64,000 nt of DNA from Planctomycetota bacterium (GTDB lineage: Bacteria; Planctomycetota; Planctomycetia; Gemmatales; Gemmataceae), in assembly GCA_016191165.1 (NCBI GenBank), contig JACPPF010000015.1:1-64000 (forward strand), in the 5' to 3' direction. This document shows, in pieces, positions 1-64,000 of the stretch (positions within the stretch are counted from its first letter, which is position 1; each line of letters opens with the position of its first letter). The notes beneath the pieces are model-generated. The model searched no databases. It was not told where the DNA came from and was given only the letters and a program-made list of their open reading frames with translations. The position numbers and the translations under genes are program-made.

Positions 1-126
1 AAATTGATCGAGGCATGAGAACGATCGCAGGCGCCGATGCCCCTGATAGCGTTCGATGCACTTGTTGAATTCGTGCTTGGGCAGGAAGTCGAGGAGCTGC
101 GCAAAAACGGTTCGGCCGGAATTCAT
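1..126 (-). CDS. IS4-family transposase, N-terminal part (cut by window edge)
   Basis: Reading the minus strand from the ATG at 126 gives 42 uninterrupted codons to the window edge. They start MNSGRTVFAQLLDFLPKHEF and continue with CIERYQGHRRLRSFSC. This is the typical N-terminus of IS4-family transposases carrying a DUF4372-type N-terminal region, which cut and paste the element through an RNase H-like DDE domain. That catalytic part lies outside the window, so it cannot be judged whether the element is intact. The element's end should lie between 127 and the next gene, but no second end is available for locating the inverted repeat. Confidence 0.8.
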   Translation of the reverse strand, partial: MNSGRTVFAQLLDFLPKHEFNKCIERYQGHRRLRSFSCLDQF

Positions 127-465
127 GGACCATCCATCGCCAGAGGTTGAGGCGGAAAGAATGGCTCCAAGCTACGACCAAATTGAAATCGAAAACAGTC
201 ATGACCGAACCTAGATCATTGCTACAGTATAAGTTGCGTCAAAAACCAGAAACGCTAACCGGACAGTAGTGTCTTTCTTTGCGTCCTTTGCGTCTTTGCG
301 AGACACAAAGGCCCGATGTCGGCTGCCCCAATAGTTCTTCGCGTGGTGCGCGGAAGTTGAGAGGTGAGAATCTAGAAGGTGCCCCGGGGAGTGCCAGGGA
401 TGCTACTTTTTCCAGTCGCCAGGTAAAATCTACGACGTTCGCTTGAACCGCCCCGCGCCGCGCGA
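127..465. other. Gap between IS4-type transposase and glycosyltransferase gene
   Basis: No coding region can be supported here. The left part should contain the transposase promoter and the element's terminal inverted repeat. A direct repetition of 'ttgcgtc' stretches around 280-300 and a C/G-rich segment around 380-400 are visible. I see no RNA gene. Confidence 0.4.
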
Positions 466-2421
466 TCAAGCGGCCTGTTTGTCACGTGGATTCGACGTTG
501 GTGGATGGTGTGGCGCAAAGGGCCTGGGTCGCCCGATCCCCAGCAATCCCGCCGTTCGCGATACGCCAACTTTCAACGACTCCCACAGGATTTTGGTCAA
601 CACCAAACCCATGCTTCGGGTTGGCTTACGATCCACGAGCAGAATTTCCCGGAAAACGTCGGGCGCTTTTTCGGGATATCGATGAAGCGCTTCAAGCAGG
701 GTGTTGAAGGAATAGACATCGTCCTCGCCAAGATGATACGGCCAGGGACTTGTTGCCGACACGGCGCCATGATTGAACTGAAAACGCAGAGGAAGATCTG
801 CCGCTGCCTGGTCGAAGGCTTCTTGACGGCGCAAAGTGCGAAGGAGGGGTTCCTTTACGTCTTGAACGCGATCTGACGCGGACCTGGGTTCGCTTTTTAG
901 AATAAAGGTTTTTTCCGACGTGAGCCAGGAACCATTTATCTCAAACGGGTGATTCGATTGACCGGACGCTTGTTCCACCTTGATCAGCATTGACAACAGG
1001 CGCAGATCCTTTGCGAAATCGATCAATGGAAGCGCGTCATCAGGATCTTTGGGGAAAATACTTTCCAAAAACAATTCGAGCGTGCTTGGAGATTGCGTCA
1101 GATAGTGCAGGATTGACAAGGCGGCATTTTTGCTTTGTTGACACCGAAAGGCAATTGCAAGCACTTTGCTCAGGACTACAAAGCAAGTGGGCAACCGAAC
1201 AGCTTCTCCTCCCTTTGGAATAATTGGGTCATTGCACAAATAGCTTTTGGCGTAAAACAAGGTTCGACAAACGGTGCCTTCCCGGACAGGCACGGGGCGA
1301 TGCTTTTCGAGCGTCTCATCAAAGAGTTTTACAAAACGACGATAGCTATTGGCCCCGCTACGAATGATGTCATCATGGGTTTGGCGGGCCAACCGTATGC
1401 AATAGGGCAGATCACGCATCCTTTCAACAACTTCTGAGATGTTGGAGTAGTCCTTTTTGACGGGAATGTAGTGAGTGTCTGGATGCAAAATGCCCGAATA
1501 ACAACCCTCATGAAGAACCAGAGTATTGTTAAAGGCTGCCGATTCAAAAACGCGCGGGGAAATCGCCTGCACGACGACCTTGCCGTCCAGTTCGGCAAAA
1601 AACCTTTGCTTCAATTCCGCGTAGGATGCCTGCGGGTTTTGCTGTAGGTAGGCTTTGCACTGTCGCGCCAGGTCGCCTGAAAAATCGACGACACTCGCAC
1701 CACTTTCGGTGCCAAGGGAGAACCGGCTCGATTGCAGAAACTCCAGCCATTTTTGGCCGTAGATACGGTCCTCTTCGCGCACGGAGATGTCTGCCGTGAA
1801 ACCATACTGTCTACTAATCTCGGCGAATCGTTGGGATATGATGGTCTTTTCCTGACCGAGATCGCCAAGAGGGTAGGGTACGGCCCGCGAGCGATAGCCG
1901 ATGTCAATGGCCCGCGGCATGGTCGCGGGATAATCGATCTTCTCCAGATAGGACGGAACATAGCCCGTCAGGACGGTGTACACGCCTTCCAAACTCGGGA
2001 TCAACGCTTTGGGATAAAAGACATCGTGATCCTTCTCGTCAACACAGGTGAACACCAGGTTTATGCCCAACCGTTCCATTGCTTTGTTAACGGTTCGGAC
2101 GTCTCGATATTCATCCTGAATGAACTGGATTTTCATCGCCGGCGAAGCAGCAATTTTTTGGCTGAGGCTTTCTGGTATAAAAAATCTGCTACCGGGGTCA
2201 TCAACACCAGGCCAATACATATCCCAAAAGAAAACAACCGCGTCAAAGCGAGTAAAGTCGAAACTCCTGATGCGAAAAAAATTGAATTGTCGCCAGGCAT
2301 GTAGGTAAAAAAACTCGTGCTTCGAGTATTGGTTGAAAGAATATAGATAATCCCGAACGACGTTTGCCGAATTCCCAACAAAGTCACTCAGAACAAGCAC
2401 TCGTAGTTTTTGCCTGCCCAT
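466..2421 (-). CDS. CgeB-like glycosyltransferase (paralogue of the gene at 5426)
   Basis: A 651-residue cytoplasmic protein without signal peptide or membrane segments. Residues 1-130 begin with a beta-strand/loop (RVLVLSDF) typical of a GT-B N-terminal half. Shared blocks with the 518-residue protein at 5426-6982 are DIGYRSRAVPYPLG near residue 173, LGTESGASVVD near 237 and HEGCYSGILHPDTHYIPVKKDYSN at 304-327. The last block resembles the C-terminal nucleotide-sugar region of CgeB/YkvP-type glycosyltransferases (Glyco_trans_1_2). The roughly 270 residues after it are not recognised and are much longer than in the paralogue. Context (methyltransferase, UDP-GlcNAc 2-epimerase) suggests transfer of sugars to a surface polysaccharide or glycoprotein. 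Donor and acceptor are unknown. Confidence 0.72.
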   Translation of the reverse strand: MGRQKLRVLVLSDFVGNSANVVRDYLYSFNQYSKHEFFYLHAWRQFNFFRIRSFDFTRFDAVVFFWDMYWPGVDDPGSRFFIPESLSQKIAASPAMKIQFIQDEYRDVRTVNKAMERLGINLVFTCVDEKDHDVFYPKALIPSLEGVYTVLTGYVPSYLEKIDYPATMPRAIDIGYRSRAVPYPLGDLGQEKTIISQRFAEISRQYGFTADISVREEDRIYGQKWLEFLQSSRFSLGTESGASVVDFSGDLARQCKAYLQQNPQASYAELKQRFFAELDGKVVVQAISPRVFESAAFNNTLVLHEGCYSGILHPDTHYIPVKKDYSNISEVVERMRDLPYCIRLARQTHDDIIRSGANSYRRFVKLFDETLEKHRPVPVREGTVCRTLFYAKSYLCNDPIIPKGGEAVRLPTCFVVLSKVLAIAFRCQQSKNAALSILHYLTQSPSTLELFLESIFPKDPDDALPLIDFAKDLRLLSMLIKVEQASGQSNHPFEINGSWLTSEKTFILKSEPRSASDRVQDVKEPLLRTLRRQEAFDQAAADLPLRFQFNHGAVSATSPWPYHLGEDDVYSFNTLLEALHRYPEKAPDVFREILLVDRKPTRSMGLVLTKILWESLKVGVSRTAGLLGIGRPRPFAPHHPPTSNPRDKQAA

Positions 2422-2524
2422 TCCCCAATTTCCCTTTTGCAGCGCTGGTTTGTATCACCCAACCTTGAGCGTCAGCGCCGGGGCGCTTTTTGCACTCCGC
2501 CGACGCGCCGATTTGAAAGATGGG

Positions 2525-3394
2525 TCAGTTTGATTCGTGAGTGGTATAGTTCGTGGCCTTCTTTTGTGCGGTCAAATATAAGTCCAGACCCAAGACTCGG
2601 CCAAAATTCCCGAGCAGTTTTGCGCGATTCACAAGCACCCTGCCGCAAAGCCTGAACGGGTCCATGTTCTGGGCCTGAATGGAAACTGATTCAAATTTGG
2701 CCAGCATCCTGCGAAGATCACGTCTTGACAATAGCACGGTCTCAGGCGCCGCTTCGCCCGCCGCGTTGGCGTCGTAAGCTTTCCTGCGTTCAGTGGAAAT
2801 CCGGTCCGGGCGATTTAATACTCTCCAGTCCCTGAGCAATTCCGCCGTGGTCTGCAAGGGCCAACCGGTCCATTGTCGCCACGAGAATTTGTTGTAGGCC
2901 ATCAAAACCGCGACCCCGCCGCCGCGCAAGACACGAAAGACCTCATCGAAGCAGCGCTGAATGTTTCCCGTGTGATGGAGGCAGCCGATCGAAACGACAA
3001 AGTCAAACGATTCATCCGGAAAAGTCATCTCAAGCGCGCTTCCACACACCGCGGAGCCCGGGAGGTTCATGAGGCGCAGACGATGATTCAACATCTCCAC
3101 GGCGTTGGGCGCTATATCCAAACCCTTGTAACGTGCCCCTGCCTCGGCGATTTTCTGCCCAAGGGTTCCATACCCCAGGCCGATTTCAAGAACGTCTTTT
3201 CCGACCATGCGGTCGGGTTGCACAATCGGCAGGAGGTATGGGTACAGGCCAAAAAATCCCTCGTCAAACCGTCGCAAGGATTCGAACGAATGATCGGTCA
3301 GACCCAACGATCGGGCGAACCCTGAGCCACACAACTCATTCCAAAACCTGGCGTTCGACTGGTCAATTTCCAATTGTTCCGTTGTCACGACCAT
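2525..3394 (-). CDS. Class I SAM-dependent methyltransferase (Methyltransf_11 type)
   Basis: About 289 residues starting MVVTTEQLEIDQ. The SAM-binding motif I is VLEIGLGYGTLGQKI, followed by the acidic strand end YKGLDIAP and the motif FDFVVSIGCLHHTGNIQ, the usual order in ubiE/Methyltransf_11 enzymes. The reading frame stays open upstream to 3646, but that extension runs through mobile repeat copy A, so it is not taken as coding. The ATG at 3394 has AGGGAGA just upstream and is preferred over the ATG at 3409. Such genes in polysaccharide loci often methylate a sugar or lipid-linked intermediate. The substrate here is unknown. Confidence 0.8.
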   Translation of the reverse strand: MVVTTEQLEIDQSNARFWNELCGSGFARSLGLTDHSFESLRRFDEGFFGLYPYLLPIVQPDRMVGKDVLEIGLGYGTLGQKIAEAGARYKGLDIAPNAVEMLNHRLRLMNLPGSAVCGSALEMTFPDESFDFVVSIGCLHHTGNIQRCFDEVFRVLRGGGVAVLMAYNKFSWRQWTGWPLQTTAELLRDWRVLNRPDRISTERRKAYDANAAGEAAPETVLLSRRDLRRMLAKFESVSIQAQNMDPFRLCGRVLVNRAKLLGNFGRVLGLDLYLTAQKKATNYTTHESN

Positions 3395-3472
3395 TTCTCC
3401 CTGAGTCATTGGAAACAAACATCCCAGCCATATGAATTTTCGGCAGCCCAGGCCGGCGCCGGTTATCATTTC

Positions 3473-3613
3473 GGCCTGGTTCAAATCGATCGAATTTAGG
3501 GTAACAAACAATCCGCGAGCCGCCGGGCGTGTCCCGGCGGTGAACCAAGGCGGATCGGGATGACCGCCGGGACAAGCCCGGCGGCTCGCTGTGACTTTCA
3601 CTTGAACCAGGCC
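3473..3613. mobile_element. MITE-like hairpin element, copy A
   Basis: A 141-bp element bounded by perfect 12-bp terminal inverted repeats GGCCTGGTTCAA (3473-3484) and TTGAACCAGGCC (3602-3613). It is flanked by a perfect 8-bp target duplication ATCATTTC (3465-3472 and 3614-3621). The centre is a long stem with CGAGCCGCCGGGC on one side and GCCCGGCGGCTCG on the other; each arm is itself palindromic (CCGCCGGG/CCCGGCGG). It has no gene. It lies immediately upstream of the methyltransferase and would separate it from any upstream promoter. Copies B, C and D are at 3862, 8690 and 51835. Confidence 0.9.
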
Positions 3614-3621
3614 ATCATTTC

Positions 3622-3861
3622 CATTCACCCGCGGACGAAAGTACAATGGCCTGTGGGAATTGTCAATGCAGCATGATTTGGCTAACTGAAATAGGATGTT
3701 TATCCGCGTAGACAGGCTCTGAAAGGCGCCAAACGATCAGTCTGGGCAAGTTGAGTCGATCGGGCAATCGCTTTTGGTCCCCAGGTTTCAGACGCGTTGG
3801 ATGTCATGAGCATAAAGCCCGAGGACCGGCCAAACTCCGTTGGGTAGCCTTCGCTGGGGCT
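3622..3861. other. Spacer between element copies A and B
   Basis: The whole gap 3395-4194 is non-coding and dominated by two MITE-like copies. Between them I see no ORF, RNA gene or clear promoter. The divergent promoters for the methyltransferase (minus) and wecB (plus) must lie in this gap or inside the elements. Confidence 0.5.
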
Positions 3862-4003
3862 GGCCTAGGTCAAATCGATCGAATCCGGGGTAACAAACCA
3901 ACCGCGAGCCGTCGGGCTTGTCCCGGCGGTGAACCAAGGCGGATCGGGATGAACCGCCGGGACAAGCCCGGCGGCTCGCTGTGACTTTCACTTTAACCAG
4001 GCC
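3862..4003. mobile_element. MITE-like hairpin element, copy B
   Basis: A 142-bp copy in the same orientation as copy A. The termini have drifted (GGCCTAGGTCAA and TTTAACCAGGCC), but the 8-bp target duplication CTGGGGCT is perfect (3854-3861 and 4004-4011). The central stem and the loop (GGTGAACCAAGGCGGATC) match copy A almost base for base. It lies about 190 bp upstream of wecB. Confidence 0.9.
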
Positions 4004-4194
4004 CTGGGGCTCAAGGTTGGAAAAGGGTCGATTTGATTTGGGGCGTGAATTTTCCTTCGGCATTGCAAAAAAAGCGGGGCTTGTTTACAAATCGATTTCC
4101 ATCAGGCTAGAGGTCCATCCGTACCTGCGCATGTCAGTGCCCTTGGATTTGCGGCGGCCCCGGCCCGCCGGGAAAATTGCCCTGGAGACAATCC

Positions 4195-5280
4195 ATGAAA
4201 ATCCTGACCGTAATCGGCGCCCGACCGCAGTTCATCAAGGCCGCGGTGATTTCTCGTTTACTTCGTGGTTTCTCCGACGTGGAAGAGATCATTGTTCATA
4301 CCGGCCAGCATTATGACGACAGCATGTCCGAGATTTTCTTTCGGGAACTGGAAATTCCGGCGCCGCGTTATCACCTCGGCGTGGGTTCCGCGGCACACGG
4401 AGCGCAGACGGGACGCATGCTGGAAGCGATTGAGAAGGTGATCGTCGAGTTGAAGCCCGACAAGGTTCTCATCTACGGCGACACGAACTCGACCCTGGCC
4501 GGGGCCCTGGCGGCCGCGAAACTCCATGTCCCGGTCGCTCACGTTGAGGCTGGCCTCCGTTCGTTTAATCGCAAGATGCCCGAGGAGGTCAATCGCGTCG
4601 TGGCCGATCATCTCTCGACTTGGCTATTCGCTCCAACGCAGGCCGCGGTCGAGAACCTGCGGCATGAAGGGATCGCGGACGCACTGGTGCATTTTTCCGG
4701 TGATGTAATGTATGACGCCGCCATTTATTTCGGGCAGAAAGAGCCGGGGCAGCTTCTGGACCGCCACGATTTGCTGCCGAAGGGATACGTGCTGGCAACA
4801 ATTCATCGGGCCGAAAACACCGACGCCCCTGCCAATCTCCACTGTCTGTTCAGCGCCCTGAACGCCGTCGCGGAGCAAATTCAGGTCGTACTCCCACTGC
4901 ATCCGCGCACGCTGGCCGCGCTCAAGCGGGACAATCTACTCGACTCCGCACATGACAACTTGCGGCTACTCGAACCGGTGGGGTACCTGGACATGGTGAC
5001 GCTGGAGCGGAATGCGCGCCTGATCGCGACCGACTCCGGCGGCGTGCAAAAAGAGGCATTCTTTCATCGCGTCCCCTGCGTCACGCTGCGTCACGAGACG
5101 GAATGGGGCGAACTCGTCGCCCTCGGCTGGAACCGCCTCGTGCCGCCAACCAACACCCAGGCCATCACGGTCGGGCTATTGCAATCCTTGCAACCGAGTG
5201 ACCGCCAAGCGATCCCAGAAAACCTCTACGGCGGCGGCAAGGCGGGCGACCAGATTTCCCAGATCTTGCGGGCGGCCTGA
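4195..5280 (+). CDS. wecB: UDP-N-acetylglucosamine 2-epimerase (non-hydrolysing)
   Basis: 361 residues starting MKILTVIGARPQFIKAAV, the diagnostic N-terminus of WecB/MnaA. Further family blocks are HTGQHYDDSMS, VLIYGDTNSTLAGALAAAKL, VAHVEAGLRSFNRKMPEEVNR, TIHRAENTD and TDSGGVQKEAFF. The enzyme interconverts UDP-GlcNAc and UDP-ManNAc in the cytoplasm, feeding surface polysaccharide synthesis. The ATG at 4195 is chosen over 4177 because the family begins exactly there and GGAGA lies at about 4183-4187. The neighbouring glycosyltransferases fit such a pathway. Length is normal and no key residue appears to be missing. Confidence 0.95.
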   Translation: MKILTVIGARPQFIKAAVISRLLRGFSDVEEIIVHTGQHYDDSMSEIFFRELEIPAPRYHLGVGSAAHGAQTGRMLEAIEKVIVELKPDKVLIYGDTNSTLAGALAAAKLHVPVAHVEAGLRSFNRKMPEEVNRVVADHLSTWLFAPTQAAVENLRHEGIADALVHFSGDVMYDAAIYFGQKEPGQLLDRHDLLPKGYVLATIHRAENTDAPANLHCLFSALNAVAEQIQVVLPLHPRTLAALKRDNLLDSAHDNLRLLEPVGYLDMVTLERNARLIATDSGGVQKEAFFHRVPCVTLRHETEWGELVALGWNRLVPPTNTQAITVGLLQSLQPSDRQAIPENLYGGGKAGDQISQILRAA

Positions 5281-5305
5281 GGTTTTGCTTTGCGCGGCCG
5301 AATAT

Positions 5306-5380
5306 GGCACTTCCGAGTCTGAAGCGGAGGCGAAGTGCCAGCCCAACCTTCGCTGACGCTTCAGGCTCGGACAGCGTGCC
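5306..5380. repeat. Palindromic repeat, 'GAGCCTGAAGCG' family
   Basis: An imperfect inverted repeat between wecB and the next glycosyltransferase: TCCGAGTCTGAAGCG on the left and CGCTTCAGGCTCGGA on the right, with GGCAC/GTGCC as an outer pair. Related copies are at 22122-22176 (intergenic) and 40145-40210 (inside the DUF790 gene). It could form a hairpin in the wecB mRNA, but there is no T-tract to make it a convincing terminator. Confidence 0.8.
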
Positions 5381-5425
5381 GCACTTCGACATCGATTTGG
5401 AAACCCAGCCGCCGGGAGCCGTTGC

Positions 5426-6982
5426 ATGAGTGTGGCTGAAAAAAAACCTGTGCCTGGAATCGCGCTTTTCCACGAGGATTATTATAACTCCGACGCGAGC
5501 ACGATTGCCGAACATCTGGACTCGTTTGGCCGCTACTCGCGATTTCCGATCTATCTGGTGAACCTGGCTTTCGGGTTCCCTCCGGGCCTTCAGGACTATG
5601 AATTCTCGGCTTGCGTTTTTTCCTACACCCTTCGCCCAACGATTCACTGGTTGACCCCAGATCTGGAAAACTACCTCAATTCCTGTCCGCGCAGCTACCG
5701 GGTCGCGATCTTTCAGGACGAGGTCTGGTATTTTCAGGAGCGATTTTCGTTTCTGAAGCGATGTAAGATCGATTGCTTATATAGCCGGCATAAGCCCAGG
5801 CACGTGCGGGATATCTATGCCGAGCACGTGCCGGTCAAGGACTACGTCCACTACCTGGCTGGTTATGTAGCGGAGGACCTGGTCGCTCGCGCGGCATCGC
5901 TTGCGCAGCCCTATCGCGACCGGCGCATCGATGTCGGCTATCGTGGCCGGCGATTGCCGTTCTACATGGGGCGTGGCGGTCAGGAGAAGGCAGAGATCGG
6001 CCGACGTTTCCTGGAGCTCGCCGCTGGCCGCGGGTTGTGCCTGGACATTGCACTGGAGGAAAGGGATCGCCTTTACGGGGAGGCCTGGCATCGCTATCTC
6101 GCCGGCTGCAAGGCGGTCCTTGGGGTTGAGGGGGGCGTCTCCATCATTGATCGCAGCGGCGAGTTTTGTCGCCGTTCCGAGAGAATCCTGAAGGAGAACC
6201 CCGACCTGACCTTCGATGAATTCGCCAATCACATGGGCGCCGATTTCATCGAGCAGGAGGACAAGATCGATTACCGAAGCTTGACACCGCGCCACTTCGA
6301 GGCGGCGGCCTTTCGCAATTTGCAAATCCTCTTCGAGGGAAACTATGATGGCCTGATGGAGCCCGGTGTCCATTACGTGCCCCTGCGAAAGGATTTTTCC
6401 AACATGGAGGAAGTCCTCCTTACGCTGAAGAACCCGGAACGCTGTCTTGCCATCGTGAACCGCGCCTACCACGATTTGATCGCTTCGGGCCGCTTTACCT
6501 ATGCTCAATTCATTCGCGATTTCGATCAGCGGCTGATCGCCGCCGGGGTCAAGGAGCCGGGTAGCAATCGGCCCGTTTGCCCTTCCCTGACTGCCTACCT
6601 GGCGAACTGGACGGCCGGGCGCGTGCAGACTCAGGATTTTTCCGCCCTGGTCAATCGGCGCCACCAAGAAAAAATGATTTCGAAGGAGTTGTTTGAACGG
6701 GCGTCCGAGTTATTGTGCCAGCAGGCGGTCGATCTCGATCGGCGTCGCGTTGGCGATTACTCGAGTTGCAAACGTTGGCTGGAGCGGAACGCGGACCGCG
6801 CGTTTTTCGCGCAGCTTGGACGGGTGCTTGGCGTGACCCCGCCGTCGAGACCGGTGTTGGCCTGGTTGCAAGATCGCCCCTGGTGGAACCACTGGCAGGT
6901 TTTTCGTTTCATTCGCCTGGCCTTGCGAGCTTACCACAAGTACCGGCCTTTACGAGGGGGCCCTGGTTTGGCTCGGCAGTAA
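5426..6982 (+). CDS. CgeB-like glycosyltransferase
   Basis: 518 residues, no signal peptide or membrane helix. It shares with the 466-2421 protein the blocks IDVGYRGRRLPFYMG (near 168), LGVEGGVSIID and LFEGNYDGLMEPGVHYVPLRKDFSN (near 305-330), which resemble the nucleotide-sugar half of CgeB/Glyco_trans_1_2 enzymes. GGGAG lies nine bases upstream of the ATG at 5426. It follows wecB on the same strand, separated by a palindromic repeat, and may be co-transcribed. The likely role is sugar transfer during surface glycan assembly; specificity cannot be read from the sequence. The C-terminal 120 residues are not recognised. Confidence 0.72.
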   Translation: MSVAEKKPVPGIALFHEDYYNSDASTIAEHLDSFGRYSRFPIYLVNLAFGFPPGLQDYEFSACVFSYTLRPTIHWLTPDLENYLNSCPRSYRVAIFQDEVWYFQERFSFLKRCKIDCLYSRHKPRHVRDIYAEHVPVKDYVHYLAGYVAEDLVARAASLAQPYRDRRIDVGYRGRRLPFYMGRGGQEKAEIGRRFLELAAGRGLCLDIALEERDRLYGEAWHRYLAGCKAVLGVEGGVSIIDRSGEFCRRSERILKENPDLTFDEFANHMGADFIEQEDKIDYRSLTPRHFEAAAFRNLQILFEGNYDGLMEPGVHYVPLRKDFSNMEEVLLTLKNPERCLAIVNRAYHDLIASGRFTYAQFIRDFDQRLIAAGVKEPGSNRPVCPSLTAYLANWTAGRVQTQDFSALVNRRHQEKMISKELFERASELLCQQAVDLDRRRVGDYSSCKRWLERNADRAFFAQLGRVLGVTPPSRPVLAWLQDRPWWNHWQVFRFIRLALRAYHKYRPLRGGPGLARQ

Positions 6983-7211
6983 TCTCCGCTGGTTGATCGG
7001 AGGGTCTGCCTTTTTTTGTTGTGGGAAAGGCGTTCAGCCTGCGATTACCGAGGACCTAAAGGTTCCCGCGCAAGTAGCATAACCGATCTGAGCCCACAGC
7101 TCCAGCAAATGCCGCACTTTGTGGCGCTGCGGGCTCACAGTGCATGTCTGTTTGCGCAGGTCGGCAGGTCATCCATAATGGATGTTGGAAGGCAGGCGAA
7201 AATGTCGCCAG

Positions 7212-7613
7212 TCAGTCCGGCCGGCGATTGGATGGCCGGGCGTCGCCCATCGGTTCGAGGTGGTCATTTTGCTGATGGTCGGCTTTACCGGGCGGTAGGG
7301 GGCGTTTGCTTTTGGACGGGGAATCCTTGCTGCCGATTTGGCCGGTCACATCTTCGAGGCCGTCGGCGCCCTGGCGCGCCGGGAAATAGCCCGCCACCGT
7401 CAAATATCCGGCGAGCAACAGGGCGATACCCGCGGCCAGGACGATGCGCCCTGAATAACGCGCGAACACCGTCTCAGGCTGTTTGACGCGCGTCTGTTTG
7501 GGGGCCTGGAACGTCGGCCAGGGGCGAGGCAACTCGGACTGGAAATAGTCGTGCAAGAGCACATCCACGTCAGGACGTTGTTCATCGTTCGGCATCATCG
7601 TCATATTACTCAT
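7212..7613 (-). CDS. Small single-pass membrane protein, probable anti-sigma partner
   Basis: 133 residues. A hydrophilic N-terminal segment of about 55 residues is followed by one membrane helix (RIVLAAGIALLLAGYLTVAGYF) and a charged, proline- and lysine-rich tail. The start codon overlaps the end of the ECF sigma gene by eight bases, so the two are translationally coupled. Coupling to a sigma factor and the one-helix layout suggest an anti-sigma factor that holds the sigma factor at the membrane. No zinc-binding HxxxCxxC motif is present, so this role is inferred from context only. Confidence 0.6.
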   Translation of the reverse strand: MSNMTMMPNDEQRPDVDVLLHDYFQSELPRPWPTFQAPKQTRVKQPETVFARYSGRIVLAAGIALLLAGYLTVAGYFPARQGADGLEDVTGQIGSKDSPSKSKRPLPPGKADHQQNDHLEPMGDARPSNRRPD

Positions 7614-8151
7614 GGGTTTCCTTCACTCCCTGGGCTGTCAAACGCTCGGCGAGACGCTGGCGCGCCCGGCTCAAGCGCATATGGACGGCGGTCGGGTTGA
7701 TTTCCAAAACCTCCGCGATCTGGCTGGTGTCATATTCCAGCGCATAGCGAAGCGTCAAAATTTCGCGGTCGGCCGGGGCGAGCTGCTCCATCTCCTTGCG
7801 GATTTGGCCGAACGTCTCGTCGCGGGCCATGCCATCGAGCGGCAGGATTTCGCGGCCTTCCACCCCATTCATCGTCTGGGGAGGTTGGGTTCCGTAACGG
7901 CGGAACGCGCTCTTGGCGTGATCCTCGGCCAGGTTGCGCGCTACACGCAGAACCCAGGCGCGCGGGTTGACGATTTCGCTGCCTTCCTGCCATTGCCTCC
8001 ACAAACGCAAGAAGGTTTCCTGCATGATGTCGAGCGCAATATCCGCGTTAAGCCAGCGCGCGTAAACCAAAGCCCACACCTCGCGGCTATGACGTTCGTA
8101 GATTTCTTCAAAGTCCGCCTGGTGCGGAGGCTGTTTCCGCCTCGACTTCAT
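7606..8151 (-). CDS. ECF-family RNA polymerase sigma factor
   Basis: 181 residues with the two sigma-70 domains of ECF factors. Region 2 contains FEEIYERHSREVWALVYARWLNADIALDIMQETFLRLWRQW, and region 4 contains LAPADREILTLRYALEYDTSQIAEVLEINPTAVHMRLSRARQRL with a helix-turn-helix. It would direct RNA polymerase to a small regulon, probably including its own promoter in the 8152-8844 gap. The overlapping downstream membrane protein is a candidate anti-sigma factor. The lysine- and glutamine-rich first ten residues are unremarkable. Confidence 0.92.
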   Translation of the reverse strand: MKSRRKQPPHQADFEEIYERHSREVWALVYARWLNADIALDIMQETFLRLWRQWQEGSEIVNPRAWVLRVARNLAEDHAKSAFRRYGTQPPQTMNGVEGREILPLDGMARDETFGQIRKEMEQLAPADREILTLRYALEYDTSQIAEVLEINPTAVHMRLSRARQRLAERLTAQGVKETHE

Positions 8152-8689
8152 GGGCCCTCGTCCCTGCCATTTTTTTTGTCGCGGCAGGAGCCGTCGCTGG
8201 GTGCAAAAGAGGAACGAAACTCGAAGGATTTTCTAACACCAAACTGGCATCCGTCGGTGGCTTGCGGACAATCAGGAGCCGGAATTCCAGGCGTGGTTCA
8301 AAAGGCGTCGGGTTCGGGTAACTCAAGGATTGCCGAAAGAAGGCGAACACGCCGTTGGGTAGTGTCACAGTTTGATTGTAGACCTCACGCTCCGCGTGAG
8401 GTCTACCATACGCCGAAGCAAAGTGAGACACCACCCGTCGTTGCTGACATCGACTGATGTGAGAAGTCCACTTTGCTCCATAACCCATAAATTTGCAACA
8501 CGTTACAGCGTTTTTTTTGAGGACTTCTCACGGGGCGCGGGGGGTATCACGACCGGGAAGTTTGGGAAAGCCAGGTAGATTTGGATTGTCACCTCGGTTT
8601 GAACCAGGCCGAATTCCATTTCCGCCGGGAAATCCAGCCATTCCGCCCAAACTTCCAGGCCTGGATTCCTCCGCGTCCCGTGATAAGTC
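8152..8689. other. Long non-coding gap upstream of the sigma gene, rich in palindromes
   Basis: No gene is supported here. The segment holds a perfect short hairpin at 8378-8406. At 8521-8690 there is a degenerate inverted-repeat region: ATCACG and GGAAGTTTGGG at 8545-8570 are mirrored by CCCAAACTTCC and CGTGAT at 8646-8684. The string TTTGAACCAGGCC at 8598-8610 is identical to the right end of the MITE-like element, as if an older copy once ended there. The sigma gene promoter should lie near 8160-8300, but I cannot assign boxes. Confidence 0.5.
8378..8406. repeat. Perfect 13-bp hairpin, 'GTAGACCTCACGC' family
   Basis: GTAGACCTCACGC (8378-8390), loop TCC, then GCGTGAGGTCTAC (8394-8406). The same core (CTCACGC, GCGTGAGGTCTAC) recurs inside the enolase gene at 44832-44879, so this is a dispersed palindromic family and not a chance hairpin. 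Confidence 0.85.
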
Positions 8690-8831
8690 GGCGTGGTTCA
8701 AATCCATCGATTTTAGGCGAACAAACAATCCGCGAGCCGCCGGGCTTGTCCCCGCAGTGCATCCCGATCCGCCTTGGTTCACCGCCGGGACAAGCCCGGC
8801 GGCTCGCTGTGACTTTCACTTGAACCAGGCC
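8690..8831. mobile_element. MITE-like hairpin element, copy C (centre inverted)
   Basis: A 142-bp copy with right end TTGAACCAGGCC and slightly decayed left end GGCGTGGTTCAA. Outer flanks and stem arms have the same orientation as copies A, B and D. The 22-bp centre between the arms is reverse-complemented: GCATCCCGATCCGCCTTGG here, where the others read CCAAGGCGGATCGGGATG. No target duplication is visible. It ends 14 bp from the proB stop codon, so a proB transcript would read into it. Confidence 0.88.
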
Positions 8832-8844
8832 CATGTTTGGAGAT

Positions 8845-9981
8845 TCATGTCGTTACTACCAGGTTATCGCGATGAACGATTTCCTCATAGGGGAAGGCGC
8901 CGACGACCTCCGCAATTTTTTCCGTGCGCAGGCCCAGGATTTGTCCGGCGTCGTCCGATGAATAGTTGGTCAAGCCGCGGGCGAACTCCTGCCCGGCCTG
9001 ATCGCACAGGGCGACGACATCGCCTTTGCTGAATGTGCCCTGGACCTGGATGACACCCACAGGTAATAGGCTCTTGCCCTGTTGATGGACCGCGAAGCGG
9101 GCGCCGTCATTGACCAGAATTTTCCCCCTGGGCCGGGCCGTGAAGCCGACCCAGCGCTTCCAGGCTGGCAGCGAATTGCCGTGCGGCAGAAAAAGGGTCC
9201 CGATCGGCGCGCAGGCAAAAATCTCGTCGAGCGTGCCTGGCTGGGCGCCGTTGGCCATGATTACCGATTCCCCCGCCGCCGTCGCCAGGCGGGCGGCCCG
9301 TAACTTGCTCCTCATTCCACCCGTACCCAGCGAACTCTGGCTGGCGCCCGCCATTTCCATGACGGCCATGTCGATGTGGTCGACCGTGGCGATTTTTTGG
9401 GCGTTCGGATCGCTGCGCGGGTCGGTGCGGTAGAGACCATCCACCACGGTCAACAGGATGAGCAACGGCGCCTGCAACAGATTCGTCACCATCGCGGCCA
9501 GGTGATCGTTGTCCCCAAACTTGATCTCGGCAATGCTGACCGTGTCGTTCTCGTTGATGATCGGCACGACACCCCATTCAAAGAGGGTGACGATGGTATT
9601 GCGTGCATTGAGGTACCGGGCCCGGCTATCAAAATCGCTCGCTGTCAGCAGAATTTGTGCGGTATGGACGTTGTGTTGGTCGAAACATTCCTGATAGGCG
9701 CGCATGAGGAAGTTTTGCCCGATGGCAGCGCACGCCTGAAGTTGCCGCAGATCCGTCGGCCTTTGCGAGAGTCCGAGGCGTCCGACACCCGCGCCGATGG
9801 CGCCGGAGCTTACGAGGGCGACCTTGCGACCGGTCTGGCGAAGGCGTTGCACCTGATCTGCCAGGGCTTGCAAACGTTGAGCGTCGAGGCGCCCATCGTC
9901 CCCTGTCAGGACGTTGGTGCCAATCTTGACCACGACCGTGTGGGCTTGGGTCACGATTTCTTGGCGCACGGGGTCCAGCAT
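8845..9981 (-). CDS. proB: Glutamate 5-kinase (with C-terminal PUA domain)
   Basis: 378 residues. It phosphorylates L-glutamate to gamma-glutamyl phosphate, the first step of proline synthesis. Amino-acid kinase motifs are present: VVVKIGTNVLTG near residue 17, LVSSGAIGAGVGRLGL, IINENDTVSIAEIKFGDNDHLAAMV and GTGGMRSKLRAARLA. The final 110 residues (PRGKILVNDGARFAVHQQGKSLLPVGVIQVQGTFSKGDVV) form the PUA domain of the long form of the enzyme. The frame is open upstream to 10071, but homology starts at MLDPVRQEIV (ATG at 9981). No proA lies next to it in the window. It is divergent from the S41 protease gene. Confidence 0.95.
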   Translation of the reverse strand: MLDPVRQEIVTQAHTVVVKIGTNVLTGDDGRLDAQRLQALADQVQRLRQTGRKVALVSSGAIGAGVGRLGLSQRPTDLRQLQACAAIGQNFLMRAYQECFDQHNVHTAQILLTASDFDSRARYLNARNTIVTLFEWGVVPIINENDTVSIAEIKFGDNDHLAAMVTNLLQAPLLILLTVVDGLYRTDPRSDPNAQKIATVDHIDMAVMEMAGASQSSLGTGGMRSKLRAARLATAAGESVIMANGAQPGTLDEIFACAPIGTLFLPHGNSLPAWKRWVGFTARPRGKILVNDGARFAVHQQGKSLLPVGVIQVQGTFSKGDVVALCDQAGQEFARGLTNYSSDDAGQILGLRTEKIAEVVGAFPYEEIVHRDNLVVTT

Positions 9982-10150
9982 CGTTGTAGCACGTGTGCGG
10001 AGCAAACTCCGCGGGAAAACGGAGAAACCTGTATATTTTCGCCAACCCGAAAAACTTTCGCAATTTGGCAAACGTCTATTTGACGTGGCCTCTCCTCTCC
10101 TTTATACTGAGGGGCGGAACTGGGCCTATCCTTGGCCGGAGGATTCTTCC

Positions 10151-11794
10151 GTGCGCAGGCTACTTCGACCTCCCTGTCTAATTGTTCTCCTTTCGTTTGG
10201 CGGCTTTTTCGTTTTTCAATCCGCCGTTTACGCGCTTCCGGAAAAGCAGATCCGCGATCTCGTCCTTCAGGCTGAAGCCTATGAAAAGCAACCGCAGCCG
10301 CAATGGGAGCGGGCGCGCGAAATCTACGAATTGCTCCTGAAACAGCCGGACCTGGGCCTGGGTATTCGCCAGCGCTATCATCGTGCGGTGCGCCATTGCT
10401 GGCGGACGCGTCGCCACGGCGATCCCAGTTACCGAAAGGAAGTCCTTTCGATCGAATTCGGCCAGGCCATGCGAATGTATGGCGTCATCACCAATACGTT
10501 GCTGGATGGGTCAATCGCCAAGAAAACCCTGAATCCGAATACGCTGTTCGCCAAGGGCCTCGACGAGCTGGACGCGTCGCTAGGCGACCCGGTTTTTCTT
10601 CAGCAACATGTTCCTGCCACCAAGCTCGCCAGCGTTCCGGAGTTTCGCGCTCTGGTGAAGAAAACCTGGGGGCGGATGGGGCGCATGTCGCGCAAGGAGG
10701 CGGCCCGCCAAATCTCGGAAATCGCCATGGCGGCTGAGATTCACCTGGGCGTCAATGGAACGGTCGTGGCAATGGAAATGGCCTGTGGCGCCTGCTACGC
10801 CATCGACCAATACACGGTCTACCTCACCCCGAACCAGCTGCGCGAGTTGGCCGACAACCTGGCCCGCACCGAGGTCGTCGGCGTGGGGCTGGTGCTCACG
10901 ATCCGCGAAAATCGCATTGCGGTTCACAGTATCATCGATGGTGGTTCGGCGGACCGCTCGGATGAACCCGTTTTCGTTAACGATCAGATAGTCACGATCA
11001 ACAAAAAGGCGGTTGCCGACCTTCCAATCCGGGCCGTGCGTGCTCTCCTTGAGGGCCCTTCGGGCAGTGTGGTGGATCTCGAAGTTCTAACGCCTGGCCA
11101 AAATGCCTCACGGATGATATCGCTGGTTCGTCAACGCCCGCTGACCGCTGACCTCGAATGGTATCCGCTCATGCAACCGGGCAACGGGTTGGGCTACCTC
11201 AAAATCAATCAATTCACGGATACCACTCCGCAGGATGTCGATATCGGCATCGCTGGGTTAATGCGCATGGGGGCGAAAGGCATCATCCTCGACCTGCGCG
11301 GCAACGGGGGCGGGCTATTCGACAGTTCCATCGATGTCGCACATCGCTTCCTGCCGACCGGCATTATCGCCTCGACAATCAATCAGGACAGCAAGAAGAG
11401 CCGAATCTACCAGGCCCGAAATCCGAACGCCTGGAAATTCCCTATTGCCGTCCTGGTGGATGGCGGCACCGCCAGCGCCGCCGAGGTGCTCGCCGGCGCC
11501 CTAAAGGATAACGATCGGGCGATGTTGATCGGTCAGACCACGTTTGGCAAGGGCTGTATTCAACGCGTCCTCAAACTGCCCCGGGCCACCGGCGGCGTTC
11601 CGACCGGCGGCATGAAATTGACCGTGGAACGATTCTTTTCTCCGAAGGGCGTCGCCTACTCTGAGCGCGGCGTCGTGCCGCATTTTATCGTTGACGACAC
11701 CATGGAGCCGGCATCGCAGGCAAACATGATGCAATGGCCAACGTTGCGCCGGGCCATCGAAGAACTCAATCGCGCCATCGCAGCACAGAAATGA
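10151..11794 (+). CDS. Secreted S41-family C-terminal processing protease with PDZ domain
   Basis: 547 residues from a GTG start at 10151, with GGAGG about ten bases upstream. The next residues, RRLLRPPCLIVLLSFGGFFVFQSAVYALP, form a signal peptide. After a 200-residue N-terminal region comes a PDZ domain (VVGVGLVLTIRENRIAVHSIIDGGSADRS) and then the S41 protease domain. The expected catalytic Ser lies in GGTASAAEVLAGAL and the Lys in TFGKGCIQ, with GIILDLRGNGGGLFD ahead of them. Ctp proteases cut exported proteins near their C-termini. The upstream frame overlaps the proB 5' region and is not needed. Substrate unknown. Confidence 0.9.
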   Translation: MRRLLRPPCLIVLLSFGGFFVFQSAVYALPEKQIRDLVLQAEAYEKQPQPQWERAREIYELLLKQPDLGLGIRQRYHRAVRHCWRTRRHGDPSYRKEVLSIEFGQAMRMYGVITNTLLDGSIAKKTLNPNTLFAKGLDELDASLGDPVFLQQHVPATKLASVPEFRALVKKTWGRMGRMSRKEAARQISEIAMAAEIHLGVNGTVVAMEMACGACYAIDQYTVYLTPNQLRELADNLARTEVVGVGLVLTIRENRIAVHSIIDGGSADRSDEPVFVNDQIVTINKKAVADLPIRAVRALLEGPSGSVVDLEVLTPGQNASRMISLVRQRPLTADLEWYPLMQPGNGLGYLKINQFTDTTPQDVDIGIAGLMRMGAKGIILDLRGNGGGLFDSSIDVAHRFLPTGIIASTINQDSKKSRIYQARNPNAWKFPIAVLVDGGTASAAEVLAGALKDNDRAMLIGQTTFGKGCIQRVLKLPRATGGVPTGGMKLTVERFFSPKGVAYSERGVVPHFIVDDTMEPASQANMMQWPTLRRAIEELNRAIAAQK

Positions 11795-11831
11795 CCGCCA
11801 CCAGCACGTCCTGGACTTCACGCGTCACGAA

Positions 11832-11890
11832 ATGACATATCCTCATTGACGAGCCGCGACCGAAAAAGGGACCGTTAGGCTTTGTCCCGC
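11832..11890. repeat. Dispersed repeat, 'CGAGCCGCGA-GGGACCGTT' family (degenerate copy)
   Basis: The stretch with CCTCATTGACGAGCCGCGA and AGGGACCGTTAGGCT closely matches 21050-21095, in the same order. This copy keeps only the left part; the mirrored right arm present at 21098-21118 is not recognisable. It lies downstream of the protease gene and opposes the histidine kinase gene. Confidence 0.7.
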
Positions 11891-11938
11891 CCCCCTCAAC
11901 GCCGTTTCATCGCGGCCGTGGCTCAGGTTCGGACCCGG

Positions 11939-13399
11939 TCAAACCGCAATTCGCGGTGTCGCCGACATTTGGTTCGCGAGGTTTACGGGCGGGTCGAGAA
12001 TTAAAGGCAACAGGACCGTGAACGTGGTACCGCGTCCGACGGTGCTTTCCACGGTGATTTCGCCGTGGAGGGCCTGCAAGATGGTGCGACAGATGCTCAG
12101 GCCAAGGCCGAAGCCGGCTCGCTCTTTTTCCCGTGTGCGCGCCTTGTCCGCCCGATAAAAGCGTTCGAAGATTCGTGACAACCCTTCCCCGTCGATGCCG
12201 ATCCCCGTGTCTTGCACGATCAACACCGCTTGCTTCCTGGCCAAATCGGTTCGTAGATGCACGATCACTTCCCCGTCATCGCGGTTGTATTTGATGGCGT
12301 TGTCGATGAGGTTGCGCACAATCTGGCGAATGTAGGTTTCGTCGCCCGGGACCACCGCCGCCGAAAAATCGCCGATGGCAAGCCGAACACCTCTGGACTC
12401 GGCCACGGCGCTGAACATGTCAATCGACTCGCTGACGATTTTATCCAGGGAGGTGTATTGTTCCTTTCCCGCCAGACGCCCGGCATCTCCCTCGGCCAGG
12501 ATGAGCAGGCGGTTGACCAGACCGGCGAGGCGGCCGATCTCCTCGATCACGTCCGTCAGGATCGTCGCGTATTCCTCGGCGGATCGGCTTCGATTTAGCC
12601 CGACCTCAACCGAGCTGCGAATGGCCGCCAGGGGGGAGCGTAATTCGTGGGCTGCGTTGGCAACGAAATCACGGTTTTGGTCGATGAAAGATGCCAGCCG
12701 GTCCAGCATTCCATTGATCGTGCACGAAAGTTGATCCAGCTCATCGCCGGTTCCGCGCATTGGCAGGCGTTCGTTGAGGTTGGTCGGCTGCAAGTGAGCC
12801 GCGGTTTCGATGATCTGCGAAATCGGCCGCATGGCCCGCATTGCAATCACGTAGGCCCCAAGCGGCGCGGCCAGTGAAATGCAAATGGTCACGAAGAGAA
12901 GATTGCGGTTGACCAGGCCAAGGTCATCAGCCAACTCCATGTGCAGGTAGCCGCAGCGGATGTAATACGTCTCACCCGACAACAGGACGATTTTTTTTTC
13001 ATTGACGCGATGCTTCTTCTCGTCGTAAGGGCCGGTGAATTCGTCGATCAGGTCGGGCGCCGGCAGGCGCGGCGAGTTACCGCTGGCCCAGACCAGCTTT
13101 TTCGAGCTATCGAACACCTGGGCAAACCAGCTCTGATGTTCATTGGCCTGTCGCTTGGCTTGTAGCTCGGCAAAAAGCAATTCGCGATTGTCCTGGTCCA
13201 TGCGTGCGACCGCGTGGCTTACGTCCTCGAGGCTATCGATAAGAAATTGGTCGTAGCTTCGAGTCAGGGCGCGGTGTTCAAACGCCCGTACCGTGACGTT
13301 CGTCACCACCACCATCAAGAAGACAATGAACGTGATCCATAGCGCCAGGCGAAACCGCAGCGTATGGTAAAGTTCCCTAACTCGCTGTGCGGAGAGCAT
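11939..13399 (-). CDS. Sensor histidine kinase (HAMP-HisKA-HATPase_c)
   Basis: 486 residues. The first membrane helix (LALWITFIVFLMVVVTNVTV) is at about 18-40, followed by a periplasmic sensor of about 120 residues, then a second helix (LLFVTICISLAAPLGAYVIAM) near 165-190 and a HAMP linker. The HisKA dimerisation helix carries the phospho-accepting His in FVANAAHELRSPLAAIRSSVEV. The ATP-binding domain shows the N box NLIDNAIKYNRD, the G1 box DTGIGIDGEGLSRIFERFYRAD and the G2 box GFGLGLSICRTIL. It overlaps the upstream response regulator gene by 23 bases, so the two are translated together. The layout resembles heavy-metal or envelope sensors, but the signal is unknown. Confidence 0.93.
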   Translation of the reverse strand: MLSAQRVRELYHTLRFRLALWITFIVFLMVVVTNVTVRAFEHRALTRSYDQFLIDSLEDVSHAVARMDQDNRELLFAELQAKRQANEHQSWFAQVFDSSKKLVWASGNSPRLPAPDLIDEFTGPYDEKKHRVNEKKIVLLSGETYYIRCGYLHMELADDLGLVNRNLLFVTICISLAAPLGAYVIAMRAMRPISQIIETAAHLQPTNLNERLPMRGTGDELDQLSCTINGMLDRLASFIDQNRDFVANAAHELRSPLAAIRSSVEVGLNRSRSAEEYATILTDVIEEIGRLAGLVNRLLILAEGDAGRLAGKEQYTSLDKIVSESIDMFSAVAESRGVRLAIGDFSAAVVPGDETYIRQIVRNLIDNAIKYNRDDGEVIVHLRTDLARKQAVLIVQDTGIGIDGEGLSRIFERFYRADKARTREKERAGFGLGLSICRTILQALHGEITVESTVGRGTTFTVLLPLILDPPVNLANQMSATPRIAV

Positions 13400-14051
13400 A
13401 GCCGCGTCCTCGCACGGTGTGAATCAGGGGCTCCTTCGTGCCGCGCTGCAACTTGGTTCGCAAGCGATTGATGTGGACTTCGATGACGTTGGTGGTTCCC
13501 TCCCAGTCGGATTCCCACAGGCTCTCACACAGCATTTTCCTGGTGACCACCTGGCCGGCGTGGCGCATGAGCAACTCCAGAATGCTGAATTCCGTCGGCG
13601 TGAGGTCGATATCGACGCCGCCGCTTTTGACGCAGCGCGTCGGGAGATCGAGAATCAGGTCGCCGACCTGAAGGACCGGGGCGGGCTTGATGGTCGAACG
13701 CCGGCACAACGCCTCGACACGAGCCAGCAATTCGGACATCGCAAAAGGCTTGACGAGGTAGTCGTCGGCTCCCTTTTTCAAGCCGATCACGCGATCGTCG
13801 ATCGAACCCAACGCGGTCAAGATCAGGACCGGCGTCTTGATGCCCTCCTTGCGGAGTTTTTCCAGGATGGTCAACCCTGACATGCCCGGGATCATCAAGT
13901 CCAGGATTATCATGTCCTGCTTCTGCGAGCGGCAGGCATCGAATCCGGTTGTCCCGTCCTCGATCCATACACACTTGTGCCCCGCTTCAATCACCCCTTT
14001 TTGGACCGCTTTGCCAATCGCGGTGTCATCCTCAATAATCAAGATGTCCAT
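13377..14051 (-). CDS. OmpR/PhoB-family response regulator
   Basis: 224 residues starting MDILIIEDDTAIG. The receiver domain has the acidic pair EDD at 7-9, the phosphorylation site Asp51 in MIILDLMIPGM, a conserved Thr in LILTALG and Lys in YLVKPF. The C-terminal winged-helix domain (CVKSGGVDIDLTPTEFSILELLMRHAGQVVTRKMLCESLW and TNVIEVHINRLRTKLQ) binds DNA. The open frame continues upstream to 14387, but the family N-terminus fixes the start at 14051. It is the partner of the histidine kinase that follows. Confidence 0.95.
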   Translation of the reverse strand: MDILIIEDDTAIGKAVQKGVIEAGHKCVWIEDGTTGFDACRSQKQDMIILDLMIPGMSGLTILEKLRKEGIKTPVLILTALGSIDDRVIGLKKGADDYLVKPFAMSELLARVEALCRRSTIKPAPVLQVGDLILDLPTRCVKSGGVDIDLTPTEFSILELLMRHAGQVVTRKMLCESLWESDWEGTTNVIEVHINRLRTKLQRGTKEPLIHTVRGRGYALRTAS

Positions 14052-14546
14052 GGTCGAGGCCCTTTTTGCTGGTCTTGCAGCCCAAGGTTCGTGTTCGGTA
14101 GTCAGATAGGGGAGTGACGGATTCGCCGCACGACGTCCGTCGCCGGGCATTCGGCCAAGAACCATCACTACTCCATAGTTCATTATCCAAAGAAGTCGTG
14201 CCGGGAACGCAAGGAACAGACTCGGTAACGACATTTTAACGGAAAACATTGCTTGCAGGAAGGGGACGCGAGAATGACGGGCCCGACATAAGTCGCCTTT
14301 CGAGCTGAAAGCGCAAGCGACAATCACGCAAAAACCGTCGCTTTCGCTTTCGGCTCGTCCATGTTGCCGGGGACGTGCGGCTTGCACTCGTGGCGTCCGG
14401 CCCGTAAGATTCCCTCACCCTGATGGGCCAGGCGACGGCCATACGAAAAAATGGCGGCGACGGTGAACGCTTGCGAACCAGGAATCGTATCCAAAGAAAG
14501 CTCCAATCCTGAGCGATCTTGTTTCTCTTTGTGAGGTGGCCGGATC
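14052..14546. other. Non-coding divergent region between response regulator and ABC operon
   Basis: About 495 bp without a supported gene. It should hold the promoters of both flanking operons. The only clear structure is a palindrome at 14302-14356: GAGCTGAAAGCGCAAGCGAC mirrored by GTCGCTTTCGCTTTCGGCTC, a variant of the 'AGCCGGAAGCG' repeats seen at 19940 and 28657. A GAGGTGG ribosome-binding stretch precedes the ABC ATPase gene. Confidence 0.5.
14302..14356. repeat. Palindromic repeat, 'GCCGAAAGCGAAAGCGAC' family
   Basis: The left arm 14302-14321 and right arm 14337-14356 are inverted copies with two mismatches, separated by 15 bp. It is an intergenic hairpin of the REP-like type common in this window. 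Confidence 0.75.
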
Positions 14547-15503
14547 ATGGCCAAGACTGAAGTCGTTGTTGAAACGCGCAAGCTGACCAAGATTTACCGC
14601 GACTTCTGGGGCCGCGAAAAAAAGGTCGCTCTACGCGCCCTCAACATGGAGGTGTACCGGGGCGAAATATTCGGCCTGTTGGGCCCCAATGGCTCGGGAA
14701 AAACGACGACCATCAAGCTCTTGCTCGGCCTCCTGTTCCCGACCGACGGCGACGCGCTCGTCTTCAACATGGCCTCCGGCGAGGTTCGCAAGAATGAACG
14801 GATCGGATATCTGCCAGAGGAATCGTACCTTTATCGCTTTCTCAATGCCGAGGAAACGCTCGATTTCTATGGCCGGCTTTTCAAGCTCGATTCCAAGGTA
14901 AGACAAGAACGCGCCGAAAAGTTGATCGAAACGGTTGGCCTCAAGAACGACAAGAAGCGTATCTTGCGCGAGTATTCCAAGGGCATGAGGCAACGCATCG
15001 GCCTGGCGCAGGCGCTCATCAACGATCCGGAGCTGGTGATTCTCGACGAGCCGACGTCGGGCCTTGATCCGCTCGGCACGCGCTGGATGAAGGATTATAT
15101 CGTCAAGCTGCGCGACGAGGGCAAGACGATCATCATGTGCAGCCACCGCCTGGAAGACGTGCAGGACATTTGCGATCGCGTCGCCATTCTCAATGAAGGC
15201 GAGCTGCGCAAGCTTGACAGTGTCAAGAATCTGCTGGAAGACGTGCTGCGTCTGGAACTCAGGGCCACCGGCGTGCAACTCAACGACGAACTAAGGCGCG
15301 ATCTCGAAGCCGTTCTGGAAAAACATGGCGGGAACCTCGAATTCATCGGCCATCCGACCACGACGCTGGAGGCGTTGTTCTTGCGCATCATCGAAGAAAG
15401 CAAGGCCCATCCCGGGCGTCGCTATATGCCGGAAGTCAGCAAGAATGATCCCCAGCCGGCCGGCGGCCCGGTGGATGCCGGAAGCACGCACATCAAGAAT
15501 TGA
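14547..15503 (+). CDS. ABC-2 type exporter ATPase
   Basis: 318 residues. Walker A is [20 protein letters not shown] (about 41-60), the signature [16 protein letters not shown], Walker [17 protein letters not shown] and the switch His in MCSHRLEDV. The 80 residues after the nucleotide-binding domain are a C-terminal extension typical of ABC-2 exporter ATPases. It energises export by the membrane protein encoded 100 bp downstream. The third gene of the group, at 17713, is probably part of the same system. The substrate is unknown. Confidence 0.93.
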
Positions 15504-15603
15504 CGCAACAATTCCGCTCCCCGTCGCGGCGAATGCGGAATGTTTTTCGCTTGGCTCAGCCAGGGGCTTGCCGCGAAGCTCCTGGCCTGGTTCGTGAACG
15601 CTT

Positions 15604-17658
15604 ATGCTGTTTGCCAAAAGCATGGTCATGGAACGGGCGCTGCTCGATTGGAGCAGCCTGCCCAACACGCTGGGCATCTGGCTGCAAAGCGCCGGCGGCG
15701 TGGCGGCGTTCGCGATTGTCCTGGTCTACCTCGCCCGCTATTTGCAACCAGACGCCAGGCAGCAGCACGTCATCGCTTTGCCAACGCTCCTGCAAGGCGT
15801 TGTGGCCAACTACCTGAGCTATTTCCTGTTCGCCATTGCCCTGGCCTACGGTTTCATTTTCCTTGGCTGGATTGGTTTCTGGGCGGGAATTGGGCCGGCG
15901 TACCTTCTGTTGCCCCGGGCCCGGGAAAACCTGCCTTTCACGCCAGGCGACTGGATCCTCATTTTAGCCGGCGGCGCCGCCTTGACGGTCGCCGTGACGC
16001 CAATTGCTGCGGACCTGGTTACGCGCATCAGCTGGGGCCGCATCTGGGCCATCACCCGTCTTAGTTGGAAGGAAGCGGTGCGCGGTCGCGTCGTTTGGGT
16101 CTTCGGCGCAATGTCGCTGGTCATCCTCTTTGCCGACTGGTTCATCCCGTTCAAGCCGGAGGATCAGGTTCGCAACTACGTCCGCGTCGTCTACTGGTCA
16201 ATGACTCCCTTATTCCTGATGACCGCCGTCCTTCTCGGCGCGTTCAGCATTCCCAATGATGTCAAAAACAACTCGATTCACACGATCGTTACCAAGCCCG
16301 TCGAGAAATTCGAGCTTGTTCTCGGGAGGTTCTTCGGGTACGCCGCCCTTCTCACCATCGGGCTCGCGGTCGTTTCCTGCATTAGCTTGGTCTATGTCGT
16401 CCGCGGCGTCAACGAGGAAGCCCAGTTTGAAAGCTTCAAGGCCCGCGTACCGATCTACGGCAACTTGAAATTCGCTGGCACCCAATTTGAGAACCGAGCG
16501 GAAAACATTGGCCGCGAGTTCACTTACCGCAGCTACATCAAGGGAACCACGGAGTCGCGACGGCAACAGTTTCGCCAGTTCGCCATCTGGGATTTCGCCG
16601 AAATTCCCGAGGCCTTGCGTGAACGCGTCGAGCCGATTATTTTTGAGTTTGCCTTTGACGTCTATCGCCTCTCGAAGGGCGACGAAGGCGAGGGCGTCAA
16701 ATGTACCTTTACCTTCGTGGATGTCAACAAATTCACGACCCAGGACGTGCATCGCCAGGCGCAGCAACTGGACCAGAAAATCAGCGAAATGAGGCAGAAG
16801 GCCGAGGATCTGCGATCAAAAATCCAAAAAACGCTGGCCGAGGAGGCACGAACCAAGCCTGGCGACCGCGCCGCGATCGAAGAACGAAAGCTCGCGGAAT
16901 ACGAAAAAATCCGGCTCGACTTGATCGAGGAATTCGGCATCTACCAGGTTGGCGCGTCGCTTCTGGATTATCACACCCAGGTCATCCAGGTTCCCCCGGA
17001 GGCGTTCAAGATCCTGAGCAAACCGCCCGCCGATCAAGGCGCCAGGGCCGTGGGAAACCAGCCCGCCTTGCGCGTCTTCGTCAGCCTTGATGTCGCGCGC
17101 GAGGCCCAGATGCTGGGGGTCGCTCCCTTTGATTTTTACCTGCTGGCCTTTGAAAAACCGTTTTGGCAGAACTTCCTCAAGGGGGTCATCGGCATGTGGT
17201 GTACTCACATGCTCGTTCTGGGAGTCGCCATCGCCTGCAGCACCTATTTGAGCAGCGTCATCAGCCTGCTGATGACATTTTTTCTCTTCCTGGCTGGAAT
17301 GAACACCGACTACCTGCGGGCCATCGCTCACGGCCAGGTCGCTGGCGGCGGGCCCGCGGAAGCCCTGGTGCGTCTCAGCACCCGCATGTCGATTGCGGGA
17401 GAGCTTGAGAAAACCCCGACCACCAGCTTGATTCATTTCGTGGACAGCGCCTTCGGCTGGTGGATCAACCGCATCTTGAACCTGATACCCGATATCGATC
17501 GCCACGATCTGAATCAGTACGTCGCCAACGGCTTTGACATCGGCTGGACCCAGATATTATTTTTCGACAACGTGGTGCCCCTGGCCGGCTACCTGATTCC
17601 CTGGGCCGTCCTGGCCTACTACCTGATGAAATTCCGGGAAATCGCGAACCCGTCGTGA
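15604..17658 (+). CDS. ABC-2 type transporter permease with a large extracytoplasmic domain
   Basis: 684 residues. Membrane helices at the N-terminus (AAFAIVLVYLARYL, YFLFAIALAYGFIFLGWIGFWAG, WILILAGGAALTVAVTPIA) lead into the family block AITRLSWKEAVRGRVVWVFGAM and two further helices. A large soluble domain follows at about 290-500, including a charged coiled coil (QQLDQKISEMRQKAEDLRSKIQ). The last 180 residues hold the remaining helices. It forms the channel for the ATPase encoded upstream. A different frame beginning at 15540 encodes a plausible hydrophobic start (MFFAWLSQGLAAKLLAWFVN) and runs into this region, so a frameshift near 15610 or a mis-chosen start is possible. Confidence 0.85.
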   Translation: MLFAKSMVMERALLDWSSLPNTLGIWLQSAGGVAAFAIVLVYLARYLQPDARQQHVIALPTLLQGVVANYLSYFLFAIALAYGFIFLGWIGFWAGIGPAYLLLPRARENLPFTPGDWILILAGGAALTVAVTPIAADLVTRISWGRIWAITRLSWKEAVRGRVVWVFGAMSLVILFADWFIPFKPEDQVRNYVRVVYWSMTPLFLMTAVLLGAFSIPNDVKNNSIHTIVTKPVEKFELVLGRFFGYAALLTIGLAVVSCISLVYVVRGVNEEAQFESFKARVPIYGNLKFAGTQFENRAENIGREFTYRSYIKGTTESRRQQFRQFAIWDFAEIPEALRERVEPIIFEFAFDVYRLSKGDEGEGVKCTFTFVDVNKFTTQDVHRQAQQLDQKISEMRQKAEDLRSKIQKTLAEEARTKPGDRAAIEERKLAEYEKIRLDLIEEFGIYQVGASLLDYHTQVIQVPPEAFKILSKPPADQGARAVGNQPALRVFVSLDVAREAQMLGVAPFDFYLLAFEKPFWQNFLKGVIGMWCTHMLVLGVAIACSTYLSSVISLLMTFFLFLAGMNTDYLRAIAHGQVAGGGPAEALVRLSTRMSIAGELEKTPTTSLIHFVDSAFGWWINRILNLIPDIDRHDLNQYVANGFDIGWTQILFFDNVVPLAGYLIPWAVLAYYLMKFREIANPS

Positions 17659-17712
17659 CGCCCTGCCGTAGTCCGCCGCGCACGACGGACCGAACTTTTT
17701 GGAAAGCGAACC

Positions 17713-19935
17713 ATGGCCACTCCTTTGCTTCAAAAAGCGCGCCAGCAGAAAATGATCTACTTCGGGGCCATCGTCGCCCTGTTTACGTTGTCGCTGATTC
17801 ATCGCGAGTTTGTCGTCAAGGCGCAAGCCGTCAAATTGCAACTGCGCGAGACGGTCCGCGGCGAGGTGGAACTCACCAGTTCCGCTGTCCGTCTGCTCCT
17901 CACCGGCTCGCGCGGCCTGGCCGTCACCATGCTCTGGTACAGCGCAATCGAAAAACAAAAGCGCAATGAATGGCACGAACTCGAGCTGCTCGTCAAATCC
18001 ATCACCAAGCTCCAGCCCTACTTCGTCACCCCGTGGCTGTTCCAGAGCTGGAACATCTCCTTCAACGTCGCCGTCGAATGCGATCGTCCGCGCGACAAAT
18101 ACTATTACATCAGTCGCGGACTGGAGTTGCTCGCCGAGGGCGAACGTCGCAACAGCGGCGTTGGCGAGGATGACGCCAGCAACGATCCAGAACGCATCGT
18201 CTTTCCGGGCAACCCCGAGCTGCGCCATTTTGTCGGGTTTTTCTATCAGCTCAAGATCGGCAACAGCGACGAACGGCTTACCATGCGCTCGCTCCTAGAG
18301 ATGAGCTGCATCGATCCCCTCGAGCGCAATCCGGAGAACTTCTGGACCCGCGACGAACGTGGCAATCGCCAGGTCGATATGAAGAAGCTCGAGCTATTCG
18401 CCCAGAAATATCCCCGGCTGGTGCGACGCCTGCAAGAGCAACTGGGGTATTCCAATCCGCAGCGCATGGTGCGTTTTCTTGAAGACAACCAGAACATTCC
18501 CAACCGCTTCAAGCCAGTCGAGGCAAAACAGATTCAGATCACCGAGTCGGAACTAAAGGAACCCCGCGCGCAGTTCCCCATCCTGCCGCCGTTCGAGAAA
18601 AGGGATGAGGACTGGCCGAATCCGATCCTTCGCGACATGACGCCCAAGTCGCTCGATGTGTTCTTGGTGTGTAAGGCCTGGTACGAGTTCGCGCAGAAGC
18701 CTTTGCCGCCGCCGCAGCCTTTCCCGAAGCAACACCAGGTCGAGTATGATAAGCTCCGTTATCGCGTACCCAAGCAGATGGTGATTCAACTCTTTCGCCA
18801 GTACCCGCCGCGGGCCCAGGTTTACATTGCCGAGACGCTACACTCCGAAGGCTTCTTCGATGCCGACGGCTGGGACGCCACGGCGTGGTTTCAGGAATGG
18901 ACCAACCAGAATCGAACCAGCGACACGCGTTTCGTCTTTGGAACCGATCTAAAATACCACGGCCAGGATGCCTGGGAGAAAAGTTATCTGGCATTCAAGG
19001 ATTATGGCAAGAAGAATGGGATTTACCTCTCGCCGACCGAGGTGATTGAACTGACGAACCGCGCCCGGCGGATTCGCGCTCAGCCGGGTTTCCCAATGGG
19101 CCTACCCGAACCGATCAAGCCGGAGTGGCGCGGCAGCGAGGTCGACAAGGTCTTTGGCGTCAGCCTCGACGCCAGCCTCGACGCCCATATCAGGCTTTAT
19201 TTCAGCACCTATTATAACGGGCTTTCCAACTTCGACGCCTTCATTGACCAGGCCGAGGGTGAGGCCGACGGGATTACCAACGCCGCCCGAAAACAGCTCT
19301 TCGCCTGCGAGCGCGAAATGAAGGGCAAGCTCACGCCGGAATTGTTTCGCCGCTTCGATCACGCCTTCGGCCTGTATGTTCATGCCTGTTTCAAATACCC
19401 GCGTTTCGCGCAAGTCACGAGCATGATGGAAGACATTTGCGACCTTGAGCTGCGCCAGCTTTTTGAACATCAGCGGCTCCACCGCACGCTGTTCCAAAAG
19501 GCGGCCATCGAGGCGGGACGGCTGCACCTCAGTCCCTGTATCAGCGTTACCGGCGGTCTGGGCGAACCGTTCAAGAAACTTCTGATGGACAAATTCGAAA
19601 AGGATGACCTGATCAAGATTTTCCCGTTCCGCAACCGCTTCGGCATCCTGGATCGCGTGCGGTACTACAACGGCCCTCCAGGAGAGTTCGAGAAGGGCAA
19701 ATCCCAGTTCCCCGCCAAGGAGCTCAAGGAGGCATTCCTGTTTCGCTGGACCCAGGGCGCCGGGCTCGCCTGGAATCAAAGCGTGGCCTCGGCCGTCACG
19801 TTCCCAGGCCAGGAATACTACCTTCTGACCCGCGAGACGCCGTTTGTGGAGAGGACGATTCCTTTTGGTTGGTGGCCCGTTATCACGTCCGGCGAGCGCG
19901 AACTCACGCGGGAACGCCTGGGCTTGAATCGCTAG
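17713..19935 (+). CDS. Large membrane-anchored protein of unknown function in the ABC operon
   Basis: 740 residues. One N-terminal hydrophobic helix (KMIYFGAIVALFTLSLIHREFVV, about 13-35) anchors a large domain with helical, TPR-like segments (LWYSAIEKQKRNEWHELELLVKSITKLQPYFVTPWLFQSWNISFNVA). Many aromatic and proline residues follow, and there is no catalytic motif that I recognise. It begins 54 bp after the permease stop codon, so the three genes probably form an operon. A role as an accessory subunit of the exporter is inferred only from position. Confidence 0.7.
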   Translation: MATPLLQKARQQKMIYFGAIVALFTLSLIHREFVVKAQAVKLQLRETVRGEVELTSSAVRLLLTGSRGLAVTMLWYSAIEKQKRNEWHELELLVKSITKLQPYFVTPWLFQSWNISFNVAVECDRPRDKYYYISRGLELLAEGERRNSGVGEDDASNDPERIVFPGNPELRHFVGFFYQLKIGNSDERLTMRSLLEMSCIDPLERNPENFWTRDERGNRQVDMKKLELFAQKYPRLVRRLQEQLGYSNPQRMVRFLEDNQNIPNRFKPVEAKQIQITESELKEPRAQFPILPPFEKRDEDWPNPILRDMTPKSLDVFLVCKAWYEFAQKPLPPPQPFPKQHQVEYDKLRYRVPKQMVIQLFRQYPPRAQVYIAETLHSEGFFDADGWDATAWFQEWTNQNRTSDTRFVFGTDLKYHGQDAWEKSYLAFKDYGKKNGIYLSPTEVIELTNRARRIRAQPGFPMGLPEPIKPEWRGSEVDKVFGVSLDASLDAHIRLYFSTYYNGLSNFDAFIDQAEGEADGITNAARKQLFACEREMKGKLTPELFRRFDHAFGLYVHACFKYPRFAQVTSMMEDICDLELRQLFEHQRLHRTLFQKAAIEAGRLHLSPCISVTGGLGEPFKKLLMDKFEKDDLIKIFPFRNRFGILDRVRYYNGPPGEFEKGKSQFPAKELKEAFLFRWTQGAGLAWNQSVASAVTFPGQEYYLLTRETPFVERTIPFGWWPVITSGERELTRERLGLNR

Positions 19936-19939
19936 GATG

Positions 19940-19985
19940 GTTAGCCGGAAGCGCCAGCGATAGTTAGCCGGAAGCGCCAGCGACG
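19940..19985. repeat. Two tandem 23-bp repeats, 'TTAGCCGGAAGCGCCAGCGA'
   Basis: GTTAGCCGGAAGCGCCAGCG occurs at 19940 and again at 19963, giving two 23-bp units differing at the last base or two. Two units are too few for a CRISPR array. It lies between the ABC operon and the GDP-fucose synthase gene. The 'AGCCGGAAGCG' core recurs at 28657-28682. Confidence 0.85.
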
Positions 19986-20041
19986 GAGCTCCCTTCGAAC
20001 CAATCCGTCGCTGCCGCGTACCGCCAAACGGATGGTGCGCC

Positions 20042-20980
20042 ATGCGGGCGAAAACCTTCATCGCCGGACACCGCGGCCTGGTTGGTTCGGCCTTCCATCG
20101 CCTCCTGGCGAATGACCCCACAAGGCAAATCATCACGCGCCCGCGCGCGGAACTCGATCTGACGGACCACGCGGCTGCCCAGCGATTCTTCCAAACGGAA
20201 CGGCCCGACGAGGTCCTGCTCGCCGCCGCTCGGGTCGGAGGCATCCAGGCCAATAGCGATTACCCCGTCGATTTTCTGCTCGACAATGTCCGCATCGCAA
20301 CCAACATCCTCGACGCCGCCCATCGGCATGGCGTCAAGAAGTTGCTTTTCCTGGGCAGTTCGTGCATCTACCCGCGCCTCGCCCCTCAGCCGATGCGGGA
20401 AGACTACCTGCTCGATGGCAAGCTCGAACCGACCAACGAGCCCTACGCCATCGCAAAAATTGCTGGCATCAAACTCGCCCAGGCCTATCGCCGGCAATAT
20501 GGCAGCAACTTCATCGCGGTGATGCCGACCAACCTTTATGGACCGTGCGACAATTTCGCCCTGGCGACTTCGCACGTGTTGCCGGCCCTGATAAGAAGAT
20601 TTCACGATGCGAAGATTTCCGGACAACCCACCGTGACGCTCTGGGGCACTGGAATCGCTCGCCGCGAATTCCTGCACGTCGATGACTGTGCCGAAGCGTG
20701 CCTGCTCCTGATGGAACGCTGGGACTCGCCCGACATCGTCAACATCGGCAGCGGCGAGGATTTGACGATCCGCGAACTCGCCGAGGTGATTCGGCGCATC
20801 GTCGGCTTTCAAGGCGAAATCGCCTGGGACCAATCCAAGCCCGACGGCGCACCGCGCAAGTTGCTGGACGTGTCACGTTTGCGCACCCTGGGTTGGCAGC
20901 CTCGCATCAGTCTGGAGGCCGGCGTGCGGCAAACCTACGATTGGTTCTTGGCCAATCGAGCAACCTGGCGACGGATGTGA
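20042..20980 (+). CDS. fcl: GDP-L-fucose synthase
   Basis: 312 residues. It converts GDP-4-keto-6-deoxymannose to GDP-L-fucose by epimerisation and NADPH reduction. It is an extended SDR: the Rossmann motif is [10 protein letters not shown] near residue 9, followed by [19 protein letters not shown], the catalytic Ser region FLGSSCIYP and the Tyr/Lys pair in [33 protein letters not shown] and [14 protein letters not shown] are also family blocks. No GDP-mannose dehydratase gene is in the window, so the preceding step is encoded elsewhere. It presumably serves the surface glycans made by the 0.5-7 kb locus. Confidence 0.94.
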
Positions 20981-21330
20981 TTGGCGTGCGCGTGAAGCCT
21001 ACCAATCAGGTGATGGAGGAAGTCTGCCCGTGCCACGAATTGACAAATCCTCAATTAACGAGCCGCGATCGTAAGGGACCGTTGGGCTCGTTCCCGCTCC
21101 CTTACCGTCGCAGCTCGTAACAATTGTGCTAATCTCGAGCGCGTGCAGTATATCGTGCTCGCGCTCCCCTTCGGGTCGCGGCTAAACGTGTCATACGCTC
21201 CCGCGCGGGGTGTTTTTCTTGTTTTTCAGTGGTTTTGCTTTTTTTGTGAAAGAAATCTCTCCCTCGTGCCATTTCTATTGAGGACGCGCCGCGTGCGCGA
21301 GACGGAAAAGGCATTCTGAGGGATATCTCC
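20981..21330. other. Non-coding gap with two repeat families upstream of the proline-rich gene
   Basis: 350 bp without a supported gene. It holds the palindrome at 21058-21118 and, at 21161-21187, a solo half (GCGCTCCCCTTCGGGTCGCGGCTAAAC split over the line) of the hairpin seen complete at 46313-46378. A T-rich stretch at 21211-21246 follows GCTCCCGCGCGGGG and might act as a weak terminator. GAGG precedes the ATG at 21331. Confidence 0.5.
21058..21118. repeat. Palindromic repeat, 'ACGAGCCGCGATCGTAAGGGA' family
   Basis: The left arm 21058-21078 is mirrored at 21098-21118 with two mismatches, giving a stem of about 20 bp with a 19-bp loop containing CCGTTGGGCTCG. A partial copy is at 11832-11890. 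Confidence 0.8.
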
Positions 21331-22101
21331 ATGAAACGCATCTTGCTCATTCTTGCGGTCAGCCTGTGCGCCAGCGGGCCCGCGATGGCTCAACGCGGGC
21401 GTCACAACGCCATGGCCAGTCACGCGAATTGCTGCTGTAACCAGATGCGAATGCCTTTCAGCCAGGGCGGCAACCTGCGGCTGCCCTACATGCAGATGCA
21501 GATGTCATTTCCGCAGGCAGGGAACATGCGGATGCCCTACCAGAACCCCTTCCAGCAGCGCGGTGGCTTTCAGGTGCCGCATCGGCCTAATGTCAACGTC
21601 CGCAATCCCATGGTGCCGCCGGGCAATTTCCCCAGGCCCATCGTTCCGAACGTCGTGTTCCAAAACCCGATCGTGCCGCAGGGCAATTTCCCCCGGCCCA
21701 TCGTTCCCAACGTCGTGTTCCAAAACCCGATCGTGCCGCAGGGCAATTTCCCCCGGCCAATCGTTCCCAATATCGTGGTCCAAAACCCGATCGTGCCGAA
21801 CGTGGTCTTTCAGAACCCGATCATCCCCAACTTTCCGCCCGCGAATCCGGTGGCGCCGGACGTGGTGTTCATGAACCCGATCGTCCCCAATGTGCCGGTT
21901 ACCCCGATGGTCGTTTCCAAAAGTCCACTCGACCCAATCTTCCCACCGGCGAATCCCGTGGCGCCGAACACGCCGCCCCAGGACCCGATGGCGACGACGT
22001 CGAACGTTCAGAATCCGATCGCTCAGTTGGAAAGCCGGCCGGTGCCGCCGCCGCGCGTGGTGTATCAGGGCCCAGCCGGCACGACCACGGGGCCCCGCTG
22101 A
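21331..22101 (+). CDS. Secreted proline/asparagine-rich repeat protein
   Basis: 256 residues. The N-terminus MKRILLILAVSLCASGPAMA is a clear signal peptide. Then comes a methionine/glutamine-rich part with a short Cys pair (NCCCNQMRMPF), and from about residue 95 tandem repeats built on PIVPNVVFQNPIVPQGNFPR. Three units are nearly identical at DNA level with a 60-bp period (about 21622-21800), followed by decayed ones. This points to recent expansion by slippage or unequal exchange. No enzyme motif is present. A structural or cell-wall role is possible but not shown. Confidence 0.7.
   Translation: MKRILLILAVSLCASGPAMAQRGRHNAMASHANCCCNQMRMPFSQGGNLRLPYMQMQMSFPQAGNMRMPYQNPFQQRGGFQVPHRPNVNVRNPMVPPGNFPRPIVPNVVFQNPIVPQGNFPRPIVPNVVFQNPIVPQGNFPRPIVPNIVVQNPIVPNVVFQNPIIPNFPPANPVAPDVVFMNPIVPNVPVTPMVVSKSPLDPIFPPANPVAPNTPPQDPMATTSNVQNPIAQLESRPVPPPRVVYQGPAGTTTGPR
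21622..21800 (+). repeat. Three tandem 60-bp coding repeats
   Basis: The 60-bp unit starts GGCAATTTCCCC at about 21622, 21682 and 21742. The copies differ at a few bases only and keep the reading frame, producing 20-residue units of the proline-rich protein. Confidence 0.85.
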
Positions 22102-22121
22102 TAAACTTGGATTTGTCTGTT

Positions 22122-22176
22122 TCCGAGCCTGAGGCGTTAGCGAAGTGATGCGCAGTTTCGCTAACCCTTCAGGATC
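22122..22176. repeat. Palindromic repeat, 'GAGCCTGAAGCG' family
   Basis: TCCGAGCCTGAGGCGTTAGCGAA is mirrored, with mismatches, by TTCGCTAACCCTTCAGGATC, separated by about 12 bp. It belongs to the same family as 5306-5380 and 40145-40210. It sits 20 bp after the proline-rich gene and may protect or end its mRNA. Confidence 0.8.
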
Positions 22177-22258
22177 AATTCAATTCGCTTGCTTTTGCTG
22201 CGGTGCGCGGTTACGCTGACGTTGAGGTGGTCCGGTTTCACCCCATCCGCGAGTCGGC

Positions 22259-24376
22259 GTGTTCACCATGAATTCCAATCCCGCAAACCCATCCCAGGCC
22301 GGCGGCGCGTCGCGCGCGCCGGTCGTCGTCGCCGTGTTGCTTTTGCTCGCGGCTGGCGCGACCGCCTGGTGGTGGTGGCGGCCTGATCTCAACTGGCGCC
22401 AGGGCCCGGGGGACGATGACGACATCAAGATCGAGGTCGTCAACCCCGGCTACGTCGGCATCAAGGCTTGTGCGGAGTGCCATGCCAAGCGCGTCAAGGA
22501 GTTTGAAGGCACGCGCCATTTCGTTGCCTGCACACCGCCTAGCGGTATCGGCGCGCCGGGCTTCAAGCCCGGGCGCGGGCTTCATCTCACCGGCAATCCC
22601 AAACTTCGTTTCGAGATGACGCGCTCCGGAGCCGATTGCTTCCTCACCGGCATTCAGAACGGGCCCGACGGGGAAACACGTACCCAATACCAGGTCGGTC
22701 TGGTCTACGGTGCCTCGGGCAAAAGCGACGAAATGTACTTTTGCTGGCAGGACAACAAGCTCGTCGTTCATCCGATCGGCTGGCTTTTCCCGTTCGAGCG
22801 CTGGGGCCACGGCGCGGAGACCATTTTCACGCGCCCGGTCGAGTCGCGCTGCATCGAGTGCCACAACACCTGGATCGCGCATGTGCCAGGCACGCCCAAC
22901 GAATATCAGCGTGCGGGCATGCACGCCGGTGTCACTTGCGAGCGCTGTCATGGCCCGGGCCAGGAGCATGTCGTCCATCATCGGGCGCATCCCAACGACG
23001 CAGCCCATGCCATCGTACATCCTGGCATGTTGTCGCGCGAAAGATTGATGGAGGTCTGCACGCAATGTCACAGCGCCAGCTTCAATCGGCGCGGGCCGGC
23101 GTTCTCCTATCGGCCCGGGCAACCGCTGGACGAATCGTTTCGGGTGTCGCACATCAAGTATCAAGAGGACGACCTGGTGGGCAATCAGGTGCAATACCTG
23201 CGCGAAAGCAAGTGCTTTCAGAAGAGTGAGATGACCTGCGTCACCTGTCACCACCCGCATCGCCCCCAACAGCATGATTCGGCGTCTCAGTCTTGCCTGG
23301 AGTGCCATAAGCCAGCGTCATGCAAGGACCACGAGAATCTTCCGGCCGCGGTGCGCGGGGACTGCGCCGGTTGCCACATGCCGCCGCGCGTGTGGATGGG
23401 CGCGCGGTTTCACACCACGGACGATCGCTACGTGCCCGTGACGGCCCGCTCGGAGCATCGCATCGCGGTTTATCCCGAAGCGAAAAAGACTGTGCTTCTC
23501 AACTGGTTGCGCGCCCGGATGGATGCGAAGAGCCAAAAGGAAGCCCAGCGCCTGTCGGAGGATCTTGGCCAATACTGGATTGACGTTTCCGAAAAACGGC
23601 GCGGCCAGCATCGCCTCCTGGGCGTGATGCAGGCGATGCGCGAGGCGGTCAAGATCGATTCGCGGCCCGGCACGCGCAAGCGTCTTGCCGAGGCCATCGC
23701 GCGGCAGGCCGAGTTCGATCGCTTGAGCGCACTGACCAGCGGCGGACCGGAGCAGCAACCGCGGGAAATGATCGCTGCCCTGCATCGGCTTCTGGAGATG
23801 AAGCCCGATGACGCCAAGGCCCACGGCAAGCTGGGCGTGCTGCTGTCCGCAATTGGCAAGCAAGACGAAGCCGTGCGAAATCTCCAGGCGGTCGCGAAAC
23901 TTGATCCGAACGATTCATTCGGGCTTTCGATGCTCGCCTCGATGGCGTACATGGAAGGTCGGGCGGAAGACGCGGCTGCGCTCTGCGCGAAGGCGGATGC
24001 CATTGACCCGTATGACGCCAAGATCCATTACCTGTGGGGGACCGCGTTATTGAAGCTCGATCGTGTCGCGGAGGCAGGGAAACTTTTCGGACTCACGGTG
24101 ACGATCGACCCGCGTCACGCTTTGGGCAACCAGGCGTACAGCGAAACGCTGCGCCGTCAAGGCCAGGCAGAGAAAGCGGTGACCTACGCGCGCAAGGCCG
24201 CGCGCCTTACGGAATGGAAAAGTCCGGAGATAATGCTCACCCTGGCGGACGCGTACCTCGCGGCGCAACGTCCGCGCGAGGCGCGCGAGGCGCTGGACAC
24301 CGCCCTGAACGCGGCGCTGGCGAGCAATTCGCCGCTGGCGCCGTCGATTCGGGCGAGGCTGCGCGAAATGCCGTAG
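22259..24376 (+). CDS. Multiheme c-type cytochrome with C-terminal TPR repeats
   Basis: 705 residues. An N-terminal membrane anchor (VVVAVLLLLAAGATAWWWW, about 20-40) directs the rest outside the cytoplasm. Seven haem-attachment motifs follow: CAECH, CIECH, CERCH, CTQCH, CVTCH, CLECH and CAGCH, with spacing typical of cytochrome c554/NrfA-like electron carriers. After about residue 490 the protein consists of TPR units (AHGKLGVLLSAIGKQDEAVRNLQAVAKLDPND, then two or three more). The haem part would carry electrons in the periplasm and the TPR part would bind a partner. No dedicated reductase gene is adjacent, so the redox partner is unknown. Confidence 0.88.
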   Translation: MFTMNSNPANPSQAGGASRAPVVVAVLLLLAAGATAWWWWRPDLNWRQGPGDDDDIKIEVVNPGYVGIKACAECHAKRVKEFEGTRHFVACTPPSGIGAPGFKPGRGLHLTGNPKLRFEMTRSGADCFLTGIQNGPDGETRTQYQVGLVYGASGKSDEMYFCWQDNKLVVHPIGWLFPFERWGHGAETIFTRPVESRCIECHNTWIAHVPGTPNEYQRAGMHAGVTCERCHGPGQEHVVHHRAHPNDAAHAIVHPGMLSRERLMEVCTQCHSASFNRRGPAFSYRPGQPLDESFRVSHIKYQEDDLVGNQVQYLRESKCFQKSEMTCVTCHHPHRPQQHDSASQSCLECHKPASCKDHENLPAAVRGDCAGCHMPPRVWMGARFHTTDDRYVPVTARSEHRIAVYPEAKKTVLLNWLRARMDAKSQKEAQRLSEDLGQYWIDVSEKRRGQHRLLGVMQAMREAVKIDSRPGTRKRLAEAIARQAEFDRLSALTSGGPEQQPREMIAALHRLLEMKPDDAKAHGKLGVLLSAIGKQDEAVRNLQAVAKLDPNDSFGLSMLASMAYMEGRAEDAAALCAKADAIDPYDAKIHYLWGTALLKLDRVAEAGKLFGLTVTIDPRHALGNQAYSETLRRQGQAEKAVTYARKAARLTEWKSPEIMLTLADAYLAAQRPREAREALDTALNAALASNSPLAPSIRARLREMP

Positions 24377-24386
24377 CGGCGCCGGC

Positions 24387-25844
24387 CTAACACTCTTTCG
24401 TCAACCCGGAAATGCCCGTCACGGGCTCGCCTGGATTTTCCCGCACGTCAATCGCGACGGGTTCAATGACGCGCATCGACTTCCATTTGCCGCTGCGAAA
24501 ACGCCAAAAGAAACATAGGGCCATGGCGAGGATGTGCGCGGTCGCAAACACCCACGCCCAGAGGACATTCGCGCCATAGCGCATCACGAGGTAGGTCGGG
24601 ATCACCATGATGGGCCAGGCCAGCGTGAACGTGAGCAGCGAGACAAACCAGGTATCGCCCGCCCCGCGCAAGGCGAACGCGAACGCGAAGTTCACGGCAT
24701 CCGCCAGGGAATAGATCGCCACGCAGATGAGCAGCGTCGGGACGATGGCCGCCACCTCCTCGAAATGGGCGATGTTGTTGTCGCCTTGAAACAACGATAC
24801 CAAGGTCGTCGGAAACGCAACGTAGACGAAAGCGATTGCGCACATGTACCCAAACATCCAGCGCAGACCGGTGTACGTACTTTTCTCCGCCAGATCAGGC
24901 CGCTCGGCGCCGAGGCGTTGGCCGACCAGGATGCAGATCGCCTGCGCCAGGCCAAACATCGGCAGGAACGCGACCATGTTGAGGCGGATCGTCAACGTCG
25001 TCGCGCCCATGGCGGCATCGCCGAGCCGGCCGATCATCTGCGTGAAGAGATGGAAAACCAGCACATCGAGAAACACCTGGAACCCGGCCGGACCGCCATA
25101 GCGCAGCAGCCGGCGAAACAACTCGCGCTCGAAACGCCAGCCACTCAAGGTAGCGAACTGTTGGTAGCCCGGTTGCAGGAAAAGAGCCAGCGCAAGCAAG
25201 GCGGAGGCCCAGGAGCCGATCACGGTGGACCAACCGGCGCCCGCGATACCCATCTCGGAAAAGCCTGCCTTGCCGAAGATCATCATCAGGGCCAGGATGA
25301 CATTGATCGCCGTACCAAAGGCCTCGATCCCCAATACGGTCCAGGTTTGTCCGCGGCCGGAGAAGAAACCGTTGATCGCGCTCATGATGAGCATCGGCAA
25401 GCCGGCGAAGGCCAGGCAGCGTAGGTAAATGGTTTCCAGGGTCTGCAGATTGGCGCTGTGATCCCCAAGCGCGATGAGGTACGGAGCGGCGGGGACCATG
25501 AGCAGGAACAACAGGCCCGCAACCACGCTGAAGTGGATTCCCTGCCAAACCGCTGGCCCGACGCGATGCGGTCGGCCCGCTCCCGTGTACTGGGCGACAA
25601 ACGTGGACGTGTAACCCGCGGTGACCTGCAGAAGACCAAACGCCAGCCAGTACCACATGATGGCGGGCAATGATGCCGTCATTTCATGCGTGTCGTGCCA
25701 GGCCAGCAGCAGGGTGTCCACCGTCACCTGGACGGTCATGAAGCTCTGGCTGAGAATGAGTGGCGCGGCCAGTTTGAGCAGTTCTTTGCTGCCGCCGGCG
25801 TGTGGCGACACGGGCGGGGCGGCGGCATCGGCGGCTTCGGACAT
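24387..25844 (-). CDS. MATE-family efflux transporter
   Basis: 485 residues with about 12 hydrophobic helices in two halves. Each half starts with the MatE pattern (LLKLAAPLILSQSFMTVQVTVDTLLLAW; LLRYGGPAGFQVFLDVLVFHLFTQMIGRLGDAAMGATTLTIRLN). The family exports cationic drugs or metabolites using a Na+ or H+ gradient. The gene ends ten bases from the convergent cytochrome gene. The substrate is not predictable from the sequence. Confidence 0.9.
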   Translation of the reverse strand: MSEAADAAAPPVSPHAGGSKELLKLAAPLILSQSFMTVQVTVDTLLLAWHDTHEMTASLPAIMWYWLAFGLLQVTAGYTSTFVAQYTGAGRPHRVGPAVWQGIHFSVVAGLLFLLMVPAAPYLIALGDHSANLQTLETIYLRCLAFAGLPMLIMSAINGFFSGRGQTWTVLGIEAFGTAINVILALMMIFGKAGFSEMGIAGAGWSTVIGSWASALLALALFLQPGYQQFATLSGWRFERELFRRLLRYGGPAGFQVFLDVLVFHLFTQMIGRLGDAAMGATTLTIRLNMVAFLPMFGLAQAICILVGQRLGAERPDLAEKSTYTGLRWMFGYMCAIAFVYVAFPTTLVSLFQGDNNIAHFEEVAAIVPTLLICVAIYSLADAVNFAFAFALRGAGDTWFVSLLTFTLAWPIMVIPTYLVMRYGANVLWAWVFATAHILAMALCFFWRFRSGKWKSMRVIEPVAIDVRENPGEPVTGISGLTKEC

Positions 25845-25919
25845 CTGGCTCTTCTCCCGGCGCTGGCGTGTTCCTTGGTGGTATGATATGACGCGCGCGG
25901 AAAAGGTTCGCTTGACGAC

Positions 25920-25946
25920 CCGCTCGCCAAAGGCGAGCGGCTAAAC
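25920..25946. repeat. Short perfect hairpin CCGCTCGCC-AAA-GGCGAGCGG
   Basis: A 9-bp stem with AAA loop followed by CTAAAC. It matches the right half of the 'GTTTAGCCGCTCGCC' hairpin at 48205-48264. It lies in the divergent gap between the MATE gene and malQ. Confidence 0.8.
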
Positions 25947-26003
25947 ATTAATCCGGCATTTGCGTACAATGGAGGGAAATCGCTCCCACCAAGGATTCGG
26001 TCC

Positions 26004-27518
26004 ATGCCAAGTGAAGTCACCTCGCGGCGCTCCGCCGGCGTCCTGCTCCATCCCACCTCGCTGCCTGGACCTTTTGGCATCGGCGACCTGGGACCGTCGG
26101 CCTATGCCTGGGTGGACACCCTCGTCCGCGCCAGGCAGACATGGTGGCAGATTCTGCCGCTGGGGCCGACGGGATTCGGAGATTCGCCCTATCAGTGTTT
26201 TTCCGCATTTGCCGGCAATTCCGGCCTGATCAGCCTGCAAGAGCTGGTCAAGGAAGGCTTGCTCGAATCCCGGGATATCGAGGCGCCGACCTTTTCGCCC
26301 GAGCGCGTCGAATTCGAATCGGTGATGCGCTTCAAGAAGCCCCTTCTGGCGCGAGCCTGGGAGAACTTTCAGGGTGGTCGCGCAGCCGGTTTGCGCCCGG
26401 CATTCGATCGTTTTGTCATCGAGGAGGCGGACTGGCTTGAGGACTACGTCCTCTTCATGGCTCTGAACGATGCTCATCAGGGCCGAAGCTGGCAGCAATG
26501 GCCTGAACCCGCCCGGTTGCACCAGCCCGCCTTCCTGAAGACCGCCAAGGCCGAGTTGGCCGGGCCAATCGGACTGCACCAGTTTCGGCAGTTCCTTTTC
26601 TTTCGCCAGTGGCAGAATCTCAAGGGCTACGCCAACGAGCGCGGCCTCAAGATCATCGGCGATATTCCGATTTTCGTGTCGACGGATTCGGCCGATGTCT
26701 GGGCCAACCCGCAGTTTTTCGCCCTGGACCGCGACCGTCGGCCCAAAGTCGTCGCCGGCGTTCCGCCTGACTATTTCAGCGCCACGGGCCAACTCTGGGG
26801 CAACCCCCTCTACGACTGGCAGGCCCTGGAAAAATCGGGCTTCGCCTGGTGGATCGCGCGACTGAATGCCACGTTGAAAACGGTGGACATGATCCGCCTG
26901 GATCACTTCCGCGGCTTTGAATCCTACTGGGAGGTTCCCGCCGGCAGCGCCGACGCCATCCACGGTCGGTGGGTGCAGGCGCCCGGCGCCAAGCTTCTGG
27001 AAACCTTGCGCACTGCGCTGGGCGGATTGCCGATCATCGCCGAGGATCTGGGCATCATCACGCCCGAGGTGGATGCCCTACGCCGCCAGTTCGACCTGCC
27101 CGGCATGTGCGTATTGCAATTCGCGTTCGGCGATGACTGGCGCAATCGCTATTTGCCACACAACTATGAGCAAAACACGGTTGCCTACACCGGTACGCAT
27201 GACAATGACACGACGGCCGGCTGGTATCGCGGCACGTCGGAAAAAGATCGCGATCACGTGCGGCGCTATTTGGCTCGCGATGGCAGCGATGTCGCCTGGG
27301 ACTTCATTCGCCTGGCCTGGTCGTCGGTCGCGGATTACGCGATCACGCCCCTGCAAGACATCTTGAATCTGGGGACCGAAGCGCGTATGAACTTTCCCGG
27401 CAAACCGCGCGGAAACTGGGCCTGGCGCTGTACCCAGCAAAAACTGCAACCCGGCTATCTGGATCGACTGGCAGACATGACACAACTATACGGACGTGCT
27501 AGAATAAACGTGGATTGA
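26004..27518 (+). CDS. malQ: 4-alpha-glucanotransferase (amylomaltase, GH77)
   Basis: 504 residues. It transfers alpha-1,4-glucan segments between maltodextrins in glycogen or maltose metabolism. GH77 hallmarks are SAGVLLHPTSLPGPFGIGDLG at the N-terminus, WWQILPLGPTGFGDSPYQCFSAFAGN, the nucleophile Asp in MIRLDHFRGFESYWEVP, the acid/base Glu in IIAEDLGIITPEV and the third Asp in YTGTHDNDTTAGW. Length fits the bacterial (non-plant-DPE2) form. The stop codon overlaps the TTG start of the next gene by four bases. Confidence 0.95.
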   Translation: MPSEVTSRRSAGVLLHPTSLPGPFGIGDLGPSAYAWVDTLVRARQTWWQILPLGPTGFGDSPYQCFSAFAGNSGLISLQELVKEGLLESRDIEAPTFSPERVEFESVMRFKKPLLARAWENFQGGRAAGLRPAFDRFVIEEADWLEDYVLFMALNDAHQGRSWQQWPEPARLHQPAFLKTAKAELAGPIGLHQFRQFLFFRQWQNLKGYANERGLKIIGDIPIFVSTDSADVWANPQFFALDRDRRPKVVAGVPPDYFSATGQLWGNPLYDWQALEKSGFAWWIARLNATLKTVDMIRLDHFRGFESYWEVPAGSADAIHGRWVQAPGAKLLETLRTALGGLPIIAEDLGIITPEVDALRRQFDLPGMCVLQFAFGDDWRNRYLPHNYEQNTVAYTGTHDNDTTAGWYRGTSEKDRDHVRRYLARDGSDVAWDFIRLAWSSVADYAITPLQDILNLGTEARMNFPGKPRGNWAWRCTQQKLQPGYLDRLADMTQLYGRARINVD

Positions 27519-28543
27519 TTTTTTGGAGCATTTGGCCGTGGCCCGTGCGCCGCGGGCTCAAGAAAACCGTGAAGAACAAAAGCCTGCAACCCTACCTTTG
27601 GATTCTCATCAGCGGATTCGCCTTTAGCTGGATGATCACCTTCGCGGCCCTTGCCAGTCGCGGGACGAACTGGCAGACGGTGGCGCTCGCACGCTGCGTC
27701 ATCCCGCTGGCCACCGTCGCCCTCTGGGCCTGGTGGGACGGCGCCAAGCTGATCGTGTGGAATTCTCCGATCCTGTGGATGCGCAGCCTTGCCGGCAGCT
27801 GTAGCCTGGTCGGCACGTTTTATGCATTGTCGTTCATGCCCCCCACCGAAATATTCACGATCACCAACATCTTCCCGATCTGGGTCGCCCTGCTGTCGTG
27901 GCCCGTTCTGGGCCGATTTCCGTCGGGGCTGGTCTGGTTGTCCATCCTGAGCAGCATCGTCGGCGTCGCGGTGATTCAGGGGGGAGAGTTGCGGACAGGC
28001 AACTACGGTGTGCTCATCGTGGTCGGTGTGTCGCTGCTTTCCGCGATTGCCATGATGGGCTTGAATCGATTGAAACATCTGGACCCGCGTTCCGTGGTCG
28101 TCCATTTTTCGGCAACGGCGCTGGTCGCGGCCCTCGGAAGTCTGTTTCTGTTCCCGATGGAATTGCCGAGCGAAGCCTTCCACTGGACACACTGGGCCGA
28201 ACTGCTCGGCGTTGGCCTGTCGGCGTCGGTGGGGCAGTATTTTCTGACGCGCGCTTTCACCACGGGTGAACCGGCGCGGGTATCCGTCGCAAGTCTGTCG
28301 CAATTCGTTTTCGTACTCATCTTCGATGTAACGTTAGTCGGCAACGCACTGGATTGGAACAAGCTCTGGGGGATCCCCTTGATCCTTGGGCCAACCGCCT
28401 GGCTCATGCTGCAACGCGTCAAGACCTCGTCGATTGCGCCTTCTTCCGTGGCTGGGCCTCCTCGCGATAATGAACCAAGCCCGGCTGTTGCGGCAGAGTT
28501 GGCGATCTGCGCCGATTCCGCGGTCGGCGGAAAATCGGAATGA
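27515..28543 (+). CDS. EamA/DMT-family membrane transporter
   Basis: Up to 342 residues from a TTG at 27515 that overlaps the malQ stop codon (TTGA). Starts a few codons later are possible, since homology-like sequence begins near NKSLQPYLWILISGFAFSWM. Ten hydrophobic helices form two EamA halves. The first half ends near SFMPPTEIFTITNIFPIWVALLSWPVLG and the second contains the typical ARVSVASLSQFVFVLIFD. The family exports or imports small metabolites such as amino acids. Coupling to malQ may be only translational convenience. The last 40 residues are polar and not conserved-looking. Confidence 0.85.
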   Translation: MIFWSIWPWPVRRGLKKTVKNKSLQPYLWILISGFAFSWMITFAALASRGTNWQTVALARCVIPLATVALWAWWDGAKLIVWNSPILWMRSLAGSCSLVGTFYALSFMPPTEIFTITNIFPIWVALLSWPVLGRFPSGLVWLSILSSIVGVAVIQGGELRTGNYGVLIVVGVSLLSAIAMMGLNRLKHLDPRSVVVHFSATALVAALGSLFLFPMELPSEAFHWTHWAELLGVGLSASVGQYFLTRAFTTGEPARVSVASLSQFVFVLIFDVTLVGNALDWNKLWGIPLILGPTAWLMLQRVKTSSIAPSSVAGPPRDNEPSPAVAAELAICADSAVGGKSE

Positions 28544-28656
28544 AACTCCTGTCTTGCCGGTTATTCATCCTCGTCAATCAAACTCAATCTGTCTGAATGC
28601 CGATTGTAAGAGACGGGGCCATTCGTTGGCATGGTCTCGGTTGAGGGCAACCGGCG

Positions 28657-28737
28657 GCGAGCCGGAAGCGTAAGCGCCGGAGAGCAGAAAAAACCTCCCG
28701 AGCTTGCGTCTAAGTTCGCTGGCGTTCCCGGCTCGCT
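28657..28737. repeat. Palindromic repeat, 'GCGAGCCGGAAGCG' family
   Basis: GCGAGCCGGAAGCGTAAGCG (from 28657) is mirrored by CGCTGGCGTTCCCGGCTCGC (ending about 28737). It lies in the gap between the EamA gene and the first YiiX-like gene, which otherwise shows no gene or clear promoter. Confidence 0.75.
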
Positions 28738-28793
28738 AGCTCGTTGTTGTTACCCAATCCCCTGGCGTTTTGATTTCTATCAGGAGCGGCTAC

Positions 28794-29498
28794 ATGCGTC
28801 TGGCGGCGGTGTTGCTTGGGCTGGTCACATGGCTACCCACCGCCTGCGCCCAAGACGAACCGCGCTCGTACCTGGTTCAACACTTGACGACGCCGGGGGG
28901 ACGAACCATGCCCCGGACCGTCCCCTATGAACCGCAACCGGGCGATCTGGTCTTCTTCAACGATTACAAGCCTCACTGGATCGCGCTCTACCGACTCGCC
29001 GGTTCGGATGGGCCCTACCATGTCGGGCTGGTGTTTCGAAAACCGGACGGAGAATGCGCTATCGTCGAGGCCGGCCCGAACGATACGCCGCATTGCCGCG
29101 TTCTTCATCTGACGCCGCGTTTGCAAGGTTTCGAGGGCGCGATCCATCTACGTCGCGTGAAGGTCCCGATCAGCGCGGAGCAATCACGCAGGTTGACGGA
29201 ATTCGCGCTGGCGCAGGACATGAAACGCTACGCCCTGGGCCGTCTGCTTCTGCAAGGCACGCCTTTCCGCTGCCGGGGACCGCTGCGGCGTTTTCTGTTC
29301 GGCGCCACCTATTGCAACCGCGGCTCGTATCTTTGCGCCGAACTCGCGGTTGCCGGAGCCACAACGGCGGGTCTGATGGATCCGCTCAAGCATCCGGGCA
29401 ACGCCATCTATCCGCGTGACATCATCTACGACGATTTCTATGACCTGAGTGCGACCTATCACGAAGCCGAGTTATGGTCGGCCTACCCGTTACGATGA
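28794..29498 (+). CDS. Secreted YiiX/YaeF-like permuted papain-fold protein
   Basis: 234 residues from the ATG at 28794, with AGGAG ten bases upstream. A signal peptide MRLAAVLLGLVTWLPTACAQ precedes the mature part; the TAC could also be a lipidation Cys. The domain shows the permuted NlpC/P60 order: QPGDLVFFNDYKPHWIALYRLAGSDGPYHVGLVF with a catalytic-type His, and a Cys near the end in SYLCAELAVAGATTAGLM. Family members are thought to act as amidases or peptidases in the envelope. It is paralogous to the next gene; shared blocks include RGLLLQGTP/RLLMQATP and YPRDIIYDDFYDLS. Confidence 0.8.
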   Translation: MRLAAVLLGLVTWLPTACAQDEPRSYLVQHLTTPGGRTMPRTVPYEPQPGDLVFFNDYKPHWIALYRLAGSDGPYHVGLVFRKPDGECAIVEAGPNDTPHCRVLHLTPRLQGFEGAIHLRRVKVPISAEQSRRLTEFALAQDMKRYALGRLLLQGTPFRCRGPLRRFLFGATYCNRGSYLCAELAVAGATTAGLMDPLKHPGNAIYPRDIIYDDFYDLSATYHEAELWSAYPLR

Positions 29499-29517
29499 CC
29501 GGTCTCATGCTTGGCAA

Positions 29518-29653
29518 CCGTTCACCCCACTCCCCTTGCGAGGGAGGGAAGGGGCAATTGGGCGAGGCCCCTTGCAAAAAAAAAAACGCTTGCCTGCGCG
29601 GCGCCGACCCCTCACCCCCCGTCCCCTCTCCCACAAGGGGAGAGGGGAGGTGA
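29518..29653. repeat. Composite palindromic repeat with 'CCCCTCTCCC' segments
   Basis: The gap between the two YiiX-like genes contains TTCACCCCACTCCCCTTGCGAGGGAGGGAAGGGG and, after an A11 run at about 29576-29586, CCCCTCTCCCACAAGGGGAGAGGGGAGGTGAAC. The halves are inverted versions of a widespread bacterial motif; the same family sits in frame inside the APH-like gene at 45653-45697. The long open frame that crosses it is not considered coding. Confidence 0.8.
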
Positions 29654-29769
29654 ACAGTCAGCGGCGCTTCGTAGTGGCATCGCCAAATATTCAAGCCCTA
29701 CTGCCGCCCCAGCCGATAGTGGGATTACGTCACAATGTTCGCCCCCCCGAACGTCCACCCGGAGTCGCG

Positions 29770-30501
29770 ATGGCCGCTTCGTTTGTCGCGCTGTTGTCCC
29801 TTTTCGCAGCGCCGCCAGAAGCGCAAGATCGGCCAGCCTACCTGTTTCAGATGCAGGCCCGTGCCACCGATTCGATTCAGTTACACGGCATTCCGTATCG
29901 CGCACAACCAGGCGACATCTTGCTTTTTGACGATCATTCCACCTTGACCGCAGCGGTCTACCGCTACGTCGGCACCGGCGGGCCGCTTCACGCGGCGATT
30001 GTCTTTCGCAGGAATGACGGAAGCCTTGGCACCCTCGAGGCCGGAACCAACGCCGTCATGAAGGTCTTCAACTTCGACCTGCAGTCGCGCTTACATGGCT
30101 TCGACGGAACGATCCTCGTTCGCCGGCCACTCAAGGCGATGACCGCGGCGCAGTCGGAAAAGTTGACGATATTCGCCATGGCGCAAAAGGGCAAATCGTA
30201 CGCCATTGGCAGGCTGTTGATGCAGGCGACGCCGCTGCGTCCGCGGCAATCGTTCCTGGCGCCATTCTTCGGGCGTACCGTACTGGATCGGGATCGCTGG
30301 ATTTGCTCGGAACTGGTGGTCGCCGCTCTGGCCAGCGCGGGGGTGTGGGCCCCGACGGCGTACCCGGCGAACCTGATGTACCCGCGTGACCTGTGCTACG
30401 ATGAACGCTTCGATCTGAGCCCGTACTATGCAGCACCGGCGCTCTGGTATCCACGCGCAAAGGTCGATCGCATCGACAAAGGCGTGCGCGTGGGGAACTG
30501 A
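29770..30501 (+). CDS. Secreted YiiX/YaeF-like permuted papain-fold protein (second copy)
   Basis: 243 residues from the ATG at 29770, with GGAG seven bases upstream. The short hydrophobic start MAASFVALLSLFAAPPEAQ is a signal peptide. The mature part has QPGDILLFDDHSTLTAAVYRYVGTGGPLHAAIVFRR with the His motif and DRWICSELVVAALASAGVW with the probable catalytic Cys. It clearly aligns with the 28794 protein along its whole length, so the pair arose by tandem duplication. The 271 bp between them hold only repeats. The role in the envelope is unknown. Confidence 0.8.
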   Translation: MAASFVALLSLFAAPPEAQDRPAYLFQMQARATDSIQLHGIPYRAQPGDILLFDDHSTLTAAVYRYVGTGGPLHAAIVFRRNDGSLGTLEAGTNAVMKVFNFDLQSRLHGFDGTILVRRPLKAMTAAQSEKLTIFAMAQKGKSYAIGRLLMQATPLRPRQSFLAPFFGRTVLDRDRWICSELVVAALASAGVWAPTAYPANLMYPRDLCYDERFDLSPYYAAPALWYPRAKVDRIDKGVRVGN

Positions 30502-30558
30502 GTCAGGGTCTTCCCGTTCGTGGTGCAAGCGGCTCGCCTGCACCACGTCGCGGCGGAA

Positions 30559-31974
30559 TTACACGTCGAAATACAACTGAAACTCGTAAGGGTGTGGCCG
30601 CAAGCGGATCGCGTCCACTTCCTTGAGACGCTTGTACTTGACCCAGGTCTCGATCACGTCGTTGGTGAAGACCTCGCCCTGCAAGAGGAAGCCGGAGTCC
30701 TTTTCGAGCGCGGTCAAAGCCTCGTCGAGCGAACCCGGCGCCTGCGGAACTTTGGCCAACTCCTCGGGGGGCATATCATAGATGTCCTTGTCGAGTGGTT
30801 CGCCCGGGTGGATCTTGTTCTTGATCCCGTCAATCACCGCCATCAGCATGATCGAAAACGTGAAGTACGGGTTGGCTGACGGATCGGGGCAGCGGAATTC
30901 GACGCGCTTGGCCTTGGGGCTGGTCGAGTACATCGGAATGCGGATGGAGGCCGAGCGATTGCGCCGGCTATACGCGAGGTTGACCGGCGCCTCGTAGCCC
31001 GGCACCAGGCGTTTATAGCTGTTGGTGGTCGGATTGGAAAAAGCGCAAATCGCGGGAGCATGTTTCAGAAGCCCACCGATGGCGTGCAACCCCATGTCCG
31101 AAAGCCCGGCGTAGCCCGAGCCGGCGAACAGGTTCGCGTTGTTTTTCCACAGCGAGATATGCACGTGCATGCCGGTCCCGTTGTCCTGAAACAGCGGCTT
31201 GGGCATGAACGTCACCGTCTTGCCGTTTTTCTTGGCGGTGTTCTTGACGATGTACTTGTACTTCATGACCTTGTCGGCCATCTCGACGAGAGGGGAAAAC
31301 CTCATGTCGATTTCGCACTGTCCGGCGGTGGCAACCTCGTGGTGTTGCGCTTCGACATCGATGCCCGCCGCGATCAGGTTGAGCATCATTTCGGTGCGCA
31401 AGTCCTGGAGCGTGTCGGTGGGCGGGACCGGAAAATAGCCTTCCTTGAAGCGGATTTTGTAGCCCAGATTGCCGCCGCACTCCTCGCGCCCGGAGTTCCA
31501 GGCGCCTTCCGCGCTGTCGAGGAAGTAATAGCCCGAGTATTGATTCTGATCGAAGCGCGCGCTGTCGAACACGAAGAACTCAAGCTCGGGGCCGAAGAAC
31601 GCGGTGTCGGCGATGCCCGATTGCTTCATGTAGTTCACGGCCTTGCGGGCGATGAAACGCGGATCGCGGCTGTAATCCTGCCGGGTCAAAGGGTCCTGAA
31701 TGCTGCAGATGATGACGAGCGTGGTTTCCTTGAAGAAGGGGTCGATGAAGGCCGTTTCGGCCTGCGGGATCACGAGCATGTCGGACTCGTTGATCGCCTG
31801 CCAGCCGCGGATCGAGGACCCGTCAAAGCCCAGGCCGTCCTGAAAGGTCGATTCTTCAAGGTGGGAAGGCGGAATGGTAAAATGCTGCCAGGTGCCGGGA
31901 AAATCGACGAAGCGCAAATCGATAGCTTTCACTTCCTTTTCACGGATCAGCGTGAGGACTTCTTTTGGCGTCAT
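30559..31974 (-). CDS. glnA: Glutamine synthetase, type I
   Basis: 471 residues. It makes glutamine from glutamate, ammonia and ATP. Type I blocks are [93 protein letters not shown] and [27 protein letters not shown]. The tail keeps the adenylylation Tyr in [17 protein letters not shown], suggesting control by GlnE-type adenylylation. CAGGAG precedes the ATG. It is the last gene of amtB-glnB-glnA, with a 122-bp gap before it that may hold an extra promoter. Confidence 0.96.
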
Positions 31975-32096
31975 TCAAGATACTCCTGGGGTAGGACGGT
32001 GAGATAGCGTATGTCAACAAGATATTTTTTTTTGGTGCATTTTCCAGTAAAGCCGTGAGTCATTCGCAAACATGGCGAAAATGAAAGGCAATCTCC

Positions 32097-32450
32097 CTAG
32101 GGTCCAATCGCCTGGCCGCCGCGTTCGCCGGTGCGGATCCGCACGCAATCGTCCAGGGGAAGGACGAAAATCTTGCCGTCACCGATGTGCCCGGTGTCGC
32201 CTGAACGCGCCGCGTGAACAATCGCCTCCACGGCCGCCTCGACAAAAGCATCATTGACAGCAATTTCCAGCTTCAGTTTGGGCAGCAAGCGCACCTGGAA
32301 TTCGGTGCCGCGGTACACTTCCGTATAGCCGCCCTGGACGCCGCAGCCGCGGACGTCTGACACGGTCATCAGGTAAACATCACGTTCCGCCAGTGCCGCC
32401 TGCACCGCCTCGAGGCGGTCGGGGCGGACAATAGCAACAATCATTTTCAT
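32097..32450 (-). CDS. glnB: PII-family nitrogen regulator with Phe at position 51
   Basis: 117 residues from the ATG at 32450; GGGAGG lies five bases upstream, and an upstream GTG at 32456 is less likely. The family T-loop and core are GCGVQGGYTEVYRGTEFQVRLLPKLKLEIAV and HIGDGKIFVLPLDDCVRIRTGE. PII proteins sense ATP/ADP and 2-oxoglutarate and control AmtB and glutamine synthetase. The Tyr51 that GlnD uridylylates in enterobacteria is Phe here, so control by uridylylation at that site is impossible; Tyr46 is kept. There is also a two-residue insertion (SGDTGHIGDGK). Being next to amtB, it could equally be named glnK. Confidence 0.93.
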   Translation of the reverse strand: MKMIVAIVRPDRLEAVQAALAERDVYLMTVSDVRGCGVQGGYTEVYRGTEFQVRLLPKLKLEIAVNDAFVEAAVEAIVHAARSGDTGHIGDGKIFVLPLDDCVRIRTGERGGQAIGP

Positions 32451-32478
32451 TTCCACCTCCCGCGGCCAGCCGGTTTGA

Positions 32479-34185
32479 TTACGCTTCGATCTTCACGCGC
32501 AGCGGCCGCTTCAAGCTCTTTTCGAAGAGTTTCTGCAACGATGCGCGGAGTAAATTCTTGTCGCCGCCGCGGAACTGGAATCGATTGCCCTGGACGGTCG
32601 TCACGAACGGATAGACTTCCTTGAACTCCGGTTCGGGTTCGGGCGTCGGCTTGCACATTTCCGACCAGGCGTGAATGAGATCGCCATTGTTTGCTCCCTC
32701 GACCACGACGTGAAAACGTCCGAAGCCATTTGGAGGTACGATGGCGGGCCGCGGCTCAGCAGGGTTGGCGATCGTGGCGACCTCATAGCCGTAACCAAAA
32801 TCGAAACCGGTTTCCCCGTGCTCCAGCCGGTCTAACCCCTCGATTTCCTCCTCGAGGTCGGCCATGAAGCCGAAGGCCGTGTCGATTAACTTGACGAGCA
32901 CAAGGCTAAGGGCAAAGGCAAACACGGCGGACAACGCGGCTGCGAGCAGTTGAATTCCCAGCTGCCTTGGGCTGCCGCCCGATGCAAGGAGCCCGGGTTT
33001 GCCGACGGTTGGGCTGAGGAAATCCCATTCAACGCAGAAAACGCCGGTCAACACGGCGCCCAGAAAGCCGCCCACGCCGTGAACGCCGAAGGCATCGAGG
33101 GAGTCGTCATATTTGATGAAGGGTTTGAGGCTGACCGAGACATAGCAAACGACCCCGGAGATCAGCCCGATGACGAAACCGCCCCAGGGATAAACGAACC
33201 CGGACGCCGGTGTGACGGCGACCAGGCCGGCGACCAGGCCGGTGGCCAGTCCCAGGGCGGTCGGTTTGCCGCGATGCCACCATTCGACAAGCATCCAGCT
33301 CAAGGCCGCGGCCGCCGCTGCGCTTTGCGTGGCCGCAAATGCGGAGGTTGCCAGCGCGCCGCTGGCGAGTCCGCTACCGCCATTGAACCCGAACCACCCA
33401 AACCAGAGCAGCCCGGCGCCGGTAAGCGTAAGCACCATGCTGTTGGGGTGCATCGCGTGTTCGGGGTAGCCGATCCGTTTGCGCAGGATCAAGATGGCCG
33501 CCAGTCCGGAAAAGCCCGCTGCGATGTGAACGACCGTTCCACCGGCGAAGTCAAGCGCCTCCATTTTTCCCAAAAATCCGACGGCGTTGGTTCCCGCGTC
33601 GGGCAGGCCTGTCCACCAGTCCAGCGCCCAGACGCAATGGGCCAGCGGGCAGTAAACCAGGGTGATCCACAGAATCAAGAAAATGCAGTAGGGCTTGAAG
33701 CGAATGCGCTCCGCCACCGCGCCGCTTATCAACGCCGGGGTTATGATCGCGAACATGCCCTGATACAGCATATGCAGATAGACGGGAATCCCGGTCCCGG
33801 GCAGCACGTCATAGGGCTGAACGCCCGCCAGAAACACCAGCTCCGCTCGAAAGCCCAAGAAGCTCCCGGCGGAGGTTTCGATCAGCGGCTGACCAAAGGC
33901 CAGGGCATAACCGATGGCAATCCAGTAGACCCCAACGATGGCGAGCGCGACCATGCTCTGCATCATCGTTGCCAGGACATTCTTGCGCCGCACCATGCCG
34001 CCGTAGAATAGCGCCAGGCCCGGCACCATTAAAAGAACGAGCGCGGTCGAAACCATGATCCAAGCGGAATCGCCCCGGTCGATCTTCTCAGCGAGTTTCA
34101 CGGTCGTGTCGTTGGCACACCCGATCGACGCCGTTGTCAAAAAAAGTGAGAAGCCCGCCAGAATACGAAAAGAGTAGTAGCGCAA
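32479..34185 (-). CDS. amtB: Ammonium transporter with an unusual C-terminal extension
   Basis: 568 residues from a TTG at 34185, with GGAGG six bases upstream. A signal-peptide-like start (RILAGFSLFLTTASIGCA) is followed by 11 membrane helices. Amt signatures are ALVLLMVPGLALFYGGMVRRKN and the twin pore His in GGTVVHIAAGFSGLAA and DAFGVHGVGGFLGAVLTGVF. Amt proteins usually end soon after the last helix. This one continues for about 100 residues with EPRPAIVPPNGFGRFHVVVEGANNGDL and a polar end (NLLRASLQKLFEKSLKRPLRVKIEA) that I do not recognise. It is the first gene of the operon with PII and glnA. Confidence 0.94.
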   Translation of the reverse strand: MRYYSFRILAGFSLFLTTASIGCANDTTVKLAEKIDRGDSAWIMVSTALVLLMVPGLALFYGGMVRRKNVLATMMQSMVALAIVGVYWIAIGYALAFGQPLIETSAGSFLGFRAELVFLAGVQPYDVLPGTGIPVYLHMLYQGMFAIITPALISGAVAERIRFKPYCIFLILWITLVYCPLAHCVWALDWWTGLPDAGTNAVGFLGKMEALDFAGGTVVHIAAGFSGLAAILILRKRIGYPEHAMHPNSMVLTLTGAGLLWFGWFGFNGGSGLASGALATSAFAATQSAAAAAALSWMLVEWWHRGKPTALGLATGLVAGLVAVTPASGFVYPWGGFVIGLISGVVCYVSVSLKPFIKYDDSLDAFGVHGVGGFLGAVLTGVFCVEWDFLSPTVGKPGLLASGGSPRQLGIQLLAAALSAVFAFALSLVLVKLIDTAFGFMADLEEEIEGLDRLEHGETGFDFGYGYEVATIANPAEPRPAIVPPNGFGRFHVVVEGANNGDLIHAWSEMCKPTPEPEPEFKEVYPFVTTVQGNRFQFRGGDKNLLRASLQKLFEKSLKRPLRVKIEA

Positions 34186-34608
34186 AACAGGCCTCCGAAG
34201 TCGCGGCAGGACGACAGGTCGATCTACCAGATCGGTTCATTCCCTCGAAACCGCTCCAGCCGTCCGACGGAGGGAGATTGGAATTGCAAGCGAGCCGCGA
34301 GTCTTCGCGGCCCATGGCAGTCCCACGGAGAGAAAATGGAACCCTAACTAACAACGACAAAAGCAACTTGAGTGCCAAAGACCTGTGGCAATCTTGATCG
34401 CCATAAGTTATTTGAGGAATTTAAGATACATCACAATTAATCCAGTGGAATCCCCAGAAAAAACGCCAGGACGCCCGCCTTCCGCGCAGTCATTGCCATC
34501 AAGCGCGGCACGACGGCCATGGAGAAAAACCACGCCCAGCGTTTTCCTGGTTGATTTCTCGCCACGCTCATGTTTTGATACTAAACGCCCGCGATTGGAG
34601 TACGTCCC
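34186..34608. other. Divergent intergenic region upstream of amtB
   Basis: 423 bp without a gene. It contains the sigma-54-type site at 34362-34377 reading towards amtB, and must also contain the promoter of the DUF6807 gene on the plus strand. The stretch 34390-34450 is AT-rich compared with the surroundings and is a candidate for activator binding or plus-strand promoter boxes, though I cannot assign these. Confidence 0.5.
34362..34377 (-). promoter_or_regulatory. Sigma-54 (RpoN) type -24/-12 promoter of amtB-glnB-glnA
   Basis: On the minus strand the sequence reads TGGCAC-TCAAG-TTGCT. It matches the RpoN consensus TGGCAC-N5-TTGCW at every defined position. It lies about 175 bp upstream of the amtB TTG start and points towards it. 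RpoN promoters with NtrC-type activators are the known control of amt and gln genes in many bacteria, which makes a chance match unlikely. No NtrC site was assigned. Confidence 0.8.
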
Positions 34609-35478
34609 ATGCGTTTTCGGTTTTCCATGTGCGTGCTTGTGGCTTTAACCTCGCGTCAACCGCTCCTCGCCGACGCCAATGTGCGCGTCGAAGTCTTGAA
34701 AAGCGGCGGCATCGCGATTTATCGGCCGGGCATCACAACGCCGATATTCGCTTTCAACGCCCCTCTTGCCGGCCGGCCGTACGTGCACCCCCTTCTCTCA
34801 CCTGATGGCAAAGGCACGCTCACCGAGTTCAGCCCCGGACATCACAGGCATCAGACCGGCATCTACGTGGGATTCCTCAAAGTCAATGGCCGCGATTATT
34901 TCCACAACCGCGGCAGCGAAAACTTTCGCCTGCGCGCCTTCGATTACAAAAACGACCCCCAGGGCGTCGTCTGGAAAAGCACCTACGACCTCCTCGATAA
35001 GAACAAATCCGCCCAGCTCACGGAGACGCAGGCCTGGGTGTTCCACGATTTCACGCAGACCTACCTCATCGACCTGACCTGGACGGCCAAGGCTCACACC
35101 GACGTTACCTTCGGCAAACACGACTACGGCGGCCTGTTCATCCGCATGCCGTTCAAAAACCAGAAGGACGCCCAGGCGATCAACAGCGAAGGTCAGATCA
35201 ACGGCAAGGCCGAGGGGCAGAAGGCAAAGTGGGTCGATATCGGCATGTCGGTCCCGGGCCGCAAGGGCGCCGCCCACATCGCGGTCCTGTCGCAAAAGTC
35301 CGTGCCCTGGCGCGTGGACGGCCAACTCGGCGTCGGCCCCAGTCCGAGCCGCGCGGGTGAATGGAAAATCGCCAAGGGACGAGACACTACACTCCGGTAT
35401 CGTTTCTACGTTTACACGGGTGAATTCCAGCGCGATCAGGTGGAAGCAGAATGGAAAGCCTTCAGCGCCATAAAATAA
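34609..35478 (+). CDS. Secreted DUF6807 (PmoA-like) protein
   Basis: 289 residues with a signal peptide (FSMCVLVALTSRQPLLADA). The mature part shows the blocks RPYVHPLLSPDGKGTLTEFSPGHHRHQTGIYVGF and WVFHDFTQTYLIDLTWTAKAHTDVTFGKHDYGGLFIRMPF. These are characteristic of the DUF6807 family, often annotated 'PmoA family' in planctomycetes although it has nothing to do with methane oxygenase. The fold is thought to be a beta-sandwich with conserved His residues (HHRHQTG). Enzymatic activity is not established. Often such proteins accompany sulfatases or sugar dehydrogenases, which are absent here. Confidence 0.82.
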   Translation: MRFRFSMCVLVALTSRQPLLADANVRVEVLKSGGIAIYRPGITTPIFAFNAPLAGRPYVHPLLSPDGKGTLTEFSPGHHRHQTGIYVGFLKVNGRDYFHNRGSENFRLRAFDYKNDPQGVVWKSTYDLLDKNKSAQLTETQAWVFHDFTQTYLIDLTWTAKAHTDVTFGKHDYGGLFIRMPFKNQKDAQAINSEGQINGKAEGQKAKWVDIGMSVPGRKGAAHIAVLSQKSVPWRVDGQLGVGPSPSRAGEWKIAKGRDTTLRYRFYVYTGEFQRDQVEAEWKAFSAIK

Positions 35479-35487
35479 CCGCTCACG

Positions 35488-35509
35488 CCCGCAGCCGAAA
35501 GGCTGCGGG
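35488..35509. terminator. Stem-loop CCCGCAGCC-GAAA-GGCTGCGGG
   Basis: A perfect 9-bp GC-rich stem with a GAAA tetraloop, ten bases after the DUF6807 stop codon. There is no T-run, so it is either a weak terminator, an mRNA 3'-end protector, or another member of the palindromic repeats. Confidence 0.5.
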
Positions 35510-35543
35510 ATGAACCACCCGGTAAACACAAAAAGGAGTTCTC

Positions 35544-36446
35544 ATGGGCCGTGTCTTGTTCTTAGCGTTTGCCACCATGTGTTTGGTCCCATGGGCTAAC
35601 GCAGGTGAAAAGGACCTCTCACTGACGATTCGGAAACGCGGACTAGCCAAGCTGAATGGCAAAGAAATTCAAATCGTGAATAACCTGAAGGTGAAGTGGT
35701 CCCCCAAGCAATCCGCCGTCATCGTCGTTGACATGTGGGACACCCACCACTGCTACAATGCCGTCACACGGGTGGTGGAGATGGCGCCGCGCATGAACAA
35801 GGTCCTCGAAAAATGCCGCTCGATGGGCATGACCATCATCCACGCCCCGTCAAGCTGCATGGACGCTTACAAGGATCACCCCGGACGCAAACGCGCGAAG
35901 GATGCGCCCACCGCCAAGAACCTGCCCAAGGACATCGGCGTTTGGTGTCACATGATCCCGGCCGAGGAGAAAGGCAAATACCCGCTCGATGCCTCCGACG
36001 GCGGTTGCGACTCCGATCCGGTGGATCAGGCCAAGCACCGCGCCGCCCTCATCAAGATGGGCCGCAACCCAAACGCCCCCTGGAAGTCGCAATACGCCGT
36101 ACTCAAGATGCACGACATCGACCTTGTCAGCGATTCCGGCGTCGAAATCTGGAATCTACTCGAATCTCGCAAGATCAACAACGTCATCATCCTCGGCGTC
36201 CACACCAACATGTGCGTCCTGGGCCGGCCTTTTGGCTTGCGCCAGATGGCCAAGAACGGCAAGAACGTCGTCCTCATGCGCGACATGACCGACACGATGT
36301 ATAACCCGAAGAAGTCGCCCTACGTCAACCACTACAAGGGCACGGCCTTGATTGTCGAGCATATCGAAAAGTACGTATGCCCGACGATCACCAGCGACCA
36401 GATCATCGGCGGCAAGGCATTTCGCTTCAAGGCGGATACGAATTGA
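35544..36446 (+). CDS. Secreted isochorismatase-like cysteine hydrolase
   Basis: 300 residues with a signal peptide (MGRVLFLAFATMCLVPWANA). The isochorismatase fold is shown by SAVIVVDMWDTHHCYNAVTRVVEMAPRMNKVLEKCRSMGMTIIHAPSS, carrying the catalytic Asp, and VIILGVHTNMCVLGRPFGLRQMAKNGKNVVLMRDMTDTMY, with the nucleophilic Cys in TNMCV. The lysine of the triad should lie in the central part. An insertion of about 60 residues between the two blocks (YKDHPGRKRAKDAPTAKN onward) makes it longer than nicotinamidases. The family hydrolyses amides or enol ethers. Export is unusual for nicotinamidases, so the substrate is uncertain. Confidence 0.82.
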   Translation: MGRVLFLAFATMCLVPWANAGEKDLSLTIRKRGLAKLNGKEIQIVNNLKVKWSPKQSAVIVVDMWDTHHCYNAVTRVVEMAPRMNKVLEKCRSMGMTIIHAPSSCMDAYKDHPGRKRAKDAPTAKNLPKDIGVWCHMIPAEEKGKYPLDASDGGCDSDPVDQAKHRAALIKMGRNPNAPWKSQYAVLKMHDIDLVSDSGVEIWNLLESRKINNVIILGVHTNMCVLGRPFGLRQMAKNGKNVVLMRDMTDTMYNPKKSPYVNHYKGTALIVEHIEKYVCPTITSDQIIGGKAFRFKADTN

Positions 36447-36451
36447 TATAG

Positions 36452-36510
36452 CCCGCCATTTATGGCGGGTGCAAGCCCCAGGATGAGCGCAGCGATTCCT
36501 GGGGGTTCTT
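36452..36510. terminator. Double hairpin after the isochorismatase-like gene
   Basis: CCCGCC-ATTTAT-GGCGGG (36452-36469) is followed by CCCCAGGA (36476-36483) paired with TCCTGGGG (36497-36504) and then TTCTT. The second loop contains GAGCGCAGCGA, a string shared with the hairpin at 49220-49285. It could act as a terminator and also belongs to the dispersed palindromes. Confidence 0.6.
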
Positions 36511-36539
36511 GCTAAAATCCACGGATGGAGGGAGAGCCA

Positions 36540-37097
36540 ATGTCTACGATCACGCAAAACAAACTGCTGACCGCCGAGGAATTTTTCCTGCTGCCCCATC
36601 CCGCGGACGGATCGCAGCAGGAACTGGTTCGCGGGGAGATCATCACCATGCCGCCGCCCGGAGGTTTGCACGGCGTTACCTGTTCCAAAGCCGATCGGAG
36701 ACTCGGCGTCTATATCGACAGCGGTCCCGGGGGAACGCTTGTTTGCAACGACACCGGCTTCGTCACCGAGCGCGATCCCGATAGCGTGCGCGGCCCCGAC
36801 CTTGCCTATTGGTCGAAAGAGCGTCTCAAGGAAGTCCCCGTCGGCTATATCGAGATCGCCCCGGACATGCTCGTCGAAGTCTTGTCGCCCAGCAACGCGT
36901 GGAAGCAGATTCGCAACAAGGTCAAGGAGTATTTCGCCAAAGGAGTCCGGCTCGTCTGGGTGATCGCGCCGGAGGATCGCACGCTGACGATCTACCGCAC
37001 CCCCGATGAAGGGCGCATCCTGCATGAGAACGCCACCGTGACCGGCGAGGACGTGCTGCCAGGGTTCACGTGCCGCGTGAGCGATCTGCTGCCGTGA
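36540..37097 (+). CDS. Uma2-family protein (PD-(D/E)XK nuclease fold)
   Basis: 185 residues from the ATG at 36540, with GGAGGGAG just upstream. The domain has ELVRGEIITMPPPGG at the start, ERDPDSVRGPDLAYW carrying the metal-binding Asp, and the strand IEIAPDMLVEVLSPSN with the E of the nuclease motif. It ends with a DLLP-like tail. Uma2 proteins are abundant in planctomycetes and cyanobacteria and have a restriction-endonuclease-like fold, but their function is unknown. It lies 50 bp before the HARE-HTH gene. Confidence 0.88.
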   Translation: MSTITQNKLLTAEEFFLLPHPADGSQQELVRGEIITMPPPGGLHGVTCSKADRRLGVYIDSGPGGTLVCNDTGFVTERDPDSVRGPDLAYWSKERLKEVPVGYIEIAPDMLVEVLSPSNAWKQIRNKVKEYFAKGVRLVWVIAPEDRTLTIYRTPDEGRILHENATVTGEDVLPGFTCRVSDLLP

Positions 37098-37145
37098 CGT
37101 GGGATCACGCGAATTCAAAGCGTTCCCAAAGAACCGGGAAAAAAA

Positions 37146-38078
37146 ATGGCCGAACACATTTCGTTTGTCGAGCTTGCAAAGCGGGTTCTTGAAAAGGCTA
37201 GCAAGCCCATGACCCCGCGCGAGATCTGGGGGGAAGCTCAACAGATGGGTATCACGTCGATGCTCAAGACGACCGGGAAAACTCCCGACCAAAGTTTGGC
37301 CGCACGCCTTTACACTGACGAGGATAACTTTACAAAGGTCGGATCGAGTCCGGCCAGGTTCGTACTTAGGTCGCTCGGCCATCTGGTCTCCAACTTGGAA
37401 CAGGAGGTATTATCAACACCGCTGGTCCAGCCAAGGCTGAACACGTACACAGAGCGCGACCTCCATCCACTTCTCGTGATATTCGCGCAAAGCGAATTCG
37501 ACGCGCATTCCCGTACGATTTACCACGAACACTCTCAAAAAAAGGCAGCAAAACAAAACGAATGGATTCATCCGGACATCGTTGGTTTCGCGCTGACGGG
37601 TCACCGTTGGACGAATGAGGTTGTGCAGTTGTCCCAAAGTAGCCCCGCATGGCCTGCCCGGATGTTCTCATTCGAGCTCAAGATTGACGTCAGTTTCGCT
37701 AATCTGCGACAATACTTTTTTCAGGCCGTTTCGAATTCGTCATGGGCGCATGAAGGGTATTTGGTCGCGGTCGACTTTGACCCAGATCAGCAATTCGAAG
37801 AAGAGCTAACGCGCCTCTCTCAGAGCTTTGGAATCGGAGTCATCGAACTAAACACGACAGACCCTATTGCCAGTCAGATCAAACTGCCGGCAAGAGAAAA
37901 GTCCGTGTTGGATTGGAAGACCGTCGATCGGATAGCGGCTGTGAATTCAGACTTCAGGGAATTCGTTGGCTCCGTCGCTAGCTCGGTGAAAATCAACCAA
38001 CCGGTGACAGTCGGATTCGACCGACTACTTGCGGGTTCTGATCTAGAGGTTTACCTCAAGAAATTCCAGGACACATAG
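37146..38078 (+). CDS. HARE-HTH protein with a PD-(D/E)XK-like C-terminal domain
   Basis: 310 residues. Residues 4-75 form a HARE-HTH winged helix (SFVELAKRVLEKASKPMTPREIWGEAQQMG), a domain linking DNA-modification systems with chromatin proteins. Residues 100-300 resemble COG2958-type proteins and carry a nuclease-like pattern: Asp144 in HPDIVGFAL and Glu177-x-Lys179 in FSFELKID. This suggests a DNA-binding nuclease. The codons are less GC-biased than those of its neighbours, a hint of horizontal transfer. It ends 50 bp before the XPB-type helicase gene on the same strand, so an operon is likely. Activity is inferred and not demonstrated. Confidence 0.75.
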   Translation: MAEHISFVELAKRVLEKASKPMTPREIWGEAQQMGITSMLKTTGKTPDQSLAARLYTDEDNFTKVGSSPARFVLRSLGHLVSNLEQEVLSTPLVQPRLNTYTERDLHPLLVIFAQSEFDAHSRTIYHEHSQKKAAKQNEWIHPDIVGFALTGHRWTNEVVQLSQSSPAWPARMFSFELKIDVSFANLRQYFFQAVSNSSWAHEGYLVAVDFDPDQQFEEELTRLSQSFGIGVIELNTTDPIASQIKLPAREKSVLDWKTVDRIAAVNSDFREFVGSVASSVKINQPVTVGFDRLLAGSDLEVYLKKFQDT

Positions 38079-38127
38079 ACCGTGGGCGAACACCGCTTTT
38101 TGCAATTCAGCCTTCTGGTGCCAAACG

Positions 38128-39534
38128 ATGTCCGCCCCGTTACTATTCCACTTCGACGCCGGCACGCTCGTCCTCACCGGCGACGCTGACCTCTTGCAAG
38201 CGCTCCCCAATGTCCTGCTCGATCCGCGCACCAACGCCTACCGGGCCGAAGCACGCCATTATCGCGCCATCGTCGAAGCGCTGCGGCAACAGAAGATCGA
38301 CTTTACCGACGCCGCCCGCGATTATCAGCCGCTCGTTTGCAAGCTGCTCGATCCGCGCACGCCGTTTCCGCATCAGAAGGAAGCGATGACGACCTGGTGG
38401 AACGGCGGCGGCCGTGGCGTCGTCGTGCTGCCCACCGGCACCGGCAAGACGTTCGTCGCTCTCCTGGCAATCGCCCACGTTGGGCGACCCACACTCGTCA
38501 TCACGCCGACGATTCCCCTGATGAACCAGTGGTATGGCGAATTGCTCAAAGCATTTGCCGCTTGCGGCGTAGCAAAGGAGGCTGCTACGCCGCAAGGGGC
38601 CGTTGGGCTCCTCGGCGGCGGCTACTACGACTTCCAGCCGCTCACCGTCACTACCTACGACTCCGCGTATATCCACCTGGAACGCTGGGGGAACAAATTC
38701 GGCCTGATCGTCTTCGATGAATGCCACCACCTTCCCAGCCCGAGCTATCAATTCGCCGCCGTCGGGGCGATCGCGCCGTATCGCCTCGGTTTGACGGCCA
38801 CGCCCGAGCGCGCCGACGGACGCGAGGCGATTTATCCCGAGTTGATCGGCCCCATCGTCTATCGCCGCGAGATCAAGCAACTGGCGGGCGACTTTTTGGC
38901 GGAGTATCGCGTCGTCCGCATCGATGTCGAACTGACCCCTGAGGACAAGGACCGCTACACGAAAGCTCGCACGACCTATCGTGACTTCGTGCAAGCACGC
39001 GGCATCTCGATGGGTTCGCCGCAAGGCTGGCAGCGCTTCATTCAGGAAACCTGCCGCCATCCCGAGGGCCGGGCCGCGTTTCAGGCGTATCGTGAACAGA
39101 AACGCCTTTCAGTCGCCGCGCCCGCGAAGATCAACCTGCTCGACGAGTTGCTGCACCGCCACGCGCTCGATCGATCTATCATCTTCACCTACGACAACGC
39201 CAGCGTCTATCAGATTGCGCGACGATTTCTAGTGCCGGCCATCACGCATCAAACCAAGACGCGCGAACGCCAGGTGATCCTCGAACGTTTTCACAAGGGC
39301 GAATACAACGTCGTCGTAACCAGCCAGGTTCTCAACGAGGGCGTCGATGTCCCTGCCGCCAACGTCGGCATCATCCTGTCCGGCACCGGCAGCGTCCGCG
39401 AGCACGTGCAACGCCTGGGACGATTGTTGCGAAAGCTGGGCGACAAGCAGGCACTGCTCTACGAGGTGGTGACGCGCGACACGGCCGAGGAATACACGAG
39501 CGAGCGGCGGAGGCAACACGATGCTTACGGGTAA
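38128..39534 (+). CDS. XPB-type superfamily 2 DNA helicase
   Basis: 468 residues. Walker A LPTGTGKT is at 101-108, motif II DECH at 197-200, motif III LTATPE near 222, and motif VI QRLGRLLRK near 430. The C-terminal blocks SIIFTYDNASVYQIARRFLVPAITH and VVTSQVLNEGVDVPAANVGIILSGTGSVREHVQRLGRLLRK match XPB/Rad25-like helicases, which unwind DNA in repair and transcription. The gene overlaps the DUF790/Bax1-like gene by 14 bases, the arrangement known for archaeal XPB-Bax1 pairs. Residues about 145-157 are encoded by a palindrome (38561-38596) that appears to be inserted in frame. Confidence 0.88.
   Translation: MSAPLLFHFDAGTLVLTGDADLLQALPNVLLDPRTNAYRAEARHYRAIVEALRQQKIDFTDAARDYQPLVCKLLDPRTPFPHQKEAMTTWWNGGGRGVVVLPTGTGKTFVALLAIAHVGRPTLVITPTIPLMNQWYGELLKAFAACGVAKEAATPQGAVGLLGGGYYDFQPLTVTTYDSAYIHLERWGNKFGLIVFDECHHLPSPSYQFAAVGAIAPYRLGLTATPERADGREAIYPELIGPIVYRREIKQLAGDFLAEYRVVRIDVELTPEDKDRYTKARTTYRDFVQARGISMGSPQGWQRFIQETCRHPEGRAAFQAYREQKRLSVAAPAKINLLDELLHRHALDRSIIFTYDNASVYQIARRFLVPAITHQTKTRERQVILERFHKGEYNVVVTSQVLNEGVDVPAANVGIILSGTGSVREHVQRLGRLLRKLGDKQALLYEVVTRDTAEEYTSERRRQHDAYG
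38561..38596 (+). repeat. Palindrome inserted in frame in the XPB-type helicase gene
   Basis: CTTGCGGCGTAGCA (38561-38574), loop AAGGAGGC, TGCTACGCCGCAAG (38583-38596): a perfect 14-bp stem. It encodes CGVAKEAATPQG between KAF and VGLLGGGYYDF, where helicases of this type normally have a short turn. The reading frame is kept. Confidence 0.75.
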
Positions 39535-40792
39535 GCAGGTCCGCATTCGCTTCGCCCGGGATCAGATCATCCCCCAGTATCTCGAGGCGAGTGATCCGCA
39601 ATGGCTTGGCGTCGCCGAGGAACTGCTGGGTGTGTTTCGATCCAGCAACGGCAAGGCACGCGGCGAGTTGGAAGGCGAGATCGAGGAACTCTTCGGCGAT
39701 TTGCCGCAACCGCTCATTCATAACGGGCTGGCAAAGCTACTGGAAGATCGCTGTGAGTTCGAGGTCGACGCCCCGCTTCCGCCCGGCGAGGTGCGCGACG
39801 CCGTCTTTCTCGCCGCGGCCAAGAATCGGCAAGCGACTCTCGAAGCGATCGGCCAGGCCTTCTCACGCGAGGAAGTCATCCAAACGATCGCGTCACAGCT
39901 GGACACCGATCCAGCGAAAATCGAGGTGAGCCTGTTCGCAGACCTGAAAAGCGAACAACGCCTGACGCAATTCAAGGACACCACCGCCGACCGCTTGCTG
40001 GATCGCTACAACGTCGCACTCGCCCAAGCCGTGCTCTTGCGTTCCACCGGCATCGAAATCACGATCCACGGCGAGACGCCGGCTCGCTATCGGCAACTCT
40101 TTCGCCAGATCAAGTTTCATCGGCTCATGTGCGACATCGAAAGACTGTCCGAGCCTGAAGCGTTAGCGAAGCGGCCGCGGAAATCCCTCCCTAATGCTTC
40201 AGGCCCGGACGTGTATCGGTTGCGAATCGACGGCCCCTTGAGCCTGTTCAGCGCCACGCAGAAGTACGGCCTGCAACTCGCACTCTTCTTGCCCACGCTG
40301 CTTCTGTGCAAGCATTTCGAGTTGAAAGCCAACCTGCGCTGGGGAACGGAGAAGAAGGCCAAGGTGTTTCACCTATCCGCCAAGGACGGCCTCGTCTCGC
40401 ATCAGGCGGAGACCGGCGCCTACGTCCCGCCCGAAGTGCCGATGTTCGTGGAACTGTTCAAGAAGAAAATCGCCGACTGGGAAATCAGCGATGAAACCGA
40501 GATCATCCCGCTCGGCAAGAACGTGTGGGTCCCCGATTATCGCCTGGTGCATCGCGCGACTGGCAACGTGGTGCTGCTCGACATCCTCGGCTTCTGGCGT
40601 CGTTCCAGTGCCGAACGCCACCTGGCGATGTTGCAGGAACACGCAGGCGCACCGTTCATCATCGCCCTGTCCGACCAGCTCAACGTCGAGGAAGCCGATT
40701 TAGAAGGCCTACCCGACAACGTGGTCCGCTTCCGCAACATGCCGCTGCCGGAGGAGGTGGTGCGGCGGGCAGCGCAATTGCTCGAGGTTTGA
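39521..40792 (+). CDS. DUF790 family protein, Bax1-like helicase-associated nuclease
   Basis: 423 residues. It starts MLTGKQVRIRFARDQIIPQYL and contains FHRLMCDIERL, RIDGPLSLFSATQKYGLQLALFLPTLLLC and a C-terminal nuclease-like part WVPDYRLVHRATGNVVLLDILGFWRR with Asp and Glu/Asp-x-Lys-like positions. DUF790 proteins include the archaeal Bax1, a nuclease that binds XPB and cuts DNA at the helicase junction. Coupling by a 14-base overlap with the helicase gene supports the same partnership. Residues 209-230 are encoded by a dispersed palindromic repeat inserted in frame. A role in nucleotide-excision-like repair is likely, though defence cannot be excluded. Confidence 0.85.
   Translation: MLTGKQVRIRFARDQIIPQYLEASDPQWLGVAEELLGVFRSSNGKARGELEGEIEELFGDLPQPLIHNGLAKLLEDRCEFEVDAPLPPGEVRDAVFLAAAKNRQATLEAIGQAFSREEVIQTIASQLDTDPAKIEVSLFADLKSEQRLTQFKDTTADRLLDRYNVALAQAVLLRSTGIEITIHGETPARYRQLFRQIKFHRLMCDIERLSEPEALAKRPRKSLPNASGPDVYRLRIDGPLSLFSATQKYGLQLALFLPTLLLCKHFELKANLRWGTEKKAKVFHLSAKDGLVSHQAETGAYVPPEVPMFVELFKKKIADWEISDETEIIPLGKNVWVPDYRLVHRATGNVVLLDILGFWRRSSAERHLAMLQEHAGAPFIIALSDQLNVEEADLEGLPDNVVRFRNMPLPEEVVRRAAQLLEV
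40145..40210 (+). repeat. 'GAGCCTGAAGCG' palindrome inserted in frame in the DUF790 gene
   Basis: CCGAGCCTGAAGCGTTAGCG is mirrored with mismatches by CTAATGCTTCAGGCCCGG. It is the same family as the intergenic copies at 5306 and 22122. It encodes LSEPEALAKRPRKSLPNASG, 22 extra codons between CDIER and VYRLRIDGPLSLF, and keeps the frame. Confidence 0.85.
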
Positions 40793-40862
40793 GCACATTC
40801 CTTTTCGTCGGATGAATTGCACCGTGCGGGCTTTCGGGTAGAATTATCTGAAGGAGGCAACC

Positions 40863-41624
40863 ATGCCGATACACAACTGGTCCGCCGTCAGCGACGGGAT
40901 GTTTCATTGGTTCCATCAGACCTGGATCGTCGCCATTGCAAAGTGGCTGAACGAGGGTCGCCTGCCCGAGGGTTTCTACGCCATCGGCGAGGTCTACGCC
41001 AACGAGGTTGAACCCGACGTGTTGGCGGTCGAAGATCGTCCGCCCGAAGTTGGCCGGGCTAATGGACATTCATCCAACGGGTTCGGCGTCGCGCTTTTGG
41101 AGTCGCCGCCCAAAACGCGTTACAACTGGGAAGCGGAGACGGAATCGTATCTGGCCAGAAAAGATCTCATCGCCGTGCATAGCGTCGAGGGCATTCTGGT
41201 CTCGGTGATTGAGATCGTCTCGGCCGGCAACAAGTCGAGCCAGGCACGCTTTCGCAAGTTTCTCACGAAGACGATCGAGTTTCTGGATCAAGGCGTGCAC
41301 GTCCTCGTCGTCGATCTTTTCCCGCCGACGCCGCGCGACCCGCAGGGGATTCATCAAGCGATCTGGAGCGAAAAATACGATGGTGATTTCGAGTTCCACG
41401 CAGACAAGCCCTTGACGCTGGCCTCCTATCGAGCCACCACGGAGGGAAGCGTTGCCCGCTCGTTCGTCGAACCGATCGCCGTCGGCGACGCGCTGCCCGC
41501 GATGCCGTTGTTCCTGTGGTCCGATCGCTACATCAACGTGGAACTTGAGCAGACCTATCAAAGCGCGTGGGAGGTTTATCCGGGACCGTTGAAGCCGAAG
41601 GTTGAGAGGGGGGCGGCGGGGTGA
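40863..41624 (+). CDS. DUF4058 family protein
   Basis: 253 residues starting MPIHNWSAVSDGMFHWFHQTWI; GAAGGAGG lies just upstream of the ATG. Family blocks are VHSVEGILVSVIEIVSAGNKSSQARFRKF and FLDQGVHVLVVDLFPPTPRDPQG. The VIEIVS strand and the Lys that follows fit a nuclease-like fold, but the function is unknown. DUF4058 genes are multi-copy in planctomycetes and cyanobacteria, as Uma2 genes are. The last 190 bp are duplicated at 42401-42587, on the far side of the PIN-domain module. Confidence 0.88.
   Translation: MPIHNWSAVSDGMFHWFHQTWIVAIAKWLNEGRLPEGFYAIGEVYANEVEPDVLAVEDRPPEVGRANGHSSNGFGVALLESPPKTRYNWEAETESYLARKDLIAVHSVEGILVSVIEIVSAGNKSSQARFRKFLTKTIEFLDQGVHVLVVDLFPPTPRDPQGIHQAIWSEKYDGDFEFHADKPLTLASYRATTEGSVARSFVEPIAVGDALPAMPLFLWSDRYINVELEQTYQSAWEVYPGPLKPKVERGAAG
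41433..41624 (+). repeat. Direct repeat, left copy (3' end of DUF4058 gene)
   Basis: From GCCACCAC at 41433 to the TGA at 41624. It matches 42401-42587 over its whole length, with the last 162 bp aligned without gaps and only about a dozen differences. The two copies flank the PIN-domain gene pair. Confidence 0.9.
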
Positions 41625-41732
41625 GATTCGATGCTGCCTTTCCCTCTCAGCACGGCGCCTTTCCATCGTCGGTTTGTGTAGAGTAAACGTTATCTTCGCT
41701 TGCAGAAGCGGACGTGGTCGAAGAGAACGCAG

Positions 41733-42173
41733 ATGAAAATCTACATGGACATGTGCAGTCTACAACGCCCCTTCGACGACAAGAGCCAGGTCCGTGTCCT
41801 TGTGGAGGCCCAGGCTGTTTTGGGCGTACTTGCGTTGTGCGAGGCGGGCGAAGCCGAGTTGATCGCTTCGGATGCTCTGGTGTTCGAAACCGAAGCGAAC
41901 CTGGACGCTGTTCGCCGTGACTTTGCCATGCAGGCAATTGCCAAGGCCGCACAGTTCGTCGCGACCAACGAGCAAGTCAAATCCCCGGCGCAGACTTACA
42001 TCGCCGCCAACGTCAAGCCTTTGGACCCGCTGCATCTGGCGTCGGCAGTCGAGGCCCAGGCAGACTTTTTCTGCACCTGCGACGATCGATTCTTGAAAAA
42101 GGCCCGCGCGCTCACCGTGCCGCCCACCAAAGTCGTTTCGCCGCTCGAATTAGTATCGGAGCTACAACCATGA
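41733..42173 (+). CDS. PIN-domain RNase-like protein (probable toxin)
   Basis: 146 residues from the ATG at 41733; the open frame starts at 41700, but the family begins MKIYMDMCSL. PIN acidic residues are Asp6 in YMDMCSLQRPF, Glu in VFETEANLD, Asp in PLDPLHLASAVEAQAD and Asp in CTCDDRFLKKA. PIN proteins are metal-dependent RNases, usually toxins of VapBC-like pairs. The next small gene overlaps the stop codon (ATGA) and is the candidate partner. The pair sits between two copies of the DUF4058 3' end. Confidence 0.82.
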   Translation: MKIYMDMCSLQRPFDDKSQVRVLVEAQAVLGVLALCEAGEAELIASDALVFETEANLDAVRRDFAMQAIAKAAQFVATNEQVKSPAQTYIAANVKPLDPLHLASAVEAQADFFCTCDDRFLKKARALTVPPTKVVSPLELVSELQP

Positions 42174-42397
42174 CGACAACGCCAAGAACGCTCAGTGAAG
42201 TGAATCATGAGGCCATTCGCCTGCTTGCCGAACACATCGGCGTTGTGGACACGTTCCGGTTCGTCAACCAGTTCACGACCGGTCACGGCAACTACACCGA
42301 GGACCGGCACGCTTTGTTCGACCACTTGACCCTGGACGAGATTGTGTCGGCCATCGAAAAACGCCGCGCCAGCCAAAAGGACGACAAGCCGGCTTGA
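42170..42397 (+). CDS. Small protein coupled to the PIN gene (candidate antitoxin)
   Basis: 75 residues, acidic and polar (NHEAIRLLAEHIGVVDTFRFVNQFTTGHGNYTEDRHALFDHLTLDEIVSAIEKRRASQ). Its ATG overlaps the PIN gene stop codon by four bases, so the two are translated together. Antitoxins usually precede PIN toxins; here the order is reversed, and no AbrB or RHH DNA-binding motif is evident. The partner role is therefore inferred from coupling only. Confidence 0.65.
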   Translation: MTTTPRTLSEVNHEAIRLLAEHIGVVDTFRFVNQFTTGHGNYTEDRHALFDHLTLDEIVSAIEKRRASQKDDKPA

Positions 42398-42400
42398 CGG

Positions 42401-42587
42401 GCCACCACGAGAGCGTCGCCGCTTCTTCGTCGAACCGATCGCCGTTGGCGACGCGCTTCCGGCGATGCCGTTGTTCCTGTGGTCCGATCGCTACATCAAC
42501 GTGGAACTTGAGCAGACCTATCAGGGCGCGTGGGACGTTTATCCGGGGCCGTTGAAGCCGAAGGTTGAGAGCGGGGCGGCGGGGTGA
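42401..42587 (+). pseudogene. Duplicated 3' end of a DUF4058 gene (remnant)
   Basis: Encodes FVEPIAVGDALPAMPLFLWSDRYINVELEQTYQGAWDVYPGPLKPKVESGAAG, nearly identical to the last 57 residues of the 40863 protein. It has no start or 5' part, and begins four bases after the stop codon of the small PIN partner. It is either the scar of a tandem DUF4058 paralogue whose front was replaced by the PIN module, or a repeat created when the module integrated. Confidence 0.85.
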
Positions 42588-42637
42588 GCGTTTCTAAGAT
42601 TACAAACCAAACACGTCATATCGGGAGGCATCGAGTG

Positions 42638-43706
42638 ATGGATACCGCAAAACAGGCAAAGGCGATGGAAAGATTGCGGGACGTGCTGTCCGCAATGAAG
42701 CAATCGCAACTCTGGAACGATATCGTCGAGCAGCGCGACCAAGTGTTTTCTCGCTTTCAACCGATATTCACCGCGACACACCTTTCGAAGCTAACGGCGG
42801 AGGAATTCAAACCATCTCTATTTCGACACGAATCATCATTGGACGGGCCTTCATCGCCAGGGCTTGCAGCTCGTCGAGGACATGCCGAAATTGCGGAACG
42901 CGCTTGCCGCATTGCTTGACGAGGCGCGCCCATTGGAACTCCGCCTGGATGAGCTGTGCGGTGCCGTCAGGGGATTCGGGCAGGCAACCATGACAGCCAT
43001 TCTGCACGTCGCATACCCAAACAAATATGGGGTCTGGAACAACACGTCCAAGGGCGCATTGGTCGAGTTGGGCCTCTACCCTGCGTTTGAGCGCGGCGAA
43101 AAGTTCGGTTCGTGCTATGCCAAAATAAATTCCACCTTGACGCAGCTTGCGAATGGACTTGACATCGACCTCTGGACGCTTGACGCTCTATGGTGGATGT
43201 TACGCCAGGGCGGTGTAGTACCCGGAACAGGGACGAGTCAGATCACAAGTGAGGCTAAAACGGCCGGCGTCGTGTCATCGCAATTTTTCGGGCTTGAGCG
43301 CCACCTCCATGACTTTCTGTTTGATAACTGGGATACCATGGAACTTGGTCGCGAGTGGGAAATCTACGGCGCCCCAGGCGACGAACAGGCTGGATACGAA
43401 TTCCCGTGTCCGCCGGTCGGGCGCATCGACATTCTCGCAAAGCACCGAACCAAAAGGAAATGGCTGATAGTGGAACTGAAGCGCAATGACACGTCTGACG
43501 CCGTCGTCGGGCAAGCCCTGCGATATATGGGTTGGGTCCGACGGCACCTGGCCGAGCCAGGCGACGAGATCCACGGGCTCATCATTGCACGCGAGGGTGA
43601 TGATGCGCTTCATTACGCGTTAAGCGGTGTACCGAATCTCACGTTTCAAGTCTTCGAGGTGGAGTTCCGGCTCATCCCGCCACCGGCGCCGATCGCCCGT
43701 ACCTGA
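42638..43706 (+). pseudogene. NucS/DUF91-like endonuclease gene with a frameshift
   Basis: The ATG at 42638 opens a frame (MDTAKQAKAMERLRDVLSAMKQSQLWNDIVEQRDQV) that leaves the protein-like sequence near 42830. From there another frame continues with NHHWTGLHRQGLQLVEDMPKLRNALAALLDE to 43706. The join is within CACGAATCATCATTGG, so an indel of one or two bases explains the break. The C-terminal half has a PD-(D/E)XK pattern, VGRIDILAKHRTKRKWLIVELKRN, as in NucS-type endonucleases, followed by GQALRYMGWVRRHL. It is an inactivated gene, a programmed shift, or a sequencing error. The intact protein would have about 355 residues. Confidence 0.7.
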
Positions 43707-43744
43707 GGAATTGGGATCTCTAGGAGTAACCGCAGCCGGACAAC

Positions 43745-43897
43745 TCAGCTGCCCGTGGCACCATTTTTCACCGCCTCTTCGATTCGCCCAGCTCCCAAAC
43801 CTTGCAGGAAGGCGAGGAAGTCCTGGCGTCATTCCTCGGTAAGGGATTCCGAAAAAAGGAACGTGACATCGTAGCGGCGCGCGGCCCTGCCATACTC
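43745..43897 (-). pseudogene. Short gene remnant with internal stop
   Basis: On the minus strand the frame reads EYGRAARRYDVTFLFSESLTEE, a TGA, then RQDFLAFLQGLGAGRIEEAVKNGATGS and a stop. Both halves look like protein and lie in the same frame, as in the decayed C-terminus of a small protein. The family is not recognised. The remaining 43707-43973 gap shows nothing else. Confidence 0.4.
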
Positions 43898-43973
43898 AGC
43901 GGTTGCCAGGATTGGCCGTCGATCAAGCTAGGTCGCGCGCATGGTGCGTTGCCTGCGCGGCGGTGCGCGGGCG

Positions 43974-45284
43974 CTAAATGGCGATCGGATTCCACCGCGC
44001 GAACGCCGGCCCGGCTCCCATCTGCTCCTCGATGCGTAGGAGCTGGTTGTACTTCGCGAGCCGTTCGCTGCGCGCGATGGAGCCGATCTTGATCTGGCCA
44101 ACTCCGGTGGCGACCGCCAGATCGGCGATGGTGCTGTCCTCGGTTTCGCCGCTTCTTGCCGAGACGACGCAGCGATAGCCCGCGGCCCGCGCCTGGTCGA
44201 TGACGGCGAACGTCTCGGTCAGCGTCCCGATCTGGTTGACCTTGATGAGTATGCTGTTGGCGACGCCCTGTTCGATGCCCGTCTTCAGGCGATTGGGATT
44301 GGTGGCGAAGAGATCATCGCCGACGAGTTGCACGCGTTGGCCGAGCGATTCGGTCAACGTTTTCCAGCCGGCCCAATCGTCCTCGGCCATGCCGTCCTCG
44401 ATCGAGAGGATGGGATAGCGGTCGGCCCAATCGGTCAGCATCGCGGTCATCGCATGCGCGGACAGGAGCATGCCCTGCAAGCGATAAAACCCGTCCGCAA
44501 AAAAGTGGGTGCTCGCGACGTCAAGTGCGATGGCGGCGTCCTTTCCGGCGTGCAACCCGGCGCGGCGAAATGCGTGCAGAATCAATTCGATCGCCTGTTC
44601 GTTATGGTTCAGCCTGGGGCCGAAGCCGCCCTCATCGCCGACGAGGACGCCTTCGTAGCCGTGTTCTTGCAGCGTGACGCTGAGGGCGCGATAGACGCGC
44701 ACGGTCATGTGCAGCGCTTCGGAGTACGAATTTGCGCCTATAGGTAAAAACAGGAAGTCTTGCATGTCGAGGTTGCGCCCAGCGTGCAGGCCGCCGCTGA
44801 TGAGGTTGACCATTGGCAAAGGCATGGTAGGCGTCACGCTCCGCGTGACGGATCCCTCACGCGGAGCGTGAGGTCTACGATCGAGATATTGCCAGAGCGG
44901 AATTCCCTTGGCTGTCGCCGCCGCGTGAGCGCAGGCCAGCGAGACGCCGAGGATGGCGTTCGCGCCCAGGCGCGACTTGTCGGGCGTGCCGTCGAGCTCG
45001 CCCATCGTGCGGTCGATCGTTTCCTGGTCGGACGCCGACATGCCGACGAGCGCAGGGGCAAGCGTCTCACGAACGTGAACGACCGCTTTGCGCACGCTCT
45101 TGCCGGCGTAGTCGTCGGGGTCGCCGTCGCGCAGTTCTAACGCTTCGTGCTTGCCGGTGCTGGCCCCGGACGGCACGATGGCACGGCCCATCGCGCTGCC
45201 GCAGTGGACCTCGACCTCCACCGTCGGCGTGCCGCGGCTGTCGAGGACCTGGCGGGCGTGGATGGCTGTAATGCAATTACTCAC
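43974..45284 (-). CDS. eno: Enolase, with an in-frame palindromic insertion
   Basis: 436 residues from a GTG at 45284; GGGAGG lies six bases upstream, and the GTG overlaps the stop codon of the upstream gene (GTGA). It converts 2-phosphoglycerate to phosphoenolpyruvate. Blocks are ARQVLDSRGTPTVEVEV, PSGASTGKHEALELRD, GDEGGFGPRLNHNEQA, LSIEDGMAEDDWAGW, LVGDDLFATNP, KVNQIGTLTET and SARSGETEDSTIADLAVATGVGQIKIGS, covering metal and catalytic positions. Residues 136-151 (RRPHAPREGSVTRSVT) are encoded by a palindromic repeat between LWQYLD and PTMPLPMVN and replace the short loop there. The divergent HAGRNLDMQDF motif places it in an atypical enolase branch. Confidence 0.92.
   Translation of the reverse strand: MSNCITAIHARQVLDSRGTPTVEVEVHCGSAMGRAIVPSGASTGKHEALELRDGDPDDYAGKSVRKAVVHVRETLAPALVGMSASDQETIDRTMGELDGTPDKSRLGANAILGVSLACAHAAATAKGIPLWQYLDRRPHAPREGSVTRSVTPTMPLPMVNLISGGLHAGRNLDMQDFLFLPIGANSYSEALHMTVRVYRALSVTLQEHGYEGVLVGDEGGFGPRLNHNEQAIELILHAFRRAGLHAGKDAAIALDVASTHFFADGFYRLQGMLLSAHAMTAMLTDWADRYPILSIEDGMAEDDWAGWKTLTESLGQRVQLVGDDLFATNPNRLKTGIEQGVANSILIKVNQIGTLTETFAVIDQARAAGYRCVVSARSGETEDSTIADLAVATGVGQIKIGSIARSERLAKYNQLLRIEEQMGAGPAFARWNPIAI
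44832..44879 (-). repeat. 'CTCACGC' palindrome inserted in frame in the enolase gene
   Basis: GTCACGCTCCGCGTGAC and CCTCACGCGGAGCGTGAGG are two adjacent hairpins, bounded by GTAG and CTAC. The right half equals the intergenic hairpin at 8378-8406. It adds 16 codons without breaking the frame. Confidence 0.85.
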
Positions 45285-46309
45285 GGTGTACCTCCCAGGT
45301 ATTGCCATACATCCTCCCAGCGGTCGACACCGTCCCGCAAAATCGCCCGGCCGATTTGTCGCACAGCTTCCCGTTTCGATTCGTCAGGCAAATAATCCAC
45401 AGGGCTGGTGCCGTCGATGCGCGCCAGCAGACAGACGCCGAGGTGTTTTACGCCGCGGTGTTCCAGTTCGCGCAGCGGGCGAAACGTCGCTTCTCGTGCG
45501 TAAGATTGCCAGAAGGTACGCATGAGCGCCACGAGCTCAGCACACTTTTCGGGCGCACGAATGGATTTCAGCGTGAGATGGGCGAGGAACAACCCCAGGT
45601 CCATCGTCGGATCGCCGAGATGAGCGGTCTCGTAATCCACCAGCGTGAAGCCCACCCCCTCACCCCCGGCCCCTCTCCCGCGGAGGGGAGAGGGGTGAAT
45701 GAGGATGTTCTTGGGCGTGTAGTCGCCGTGGCAGAGCGCTTCTTGGCGTGTCAGCATCTCGTCGATGATCGGCTGGATGGCCGCGGCGACGTCGGGGCAA
45801 CGCTCCTGCACGCGTACATAGAACGGTTCGACGCGCAACTGCACGTAGACGTGGTGATCGCGAAACGCCTCAAACCGGGAACGCTGGTCGGCGGATATTT
45901 GATGCATCAACCCCAACACCTGGCCAACCTTCGCTCCCAGCGACAGATCGATTCTTCCTTCGAGCAAATCCGATTTCCAGACCGTCGCATCACGCGGCGC
46001 ATGGCTCATTGCATAGACATAGTTGACCCGATCTACGTGCAGCACTTCGGGAACGACGTCCGGTAGATGCGGGTGCAGCGCTTGCATGACTTCCTGTTCC
46101 CGGTGAATTCGGTCGAGGTCGCTGAACCAGGCGTCGCGCGTGCGCAATTGCGGGCGCGATTGTTTGAGGACGAAAACGCGTTCGGGCGTGACGACGCGCA
46201 GGACGAAGTTGGAGACGCCGCCGCTCAGCGGTTCAACGTGGCCCGAACCGTCGATCCAGCCCATGCGGCGCAGGTAGTCGATCGTGTTATCCGGAGTAAG
46301 TTCAATCAT
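45281..46309 (-). CDS. APH-family (aminoglycoside phosphotransferase-like) kinase
   Basis: 342 residues. It has a protein-kinase-like fold: LSGGVSNFVLRV and the Lys in VFVLKQSR in the N-lobe, the catalytic loop CHGDYTPKNILI near 193-204 and the metal-binding Asp in FTLVDYETAHLGDPTMDLG. Members phosphorylate small hydroxyl compounds; the name does not imply drug resistance. Residues 205-219 (HPSPLRGRGAGGEGV) are encoded by a dispersed palindrome inserted between the catalytic loop and the Asp strand. The stop codon overlaps the enolase GTG, so the two genes are coupled. The substrate is unknown. Confidence 0.82.
   Translation of the reverse strand: MIELTPDNTIDYLRRMGWIDGSGHVEPLSGGVSNFVLRVVTPERVFVLKQSRPQLRTRDAWFSDLDRIHREQEVMQALHPHLPDVVPEVLHVDRVNYVYAMSHAPRDATVWKSDLLEGRIDLSLGAKVGQVLGLMHQISADQRSRFEAFRDHHVYVQLRVEPFYVRVQERCPDVAAAIQPIIDEMLTRQEALCHGDYTPKNILIHPSPLRGRGAGGEGVGFTLVDYETAHLGDPTMDLGLFLAHLTLKSIRAPEKCAELVALMRTFWQSYAREATFRPLRELEHRGVKHLGVCLLARIDGTSPVDYLPDESKREAVRQIGRAILRDGVDRWEDVWQYLGGTP
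45653..45697 (-). repeat. 'CCCCTCTCCC' palindrome inserted in frame in the kinase gene
   Basis: CCCCTCTCCCGCGGAGGGGAGAGGGG is a palindrome of the same kind as the intergenic one at 29518-29653. It encodes SPLRGRGAGGEG and keeps the frame. Confidence 0.88.
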
Positions 46310-46312
46310 GGT

Positions 46313-46378
46313 GTTTAGCCGCGACCCGAAGGGGCGCGCGAGCGTGAAGCCGCGCTCCCCTTCGGGTCGCGGCTAAAC
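46313..46378. repeat. Long hairpin GTTTAGCCGCGACCCGAAGGGG
   Basis: The left arm (46313-46334) is perfectly mirrored by the right arm (46357-46378), with a 22-bp loop that itself contains GCGC-rich parts. The right half recurs alone at 21161-21187. It lies between the SDR and kinase genes and overlaps no coding region. Confidence 0.9.
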
Positions 46379-46389
46379 GAAGGAGAACG

Positions 46390-47157
46390 TTAGCGCAAAA
46401 ATCGCCCGCCGTTGATGTCGAGGATGGCGCCGGTCATGAAACGCGAGGCGTCACTGGCGAGGAATAGCACCGCCTCGGCGACCTCCTCGGCGGTGCCGTT
46501 GCGGGCCAGGGGCGTTTGCTTTTTGTAGTCCTCCATCTTGGCTGGAGTGGAGAAGGTTTCGTGATGGGCGGTGGCGATGACGCCGGGCATGATGGCGTTG
46601 GCGCGGATGTGCGGCGCGAGTTCGCGCGCCAGCGTGCGGGTGAGGGACTGCAGCGCCGCTTTGGCCGCCGCGTAGATGCCCCCGCCTCCGGATCCGCCCG
46701 TTTGAATCGACAGCGAAAGGTTGTTGATGATGCTGCCGTTACGATTGGCACGCATGTGCGGAATGGCGCGGCGCGTAACCAGGAAAGCCGAAGTTACGTT
46801 GACGTCGAAGACGTTGCGCCAGTGTTGCGTGCTGCACATCTCCACGAGGGACATCTTGAGCGGCGAGCCTGCGTTGTTGAACAAGATATCGATCCGGCCG
46901 GCCTTGGCGGCCAACAGATCGACGACGGCGTTGGCGTTGACTTCGGTGGTCAAGTCGCCCGAAAGCAGATGCGCCTGTCCGCCGGCCTCGGTGATCGCGT
47001 GGGCTGTTTCCTCGGCGCCGGCCTTGCTCTTGTGGTAATGCACGCCGACGGTCGCGCCGGCCCTGGCAAGCAAGATCGCCGCCGCGCGGCCGATGCCGAC
47101 GCCGGCCCCCGTGACGAGGGCGACGCGGCCTGTGAGCGAATACTGTGGGAGGTTCAT
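46390..47157 (-). CDS. SDR-family oxidoreductase (FabG-like)
   Basis: 255 residues from the ATG at 47157; the ATG at 47172 is possible. The Rossmann motif is VTGAGVGIGRAAA near residue 16, then the NNAG motif in LFNNAGSP, the Ser in IINNLSLSIQTGG and the Tyr/Lys pair in IYAAAKAALQSL. The C-terminus ILDINGGRFLR is typical of classical SDRs. It reduces or oxidises an alcohol/ketone with NAD(P). The substrate is unknown, and an acyl-carrier ketoreductase role is not supported by context. Confidence 0.88.
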   Translation of the reverse strand: MNLPQYSLTGRVALVTGAGVGIGRAAAILLARAGATVGVHYHKSKAGAEETAHAITEAGGQAHLLSGDLTTEVNANAVVDLLAAKAGRIDILFNNAGSPLKMSLVEMCSTQHWRNVFDVNVTSAFLVTRRAIPHMRANRNGSIINNLSLSIQTGGSGGGGIYAAAKAALQSLTRTLARELAPHIRANAIMPGVIATAHHETFSTPAKMEDYKKQTPLARNGTAEEVAEAVLFLASDASRFMTGAILDINGGRFLR

Positions 47158-47173
47158 GGAGATTCGTTTCACG

Positions 47174-47206
47174 AGCCCCGGGTTTCGCTGCGCTCAACCC
47201 GGGGCT
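47174..47206. repeat. Hairpin AGCCCCGGGTT with 'TCGCTGCGCTC' loop
   Basis: AGCCCCGGGTT (47174-47184) and AACCCGGGGCT (47196-47206) pair perfectly. The loop TCGCTGCGCTC is shared with the hairpins at 49220 and 36476, so the three belong to one family with variable stems. Confidence 0.8.
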
Positions 47207-47214
47207 TGGATATT

Positions 47215-48195
47215 CTATTTATAACCCTTGGGGTGCGTGCGATGCCAGTTCCACGCGGTTTCGACGATCGCCCGGATGTCGGTATAGCGAGGCTTCCAGC
47301 CCAGTTCCTTTTGAATCCTTTCCGATGATGCCACCAACACCGGCGGGTCGCCCGCGCGTCGGGCGCCTTCCTTGATCGGCACTTTTTTACCCGTCACGGC
47401 CTCGACGGCCCCGATCACCTCACGCACGCTGTATCCTTGGCCGATGCCGAGGTTGTAGTGCATCTTCTGGCCTGGTTGCAGTTTTTCCAGAGCCAAAAGA
47501 TGTGCCTCGGCCAGATCGTCGACGTGGATGTAGTCGCGCACACACGTTCCGTCGGGCGTTGGGTAATCGGTCCCGAAGATTTCGATGTGGGGCCTTTGCC
47601 CCTGCGCCGCCTGAATGATGAGCGGGATCAGATGCGTCTCGGGAGAATGGTCCTCGCCGATTTCGCCGCTGGCGTGCGCGCCGGACGCATTGAAGTAGCG
47701 CAAGGCCGCGAAACCCCACTGGTAGGCGTGGGCATAATCCGCCAGCGCCTGTTCGACGGCCAGCTTGCTGGCGCCGTACGGGTTGATCGGTTTTTGCGGC
47801 GTATCTTCGGTGATCGGCATGCGCTCGGGCATGCCATAGGTTGCCGCGGTGCTCGAGAAAACGAACCGCGCCACCCCGTGGCGGCGCAGGCATTCCATGA
47901 GATTCAGGGTGTTTACGAGATTATTCTGATAGTATTTCGCCGGATTGGTGACCGATTCGCCGACGTAGGTGTAGGCGGCGAAATGCACGACGGCGTCAAT
48001 CCGCTTCTCAAGTAGCAGCTGGTCGATGCGATGGGTCTCGTTCAAATCGCCGACGACCAGCCGATCGGCAGGCGCCGCCTGGCGATGGCCGAAGACGAGG
48101 TTGTCGTAGACCCACACGTCGTGGCCCCGTTCGAGAAACAAACGCACAGCGTGCGAACCGATGTAGCCGGCGCCGCCGGTGACGAGGATTTGCAT
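47215..48195 (-). CDS. galE: UDP-glucose 4-epimerase
   Basis: 326 residues from the ATG at 48195; the open frame upstream runs into a palindrome and is not coding. It interconverts UDP-glucose and UDP-galactose for glycan synthesis. NAD-binding motif GGAGYIGSHAV, then VHFAAYTYVGESVTNPAKYYQNN, the catalytic Ser region FVFSSTAATYG, the Tyr/Lys pair in YGASKLAVEQAL, and YFNASGAHASGEIGEDHSPETHLIP are all GalE hallmarks. It sits in a run of minus-strand genes separated by hairpins, so it may have its own promoter. Confidence 0.95.
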   Translation of the reverse strand: MQILVTGGAGYIGSHAVRLFLERGHDVWVYDNLVFGHRQAAPADRLVVGDLNETHRIDQLLLEKRIDAVVHFAAYTYVGESVTNPAKYYQNNLVNTLNLMECLRRHGVARFVFSSTAATYGMPERMPITEDTPQKPINPYGASKLAVEQALADYAHAYQWGFAALRYFNASGAHASGEIGEDHSPETHLIPLIIQAAQGQRPHIEIFGTDYPTPDGTCVRDYIHVDDLAEAHLLALEKLQPGQKMHYNLGIGQGYSVREVIGAVEAVTGKKVPIKEGARRAGDPPVLVASSERIQKELGWKPRYTDIRAIVETAWNWHRTHPKGYK

Positions 48196-48204
48196 ATTGC
48201 GCCC

Positions 48205-48264
48205 GTTTAGCCGCTCGCCTTGGGCGAGCGTGAACCCCCGCTCGCCCAAGGCGAGCGGCTAAAC
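48205..48264. repeat. Perfect 26-bp hairpin GTTTAGCCGCTCGCC
   Basis: The left arm 48205-48230 and right arm 48239-48264 are exact inverted copies around an 8-bp loop. A half-size relative is at 25920-25946. Both the ends (GTTTAGCCGC) and the design match the hairpin at 46313. Its last base touches the stop codon of the ABC ATPase gene. Confidence 0.92.
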
Positions 48265-49199
48265 TAATTCGTGATCCCCTTGGTGATCCCCATGAACACA
48301 TCCTCAAGGTTGACCGCTTCTTCCTTGAGCATCTTCAGACGGAACCCGCCGCGGAGCAGGGTGTCGGCAATGAAGCTACCGTCTTGGACGCCTTCACCCA
48401 GCGTCACGAGTAGGTAATCGTCCTGATCCTTGTACTCGACCTCATCGATGTTCGGCGTCTTTTCGAGAATGAGTTTGGCTTCTTGATTACGGCCTTCGCC
48501 GACGCCGACGTCGATGCGGGTGCGCTGGCGCACCTTGCGGATCGCAGACTCCACGTCGCCGTCGAAGAGCAGTTTGCCGCGCTCAATAATGCCGATTTTG
48601 TTGCAAATGTCGGCCAGTTCGGGCAGGATGTGGCTCGACAGCATGATGGTCTTGCCCATGTTGCGCAGCTCCTTGATGAGGCCGCGCATTTCGATGCGTG
48701 CCCGCGGATCGAGGCCGCTCGCGGGTTCGTCGAGCAGAAGGACCTGCGGTTCATGGAGTAGAACGCGCGCGAGCCCGAGGCGCTGCGTCATGCCGCGCGA
48801 GAGGCTGGTGACCAGGGCGTCGCGCTTGTAGCCGAGATCGACGAGTTCGAGTACCTGGTCGCATTTTTTCCGGCGTTCCGGGCCCTTGATCCGATAGGCG
48901 GCGGCGAAGAATTCCAGGTACTCGATCACTTTCATATCGTCGTAGACGCCGAAGAAATCGGGCATGTAGCCCATGACGCGGCGGATGTCCTTGGCGCCGT
49001 TATAGATCGAGTAGCCGCACACGGTAGCCTCCCCCCAGGTCGGAGTGAGGAGGGTGGCGAGGATGCGCATGGTCGTGGTCTTGCCTGCGCCGTTGGGGCC
49101 GATGAAGCCGTAGACATCGCCGCGATCGAGTTGCACCGAGAGGCGATCGAGGGCGTAGAGTTCACCGTACATCTTGGTAAGGTCGCGGGTTTCGATCAT
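48264..49199 (-). CDS. ABC-2 type exporter ATPase
   Basis: 311 residues. Walker A GFIGPNGAGKTTTMRILATL, signature LSRGMTQRLGLARVLL, Walker B VLLLDEPASGLDPRAR and the switch His in LSSHILPELADI are intact. The C-terminal 90 residues are the usual ABC-2 extension. No permease gene follows or precedes it directly; the nearest candidate partner is the large membrane protein at 49297-51804 upstream on the same strand. It might also serve a permease elsewhere. Confidence 0.92.
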   Translation of the reverse strand: MIETRDLTKMYGELYALDRLSVQLDRGDVYGFIGPNGAGKTTTMRILATLLTPTWGEATVCGYSIYNGAKDIRRVMGYMPDFFGVYDDMKVIEYLEFFAAAYRIKGPERRKKCDQVLELVDLGYKRDALVTSLSRGMTQRLGLARVLLHEPQVLLLDEPASGLDPRARIEMRGLIKELRNMGKTIMLSSHILPELADICNKIGIIERGKLLFDGDVESAIRKVRQRTRIDVGVGEGRNQEAKLILEKTPNIDEVEYKDQDDYLLVTLGEGVQDGSFIADTLLRGGFRLKMLKEEAVNLEDVFMGITKGITN

Positions 49200-49219
49200 G
49201 GGGTTTTCTCAGAACGCCG

Positions 49220-49285
49220 AGGGGTGAGCGCAGCGAACCCCTGGGATACCGGGCAGGATCCCAGGGGTTCGCTGCGCTCACCCCT
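49220..49285. repeat. Perfect 28-bp hairpin AGGGGTGAGCGCAGCGAACC
   Basis: The left arm 49220-49247 and right arm 49258-49285 are exact inverted copies around a 10-bp loop, the longest perfect stem in the window. It lies between the large membrane protein gene and the ABC ATPase gene. It could terminate or attenuate transcription between them, although no T-run follows. Confidence 0.92.
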
Positions 49286-49296
49286 GGGCTTGGCGA

Positions 49297-51804
49297 TTAT
49301 TCGTCGCCTGGGCGCACGGGCAGAATTACGCGTACATAGGTTTCCTGGTTCATTTGACCGATCAGGCCGGGACGGGTGCGGCTGGGATCGGGAATATCGC
49401 CTAGCCAAAGGCGCGTGGGGATCGGCCGGGCCTCGTCGGAGTTCAACGTTTCGGCGCGATCGCTGGCGAAGGCGACACGGGCGACGAGGATGGCCTCGCG
49501 CATGCCGCGCTTGGCCCCGCGAGCGAATGGCTCCTCGGTGATGCGCCACCCCTGCTCCAACATGCGAAACGAATGGTTGCGAATACTGCCCTGAATGTCA
49601 AACCGCTCATGGAACATCAGCGTCTTGATGGTCTCTGGAAGGCTGTTGTTCCAGGTGAGACGAGCGCCGCCCTTGCCGTCTTTTTCGTCGGCATTTCGGC
49701 TGACCCATTCGCGCACCGTGTTGCCCTGATGGCCCGCCTCGACCGGAACCGCGAAGGCGTTCGCCTTGCCTCCGCGCGGCACGCTCTTCATTCCGCCGGG
49801 TATCGGATAGCACCGGTTTTGGTAAATGATCCAGACGTCGCTCAGTTCGACGCCCAGGTGGTTGTCGAGGGTGCCCGTGATTTTCAGGTCCTTGCCGCGA
49901 ATCTCCTTGGTGTGATAGGTAAGATCAACCGTGAATGGCGAGTTTTTCACGGGTTGCTCCCAGGTGGCGCAAAACGCCTTGGTGGTCCACACCGGGATCG
50001 GCACGCCCACCAGGCCGGACATGTCGGGCGTATATTCATAGGGTTTGCGAAAGAACCCGGTCGAGCCGGAGCGTCGGAAGTCGTTCGGCCCCCCGCTGGG
50101 CCGGCCCAGCCAGCTCACCAGGTCGGCGCTTAGCACTTCGTCCTTTTCCGCGCCGCCGGGCAATTTCACTTTCCCGACCTCGTCCCCCCAGAAAGCTGGA
50201 TTTGGCTCAAGGCCGACGGTGTAATTTTGAATGCGCGGGCTGAGAATCGTGAAGAAACTGTTCCCATACGCGGTGACTTGCTTGCCGTCGCGACTGGTGC
50301 GGAGATCAAAATCGACGATGTCCACCTTGTTAATCTTCAGGTCACGCCCTTTGAGGGCATAGGCGGCAAAATAGGCGATCACGCTCACGGCCAACACGAC
50401 CGCGGGGAATGTGATCCAGGTCCATTCGAGGCGTTTGAACACATACTTCAACAGGAAAAAATCGAGCGGCCCGACCACCAGGATGTATAGCACGATGAAG
50501 AGCGCAACGTAACCGAACGGGATGATGGTGACATCGAAGTTGTCAAGTTTTTCAATGACCTGTGTTGCCAGGTCGTTGGTGGTGTCCCCACGCGGCATGA
50601 ACCTTTCGCCCTTCGGGTTCTCCTCGGGCGCGCGAGGGCCGAGTTTGGTGAGCATGGCCTGCAAGAACTTGTCCTTGCCCGGCCATTGTTGAAACGCGAC
50701 ATCGTCGAACGAGAAAGCGAGGTAGACAATCTGACCCAGGCCGTAGCGGACGCGCGTGATGAGCGGTCGGCCATCCTCGGCCTCGGCGTAGACTTCCCAG
50801 GCGCCAGGCGGGACCTTGCCGTCATCGAGCCGGGCAACCTCGATCGGGATGAATCGCTGCGGGTTCTTGGGATCGACGCGTTTGAACTCATGTTCCTGCA
50901 CGTTGGCCCAGTTCGCGACCTTGGGCAGGCTGCGCAGCGCCAGTTCTTGCACATTGCCGGCGGAACTCGGCGGCACGACCGGGATTGGCGGTTGCCACGC
51001 GAATTCAGCGTTCAGCAACTTCGCCGCGAGGGGCTGGCTCGCGTGATTAATCGGCACCACCAGCCTGCCGCCGCGCCTCACCCATTGCGCCAGCGCCTTG
51101 AGCCGATCGCGATTGTTGTTCAGGGCCAAAAGGAACTCTTTGTTTTCCGTGGACAGGACGATGAGGTCGATGCCGTTGTAACCGAACCAGGCGTCGGGCA
51201 GCCGTTTCACATCGGTCTCGAAGACGGCCTGACGCAGTTGATCGAGCTGGAAATTGTTGAAGTCCTTCTCCTTGTCCTCACCGGGTTGCCGATCGATGTG
51301 TCGCGCGGCCTGATTCACGTCGGGCATTCGCTGGCCCAGTGCAAGATAGAGGTGCGCGCTTGGTTGCAGCGTGGCGTACTCGTCAACGGCTTCGCGTTTC
51401 GGCTCGATCGGCTTCCTGTCGCGATAGTGAAGCGCGACCGTTACCGCGTCTCCCCGACCACCAAACGTCATGTGACCCGCCTTGACATAGGTCATGACCG
51501 TTCGGCTTTCCAGCGCCTTCACGGCGATGGGCATTCTGATCTGCGTTCCGACGCCTTCGCTATCGGCCGCCTGGATTTCAAGGTACGAGGTCCTGGGATC
51601 AATGCCGTCCGTGCCGCCGAAAACCTCGATGTAAATTGGCGCCCACATGCCGACCTTGATCGCCGTTGCCTCTTCGCGCCGATGGGATTGGAAACCGATC
51701 TGGACTTTCTTGATTGCTGGTGGTTTCTTTTCGTCCTGGGCCATGCCGACGGACGACACCAGTCCCCAGGCAAACACAACGGCAACGAAGAGAAGGTTTC
51801 TCAT
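49297..51804 (-). CDS. Large secreted/membrane protein, candidate partner of the ABC ATPase
   Basis: 835 residues from the ATG at 51804; the frame continues upstream into MITE copy D and is not coding there. The signal peptide is MRNLLFVAVVFAWGLVSSVGMA. The segment DLIVLSTENKEFLLALNNNRDRLKALAQWVRRGGRLVVPINHAS resembles the glutamine-amidotransferase-like fold found in GldG/DUF4350-type proteins. Two membrane helices lie near 435-500 (YVALFIVLYILVVGPLDFFLLKYVF; WITFPAVVLAVSVIAYFAAYAL), and the rest is beta-rich and extracytoplasmic. In planctomycetes, similar proteins accompany ABC-2 exporters. The function is unknown. Confidence 0.7.
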   Translation of the reverse strand: MRNLLFVAVVFAWGLVSSVGMAQDEKKPPAIKKVQIGFQSHRREEATAIKVGMWAPIYIEVFGGTDGIDPRTSYLEIQAADSEGVGTQIRMPIAVKALESRTVMTYVKAGHMTFGGRGDAVTVALHYRDRKPIEPKREAVDEYATLQPSAHLYLALGQRMPDVNQAARHIDRQPGEDKEKDFNNFQLDQLRQAVFETDVKRLPDAWFGYNGIDLIVLSTENKEFLLALNNNRDRLKALAQWVRRGGRLVVPINHASQPLAAKLLNAEFAWQPPIPVVPPSSAGNVQELALRSLPKVANWANVQEHEFKRVDPKNPQRFIPIEVARLDDGKVPPGAWEVYAEAEDGRPLITRVRYGLGQIVYLAFSFDDVAFQQWPGKDKFLQAMLTKLGPRAPEENPKGERFMPRGDTTNDLATQVIEKLDNFDVTIIPFGYVALFIVLYILVVGPLDFFLLKYVFKRLEWTWITFPAVVLAVSVIAYFAAYALKGRDLKINKVDIVDFDLRTSRDGKQVTAYGNSFFTILSPRIQNYTVGLEPNPAFWGDEVGKVKLPGGAEKDEVLSADLVSWLGRPSGGPNDFRRSGSTGFFRKPYEYTPDMSGLVGVPIPVWTTKAFCATWEQPVKNSPFTVDLTYHTKEIRGKDLKITGTLDNHLGVELSDVWIIYQNRCYPIPGGMKSVPRGGKANAFAVPVEAGHQGNTVREWVSRNADEKDGKGGARLTWNNSLPETIKTLMFHERFDIQGSIRNHSFRMLEQGWRITEEPFARGAKRGMREAILVARVAFASDRAETLNSDEARPIPTRLWLGDIPDPSRTRPGLIGQMNQETYVRVILPVRPGDE

Positions 51805-51834
51805 TGGCAACCACCCATCGTAGGTCAGGCTTTC

Positions 51835-51976
51835 GACCTGTTTCAAATCCATCGCTCTTAGGTTAACAAATAATCCGCGAGCCGCCGGGCGTGTCCCGGC
51901 GGTGAACCAAAGCGGACCGGGATGCACCGCCGGGACAAGCCCGGCGGCTCGCTGTGACCTTCCCTTGAACCAGGCC
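51835..51976. mobile_element. MITE-like hairpin element, copy D
   Basis: A 142-bp copy with right end TTGAACCAGGCC (51965-51976) and decayed left end GACCTGTTTCAA. The flanking 8-mers AGGCTTTC and AGACATTC agree at six positions, consistent with an old target duplication. Stem and centre match copies A and B. It lies between mazG and the large membrane protein gene, ending 31 bp before the latter's start codon. Confidence 0.88.
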
Positions 51977-52002
51977 AGACATTCCAGCCTGACTTGCTTT
52001 TT

Positions 52003-52302
52003 CTACGGCTTTTCGGTCCGCGAACAGGCGCACGGGTTTTTTCCACACCCCGGACAACCGGCGCCATACTTGGCGCGAACCGCCGCTTCGAGATCGACGC
52101 CTGCAATATTGGCCAACGTCGCCAGCCAGGCAAGGACATCGGCAAACTCGAATGCTTTTTCGCTGGCCGACCCGCTTCGCAAGGCGGCCGACAGTTCGCC
52201 CACCTCCTCCATGAACCACATGAACGTCCCGTCCACCCCGCGGCTGGCGTCCTTGGCGCCGTAGGTGTCGCGGATCAGGGCTTGCAGTTCCGTGAGCGTC
52301 AT
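52003..52302 (-). CDS. MazG-like nucleotide pyrophosphohydrolase with a Cys-rich tail
   Basis: 99 residues from the ATG at 52302; the longer frame from 52344 is less likely. It has the MazG helices MTLTELQALIRDTYGAKDASRG, FMWFMEEVGELSAALR with the metal-binding EExxE, and EFADVLAWLATLANIAGVDLEAAV with the ExxD. Such proteins hydrolyse NTPs, often non-canonical ones. The tail YGAGCPGCGKNPCACSR has four Cys spaced like a small zinc knuckle and is not part of the usual family. Confidence 0.85.
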   Translation of the reverse strand: MTLTELQALIRDTYGAKDASRGVDGTFMWFMEEVGELSAALRSGSASEKAFEFADVLAWLATLANIAGVDLEAAVRAKYGAGCPGCGKNPCACSRTEKP

Positions 52303-52381
52303 TTCAAACGCTTGTGCGCCTCGAATTTTTGATATCAAAGACACAGAACCGGCGCGGGGCGAACGCCAAGCCGCAAGCGGC

Positions 52382-55021
52382 CTAGAGGCCGAATAACTTC
52401 CGTAGCCGGTCGGCTTCCGCCTGGCGATTGAGCGCAGTCAGCGAGCCGACCAGGATGCGCTGGCATTCCCGATCCGTCGCGTCGATCTCAAGGGCCATGC
52501 GGGCGAAACGCGCCGCCTCGGCGTTGTTTCCTTTTTCCTGGTGGTGCTGCGCGAGCCGTTTGCGCGGACCAATCTGATCGACGTCCATGCGTGTGATTTC
52601 CTCGGCAATCTCCAGCAACTTGTCCTTCTGATCGAGATGCATGTAAATCTTGGCCAGCAGGACAACCCAGGTCGTATCGTTCGGGTCGAGCTTGCGCCCG
52701 CGCTCGCAGGTGATTGCCGCCTGCGGAAACTTTTTGCTGTCCACCTGCAGCTTGGCAAACAACTTCAGGATCTTGACGTTCTTGAGATCGTCCCCGGCGA
52801 CGGAATCAAGTAGCGTATAGGCGGCGTCAGCCTTGCGGTCGTCGATCAACAGCCTGGCCTTCAGATGGATCGCGTCCAGATTTTTCGCGTCCTTGCGAAG
52901 GACATTGTCCACCAACTTTCGCGCGTCCACCCGGCGACCCACCGAGAAGTTCTTTTCGGCAAGCTGCAGGGCGATGTCGTCGTCAGCCGGGTCCTTGGCG
53001 TGCGCCTCGCGAAGTTGCTTGAGCGTCTTTGACGGGCGAACGACGGGCACGGGGATCTTCTTGACCTTCTCCGTGAGAAAGTCCCGATAGCCCTTCTCGA
53101 ACACGTCCTTCTTGACTTTACACGCTCTTTCGAGAGCGGGGCCGGTGTCGAGTCCATCGGCAAACGCCGCGAGCATTTTGCCAATCGATTTTTCGCCGTG
53201 CGTCTTGACAAGATATTCGACATACAACAGGCTTTGGAGATAGGCCTGCTGCCACTGGGCCGGCGAGCGCGGGCGAATGAAACCCAGCAGAATGTTGTCG
53301 AGGTTGAGCAGGTCGTTGGCGTGAACCTTTTCCGCGAGCAACGCATGCCAGCTGGGTGGGATGTGCGGCCCTTCATAGCGGACGGCCAGCCCTTCGGTAA
53401 ACCAGTGAGGCACTCGCCCCTTGGTTTGTTCCAGGTTGAAGACGTGAACCAACTCGTGGCGGATGACGCGGTTCCAGTTGAACAGTTTCGTTACCTTCGA
53501 CGTGTCGCGCGGCGACACCATCGCCACCAGCGGACCGGTGCATGCGCCGATCGTGTGCAAATCGGGAACCGCGACCACGCGCCCGGAGAACATCTGGTGC
53601 TGGTTGAAAATCTGAATCTGAAACGGTCCCTTGGGTCGATAGTCGAACTGGTCGGCCAGTTCCTTATAGATGTCTTCGAGATAAATCGCCATGAAGTTCG
53701 CGAGCACCGCGTCATTTTTCTGGTCGAAGCGCAGGATGAAGTGCTCCGTCTTCAGCGTTTCATAGCCGTCGAGATGTTCAAGGACTTTCAGCGAATTGCT
53801 GACGCGCACGTTGAACGGGTCCGCTTCCAGCGCCTTGGTGAGGATTTTCTGCGCTTCCTCCTCCTTGGCGTTCCGCATGTAAAGCATGCCCAGACCCGCC
53901 TGCGCGTCAGGAAGTTTGGGCTGTATTTCAATGGCGACGCGGTAATAATTCGCCGCCTCGCCATACATTTTTCGCTGTTCAAGCAGCCCGGCGAGGTCGG
54001 TGAAGAACGTGTAGCACTTCGGGTTGTACCCCCGCATCGTCTTGACGAGTGTTTGAAAATCGGCGTCCTGTTTCTGAATTAGGTAGCAGGCCGCGAAGCG
54101 CGCGAGCGTAGCCTCGTCGCGCGGGTTAACCGCCTTCGCCTTGTCGAGGAGCTTGAGCGTCGCGGCGGTTTCGCCGGAGAACCAGTGTACGTCGGCCATC
54201 AGACAAAGTGCGGGCACATATCGCGGATTGATTTTGAGCGCCTGCAAGGCATAGCGCTCGGCGTCCTTGAACTCCATGCTGCTGGCGGCCATCTGCCCCT
54301 TGGCGACGATCACCTCGGCGGCGCGCGGGTTGATCGTCAGCGCCTTTTCGAAGGCGCGAAACGCGGCGGGCTTGTTGTGCTTCTCCATGAAAAGCCGGCC
54401 CGCCTCGTAATGGCCGGGCCAATAATATTTGTCCTTGGCAACACTTGCGTTGAAATAATCGTTGATGACCGTCTGGAATTCATCGGCAAGGTGGCGGTAA
54501 CGCGCACGCTCCACGCCGGCGAGGCCTGCCAGGCGCAACGGTTCGGGTTGCGTAAGTTCGATCTTGTTGGAGATACGCACGAACCAGAGGAATTCCGCAT
54601 CGGCCTTGGCAAGGTCGCCGCGATCGCGATAGGTTTGGCCAAGAATCCAGCGTGCAAGAAAGTGGTCCTTGTTCTCCGCTAGGGCCGCGGTCGCTGCCTT
54701 TTGAGCCTCGTCCAGCCGCCCGCGCAGGTGGTGCAATTCGGCCAGGCGAGCCAACAAATCGGCGTCCTTGGGCATCTCCTTGAGCAGCCCGGCAACGACC
54801 TGTTGGGCCTTGTCGTACTGCCCCTGGCTTTCCAGGGCGCGACTTAAACCCAGCGTGGCGGCATGGCGAGTCTTCGGATTCTTGGCAAGCGTTTCAAAGG
54901 TCTCGCGAGCCTCGGCGTAGTAGCCTTCCAGCCAATCCTTGTGCGCTTCCTTTACCGTCGAGCCTGCCTGGATGGCCGTGCTCAGCGTAAAACAGGCGAG
55001 GAAAGCGATGAGGTTTCTCAT
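52382..55021 (-). CDS. Secreted TPR protein with a gluzincin (peptidase MA-like) domain
   Basis: 879 residues from the ATG at 55021, starting with the signal peptide MRNLIAFLACFTLSTAIQA. Residues about 20-430 are many TPR units (HYLRGRLDEAQKAATAALAENKDHF and similar). A metalloprotease domain follows with HELVH (HExxH) in NRVIRHELVHVFNLEQTKG and the third ligand Glu in HWFTEGLAVRYEG, as in peptidase MA-like families. A second TPR array (about 640-879) closes the protein. It would act outside the cytoplasm on proteins brought in by the TPR parts. The substrate is unknown. It is divergent from fabI. Confidence 0.85.
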   Translation of the reverse strand: MRNLIAFLACFTLSTAIQAGSTVKEAHKDWLEGYYAEARETFETLAKNPKTRHAATLGLSRALESQGQYDKAQQVVAGLLKEMPKDADLLARLAELHHLRGRLDEAQKAATAALAENKDHFLARWILGQTYRDRGDLAKADAEFLWFVRISNKIELTQPEPLRLAGLAGVERARYRHLADEFQTVINDYFNASVAKDKYYWPGHYEAGRLFMEKHNKPAAFRAFEKALTINPRAAEVIVAKGQMAASSMEFKDAERYALQALKINPRYVPALCLMADVHWFSGETAATLKLLDKAKAVNPRDEATLARFAACYLIQKQDADFQTLVKTMRGYNPKCYTFFTDLAGLLEQRKMYGEAANYYRVAIEIQPKLPDAQAGLGMLYMRNAKEEEAQKILTKALEADPFNVRVSNSLKVLEHLDGYETLKTEHFILRFDQKNDAVLANFMAIYLEDIYKELADQFDYRPKGPFQIQIFNQHQMFSGRVVAVPDLHTIGACTGPLVAMVSPRDTSKVTKLFNWNRVIRHELVHVFNLEQTKGRVPHWFTEGLAVRYEGPHIPPSWHALLAEKVHANDLLNLDNILLGFIRPRSPAQWQQAYLQSLLYVEYLVKTHGEKSIGKMLAAFADGLDTGPALERACKVKKDVFEKGYRDFLTEKVKKIPVPVVRPSKTLKQLREAHAKDPADDDIALQLAEKNFSVGRRVDARKLVDNVLRKDAKNLDAIHLKARLLIDDRKADAAYTLLDSVAGDDLKNVKILKLFAKLQVDSKKFPQAAITCERGRKLDPNDTTWVVLLAKIYMHLDQKDKLLEIAEEITRMDVDQIGPRKRLAQHHQEKGNNAEAARFARMALEIDATDRECQRILVGSLTALNRQAEADRLRKLFGL

Positions 55022-55239
55022 GTTTTTCGCACCGTGGGCGGCGTTTCTCCTCGTTTCGTGAGGGAGAAGCCCGTTGGGGACCGACATGCTATCCTTTCAC
55101 CTTAGTCATCTGCGCGCCAAAACGCAAGAATCACGCCCGTTCCCTTGCCCGAATTTTCCGCTTTTGGTAGACCATTGCTAGGCCGGTCACCGCGTGCGGA
55201 GCCGCGGGCGGCATCATAAGTTCATATTTTGAGGCGCGT

Positions 55240-56133
55240 ATGATACCGATTGATCTTTCCGGCAAGGTGGCCCTCGTGGCCGGCGTGGGGGATGACCGCG
55301 GGTTCGCCTGGCATATCTCCAAGGCGCTCAACGCCGCGGGAGCACGCATTGTCCTGGCAACGCATCCCCGGCTTTGCAATGTCGTCACCAACATTCTTGA
55401 GCGCGATCTCGACAAGGAGTCGCGCCAGTTGCCGTTCGGCGCCGGCGAGTTGAAAGTCGAGAAGGTCATCCCGTGCGATGTCGAGCACGACACCATGGAC
55501 GATGTCGATGAGAAAAAACGCGAGGACAAACGCTTCGCCAAACACGGCGACTATTCCATTCAGGGCCTTGCCAATACCGTGGGCAAGGAGTTCGGCGCGG
55601 TCGACATCCTCATTCACAGCATTGCCTTCAGCCCGGAAATCAAAAACAAGGCGATCGACACGAGCCGCAAGGCCTACCTTCAGGCATTAAGTATTAGTTC
55701 GTACTCGCTCACCGCCATGTTGAAAGCAATGCAACCGCTCATGGAAAATCGTCCCGACGGGGCCTCGGCGATTGCGCTGAGCTATCTGGGAGGCGATCGC
55801 GTTGTGCCGCATTACGGTGGCGGCATGTCCACGGCCAAGGCCGCCTTGCAGATTGACGCCAAGCAGCTCGCCAGCAACCTGGGGCCGAAGAACATTCGCG
55901 TCAACATCATCTCGGCCGGGCCTTATGCGTCGCGCGCCGCCTCGGCGATCGGCGACATCGACGAGATGGTCCGTCACGCCGCGTCGTGTTCCCCGTTGCC
56001 CCGCGGCGTCACGGCGCAGGAAGTCGGCAACACCGCGGCGTTCCTGTGCAGCCCGCTGGCCGCCGCGATTACCGGGCACGTGCTCTATGTTGATTGCGGC
56101 TACAACGTGATGGGGATTTTTCCGAAGGATTGA
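55240..56133 (+). CDS. fabI: Enoyl-[acyl-carrier-protein] reductase (NADH), plant/chlamydial type
   Basis: 297 residues. It catalyses the last step of each fatty-acid elongation cycle. The start LSGKVALVAGVGDDRGFAWHISKAL is the NAD-binding FabI motif. Unlike the E. coli type, the active-site region reads PHYGGGMSTAKAAL, and the sequence has an extra segment EKKREDKRFAKHGDYSIQGLANTVGKEFG before DILIHSIAFSPE. Both features match plant, cyanobacterial and chlamydial ENR. GAGG precedes the ATG at 55240. No other fatty-acid genes are nearby. Confidence 0.93.
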   Translation: MIPIDLSGKVALVAGVGDDRGFAWHISKALNAAGARIVLATHPRLCNVVTNILERDLDKESRQLPFGAGELKVEKVIPCDVEHDTMDDVDEKKREDKRFAKHGDYSIQGLANTVGKEFGAVDILIHSIAFSPEIKNKAIDTSRKAYLQALSISSYSLTAMLKAMQPLMENRPDGASAIALSYLGGDRVVPHYGGGMSTAKAALQIDAKQLASNLGPKNIRVNIISAGPYASRAASAIGDIDEMVRHAASCSPLPRGVTAQEVGNTAAFLCSPLAAAITGHVLYVDCGYNVMGIFPKD

Positions 56134-56178
56134 TCCCGCAGCGAGCCGCCGGCCTTGTGCCGGCGGAAAACTCCCGAA

Positions 56179-57168
56179 TTAATAATCGGTCTTCGCAAGT
56201 TGCGACGCCGACGCCCACAATGCAAAAACCGGAAAAACGCACGAGGTCAACAGCACCCCCAGCGGGTGGAACATCTCCTGAGCCAATACCGTCTTGATTG
56301 GCTCCGTATCCGAAAAGCCCTGCTTGACGGCGTCAAATCGCAGCGATTGCTCCAGCAGCATGATCAAGTCGATTGGCTTCGGCATCAGCCAGTAACCTAG
56401 CTCGGCGAGGAAAACGGTGAAGCCGGGAAGTTCCTGGCCGGGGTTCAGGACGCTGTAGCTGACGGCGAAATGTCGACCCATGTTGATCAACCCGCACACG
56501 ACCCAGAAGAGCACGCTGCTGACAACACATGCAGTCGTGTTGCGCGTCAGGGTGGCAATGAGGATGGAAAAGGAAAACACCGTCGTAAAGTGAAGCACGG
56601 CCAGCGGAATGCCCAGGAGATACTCCGCATGTTTCCAGGCCTCGGTGCGAAGGCCCAATGCCAACCAGGTGCCAACGAAGAAGATCGTGGCGTGCAGCGT
56701 GACAAAGGCAACGACACCCAGGAACTTGCCCGCCAGGATCAACCAACGCGGCGCTGGCTTGGCCAGCAGAACTGCCGCGGCACTGGGCTGTAACGATTCC
56801 GGCACAAAGCCCGCCGTAAAAACCAGGGCGACCAAAATCCCCGCCAGGCCAGCCACCCAGGACGCGAAGTAGATCAACACGAGTTGCACGGGCTCGTCCG
56901 GCGTGCGCGAGAACGACACCGGAAACAGGCCGAACAGCAGGTTCATGCGGCCCGATTCCACGTTCGGAGCAGCCAAAACATTCCCCTCGGGCGTAAAGAA
57001 CTCCTTCCCCTCCCGAACGGCGCCGCCTTCAACGCTCACGCCAAGGCAGAACACGATGCACAGGCCGCTCAGGCCCAGTAGAATCCAGAACACCCGGCTG
57101 GTAAGCGTTTGCCGAAACGTGTCGTGGATCAGCCAGCGTAGTGCATAAAGAACGGCAGGGGCGTCCAT
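56179..57168 (-). CDS. ABC-2 type transporter permease
   Basis: 329 residues from the ATG at 57168; the longer frame to 57303 is not supported. It begins LYALRWLIHDTFRQTLTSRVFWILLGLSGLCIVFCLGV, followed by an extracytoplasmic loop of about 50 residues and five to six further helices (YFASWVAGLAGILVALVFTAGFVP, WLILAGKFLGVVAFVTLHATIFFVGTWLALGLR, TTVFSFSILIATLTRNTTACVVSSVLFWVVCGLINMG). It is the membrane partner of the ATPase encoded just upstream. The substrate is unknown. Confidence 0.87.
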   Translation of the reverse strand: MDAPAVLYALRWLIHDTFRQTLTSRVFWILLGLSGLCIVFCLGVSVEGGAVREGKEFFTPEGNVLAAPNVESGRMNLLFGLFPVSFSRTPDEPVQLVLIYFASWVAGLAGILVALVFTAGFVPESLQPSAAAVLLAKPAPRWLILAGKFLGVVAFVTLHATIFFVGTWLALGLRTEAWKHAEYLLGIPLAVLHFTTVFSFSILIATLTRNTTACVVSSVLFWVVCGLINMGRHFAVSYSVLNPGQELPGFTVFLAELGYWLMPKPIDLIMLLEQSLRFDAVKQGFSDTEPIKTVLAQEMFHPLGVLLTSCVFPVFALWASASQLAKTDY

Positions 57169-57241
57169 AATGAGAATCCACGTTTGGCCGTTTGGGGCTG
57201 AGCATTCGCATGGCGTCGTGCGAAAGCCAAGCCGCGAGCGG

Positions 57242-57997
57242 CTAGACCTGATAGTATCCGCGCAGCGCCGATTCCAGATTGCGCGTCGCGCCGGTGTTCC
57301 CATCCTTCAACAGTTCGCCGAGTTTCCCGACGAAAGCCAGTTTGCCCGCGACGATCACGCCGACGCGATCGCAGAACTTCTCGACCTCGTCAAGCACGTG
57401 CGAGACGAACAAAACTGATTTGCCTCGCTCTTTCTGTTCGCGCACAAGATCCCGCACCAGATCTCGACCGAGCAAATCGAGCCCTTCGCTTGGCTCGTCA
57501 AACACGAGCAGGTCCGGTTCGTTCAGCATTGCCTGGGCAATGCCCAGGCGCTGGATCATGCCTTTGCTGAAACGAGAGATCGGTTCGGCAGCGCGATCGG
57601 CCAGGCCAACGCGCTCCAGCAATTTGGGCACGCGCGCCTTGACGGCTTCTTCGCGCATCAGACTGAGCGCGCCGTAGAACTGGAGCATGGCGCTCGCGTT
57701 CAAATAGCGGGGGAACGCCTGGTTTTCGTGGACATAACCGGTCTGCTTGAGTGTGTCGCGATTGGAGCTCGGTTGACCGAAGCGCAGGACCTGACCCTGC
57801 GTGGGCTGGCATAAAGCAAGTAGCAGCTTGACGAGCGTGGTCTTGCCGGCGCGATTGGGGCCCAGCAGGCCGAAAACCTCGCCAGGCTCGATGCGAAAGC
57901 TGACCTGATCAACGGCACGGAGGCGGTCAAGGCCGAGGATGCCTCGGGGATAATCCTTGACCACCTCCATGAATTGGACGACGGGTTGGTTTGACAT
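57242..57997 (-). CDS. ABC-2 type exporter ATPase
   Basis: 251 residues. Walker A GLLGPNRAGKTTLVKLLLAL has Arg where Gly or Ala is usual (PNRAGKT), but the Lys and Thr are kept. The signature is FSKGMIQRLGIAQAML, Walker B DLLVFDEPSEGLDLLG and the switch His FVSHVLDEV. The gene starts three bases after the stop codon of the VWA gene and precedes the permease, so the three may form one operon. Confidence 0.92.
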   Translation of the reverse strand: MSNQPVVQFMEVVKDYPRGILGLDRLRAVDQVSFRIEPGEVFGLLGPNRAGKTTLVKLLLALCQPTQGQVLRFGQPSSNRDTLKQTGYVHENQAFPRYLNASAMLQFYGALSLMREEAVKARVPKLLERVGLADRAAEPISRFSKGMIQRLGIAQAMLNEPDLLVFDEPSEGLDLLGRDLVRDLVREQKERGKSVLFVSHVLDEVEKFCDRVGVIVAGKLAFVGKLGELLKDGNTGATRNLESALRGYYQV

Positions 57998-58000
57998 CGT

Positions 58001-60922
58001 TTATTCGAGGAGGGAAACCTGTACCCCGGCCTGCATGATCTTGGTAAAGGCGTCACGCATGCGGTTTTGCCGGGTGGTCGTGTCGCCGTAAATGCGTTGC
58101 CAATCGGGAAAACTGGCCCCGCTGGTGCTGGTGGCAACGTTACCATAATACTGGACGGTTTGCAAGAAATCCAACGCATCGGTCTGGCCCGCGGAAGAAT
58201 TGGTCGGGTCGAAAAACGACCCATAACCGAGCGAGTAGACCTTGGCTTTCTTCCGGGTCGTCGAATAGCCAGGGGTTGTATCGGTGGTCATGGCGCAGAT
58301 CTGCTTGACCACGTTGTACACGTCGTTGTCGGCGTAGGTTCCGCCGGAAGGAAACTCGTTGGACGAGTCGCTGACATTCGTCGGGTACTTCATGCGGATT
58401 TTGTAATAGGAGTTTGAACCGGTTCCCTGGATCGTGGCAAAACCACCCGTATTCGGCGCACCGTCCGTTTCAAAAATGATCAGGCGTTCCGCGCCTTTCC
58501 GCCCCAGACCGCCGGCGTAGCCGCGGTAGGTTCCACTGGGCTGTGCGTAATTTCGGAGGTTGGACACGCTGGAGCTGAAGAGGTTGTAGGCAATCATGAA
58601 TCCCATGCCGGGACAGGTCCCGCCGTTGGCGCGCGGGACGTTGGCCATGTCCGAATCGTATGGGGTGATATAGGACACCGAGCCTACAACGGTCGTGGGT
58701 GGGAACCACAGCGAATCCTTCAGCTTCTGATAATCGCGCCCCAGGGGCACGACGGCCTGATTATGCTGGCCGCTGCCACCGGCGCTGGTTTTTGGGCTGC
58801 TGAAGAAAGTCATGCCGACGTAATCGTTGGGGTGGTTGTTCTTGATGTCGTCGATCGCGGACGAGATGCCAACCTTGCACGCCCAGGCCTGGGCCTCATG
58901 GACGTTGCCAGGCCACCAGAACTGCGGGGTGTTGTAGTTGCCCAGCCAATCGATAAACGAGAGCGGACCAAACCAGAACTGATGGCGCGGCCGATATGGG
59001 TTGTCGGCGTGGTCCATGTAGCGAGGCACGGCCGTGTAGAACTGGACGATGTCGTTGTCGGCGCAGGACACGGCAAGACCGGTGTCCAGGGTCAGGGTGC
59101 TGTTTCCCGATGATGTGCTCACGGCGGTCACCTTGTAGATCGTGCTGCCGTAGTTGATGCGGACAAAGTTGCCGACGGTTGGCGTGGTGGTCGTTCCGCC
59201 GGTGGTCTTGACGTTATCAACGACGATCGTGGTGGCGCCGCTGCTGTATCCGCCCGACTTGTTAATGAGGCCATGATGGTTGCAGTCCGGTCGCTGACTG
59301 ACCTTGATCGCTGTGCTGCCCCATTTCCAGAAGTCGCCGTTACCGATGAGAGCCGTATTCGGAACATTGCTGCCATTTGTCGCGCTGTAGGAGCTGCCGT
59401 TTGCGACGTAGCCAAGCATGAAGTCGATGTACGCCTTCCAGAATTTCTCATCGTTGGTCAGGCCACTGCCCGACCACCAACGGCTGTTCAAACCGGTATC
59501 GGAACCATCCGGAATGGCGTCATAATACTTGATACGTCCGCTGTTGAGCTGGGTGGGAAAATGGACCGGAGTCTGCTTGAGCCAGGTCAAGATTGCGGCA
59601 TAATTGATGCGCAGCCTGTAGCTAACGGAAGCGCCTCGCTCGGTGACCGAAACGGAAGTGTCCGGGTCCCGCATGATTGGCGTTGTGGTCGATGTGTTCG
59701 TCATCGGAGCGCCGCTAGGGTTGAACAGGATGTTATTGTGATCGAGCCAGTAGAGCGTGTTGGTTGCCGTATTCTGTTTGAAAAAGAACCGCTGCCGCCA
59801 GTCCTTGGCGCCGTTGTTGGCATGGTTGCTGGTCGTGTTGGCGTTGAGGTCGCTGCCGCGCGGATCGGGCGGCCAGACGAAGAACGTCTTGCCCCAGTAG
59901 CTCGGCCCCTCCGTGTAGCCATTGAAACTGGTGCCCATGCCATTCTTCAGGAAGTTGCGGAGGGTGGTTTCGTCGGTGGCGTTGTTGAGGAAGCCAGCGG
60001 CCGTCACGACATAGCTGCCGCCGTACTTGGGATAATCGTCCCCGCCGGGCGTGGTGGAGAATGAGGCCGCACCGCGCGTAAAGGCAAGGGTCGAGCCGGA
60101 GGACATGAAATCCGCCGCAATGGGCGGGCCCGAAATGGTGGTGTACGAAATATTCGACGGATCGCACCATTCGGCACCGGTCGAATAGGACGAATTGCCC
60201 CAGAGCGCGGCGCCGGTGGTGTCCGAGTACGGCCCGAAACGTGGATAATCCGGATCGGGGTTCATCGACTTGTTGCGCGCCCTGCTTGAGGAACTCGGAC
60301 TGGCGGTGCCGCTGTTGACGTTGATGCCAGGCAAACTTTGAAACCGCATCGACCCCGAGAGGTCCATGATGATGATGACATCGCGGGGACGATGGGCGGC
60401 AACGGCGGTGGCCTTGACGTTGAACGGCTTGGCGCCGAAGACCGAGCCAAAAAAGATCGGGCTCGTGCTGTTGATGGTGGCGCGCACCGCCGTGTAAGGC
60501 TCGGTGGAAATCTTGTTGGGGATCTTGATTTGAAAGCCTTCCGCGGCGGCGTTGTTGTCGTCGTAAACATAGTAATATCCACCGCATTCAATGGTCACCT
60601 GCCCCGAGGTGTAAATGTCGGCGCTGGGATTGGTGATGGCGTTTGGATCCGTGGTAATGGCCGCGTTGAATATCTTGTTCGCCTGCGCGGCCGTGATGGC
60701 AGTTTTGGGGACGTTGGACAGATTGTATCCGGCCTGTTGATTGAAGGTGCGTGTACCGACCATCGCCGCGGAGTCGGCTGCGTTTTGGGCCTGGGTCTTG
60801 GCGACCGCGACCATGCCGATATCGATTGCCAGCGCCACCATGCCGAGCAGCGCGACCAGGCAAATTGCCACCAGCGGCACGATTGCACCACGCCGATTCC
60901 TGAGTTGGATTTTCCGTCGCAT
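58001..60922 (-). CDS. TadG-like pilus-assembly protein with VWA domain
   Basis: 973 residues from the ATG at 60922. A basic start RRKIQLRNRRGAIVPLVAICLVALLGMVALAIDIGMVAVAKTQAQNAADSAAMVGTR is the TadE/G-type membrane anchor. From about residue 190 it has a von Willebrand A domain with the MIDAS motif DLSGSM in DVIIIMDLSGSMRF. A long Ser/Thr/Gly/Asn-rich segment (about 210-740) interrupts the domain, and the rest of the VWA-like part (ERLIIFETDGAPNT, KVYSLGYG) lies near the C-terminus. Secreted VWA proteins of this kind belong to tight-adherence pili. No tadA/B/C genes are nearby. Confidence 0.8.
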   Translation of the reverse strand: MRRKIQLRNRRGAIVPLVAICLVALLGMVALAIDIGMVAVAKTQAQNAADSAAMVGTRTFNQQAGYNLSNVPKTAITAAQANKIFNAAITTDPNAITNPSADIYTSGQVTIECGGYYYVYDDNNAAAEGFQIKIPNKISTEPYTAVRATINSTSPIFFGSVFGAKPFNVKATAVAAHRPRDVIIIMDLSGSMRFQSLPGINVNSGTASPSSSSRARNKSMNPDPDYPRFGPYSDTTGAALWGNSSYSTGAEWCDPSNISYTTISGPPIAADFMSSGSTLAFTRGAASFSTTPGGDDYPKYGGSYVVTAAGFLNNATDETTLRNFLKNGMGTSFNGYTEGPSYWGKTFFVWPPDPRGSDLNANTTSNHANNGAKDWRQRFFFKQNTATNTLYWLDHNNILFNPSGAPMTNTSTTTPIMRDPDTSVSVTERGASVSYRLRINYAAILTWLKQTPVHFPTQLNSGRIKYYDAIPDGSDTGLNSRWWSGSGLTNDEKFWKAYIDFMLGYVANGSSYSATNGSNVPNTALIGNGDFWKWGSTAIKVSQRPDCNHHGLINKSGGYSSGATTIVVDNVKTTGGTTTTPTVGNFVRINYGSTIYKVTAVSTSSGNSTLTLDTGLAVSCADNDIVQFYTAVPRYMDHADNPYRPRHQFWFGPLSFIDWLGNYNTPQFWWPGNVHEAQAWACKVGISSAIDDIKNNHPNDYVGMTFFSSPKTSAGGSGQHNQAVVPLGRDYQKLKDSLWFPPTTVVGSVSYITPYDSDMANVPRANGGTCPGMGFMIAYNLFSSSVSNLRNYAQPSGTYRGYAGGLGRKGAERLIIFETDGAPNTGGFATIQGTGSNSYYKIRMKYPTNVSDSSNEFPSGGTYADNDVYNVVKQICAMTTDTTPGYSTTRKKAKVYSLGYGSFFDPTNSSAGQTDALDFLQTVQYYGNVATSTSGASFPDWQRIYGDTTTRQNRMRDAFTKIMQAGVQVSLLE

Positions 60923-61011
60923 GAATCTTCTCCCTCGCCTGGCCGCCGTCAATGTGCCGACCGGCCGTGCGTCAACAAATGGTCCCGTATCATGGTTCAG
61001 GCCGAGCCTGG

Positions 61012-61458
61012 TCAGTTCGCTTCGCTGCCCATGCCGCATTTGGAACGAATCGTGAATGTCTTGGTCAAGAAACCCAATCCGGGGGTCAGGGGAACGTAGT
61101 CGACCTGGACATCCACGAGAACGTATTCGCCAAACTGGGCGTCAGTCGCCAGGCCGATGTTATTGCCGGCGGCGTCCGCCAGGTACACCTGGCACTTGTA
61201 GTTTTTCATCTTGGTGTCGAGGCCGCCCATGAAAGTTTTGACCACATTCTGGGTGTCACTTACCATGGTGGTGTCCACGGAGTTGACGACGGCATATCGC
61301 GCCCCCTCGCGCGAAGCGTTTTGCACGACGTTGTAGGTGTAAACCACCAGGCAGAATTCCAGGATCCCAAAGAGCAGTAACACGAACACCGAGATGACGG
61401 CAGCCAACTCGACGGTCGTTGCGCCGCTCCGTGAACCTATGCTTGTTGAACGCACCAT
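61012..61458 (-). CDS. TadE-like pilus-assembly protein
   Basis: 148 residues with the TadE-type N-terminus RSGATTVELAAVISVFVLLLFGILEFCLVVYTYNVVQNASREGARYAVV, where the Glu after the hydrophobic stretch is the family mark. The remaining 80 residues are extracytoplasmic. TadE-like pseudopilins need prepilin processing and take part in Flp pilus formation. It follows the other TadE-like gene by 12 bp. Confidence 0.85.
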   Translation of the reverse strand: MVRSTSIGSRSGATTVELAAVISVFVLLLFGILEFCLVVYTYNVVQNASREGARYAVVNSVDTTMVSDTQNVVKTFMGGLDTKMKNYKCQVYLADAAGNNIGLATDAQFGEYVLVDVQVDYVPLTPGLGFLTKTFTIRSKCGMGSEAN

Positions 61459-61470
61459 GCGAGGCCTCGC

Positions 61471-61947
61471 TTAGTTGGTGGGGATGGTGTTGGAAACCGT
61501 GACCGGCATGTTGCGCATGGAAAACCAATCCGACGAGGCGGTCAACGTGGACGTGCTCGTGATTTGCGCCACCGTGGACCAGCGCACCGTGCTGTACGGG
61601 ACCGTCACCGTGACGCGAAACTGATCCAGCTGATTGCTGGCCGACGGCTCCGTGGCCGACGGCGTGGTCAGATTGGTCAAGGTCACCATGCTGATGTCGA
61701 CGCCGGTCAAGCCGTTACGGTTGAGGTAACTCACGACATATTGTCGGATCGCGGTCGAGCTGGTCTGACCCGCCGCCGCCTGCCGGCCTCCCTCGCGCGC
61801 GGCATTGGCAACCAACTCTTGAACCTGAACCATGCGGCCAACTTCCCAAATCCCAAATACGACAACAAGGAGAAAGGGCAAACAGACCGCCAGCTCAACC
61901 GCCGCCGTGCCGCGGCGTTCTTGGGTTTTACCAGGGTGAATTTTCAT
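61471..61947 (-). CDS. TadE-like pilus-assembly protein
   Basis: 158 residues. The N-terminus RRGTAAVELAVCLPFLLVVVFGIWEVGRMVQVQELVANAAREGGRQAA is the TadE signature and parallels the 61012 protein. It is the first gene of the TadE-TadE-TadG group on the minus strand. The C-terminal part differs from its paralogue. Confidence 0.85.
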   Translation of the reverse strand: MKIHPGKTQERRGTAAVELAVCLPFLLVVVFGIWEVGRMVQVQELVANAAREGGRQAAAGQTSSTAIRQYVVSYLNRNGLTGVDISMVTLTNLTTPSATEPSASNQLDQFRVTVTVPYSTVRWSTVAQITSTSTLTASSDWFSMRNMPVTVSNTIPTN

Positions 61948-62274
61948 CGGCGAAATCCTATTTAAGAGACCAAACGTACACCGGGAGCGCGCGCCTTAAT
62001 GCGCCCCATCAAGGCAAACCTAGGTCATAAAAACCGACAAAGAAAAAAAAGAAGCAGGTTTTTCCAAAAATTCCGATTACGCAGGAATGGGCTGCGGGAA
62101 GCCAGGCCCAATCCGCACGTGGTTCTGGCTCTTGCGTCAGAGCGAAACGCGAATATGGTGAAACCAGGGACCGCAGCAGTGTTTTTCGACAGCGCCGCCC
62201 AAGGTATTACCGGGCAGGCGCCGAATTCTCGCGAATTCGCCCACTTCTCGTGAAGACCGCTATAAGGTTTTTCC
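61948..62274. other. Divergent non-coding gap upstream of the tad-like group
   Basis: 327 bp without a supported gene. An A-rich run (AAAGAAAAAAAAGAAG) lies at 62038-62053. A near-perfect palindrome GAATTCTCGCGAATTC lies at 62222-62237. It should hold the promoters for the tad-like group (minus) and the 62275 gene (plus), but I cannot assign boxes. Confidence 0.4.
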
Positions 62275-62721
62275 ATGCGAAACACGATCTCGTTAGCGTT
62301 CTTTTTTGTCTGGTCCTTTCTGACTCCGCCTTGCATTGGCTTCGATTCTGGTGTTTGCCCCGCGCAGCTAGATGCCGTTGACCCAATCTTGCCAAACCGA
62401 AAGTTTCAACCGAAACAGCCAGGTCAGGCCGGCCAGCTGGTGGTAGTCTTTTGGCAACCGCAAGATGAGGAGCATCAACCGCCAAGGCCGGAACGGCAAC
62501 CCGAGGATTTGCCAGAGTGGAAGGACCGCGGGTTTCCCGAGATGAAAAACGACCCAGAAGACAACGAGGAACGGCCGCCGATCGGGCCGACGGTATTCGC
62601 GCAAACCGAAGTTGGCGTCATTTTCTTCGCCGCGGGCATGGTCGGCTGGATCGCCCTCGGCGTCGGGGCCTGGGTCCTGGAGCGGCGCCGCCCTCGGACT
62701 CCAGGCGATCCAGGTCTTTGA
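62275..62721 (+). CDS. Small proline-rich exported or membrane protein
   Basis: 148 residues. The start MRNTISLAFFFVWSFLTPPCIGF is a signal peptide with a possible lipidation Cys. A proline- and glutamate-rich linker (DEEHQPPRPERQPEDLPEWK) leads to one C-terminal helix (TEVGVIFFAAGMVGWIALGVGAWVLE). It overlaps the 3' end of trmB on the opposite strand by 104 bp, and codon use in the C-terminal half matches the genome's high-GC third positions. The function is unknown. Confidence 0.55.
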   Translation: MRNTISLAFFFVWSFLTPPCIGFDSGVCPAQLDAVDPILPNRKFQPKQPGQAGQLVVVFWQPQDEEHQPPRPERQPEDLPEWKDRGFPEMKNDPEDNEERPPIGPTVFAQTEVGVIFFAAGMVGWIALGVGAWVLERRRPRTPGDPGL

Positions 62722-63454
62722 GCCGTGGGCCCGCGTCAAACTTTGGCGCCGGCAACGTCCCGGCCAATTCCGCAACACGGCCTTCGGACAGGTCAGCCCG
62801 CTTGACGCCGACGCCGCGGTGAATTGCATAGCCGCGCGCAATCCCGATGATCTCCCGCCGGGTGCGTCCTGCCAGTGCATCGGGCCAGGGGCCTGACTGT
62901 TCGCGAAACGCAAAAAAAACGGACGCGATTCGCGTAAGATATTCCCAGTAGGGAGTGTTATCCGTCTGAACGAAGAACTGCCCGCCCGTCTCGAGGATCC
63001 GAAAAACCTGAACCAGGAACGTCGGCGTGAGCAGGCGTTTTTCCATGTCGCGGGCATCGTGAAACGGTTGCGGATGGTAGCAATGCACCTCGCGGACGCT
63101 TTGCGTTGTCAGGAACTCGCCTACGAAACGCTGCGCGTCGATGGCGGCAAAACGCAGATTGCCCAGACCACGCTGGTTGCCACGCCGGGTTGCGTACCGA
63201 AGGACCATCGGAAGAATATCGATGCCGATATGGTCAAACTCCGGCCGCTCAAGTGCCGATCCAATCAAGAAACGCCCGTTACCGCAACCGAGATCGACGA
63301 TCAGCGGGGCCTTCCGCCCGAACAGGCTGACCAGGTCGAGTGGCCCGTGAACTGGCAGTTTCTTCAAGGCAGTGCGCGTCCATTGCTCGGGTTCGAGGAT
63401 TTCACCTGGAACGGGAACGCCGAATTCGCGTTCGATGCGGGTTGGTTTTTTCAT
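62618..63454 (-). CDS. trmB: tRNA (guanine-N7)-methyltransferase-like protein
   Basis: 278 residues. The SAM-binding motif is LIVDLGCGNGRFLIGSALERPEFDHIGIDI, followed by NLRFAAIDAQRFV and, after the next strand, LTTQSVREVHCYHPQPFHDARDMEKRLLTPTFL. TrmB enzymes carry the last block as DPWPKKRHxKRR; here Asp and Trp are replaced (YHPQPFHD), so activity on G46 of tRNA or substrate choice may differ. The C-terminal 30 residues are rich in Arg and Pro and probably not conserved. Confidence 0.8.
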   Translation of the reverse strand: MKKPTRIEREFGVPVPGEILEPEQWTRTALKKLPVHGPLDLVSLFGRKAPLIVDLGCGNGRFLIGSALERPEFDHIGIDILPMVLRYATRRGNQRGLGNLRFAAIDAQRFVGEFLTTQSVREVHCYHPQPFHDARDMEKRLLTPTFLVQVFRILETGGQFFVQTDNTPYWEYLTRIASVFFAFREQSGPWPDALAGRTRREIIGIARGYAIHRGVGVKRADLSEGRVAELAGTLPAPKFDAGPRLKDLDRLESEGGAAPGPRPRRRGRSSRPCPRRRK

Positions 63455-63613
63455 GTCAACTTCAACGACTTACATTGGAACCGGTTCACTTTTGTTGTAC
63501 GATCAAGGTAGAAAAAAAGGCCAGCACGTCACAACCGCCGGTCGAGAACGTTGATTATCTTGTAGAAATGAATCGCGCCCGCAAGCGCACGCCCATGCCT
63601 CCCGAGGAATCCG

Positions 63614-64000
63614 ATGAGCAACGAACACAATCAGCAGTCCAACCAATCCTCGACCAGCCAGCTCGAGGCGGCCCAGATTGAGCAAGCCCGGCGTCAGGTG
63701 AATCAGCTCACCGAGGAGATCGCCCAGCTTGCCGAGACGGATTTGCAACCGCCGGTTTTCTACACCGAATTCCTGCAGCGCGTCTATTTTGCTTTGCAGG
63801 GCAGCGCCGCAGCCGTCTGGATCCGCACGCCACAGGGCAACTTGCAGTTGCAATGCCAGATCAACCTTCGTGAGGTCGGCCTGGACCGCTCGCCGGAAGC
63901 CAAGCCCATGCACGACGAACTGCTGCGCCAGTCGGCGCTGCAGGCCAAAGGGGGCATCATCCGGCCACAGTTCAGCCATAACTTCGGCGGCGAGCAGGTC
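63614..64000 (+). CDS. HlyD-type adaptor with N-terminal GAF-like region, 5' part only
   Basis: Open from the ATG at 63614 to the window end (129 codons, no stop). The reading starts MSNEHNQQSNQSSTSQLEAAQ, followed by a coiled coil (QIEQARRQVNQLTEEIAQLAETD), then PPVFYTEFLQRVYFALQGSAAAVWIRTPQGNLQLQCQINL. This resembles the GAF-like opening of planctomycete HlyD-type efflux adaptors, whose membrane-fusion domains would lie beyond the edge. It is divergent from trmB. Confidence 0.65.
   Translation, partial: MSNEHNQQSNQSSTSQLEAAQIEQARRQVNQLTEEIAQLAETDLQPPVFYTEFLQRVYFALQGSAAAVWIRTPQGNLQLQCQINLREVGLDRSPEAKPMHDELLRQSALQAKGGIIRPQFSHNFGGEQV

Follow-up and report, generated by a model that had tools for sequence, protein, structure and literature searches.

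Two hairpin-forming sequences lie close together near the start of a 64,000-nucleotide stretch of DNA from a bacterium of the Gemmataceae (Planctomycetota), which was analysed as a whole and is called the window here. By what mechanism did they reach this place? RAYT transposases are the usual explanation for REPs. A sequence-only reading of the window had instead assigned the pair to a MITE-like mobile family that was moved by transposition and not by REP-like spread.

Two copies of one element in the window

The two sequences have been designated copies A and B of the element MITE1, and their features are as follows.

3473-3613, plus strand: MITE1 copy A, 141 bp, with terminal inverted repeats (TIRs) at 3473-3484 and 3602-3613
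3465-3472 (left) and 3614-3621 (right), no strand: 8-bp target-site duplication of copy A, ATCATTTC
3515-3589, no strand: REP doublet (REPIN-like core) of copy A, GCGAG-hairpin, loop, hairpin-CTCGC
3862-4003, plus strand: MITE1 copy B, 142 bp, with imperfect TIRs at 3862-3873 and 3992-4003
3854-3861 (left) and 4004-4011 (right), no strand: 8-bp target-site duplication of copy B, CTGGGGCT
3904-3979, no strand: REP doublet (REPIN-like core) of copy B

On re-reading, the coordinates first given for both copies proved exact, and the matching TIRs and the different perfect 8-bp direct repeats reported at A and B were confirmed. Copy A ends in perfect 12-bp repeats (GGCCTGGTTCAA/TTGAACCAGGCC) and copy B in imperfect ones (GGCCTAGGTCAA/TTTAACCAGGCC); the identity between them is 92% over 142 aligned columns. 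Both are intergenic, with a methyltransferase gene (minus strand) on one side and a UDP-GlcNAc 2-epimerase gene (plus strand) on the other. MITE1 contains no transposase gene, and the ORF readings that cross it are only spurious.

In the ORF list, the methyltransferase ORF (2525-3646, minus strand) is given a TTG start that carries it through copy A. False N-termini of this kind may recur in the annotation of this organism.

Copy number and placement in the genome

The assembly is a draft of 7.2 Mb in 183 contigs. An assembly-wide search flagged 158 candidate places for MITE1, each copy being matched on both strands because the core is near-palindromic. Exact matches to the 12-mer GGCSTGGTTCAA number 100 in the assembly, compared with 4 for the reversed control pattern. 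A sample of 1.94 Mb, consisting of whole or near-whole contigs picked partly for holding MITE1 copies, contained 23 full copies and about ten others that are partial or consist of the core only, and some 80 copies per genome is therefore a reasonable estimate. All 23 full copies sit between gene-like ORFs, as judged by a rough gene prediction in which the elements were masked. Two further copies are present in the window.

8690-8831, plus strand: MITE1 copy C, whose REP doublet has its loop in inverted orientation with respect to the TIRs; no recognisable duplication
51835-51976, plus strand: MITE1 copy D, with a decayed duplication AGGCTTTC / AGACATTC, 6/8 matching

Across 50 copies, conservation of the 12 TIR columns ranges from 0.86 to 1.0, and copies diverge from the MITE1 consensus by 2-16%. 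The loop between the REPs is inverted relative to the ends in three of 50 copies, including the window copy at 8690, which is the outcome that recombination between the inverted arms would give.

MITE1 was not found among PLSDB plasmids or INPHARED phages, and its right end was not found among other GTDB genomes, a set from which the window's own genome is possibly missing. In relatives of the same genus, matches to MITE1 are limited to REP-sized pieces. A TIR scan of 95 genomes of the family gave only a weak excess, 15 against 1 in genome G112 and 11 against 1 in genome G006.

Target-site duplications and empty sites

In 54 complete copies, 78% of positions agree between the two flanking 8-mers, against 33% (maximum 39%) when right flanks are swapped among copies. 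Under the same shuffle control, perfect 8-bp duplications (18 of 54 copies) have a mean of 0.34 and a maximum of 3, and duplications matching at 7 or more of 8 positions (33 of 54) a mean of 0.86 and a maximum of 5. No comparable signal was obtained from these copies for duplication lengths of 4-7 or 9-13. The duplicated sites favour the near-palindromic sequence GAAWWTTC. Duplication mismatches average 2.3 in the more divergent third of copies, against 1.1, and the relation between divergence and duplication decay is a trend only (Spearman 0.23, p=0.11).

Empty sites were sought by joining the flanks with one 8-mer dropped and matching the product within the genome; L003, L010, L029 and C135 were left out as self-matches to element ends. 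Related (paralogous) empty sites were found that hold the 8-mer once. They are C21:13429-13488 for the copy C110:32055 (83% over 60 nt), C23:93403 for C3:18904 (84% over 50 nt), C23:12364 for C123:1168 (77% over 71 nt), and, for C91:233, the following site in the window.

5289-5344, minus strand: related empty site for the MITE1 copy on contig C91, 82% over 56 nt, with a single 8-mer

The 142-bp unit is a true MITE family, gene-less and bounded by TIRs and 8-bp target duplications. The sequence-only reading had proposed as much, to be given up if copies lacked both 8-bp duplications and empty orthologous sites; the duplications at 54 copies genome-wide and the paralogous empty sites within the genome agree with it.

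The same observations bear on the suggestion that the hairpin is a selected functional RNA or DNA element, such as a terminator or a stabiliser of mRNA, that recombination has dispersed. Its intergenic placement and strong folding would suit such a role, both copies folding far better than shuffled sequences (z -10.5 for A, -7.6 for B). Compensatory changes, however, did not rise above the shuffled level (3 cells, with a shuffle mean of 5.8), Rfam gave no match for copies A and B, and the duplications and empty sites show transposition. With covariation at the level of shuffles and no Rfam family, this reading is highly improbable and has been dropped.

A REP doublet as the body of the element

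The core of MITE1 has the form GCGAG-CCGCCGGG-CTTGT-CCCGGCGG ... CCGCCGGG-ACAAG-CCCGGCGG-CTCGC, that is, two tagged hairpins head to head. Each REP unit comprises a GCGAG tag, 8-bp stems and a 5-nt loop. The stems vary from place to place with pairing preserved, and the tag and the YTTRT loop are constant. The hairpin also occurs without MITE ends in the same genome, both singly, as in the window, and as doublets with other loops (L183; C135:96965; C165:13431).

56141-56166, plus strand: solo REP hairpin GCGAGCCGCCGGCCTTGTGCCGGCGG, without MITE ends

The REP core is also present in relatives. The exact 26-mer GCGAGCCGCCGGGYTTRTCCCGGCGG was found in at least 73 stretches of GTDB genomes, all from Planctomycetota among the matches listed. 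Among these, 78 exact REPs on planctomycete contigs were counted; 25 have a partner hairpin, and MITE ends are absent from all 78. The core is thus a short, tagged, multi-copy intergenic hairpin found as singles and as inverted doublets, which is what characterizes a REP or REPIN. Within the 1.94-Mb sample, 48 of 99 GCGAG-tagged hairpins belong to MITE1, and most of those outside it look like unrelated chance hairpins.

In the same genome, L009 1495-1645 is a tandem array without MITE ends that contains three copies of a unit of about 59 bp with one REP hairpin each. The loci L343-L415 outline a phylum-wide REP of Planctomycetota with a GCGAG tag and a YTTRT loop, often paired as REPIN-like doublets whose stems are CCGCCGGG or CGGCGGGG.

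An ordinary REP or REPIN family mobilised by a Y1 (RAYT) transposase, with incidental terminal repeats and 8-bp duplications, would account for the doublet in the core, and the genome does hold 11 Y1_Tnp hits, several of them RAYT-like. At the loci read in this genome, however, no GCGAG-REP lies within about 1.5 kb of the 11 genes. In addition, the 8-bp duplications depart overwhelmingly from chance, no REP from elsewhere in the phylum has MITE ends among the matches listed, and a second element with the same ends, MITE2, moves without any REP. There is hardly any room left for this explanation: for the 142-bp unit, RAYT-type spread is refuted by the duplications and empty sites, although the solo REPs may still be spread in that way. 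As no RAYT flanked by the GCGAG-REP was seen in this genome, the core has been named REPIN-like and not a RAYT-linked REPIN.

Of the earlier statement that this is not REP-like spread, the part concerning the mechanism stands, since the unit spreads by a TIR and target-duplication mechanism; the internal hairpin is nevertheless itself a REP doublet. MITE1 is, with good confidence, a chimera in which a DDE-type MITE encloses a REPIN.

MITE2 and the shared ends

MITE2 measures 234-236 bp, has the same TIRs as MITE1 and contains no REPs. Its 8-bp duplications are perfect in four copies, and one copy is present in the window.

8290-8610, minus strand: MITE2 copy with MITE1-type TIRs and no REP doublet, 321 bp, enlarged by an internal palindromic insert
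8282-8289 and 8611-8618: perfect 8-bp duplication GAATTCCA of this copy

Within this copy, at 8358-8435, lies an extra palindromic segment GTAGACCTCACGCGGAGCGTGAGGTCTAC, apparently another short repeat.

When a MITE1 end is compared with the opposite MITE2 end, GGGTAAC is common to both at 27-33, and the remaining pair of ends has AGGTSACA in common at 17-24. In the alternative pairing, similarity is at background. A third remnant, C159:75284, carries GGGCAAC at the position of the GGGTAAC box. To judge from these boxes, the resemblance suggests that MITE1 and MITE2 come from one parent element; such an origin is suggested, not proven, because neither end comparison is more than borderline by itself (p about 0.06-0.07 each).

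The shared TIRs and subterminal boxes would also be expected if both MITEs were internal-deletion derivatives of a single autonomous IS that already contained the REP pair, and a variant of 89 bp with one REP and a near-perfect 8-bp duplication (C44:2323-2411) fits this possibility. Against it, an IS of that kind was not seen in the genome or the relatives searched, and MITE2 lacks the REP; this derivation is considered unlikely, though it deserves more attention than the other alternatives. The preferred reading remains that of a REP doublet captured by the MITE.

The two elements have also been found in tandem. At C165:96463-96863 the order is GACTATTC-MITE1-GACTATTC-MITE2-GACTATTC, with one 8-mer throughout, and C128:1-427 has a similar MITE1/MITE2 tandem with exactly 8 bp of the same sequence between the elements. 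Both arrays look as if an existing target duplication had been reused as a target. The core of MITE2, GTGAGAAGTCC...GGACTTCTCAC (about 65-155), is also encountered alone many times (C23:12349, C26:64635, C88:22907), and it serves as a target of MITE1 insertions as well.

Search for the parent insertion sequence

Transposases of the IS1595, IS6 and ISL3 families were searched for in the genome by profile. The assembly contains neither the IS1595 (PF12762) nor the ISL3 (PF01610) transposase, and derivation from either family found no support.

For IS6 the comparison is closer. Members of this family share 8-bp duplications and GG tips with cTGTt and caaa motifs, and two IS6-type MITEs are on record (PMC7986276), so that an IS6-like ancestor with GG tips, a CAAA motif and 8-bp duplications might be envisaged for MITE1. 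The fully conserved TGT of the family is not found, however (TGG here), the spacing is one base off, and the IS6 transposase (PF13610) has no match in this assembly and only a few in relatives. Descent from IS6 is accordingly quite improbable.

The 100 exact-TIR places were compared with known MITE coordinates and the unexplained ones inspected; none of the inspected places held a full-length element bounded by exact TIRs. A structural search for TIRs with target duplications, over the 1.94 Mb and other loci, returned only MITEs and chance-like pairs and no IS, and a comparable generic finder, applied to relatives, recovered ISL3 elements whose 8-bp duplications are perfect. The full-length IS with the same ends and 8-bp duplications that the sequence-only reading had proposed to look for did not turn up in the draft assembly. 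Nor was an autonomous partner found in the relatives searched, and a draft cannot exclude one.

Comparison with known systems and proposed origin

MITEs with 8-bp duplications are as such already known. Those derived from insertion sequences include two IS6-family examples (PMC7986276), and bacterial MITEs have been reviewed (PMC10969869). Like them, MITE1 is short, gene-less, TIR-bounded and multi-copy, has target-site duplications and would be mobilised in trans. It differs in that its parent IS was not found and its body is a REP doublet. None of the families tested has ends that match its GGCCTGGTTCAA. ISL3 elements of the same bacterial family likewise have GGC tips and A+T-rich 8-bp duplications (ATTTTTTA, CAAATTCG, CGAATCTT), but their ends read GGCTCTTC.../GGCTCATC... 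and differ from those of MITE1, and the ISL3 gene is absent from this genome.

With REPINs and BIMEs (PMC3116915, PMC2817692) the MITE1 core shares two head-to-head REP hairpins that form a long hairpin with a tag outside each, intergenic placement and many copies. Unlike them, it is enclosed in DDE-type TIRs with 8-bp duplications and is tagged GCGAG, not GTAG, and no RAYT with this REP was seen in this genome. The GTAG- and CGTC-tagged REPs (PMC3733652) are also short tagged palindromes and also occur in Planctomycetes, but the tag here is GCGAG, a string absent from the text of that paper. No description of a MITE with a REP-doublet body was found in the open-licence full texts searched, and none of the MITE1 family or the phylum-wide GCGAG REP of Planctomycetota in the open-access literature searched.

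MITE1, about 142 bp long, is very probably a non-autonomous DNA transposon with a REP-doublet body, which arose by capture followed by DDE amplification. An autonomous IS with the same ends would have encoded a DDE transposase that cuts and inserts MITE1 in trans; because the parent was not found, this part rests on general knowledge of elements with TIRs and target duplications. The parent may since have been lost from the genome or be missing in the assembly. In this lineage, a REP doublet would have been captured between the transposon ends, or the ends would have formed around the doublet, and DDE transposition would then have amplified it as cargo. As to the order of events, we infer that the REP was captured by the MITE.

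It is somewhat favoured that a DDE system captured the REPIN and is now its main amplifier in this genome. If so, REP amplification has become uncoupled from RAYT transposases and REPs could hitch-hike. The fixed 8-bp duplications and the empty sites are strong sequence evidence that here a REP doublet spreads within a MITE, by a mechanism other than RAYT, and MITE1 offers a test case for short palindromic repeats that spread without an enzyme of their own. The analysis thereby documents in Planctomycetota both a GCGAG REP found across the phylum and an abundant family of MITEs.

Other mobile elements

One contig end, the start of C69, was considered as a parent joined to a MITE and was rejected, as another mobile element, here called X, had inserted into a MITE1 copy. 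Element X is multi-copy at contig ends, with a 3' end ...GATTAAGTAACCTAG beyond which the flanks differ. Its places are L199 1-140 (the C69 start), L193 and L201 (contigs C67 and C70), L195 (genome G219), and L194 and L200-L206 (genome G009). Its protein, 530 aa in G219, matched no Pfam or NCBIfam model. At L201 128-249, a gene-less element of 122 bp with perfect 25-bp TIRs CAATCACCCGCTTTATTGATGGGGT and an 8-bp duplication TTAAAGAA is inserted in X, and an identical copy of it lies at C21:90785-90906.

Follow-up and report, generated by a model that had tools for sequence, protein, structure and literature searches.

Locus and Element Architecture

The window, a 64,000-nucleotide stretch of DNA from a Planctomycetota bacterium, contains copies A, B, C and D of a short repeat, hereafter family 1. 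Copy C lies beside a complete copy and a remnant of a second repeat family, between a proB-like gene and a gene for a sigma-70 protein (Table 1).

Table 1. Coordinates of the features at the locus of copy C and of the other family-1 copies in the window.
Feature	Position	Strand	Details
MITE family 1, copy C	8690..8831	+	142 bp; inverted centre
Copy C, left outer segment	8690..8731	+	terminal repeat GGCGTGGTTCAA (8690-8701)
Copy C, left stem arm	8732..8758	+	inner end CCCCGCAGT, two sites off the usual CCCGGCGGT
Copy C, centre	8759..8780	-	22 bp; reverse complement of the usual centre (22/22)
Copy C, right stem arm	8781..8807	+	
Copy C, right outer segment	8808..8831	+	terminal repeat TTGAACCAGGCC (8820-8831)
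MITE family 1, copy A	3473..3613	+	forward centre 3542-3562; duplication ATCATTTC
MITE family 1, copy B	3862..4003	+	forward centre 3931-3952; duplication CTGGGGCT
MITE family 1, copy D	51835..51976	+	forward centre 51904-51925; duplication decayed (6/8)
MITE family 2, complete copy	8290..8610	+	321 bp; left end GGCGTGGTTCAAAAGG, right end TTTGAACCAGGCC (8598-8610)
Duplication of the family-2 copy	8282-8289 and 8611-8618		GAATTCCA
MITE family 2, remnant	8645..8689	-	45 bp; directly left of C; ends GTGATAAGTC
Amino-acid-kinase + PUA gene, proB-like	8845..10071	-	13 bp between C and the stop codon
Sigma-70 region 2 + region 4 protein, read here as ECF type	7606..8151	-	across the two MITEs from the proB-like gene

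The outer ends and outer segments of copy C are colinear with those of A, B and D and run in the same orientation. Its centre agrees with the commonest forward centre, GAACCAAGGCGGATCGGGATGC, at 22/22 positions when reverse-complemented and at 8/22 when left unreversed, and the best match to the commonest centre among 100,000 letter shuffles of the C centre reached 16 positions. The reverse-complemented centre reported in the initial annotation was thus confirmed, its coordinates included. The accompanying claim that both ends and stem arms keep the common orientation holds for the ends and outer segments; the arms cannot really be judged in this respect, because they are inverted repeats of one another. 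The inner end of the left arm offers a hint of its own, as a search of the 81 copies in which both arms are full met CCCCGCAGT elsewhere just twice, each time on the right arm of a forward copy (C63_12630 and C44_3580), suggesting that the inner arms of C may have flipped along with the centre.

The string TTTGAACCAGGCC, taken at first as standing alone and as a hint of an older nested insertion, turned out to be the right terminus of the complete family-2 copy, which has GAATTCCA on both sides. The suggested nested insertion was therefore wrong in detail, since the string is part of an intact MITE next to C, although C does abut a family-2 remnant. This remnant matches the interior of five family-2 copies (L144-L148) at 82-85%, and the window's own family-2 copy aligns with it too. 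Four more full copies (L145-L148) measure 234-236 bp and lack about 87 bp of the window copy, a segment holding a palindrome that recurs near 44824-44888. The remnant's terminal GTGATAAGTC resembles GTGAGAAGTC, the insertion target of copies L048, L077 and L090.

Copy C is without a target duplication, its left flank GATAAGTC and right flank CATGTTTG agreeing at 3/8 positions, and the duplication was either lost or never present. The right part of the target is missing, and a deletion that began at the right end of C would account for this loss. A flank swap between C and another copy was also considered and gave nothing convincing, the best match being 6/8 for the right side (L102) and 7/8 for the left side (L077 and L090, with a similar GAGAAGTC target). 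The reading of the locus is a modest one, namely a decaying MITE cluster between two genes. Elsewhere in the genome, an insertion chain at the start of L147 (1-427, C128) runs from a family-1 right end through a complete family-1 copy to a family-2 copy, the three being separated by nearly identical spacers of 8 bp.

Family 1 Is a Non-Autonomous MITE

Family 1 is a MITE of about 142 bp and is non-autonomous. Its termini, GGCCTGGTTCAA and TTGAACCAGGCC, are inverted repeats that agree at 12/16 of the outermost positions in C and at 13/16 in A. The 8-bp direct repeats that flank the copies are exact in 23 of 80 rows and carry one mismatch in 19 more, so that at least 7/8 positions match in 42 of the 80 (one locus, L046, being listed twice among these rows); by our own arithmetic, such a match would arise by chance with a probability of about 0.0004 per copy. 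The element is non-coding, the listed open reading frames that overlap C starting or stopping outside it, and its 142 bp lie under the limit of about 600 bp without coding capacity that is set for MITEs.

Internally, the element has an inverted repeat with arms of 27 bp and a spacer of 22 bp between them. Each arm, usually GCGAGCCGCCGGGCTTGTCCCGGCGGT, is itself a GC-rich palindrome (CCGCCGGG-CTTGT-CCCGGCGG), and the perfect match between the arms of C spans 21 bp. The predicted hairpin fold of C reaches -43.5 kcal/mol against -23.7 +/- 3.0 for shuffled sequences, and that of A -52.9 against a shuffle mean of -25.4. Matches to the Rfam families mir-629 and mir-3199 stayed below the gathering scores and were taken as chance hairpin similarity.

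Family 1 resembles the bacterial MITEs in being short and gene-free, with terminal inverted repeats, target duplications of fixed length and a high copy number, and in sharing its ends with a larger transposase-bearing element. It differs from them in the inner 27-bp inverted repeat with a loop present both ways round, and in that its partner transposase was not convincingly found in the same genome. The GC-rich palindromic arms face each other as in a REP dimer (PMC3733652), whereas the terminal repeats and 8-bp duplications of family-1 copies set them apart from REP/BIME elements. The GTAG or CGTC tag by which the same paper defines the REP super-families is absent at the ends of the usual arm GCGAGCCGCCGGGCTTGTCCCGGCGGT.

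A Candidate Mobiliser with Matching Ends

The left ends of families 1 and 2 have the pattern GGCSTGGTTCAAA-N10-TTNGGGTAAC in common. A scan of a collection of species genomes for this pattern returned 68 stretches in several phyla, 21 of which encode pieces of one transposase family. The corresponding IS group is about 1.7 kb long, with GGCSTGGTTCAAA ends, 8-bp duplications and a transposase of about 490 amino acids (e.g., L210 1575-3287, L231 and L232). A right-end search at 11 of the scan loci found the right end in 10, with an exact 8-bp duplication in one (L210) and 0-5/8 matching positions in the other nine. Among six transposase loci from the genomes of three relatives, L231 and L232 have both ends and an exact duplication, L237 has both ends without a duplication, and L233, L238 and L239 have one end each.

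Searches of Pfam and NCBIfam gave no match above cut-off for the transposase of this group. The ISH6 profile NF041731 matched the partner-type transposase weakly, with E-values of 0.01 and 0.077 and scores of 14.6 and 11.7 bits against a curated cut-off of 240. The ISH6 family has a target duplication of 8 bp; the scores lie far under the cut-off, and the group was not filed as ISH6. In the 14 plasmid records that match the transposase, most labelled hits are hypothetical proteins; a "transposase" label and an "IS6 family transposase" label are each covered as well by a single match. The conserved residues D157, D219 and E421 suggest that it is a DDE enzyme. A PDB sequence search with the transposase returned nothing credible, and its predicted structure had a mean pLDDT of 58, too poor to compare.

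This transposase was found in 6 of 99 relatives, and the source genome, a 95%-complete draft, yielded nothing convincing, one search giving no match and another a single match of 13.6 bits (E 0.055). The IS group that shares the MITE ends thus occurs elsewhere, and no autonomous partner was convincingly found in the source genome. An autonomous partner in the same genome is usual, yet it is not essential for an orphan MITE, and within the 95%-complete draft the MITEs of the source genome look orphaned. As other possible mobilisers, DDE_Tnp_ISL3 and DDE_Tnp_IS1595 had no match in the genome, and its one copy of Transposase_mut (IS256) has no flanking pair of such ends, only single partial likenesses with 2-3 mismatches. 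On contigs C44 and C69, left ends close to the contig termini resembled those of an autonomous IS, but both read as MITE copies interrupted by other repeats, since what follows the left end recurs elsewhere without a MITE end.

Ends of the same kind also turned up in other settings. In a Planctomycetota MAG (JACQVW01), L183, L214 and L222 form a separate, orphan-like MITE family of 128 bp with exact 8-bp duplications. A facing pair of such left ends, 2300 bp apart and without a duplication, encloses genes that we read as Rieske-dioxygenase-like at L172 (1914-4213).

Census of Centre Orientation

The 7.2-Mb genome is available as a 95%-complete draft of 183 contigs and holds about eighty family-1 copies. 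A profile search over fetched stretches, chosen by similarity, by arm pattern (at most 3 mismatches, at least 121 matches) and by end pattern, so that the census is large rather than complete, gave 100 family-1 hits with fragments included. Sixteen were dropped as not scorable for the centre; among the remaining 84, 77 centres are forward, 5 inverted (one weak) and 2 ambiguous, a tally in which C138_55 and C15_39011, with an identical 14-bp left flank and maybe one locus at two contig ends, count twice. Both orientations are therefore present among the genome copies, the scoring of which had been proposed at the outset.

The inverted copies are C itself (C173_8690), C54_67885, C68_4693, C84_8280 and C183_11399. 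The last is the weaker call, since its reading as an inverted copy on the opposite strand relies on a single end that is decayed. Target duplications are kept (at least 7/8) in three of the four full inverted copies. The counter-case raised at the outset, with every other copy reading one way and C an assembly error, fails because four other inverted copies exist (one weak). In a comparison with relatives, in which at most 14 candidates were scored per genome, 6 of 59 relatives matched (E <= 0.001); the matches listed each covered 24-32 bp at or close to an arm, and no orthologous copy was readable.

One Flip or Several

C68_4693 and C84_8280 carry inverted centres of the same variant type, 2 of 22 positions apart, with flanks that are unrelated within the 3.1-kb loci compared. 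Each has a duplication of its own, CTAAATGG (8/8) in C68_4693 and TAAA(A/G)ATC (7/8) in C84_8280. The same variant centre within different flanks and duplications argues that the inverted form was copied onward, and the inverted element itself was most likely transposed in this pair.

The inverted centre of C is identical to the commonest forward type, unlike the centres of C68_4693 and C84_8280. The type of this pair has four substitutions in common with one forward copy, C39_12118. Such sharing is expected in 0.025 copies, calculated post hoc over the 72 forward copies with a 22-base centre, but C39_12118 is old and has diverged, and a centre of 22 bp holds little information. As two centre types occur inverted, at least two flips are favoured, and on this comparison the 5 inverted copies among the 84 scorable hits likely arose by two flips or more.

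A possible but rather unlikely alternative concerns the number of flips and not their mechanism: a single ancient flip would have founded a minor subfamily from which all inverted copies descend by transposition. A tree was built from 62 full copies with the centre columns left out (120 alignment columns; 36 of 59 inner branches open). The pairing of C68_4693 with C84_8280 on it (support 98/77, not starred) accords with a single origin, as do a topology test that did not reject grouping the four full inverted copies in one clade (p-AU 0.172) and a weak clustering of the inverted label (34 of 500 shuffles as low). Against it, the best tree needs 3 orientation changes, the 5-95% bootstrap range is also 3, and one origin was obtained in 0 of 200 bootstrap trees. 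Moreover, C54_67885 and C173_8690 each form a lone branch of open placement that does not join the pair, and the centre type of the pair also occurs forward in C39_12118.

How the Loop Flipped

The loop flip in this MITE is real and well documented; the process is a known one, and its setting is somewhat unusual. For chloroplast DNA, minute inversions of hairpin loops were reportedly described by Kelchner and Wendel in 1996. In chloroplast trnH-psbA, loops of 25-27 bp between arms of at least 18 bp invert within species (PMC2903610). Such loops are about as long as the 22-bp loop of the MITE, although that case concerns one locus varying between plants and the present one different copies in one genome. 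In yeast, template switching at short inverted repeats gives spacer inversion and arm homogenisation (PMC8604942), and the spacers seen inverted there changed by only 2-5 bp. There as here, the spacer alone is reversed between inverted repeats, and parallel recurrence is possible. The MITE differs in several ways: it is a mobile element with many copies in a bacterium, its spacer is longer at 22 bp and was apparently copied onward by transposition, and its arm homogenisation is weak.

Hairpin-mediated inversion of the spacer by template switching, followed by transposition, is the best explanation and probably the correct one, judged from the sequences at hand. Copy C would have been cut or copied and pasted by a putative transposase acting on the terminal repeats. 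The 27-bp inverted repeat around the spacer is predicted to fold into a long hairpin, within which a replicating strand may rarely switch between the complementary arms and back, leaving the spacer, probably with the inner arms, reversed. The reversed form would then be inherited and remain able to transpose, as the C68_4693/C84_8280 pair supports. The geometry, in which near-perfect inverted arms enclose a short spacer, is that of template-switch inversion and argues for this mechanism. Against it counts the weakness of arm homogenisation, which accompanies template switching: across the 81 copies with two full 27-base arms, variants common to both arms of a copy show no clear excess, numbering 4 against 1.8 expected (P 0.11), though the two arms of one copy are slightly more alike than pairs formed by shuffling (P 0.02).

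Recombination through the arms could yield the same reversed spacer, either by a crossover between the two 27-bp arms of C or by gene conversion from a copy aligned backwards through its arms. The arms are nearly identical, dozens of donor copies are at hand, and the two-substitution haplotype on the left arm of C, otherwise found on the right arms of C63_12630 and C44_3580, would fit a reverse-exchanged tract of inner arm and centre. Both substitutions, however, are individually recurrent, so the haplotype may be a coincidence, and with just 22 bp between the arms an ordinary crossover has little space. Sequence alone cannot separate this route from replication; recombination is conceivable but was considered somewhat unlikely.

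An assembly or amplification artefact at the hairpin is very improbable. The draft consists of 183 contigs and some copies run into contig ends (e.g., C15, C110, C121, C128 and C175), but C sits 8.7 kb inside its contig with a perfect arm match of just 21 bp, the inverted centre of C54 has a 1-bp deletion unseen in the other scored centres, and one variant type of inverted centre recurs in C68 and C84, whose locations are unrelated. Least probable of all is a programmed switch in which a site-specific recombinase would act on the arms to flip each locus: a segment flanked by inverted repeats does occur in both orientations in the genome, but 77 of 82 classified copies lie one way round, and at 22 bp the segment is far from the much greater length of described promoter invertons. 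In the initial annotation, recombination or replication across the hairpin had been named beside an invertible element; the former is the best-supported reading, and nothing found supports regulated inversion: the segment is short, and three of the four full inverted copies, with their duplications kept, look like ordinary inherited insertions.

A bolder form of the template-switch account, which we regard as doubtful, is that the loop flips repeatedly in the life cycle of the element, the hairpin becoming single-stranded around transposition or replication and the loop thus acting as a heritable two-state feature that changes during spread. If so, the loops of multicopy MITEs would be a natural counter of template switching in bacteria. 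No title among the literature matches listed names a loop flip in a bacterial MITE, and the cases found there are single loci in chloroplasts or yeast genes. With about eighty hairpin copies that have their own substitutions and duplications, loop flips and arm conversions become countable in a bacterium from sequence alone. A side product is the IS group spread over several phyla, with its transposase lacking an above-cut-off Pfam or NCBIfam match.

Other repeats were also observed in the window. Overlapping direct repeats with 30- and 60-bp spacing occupy 21586-21828, and a direct repeat of 170 bp, 94% identical, lies at 41456-41625 and 42419-42588. Another palindromic repeat family, ending GCGGCTAAAC, is found at 25910-25946, 46342-46378, 48228-48264 and 21157-21187.
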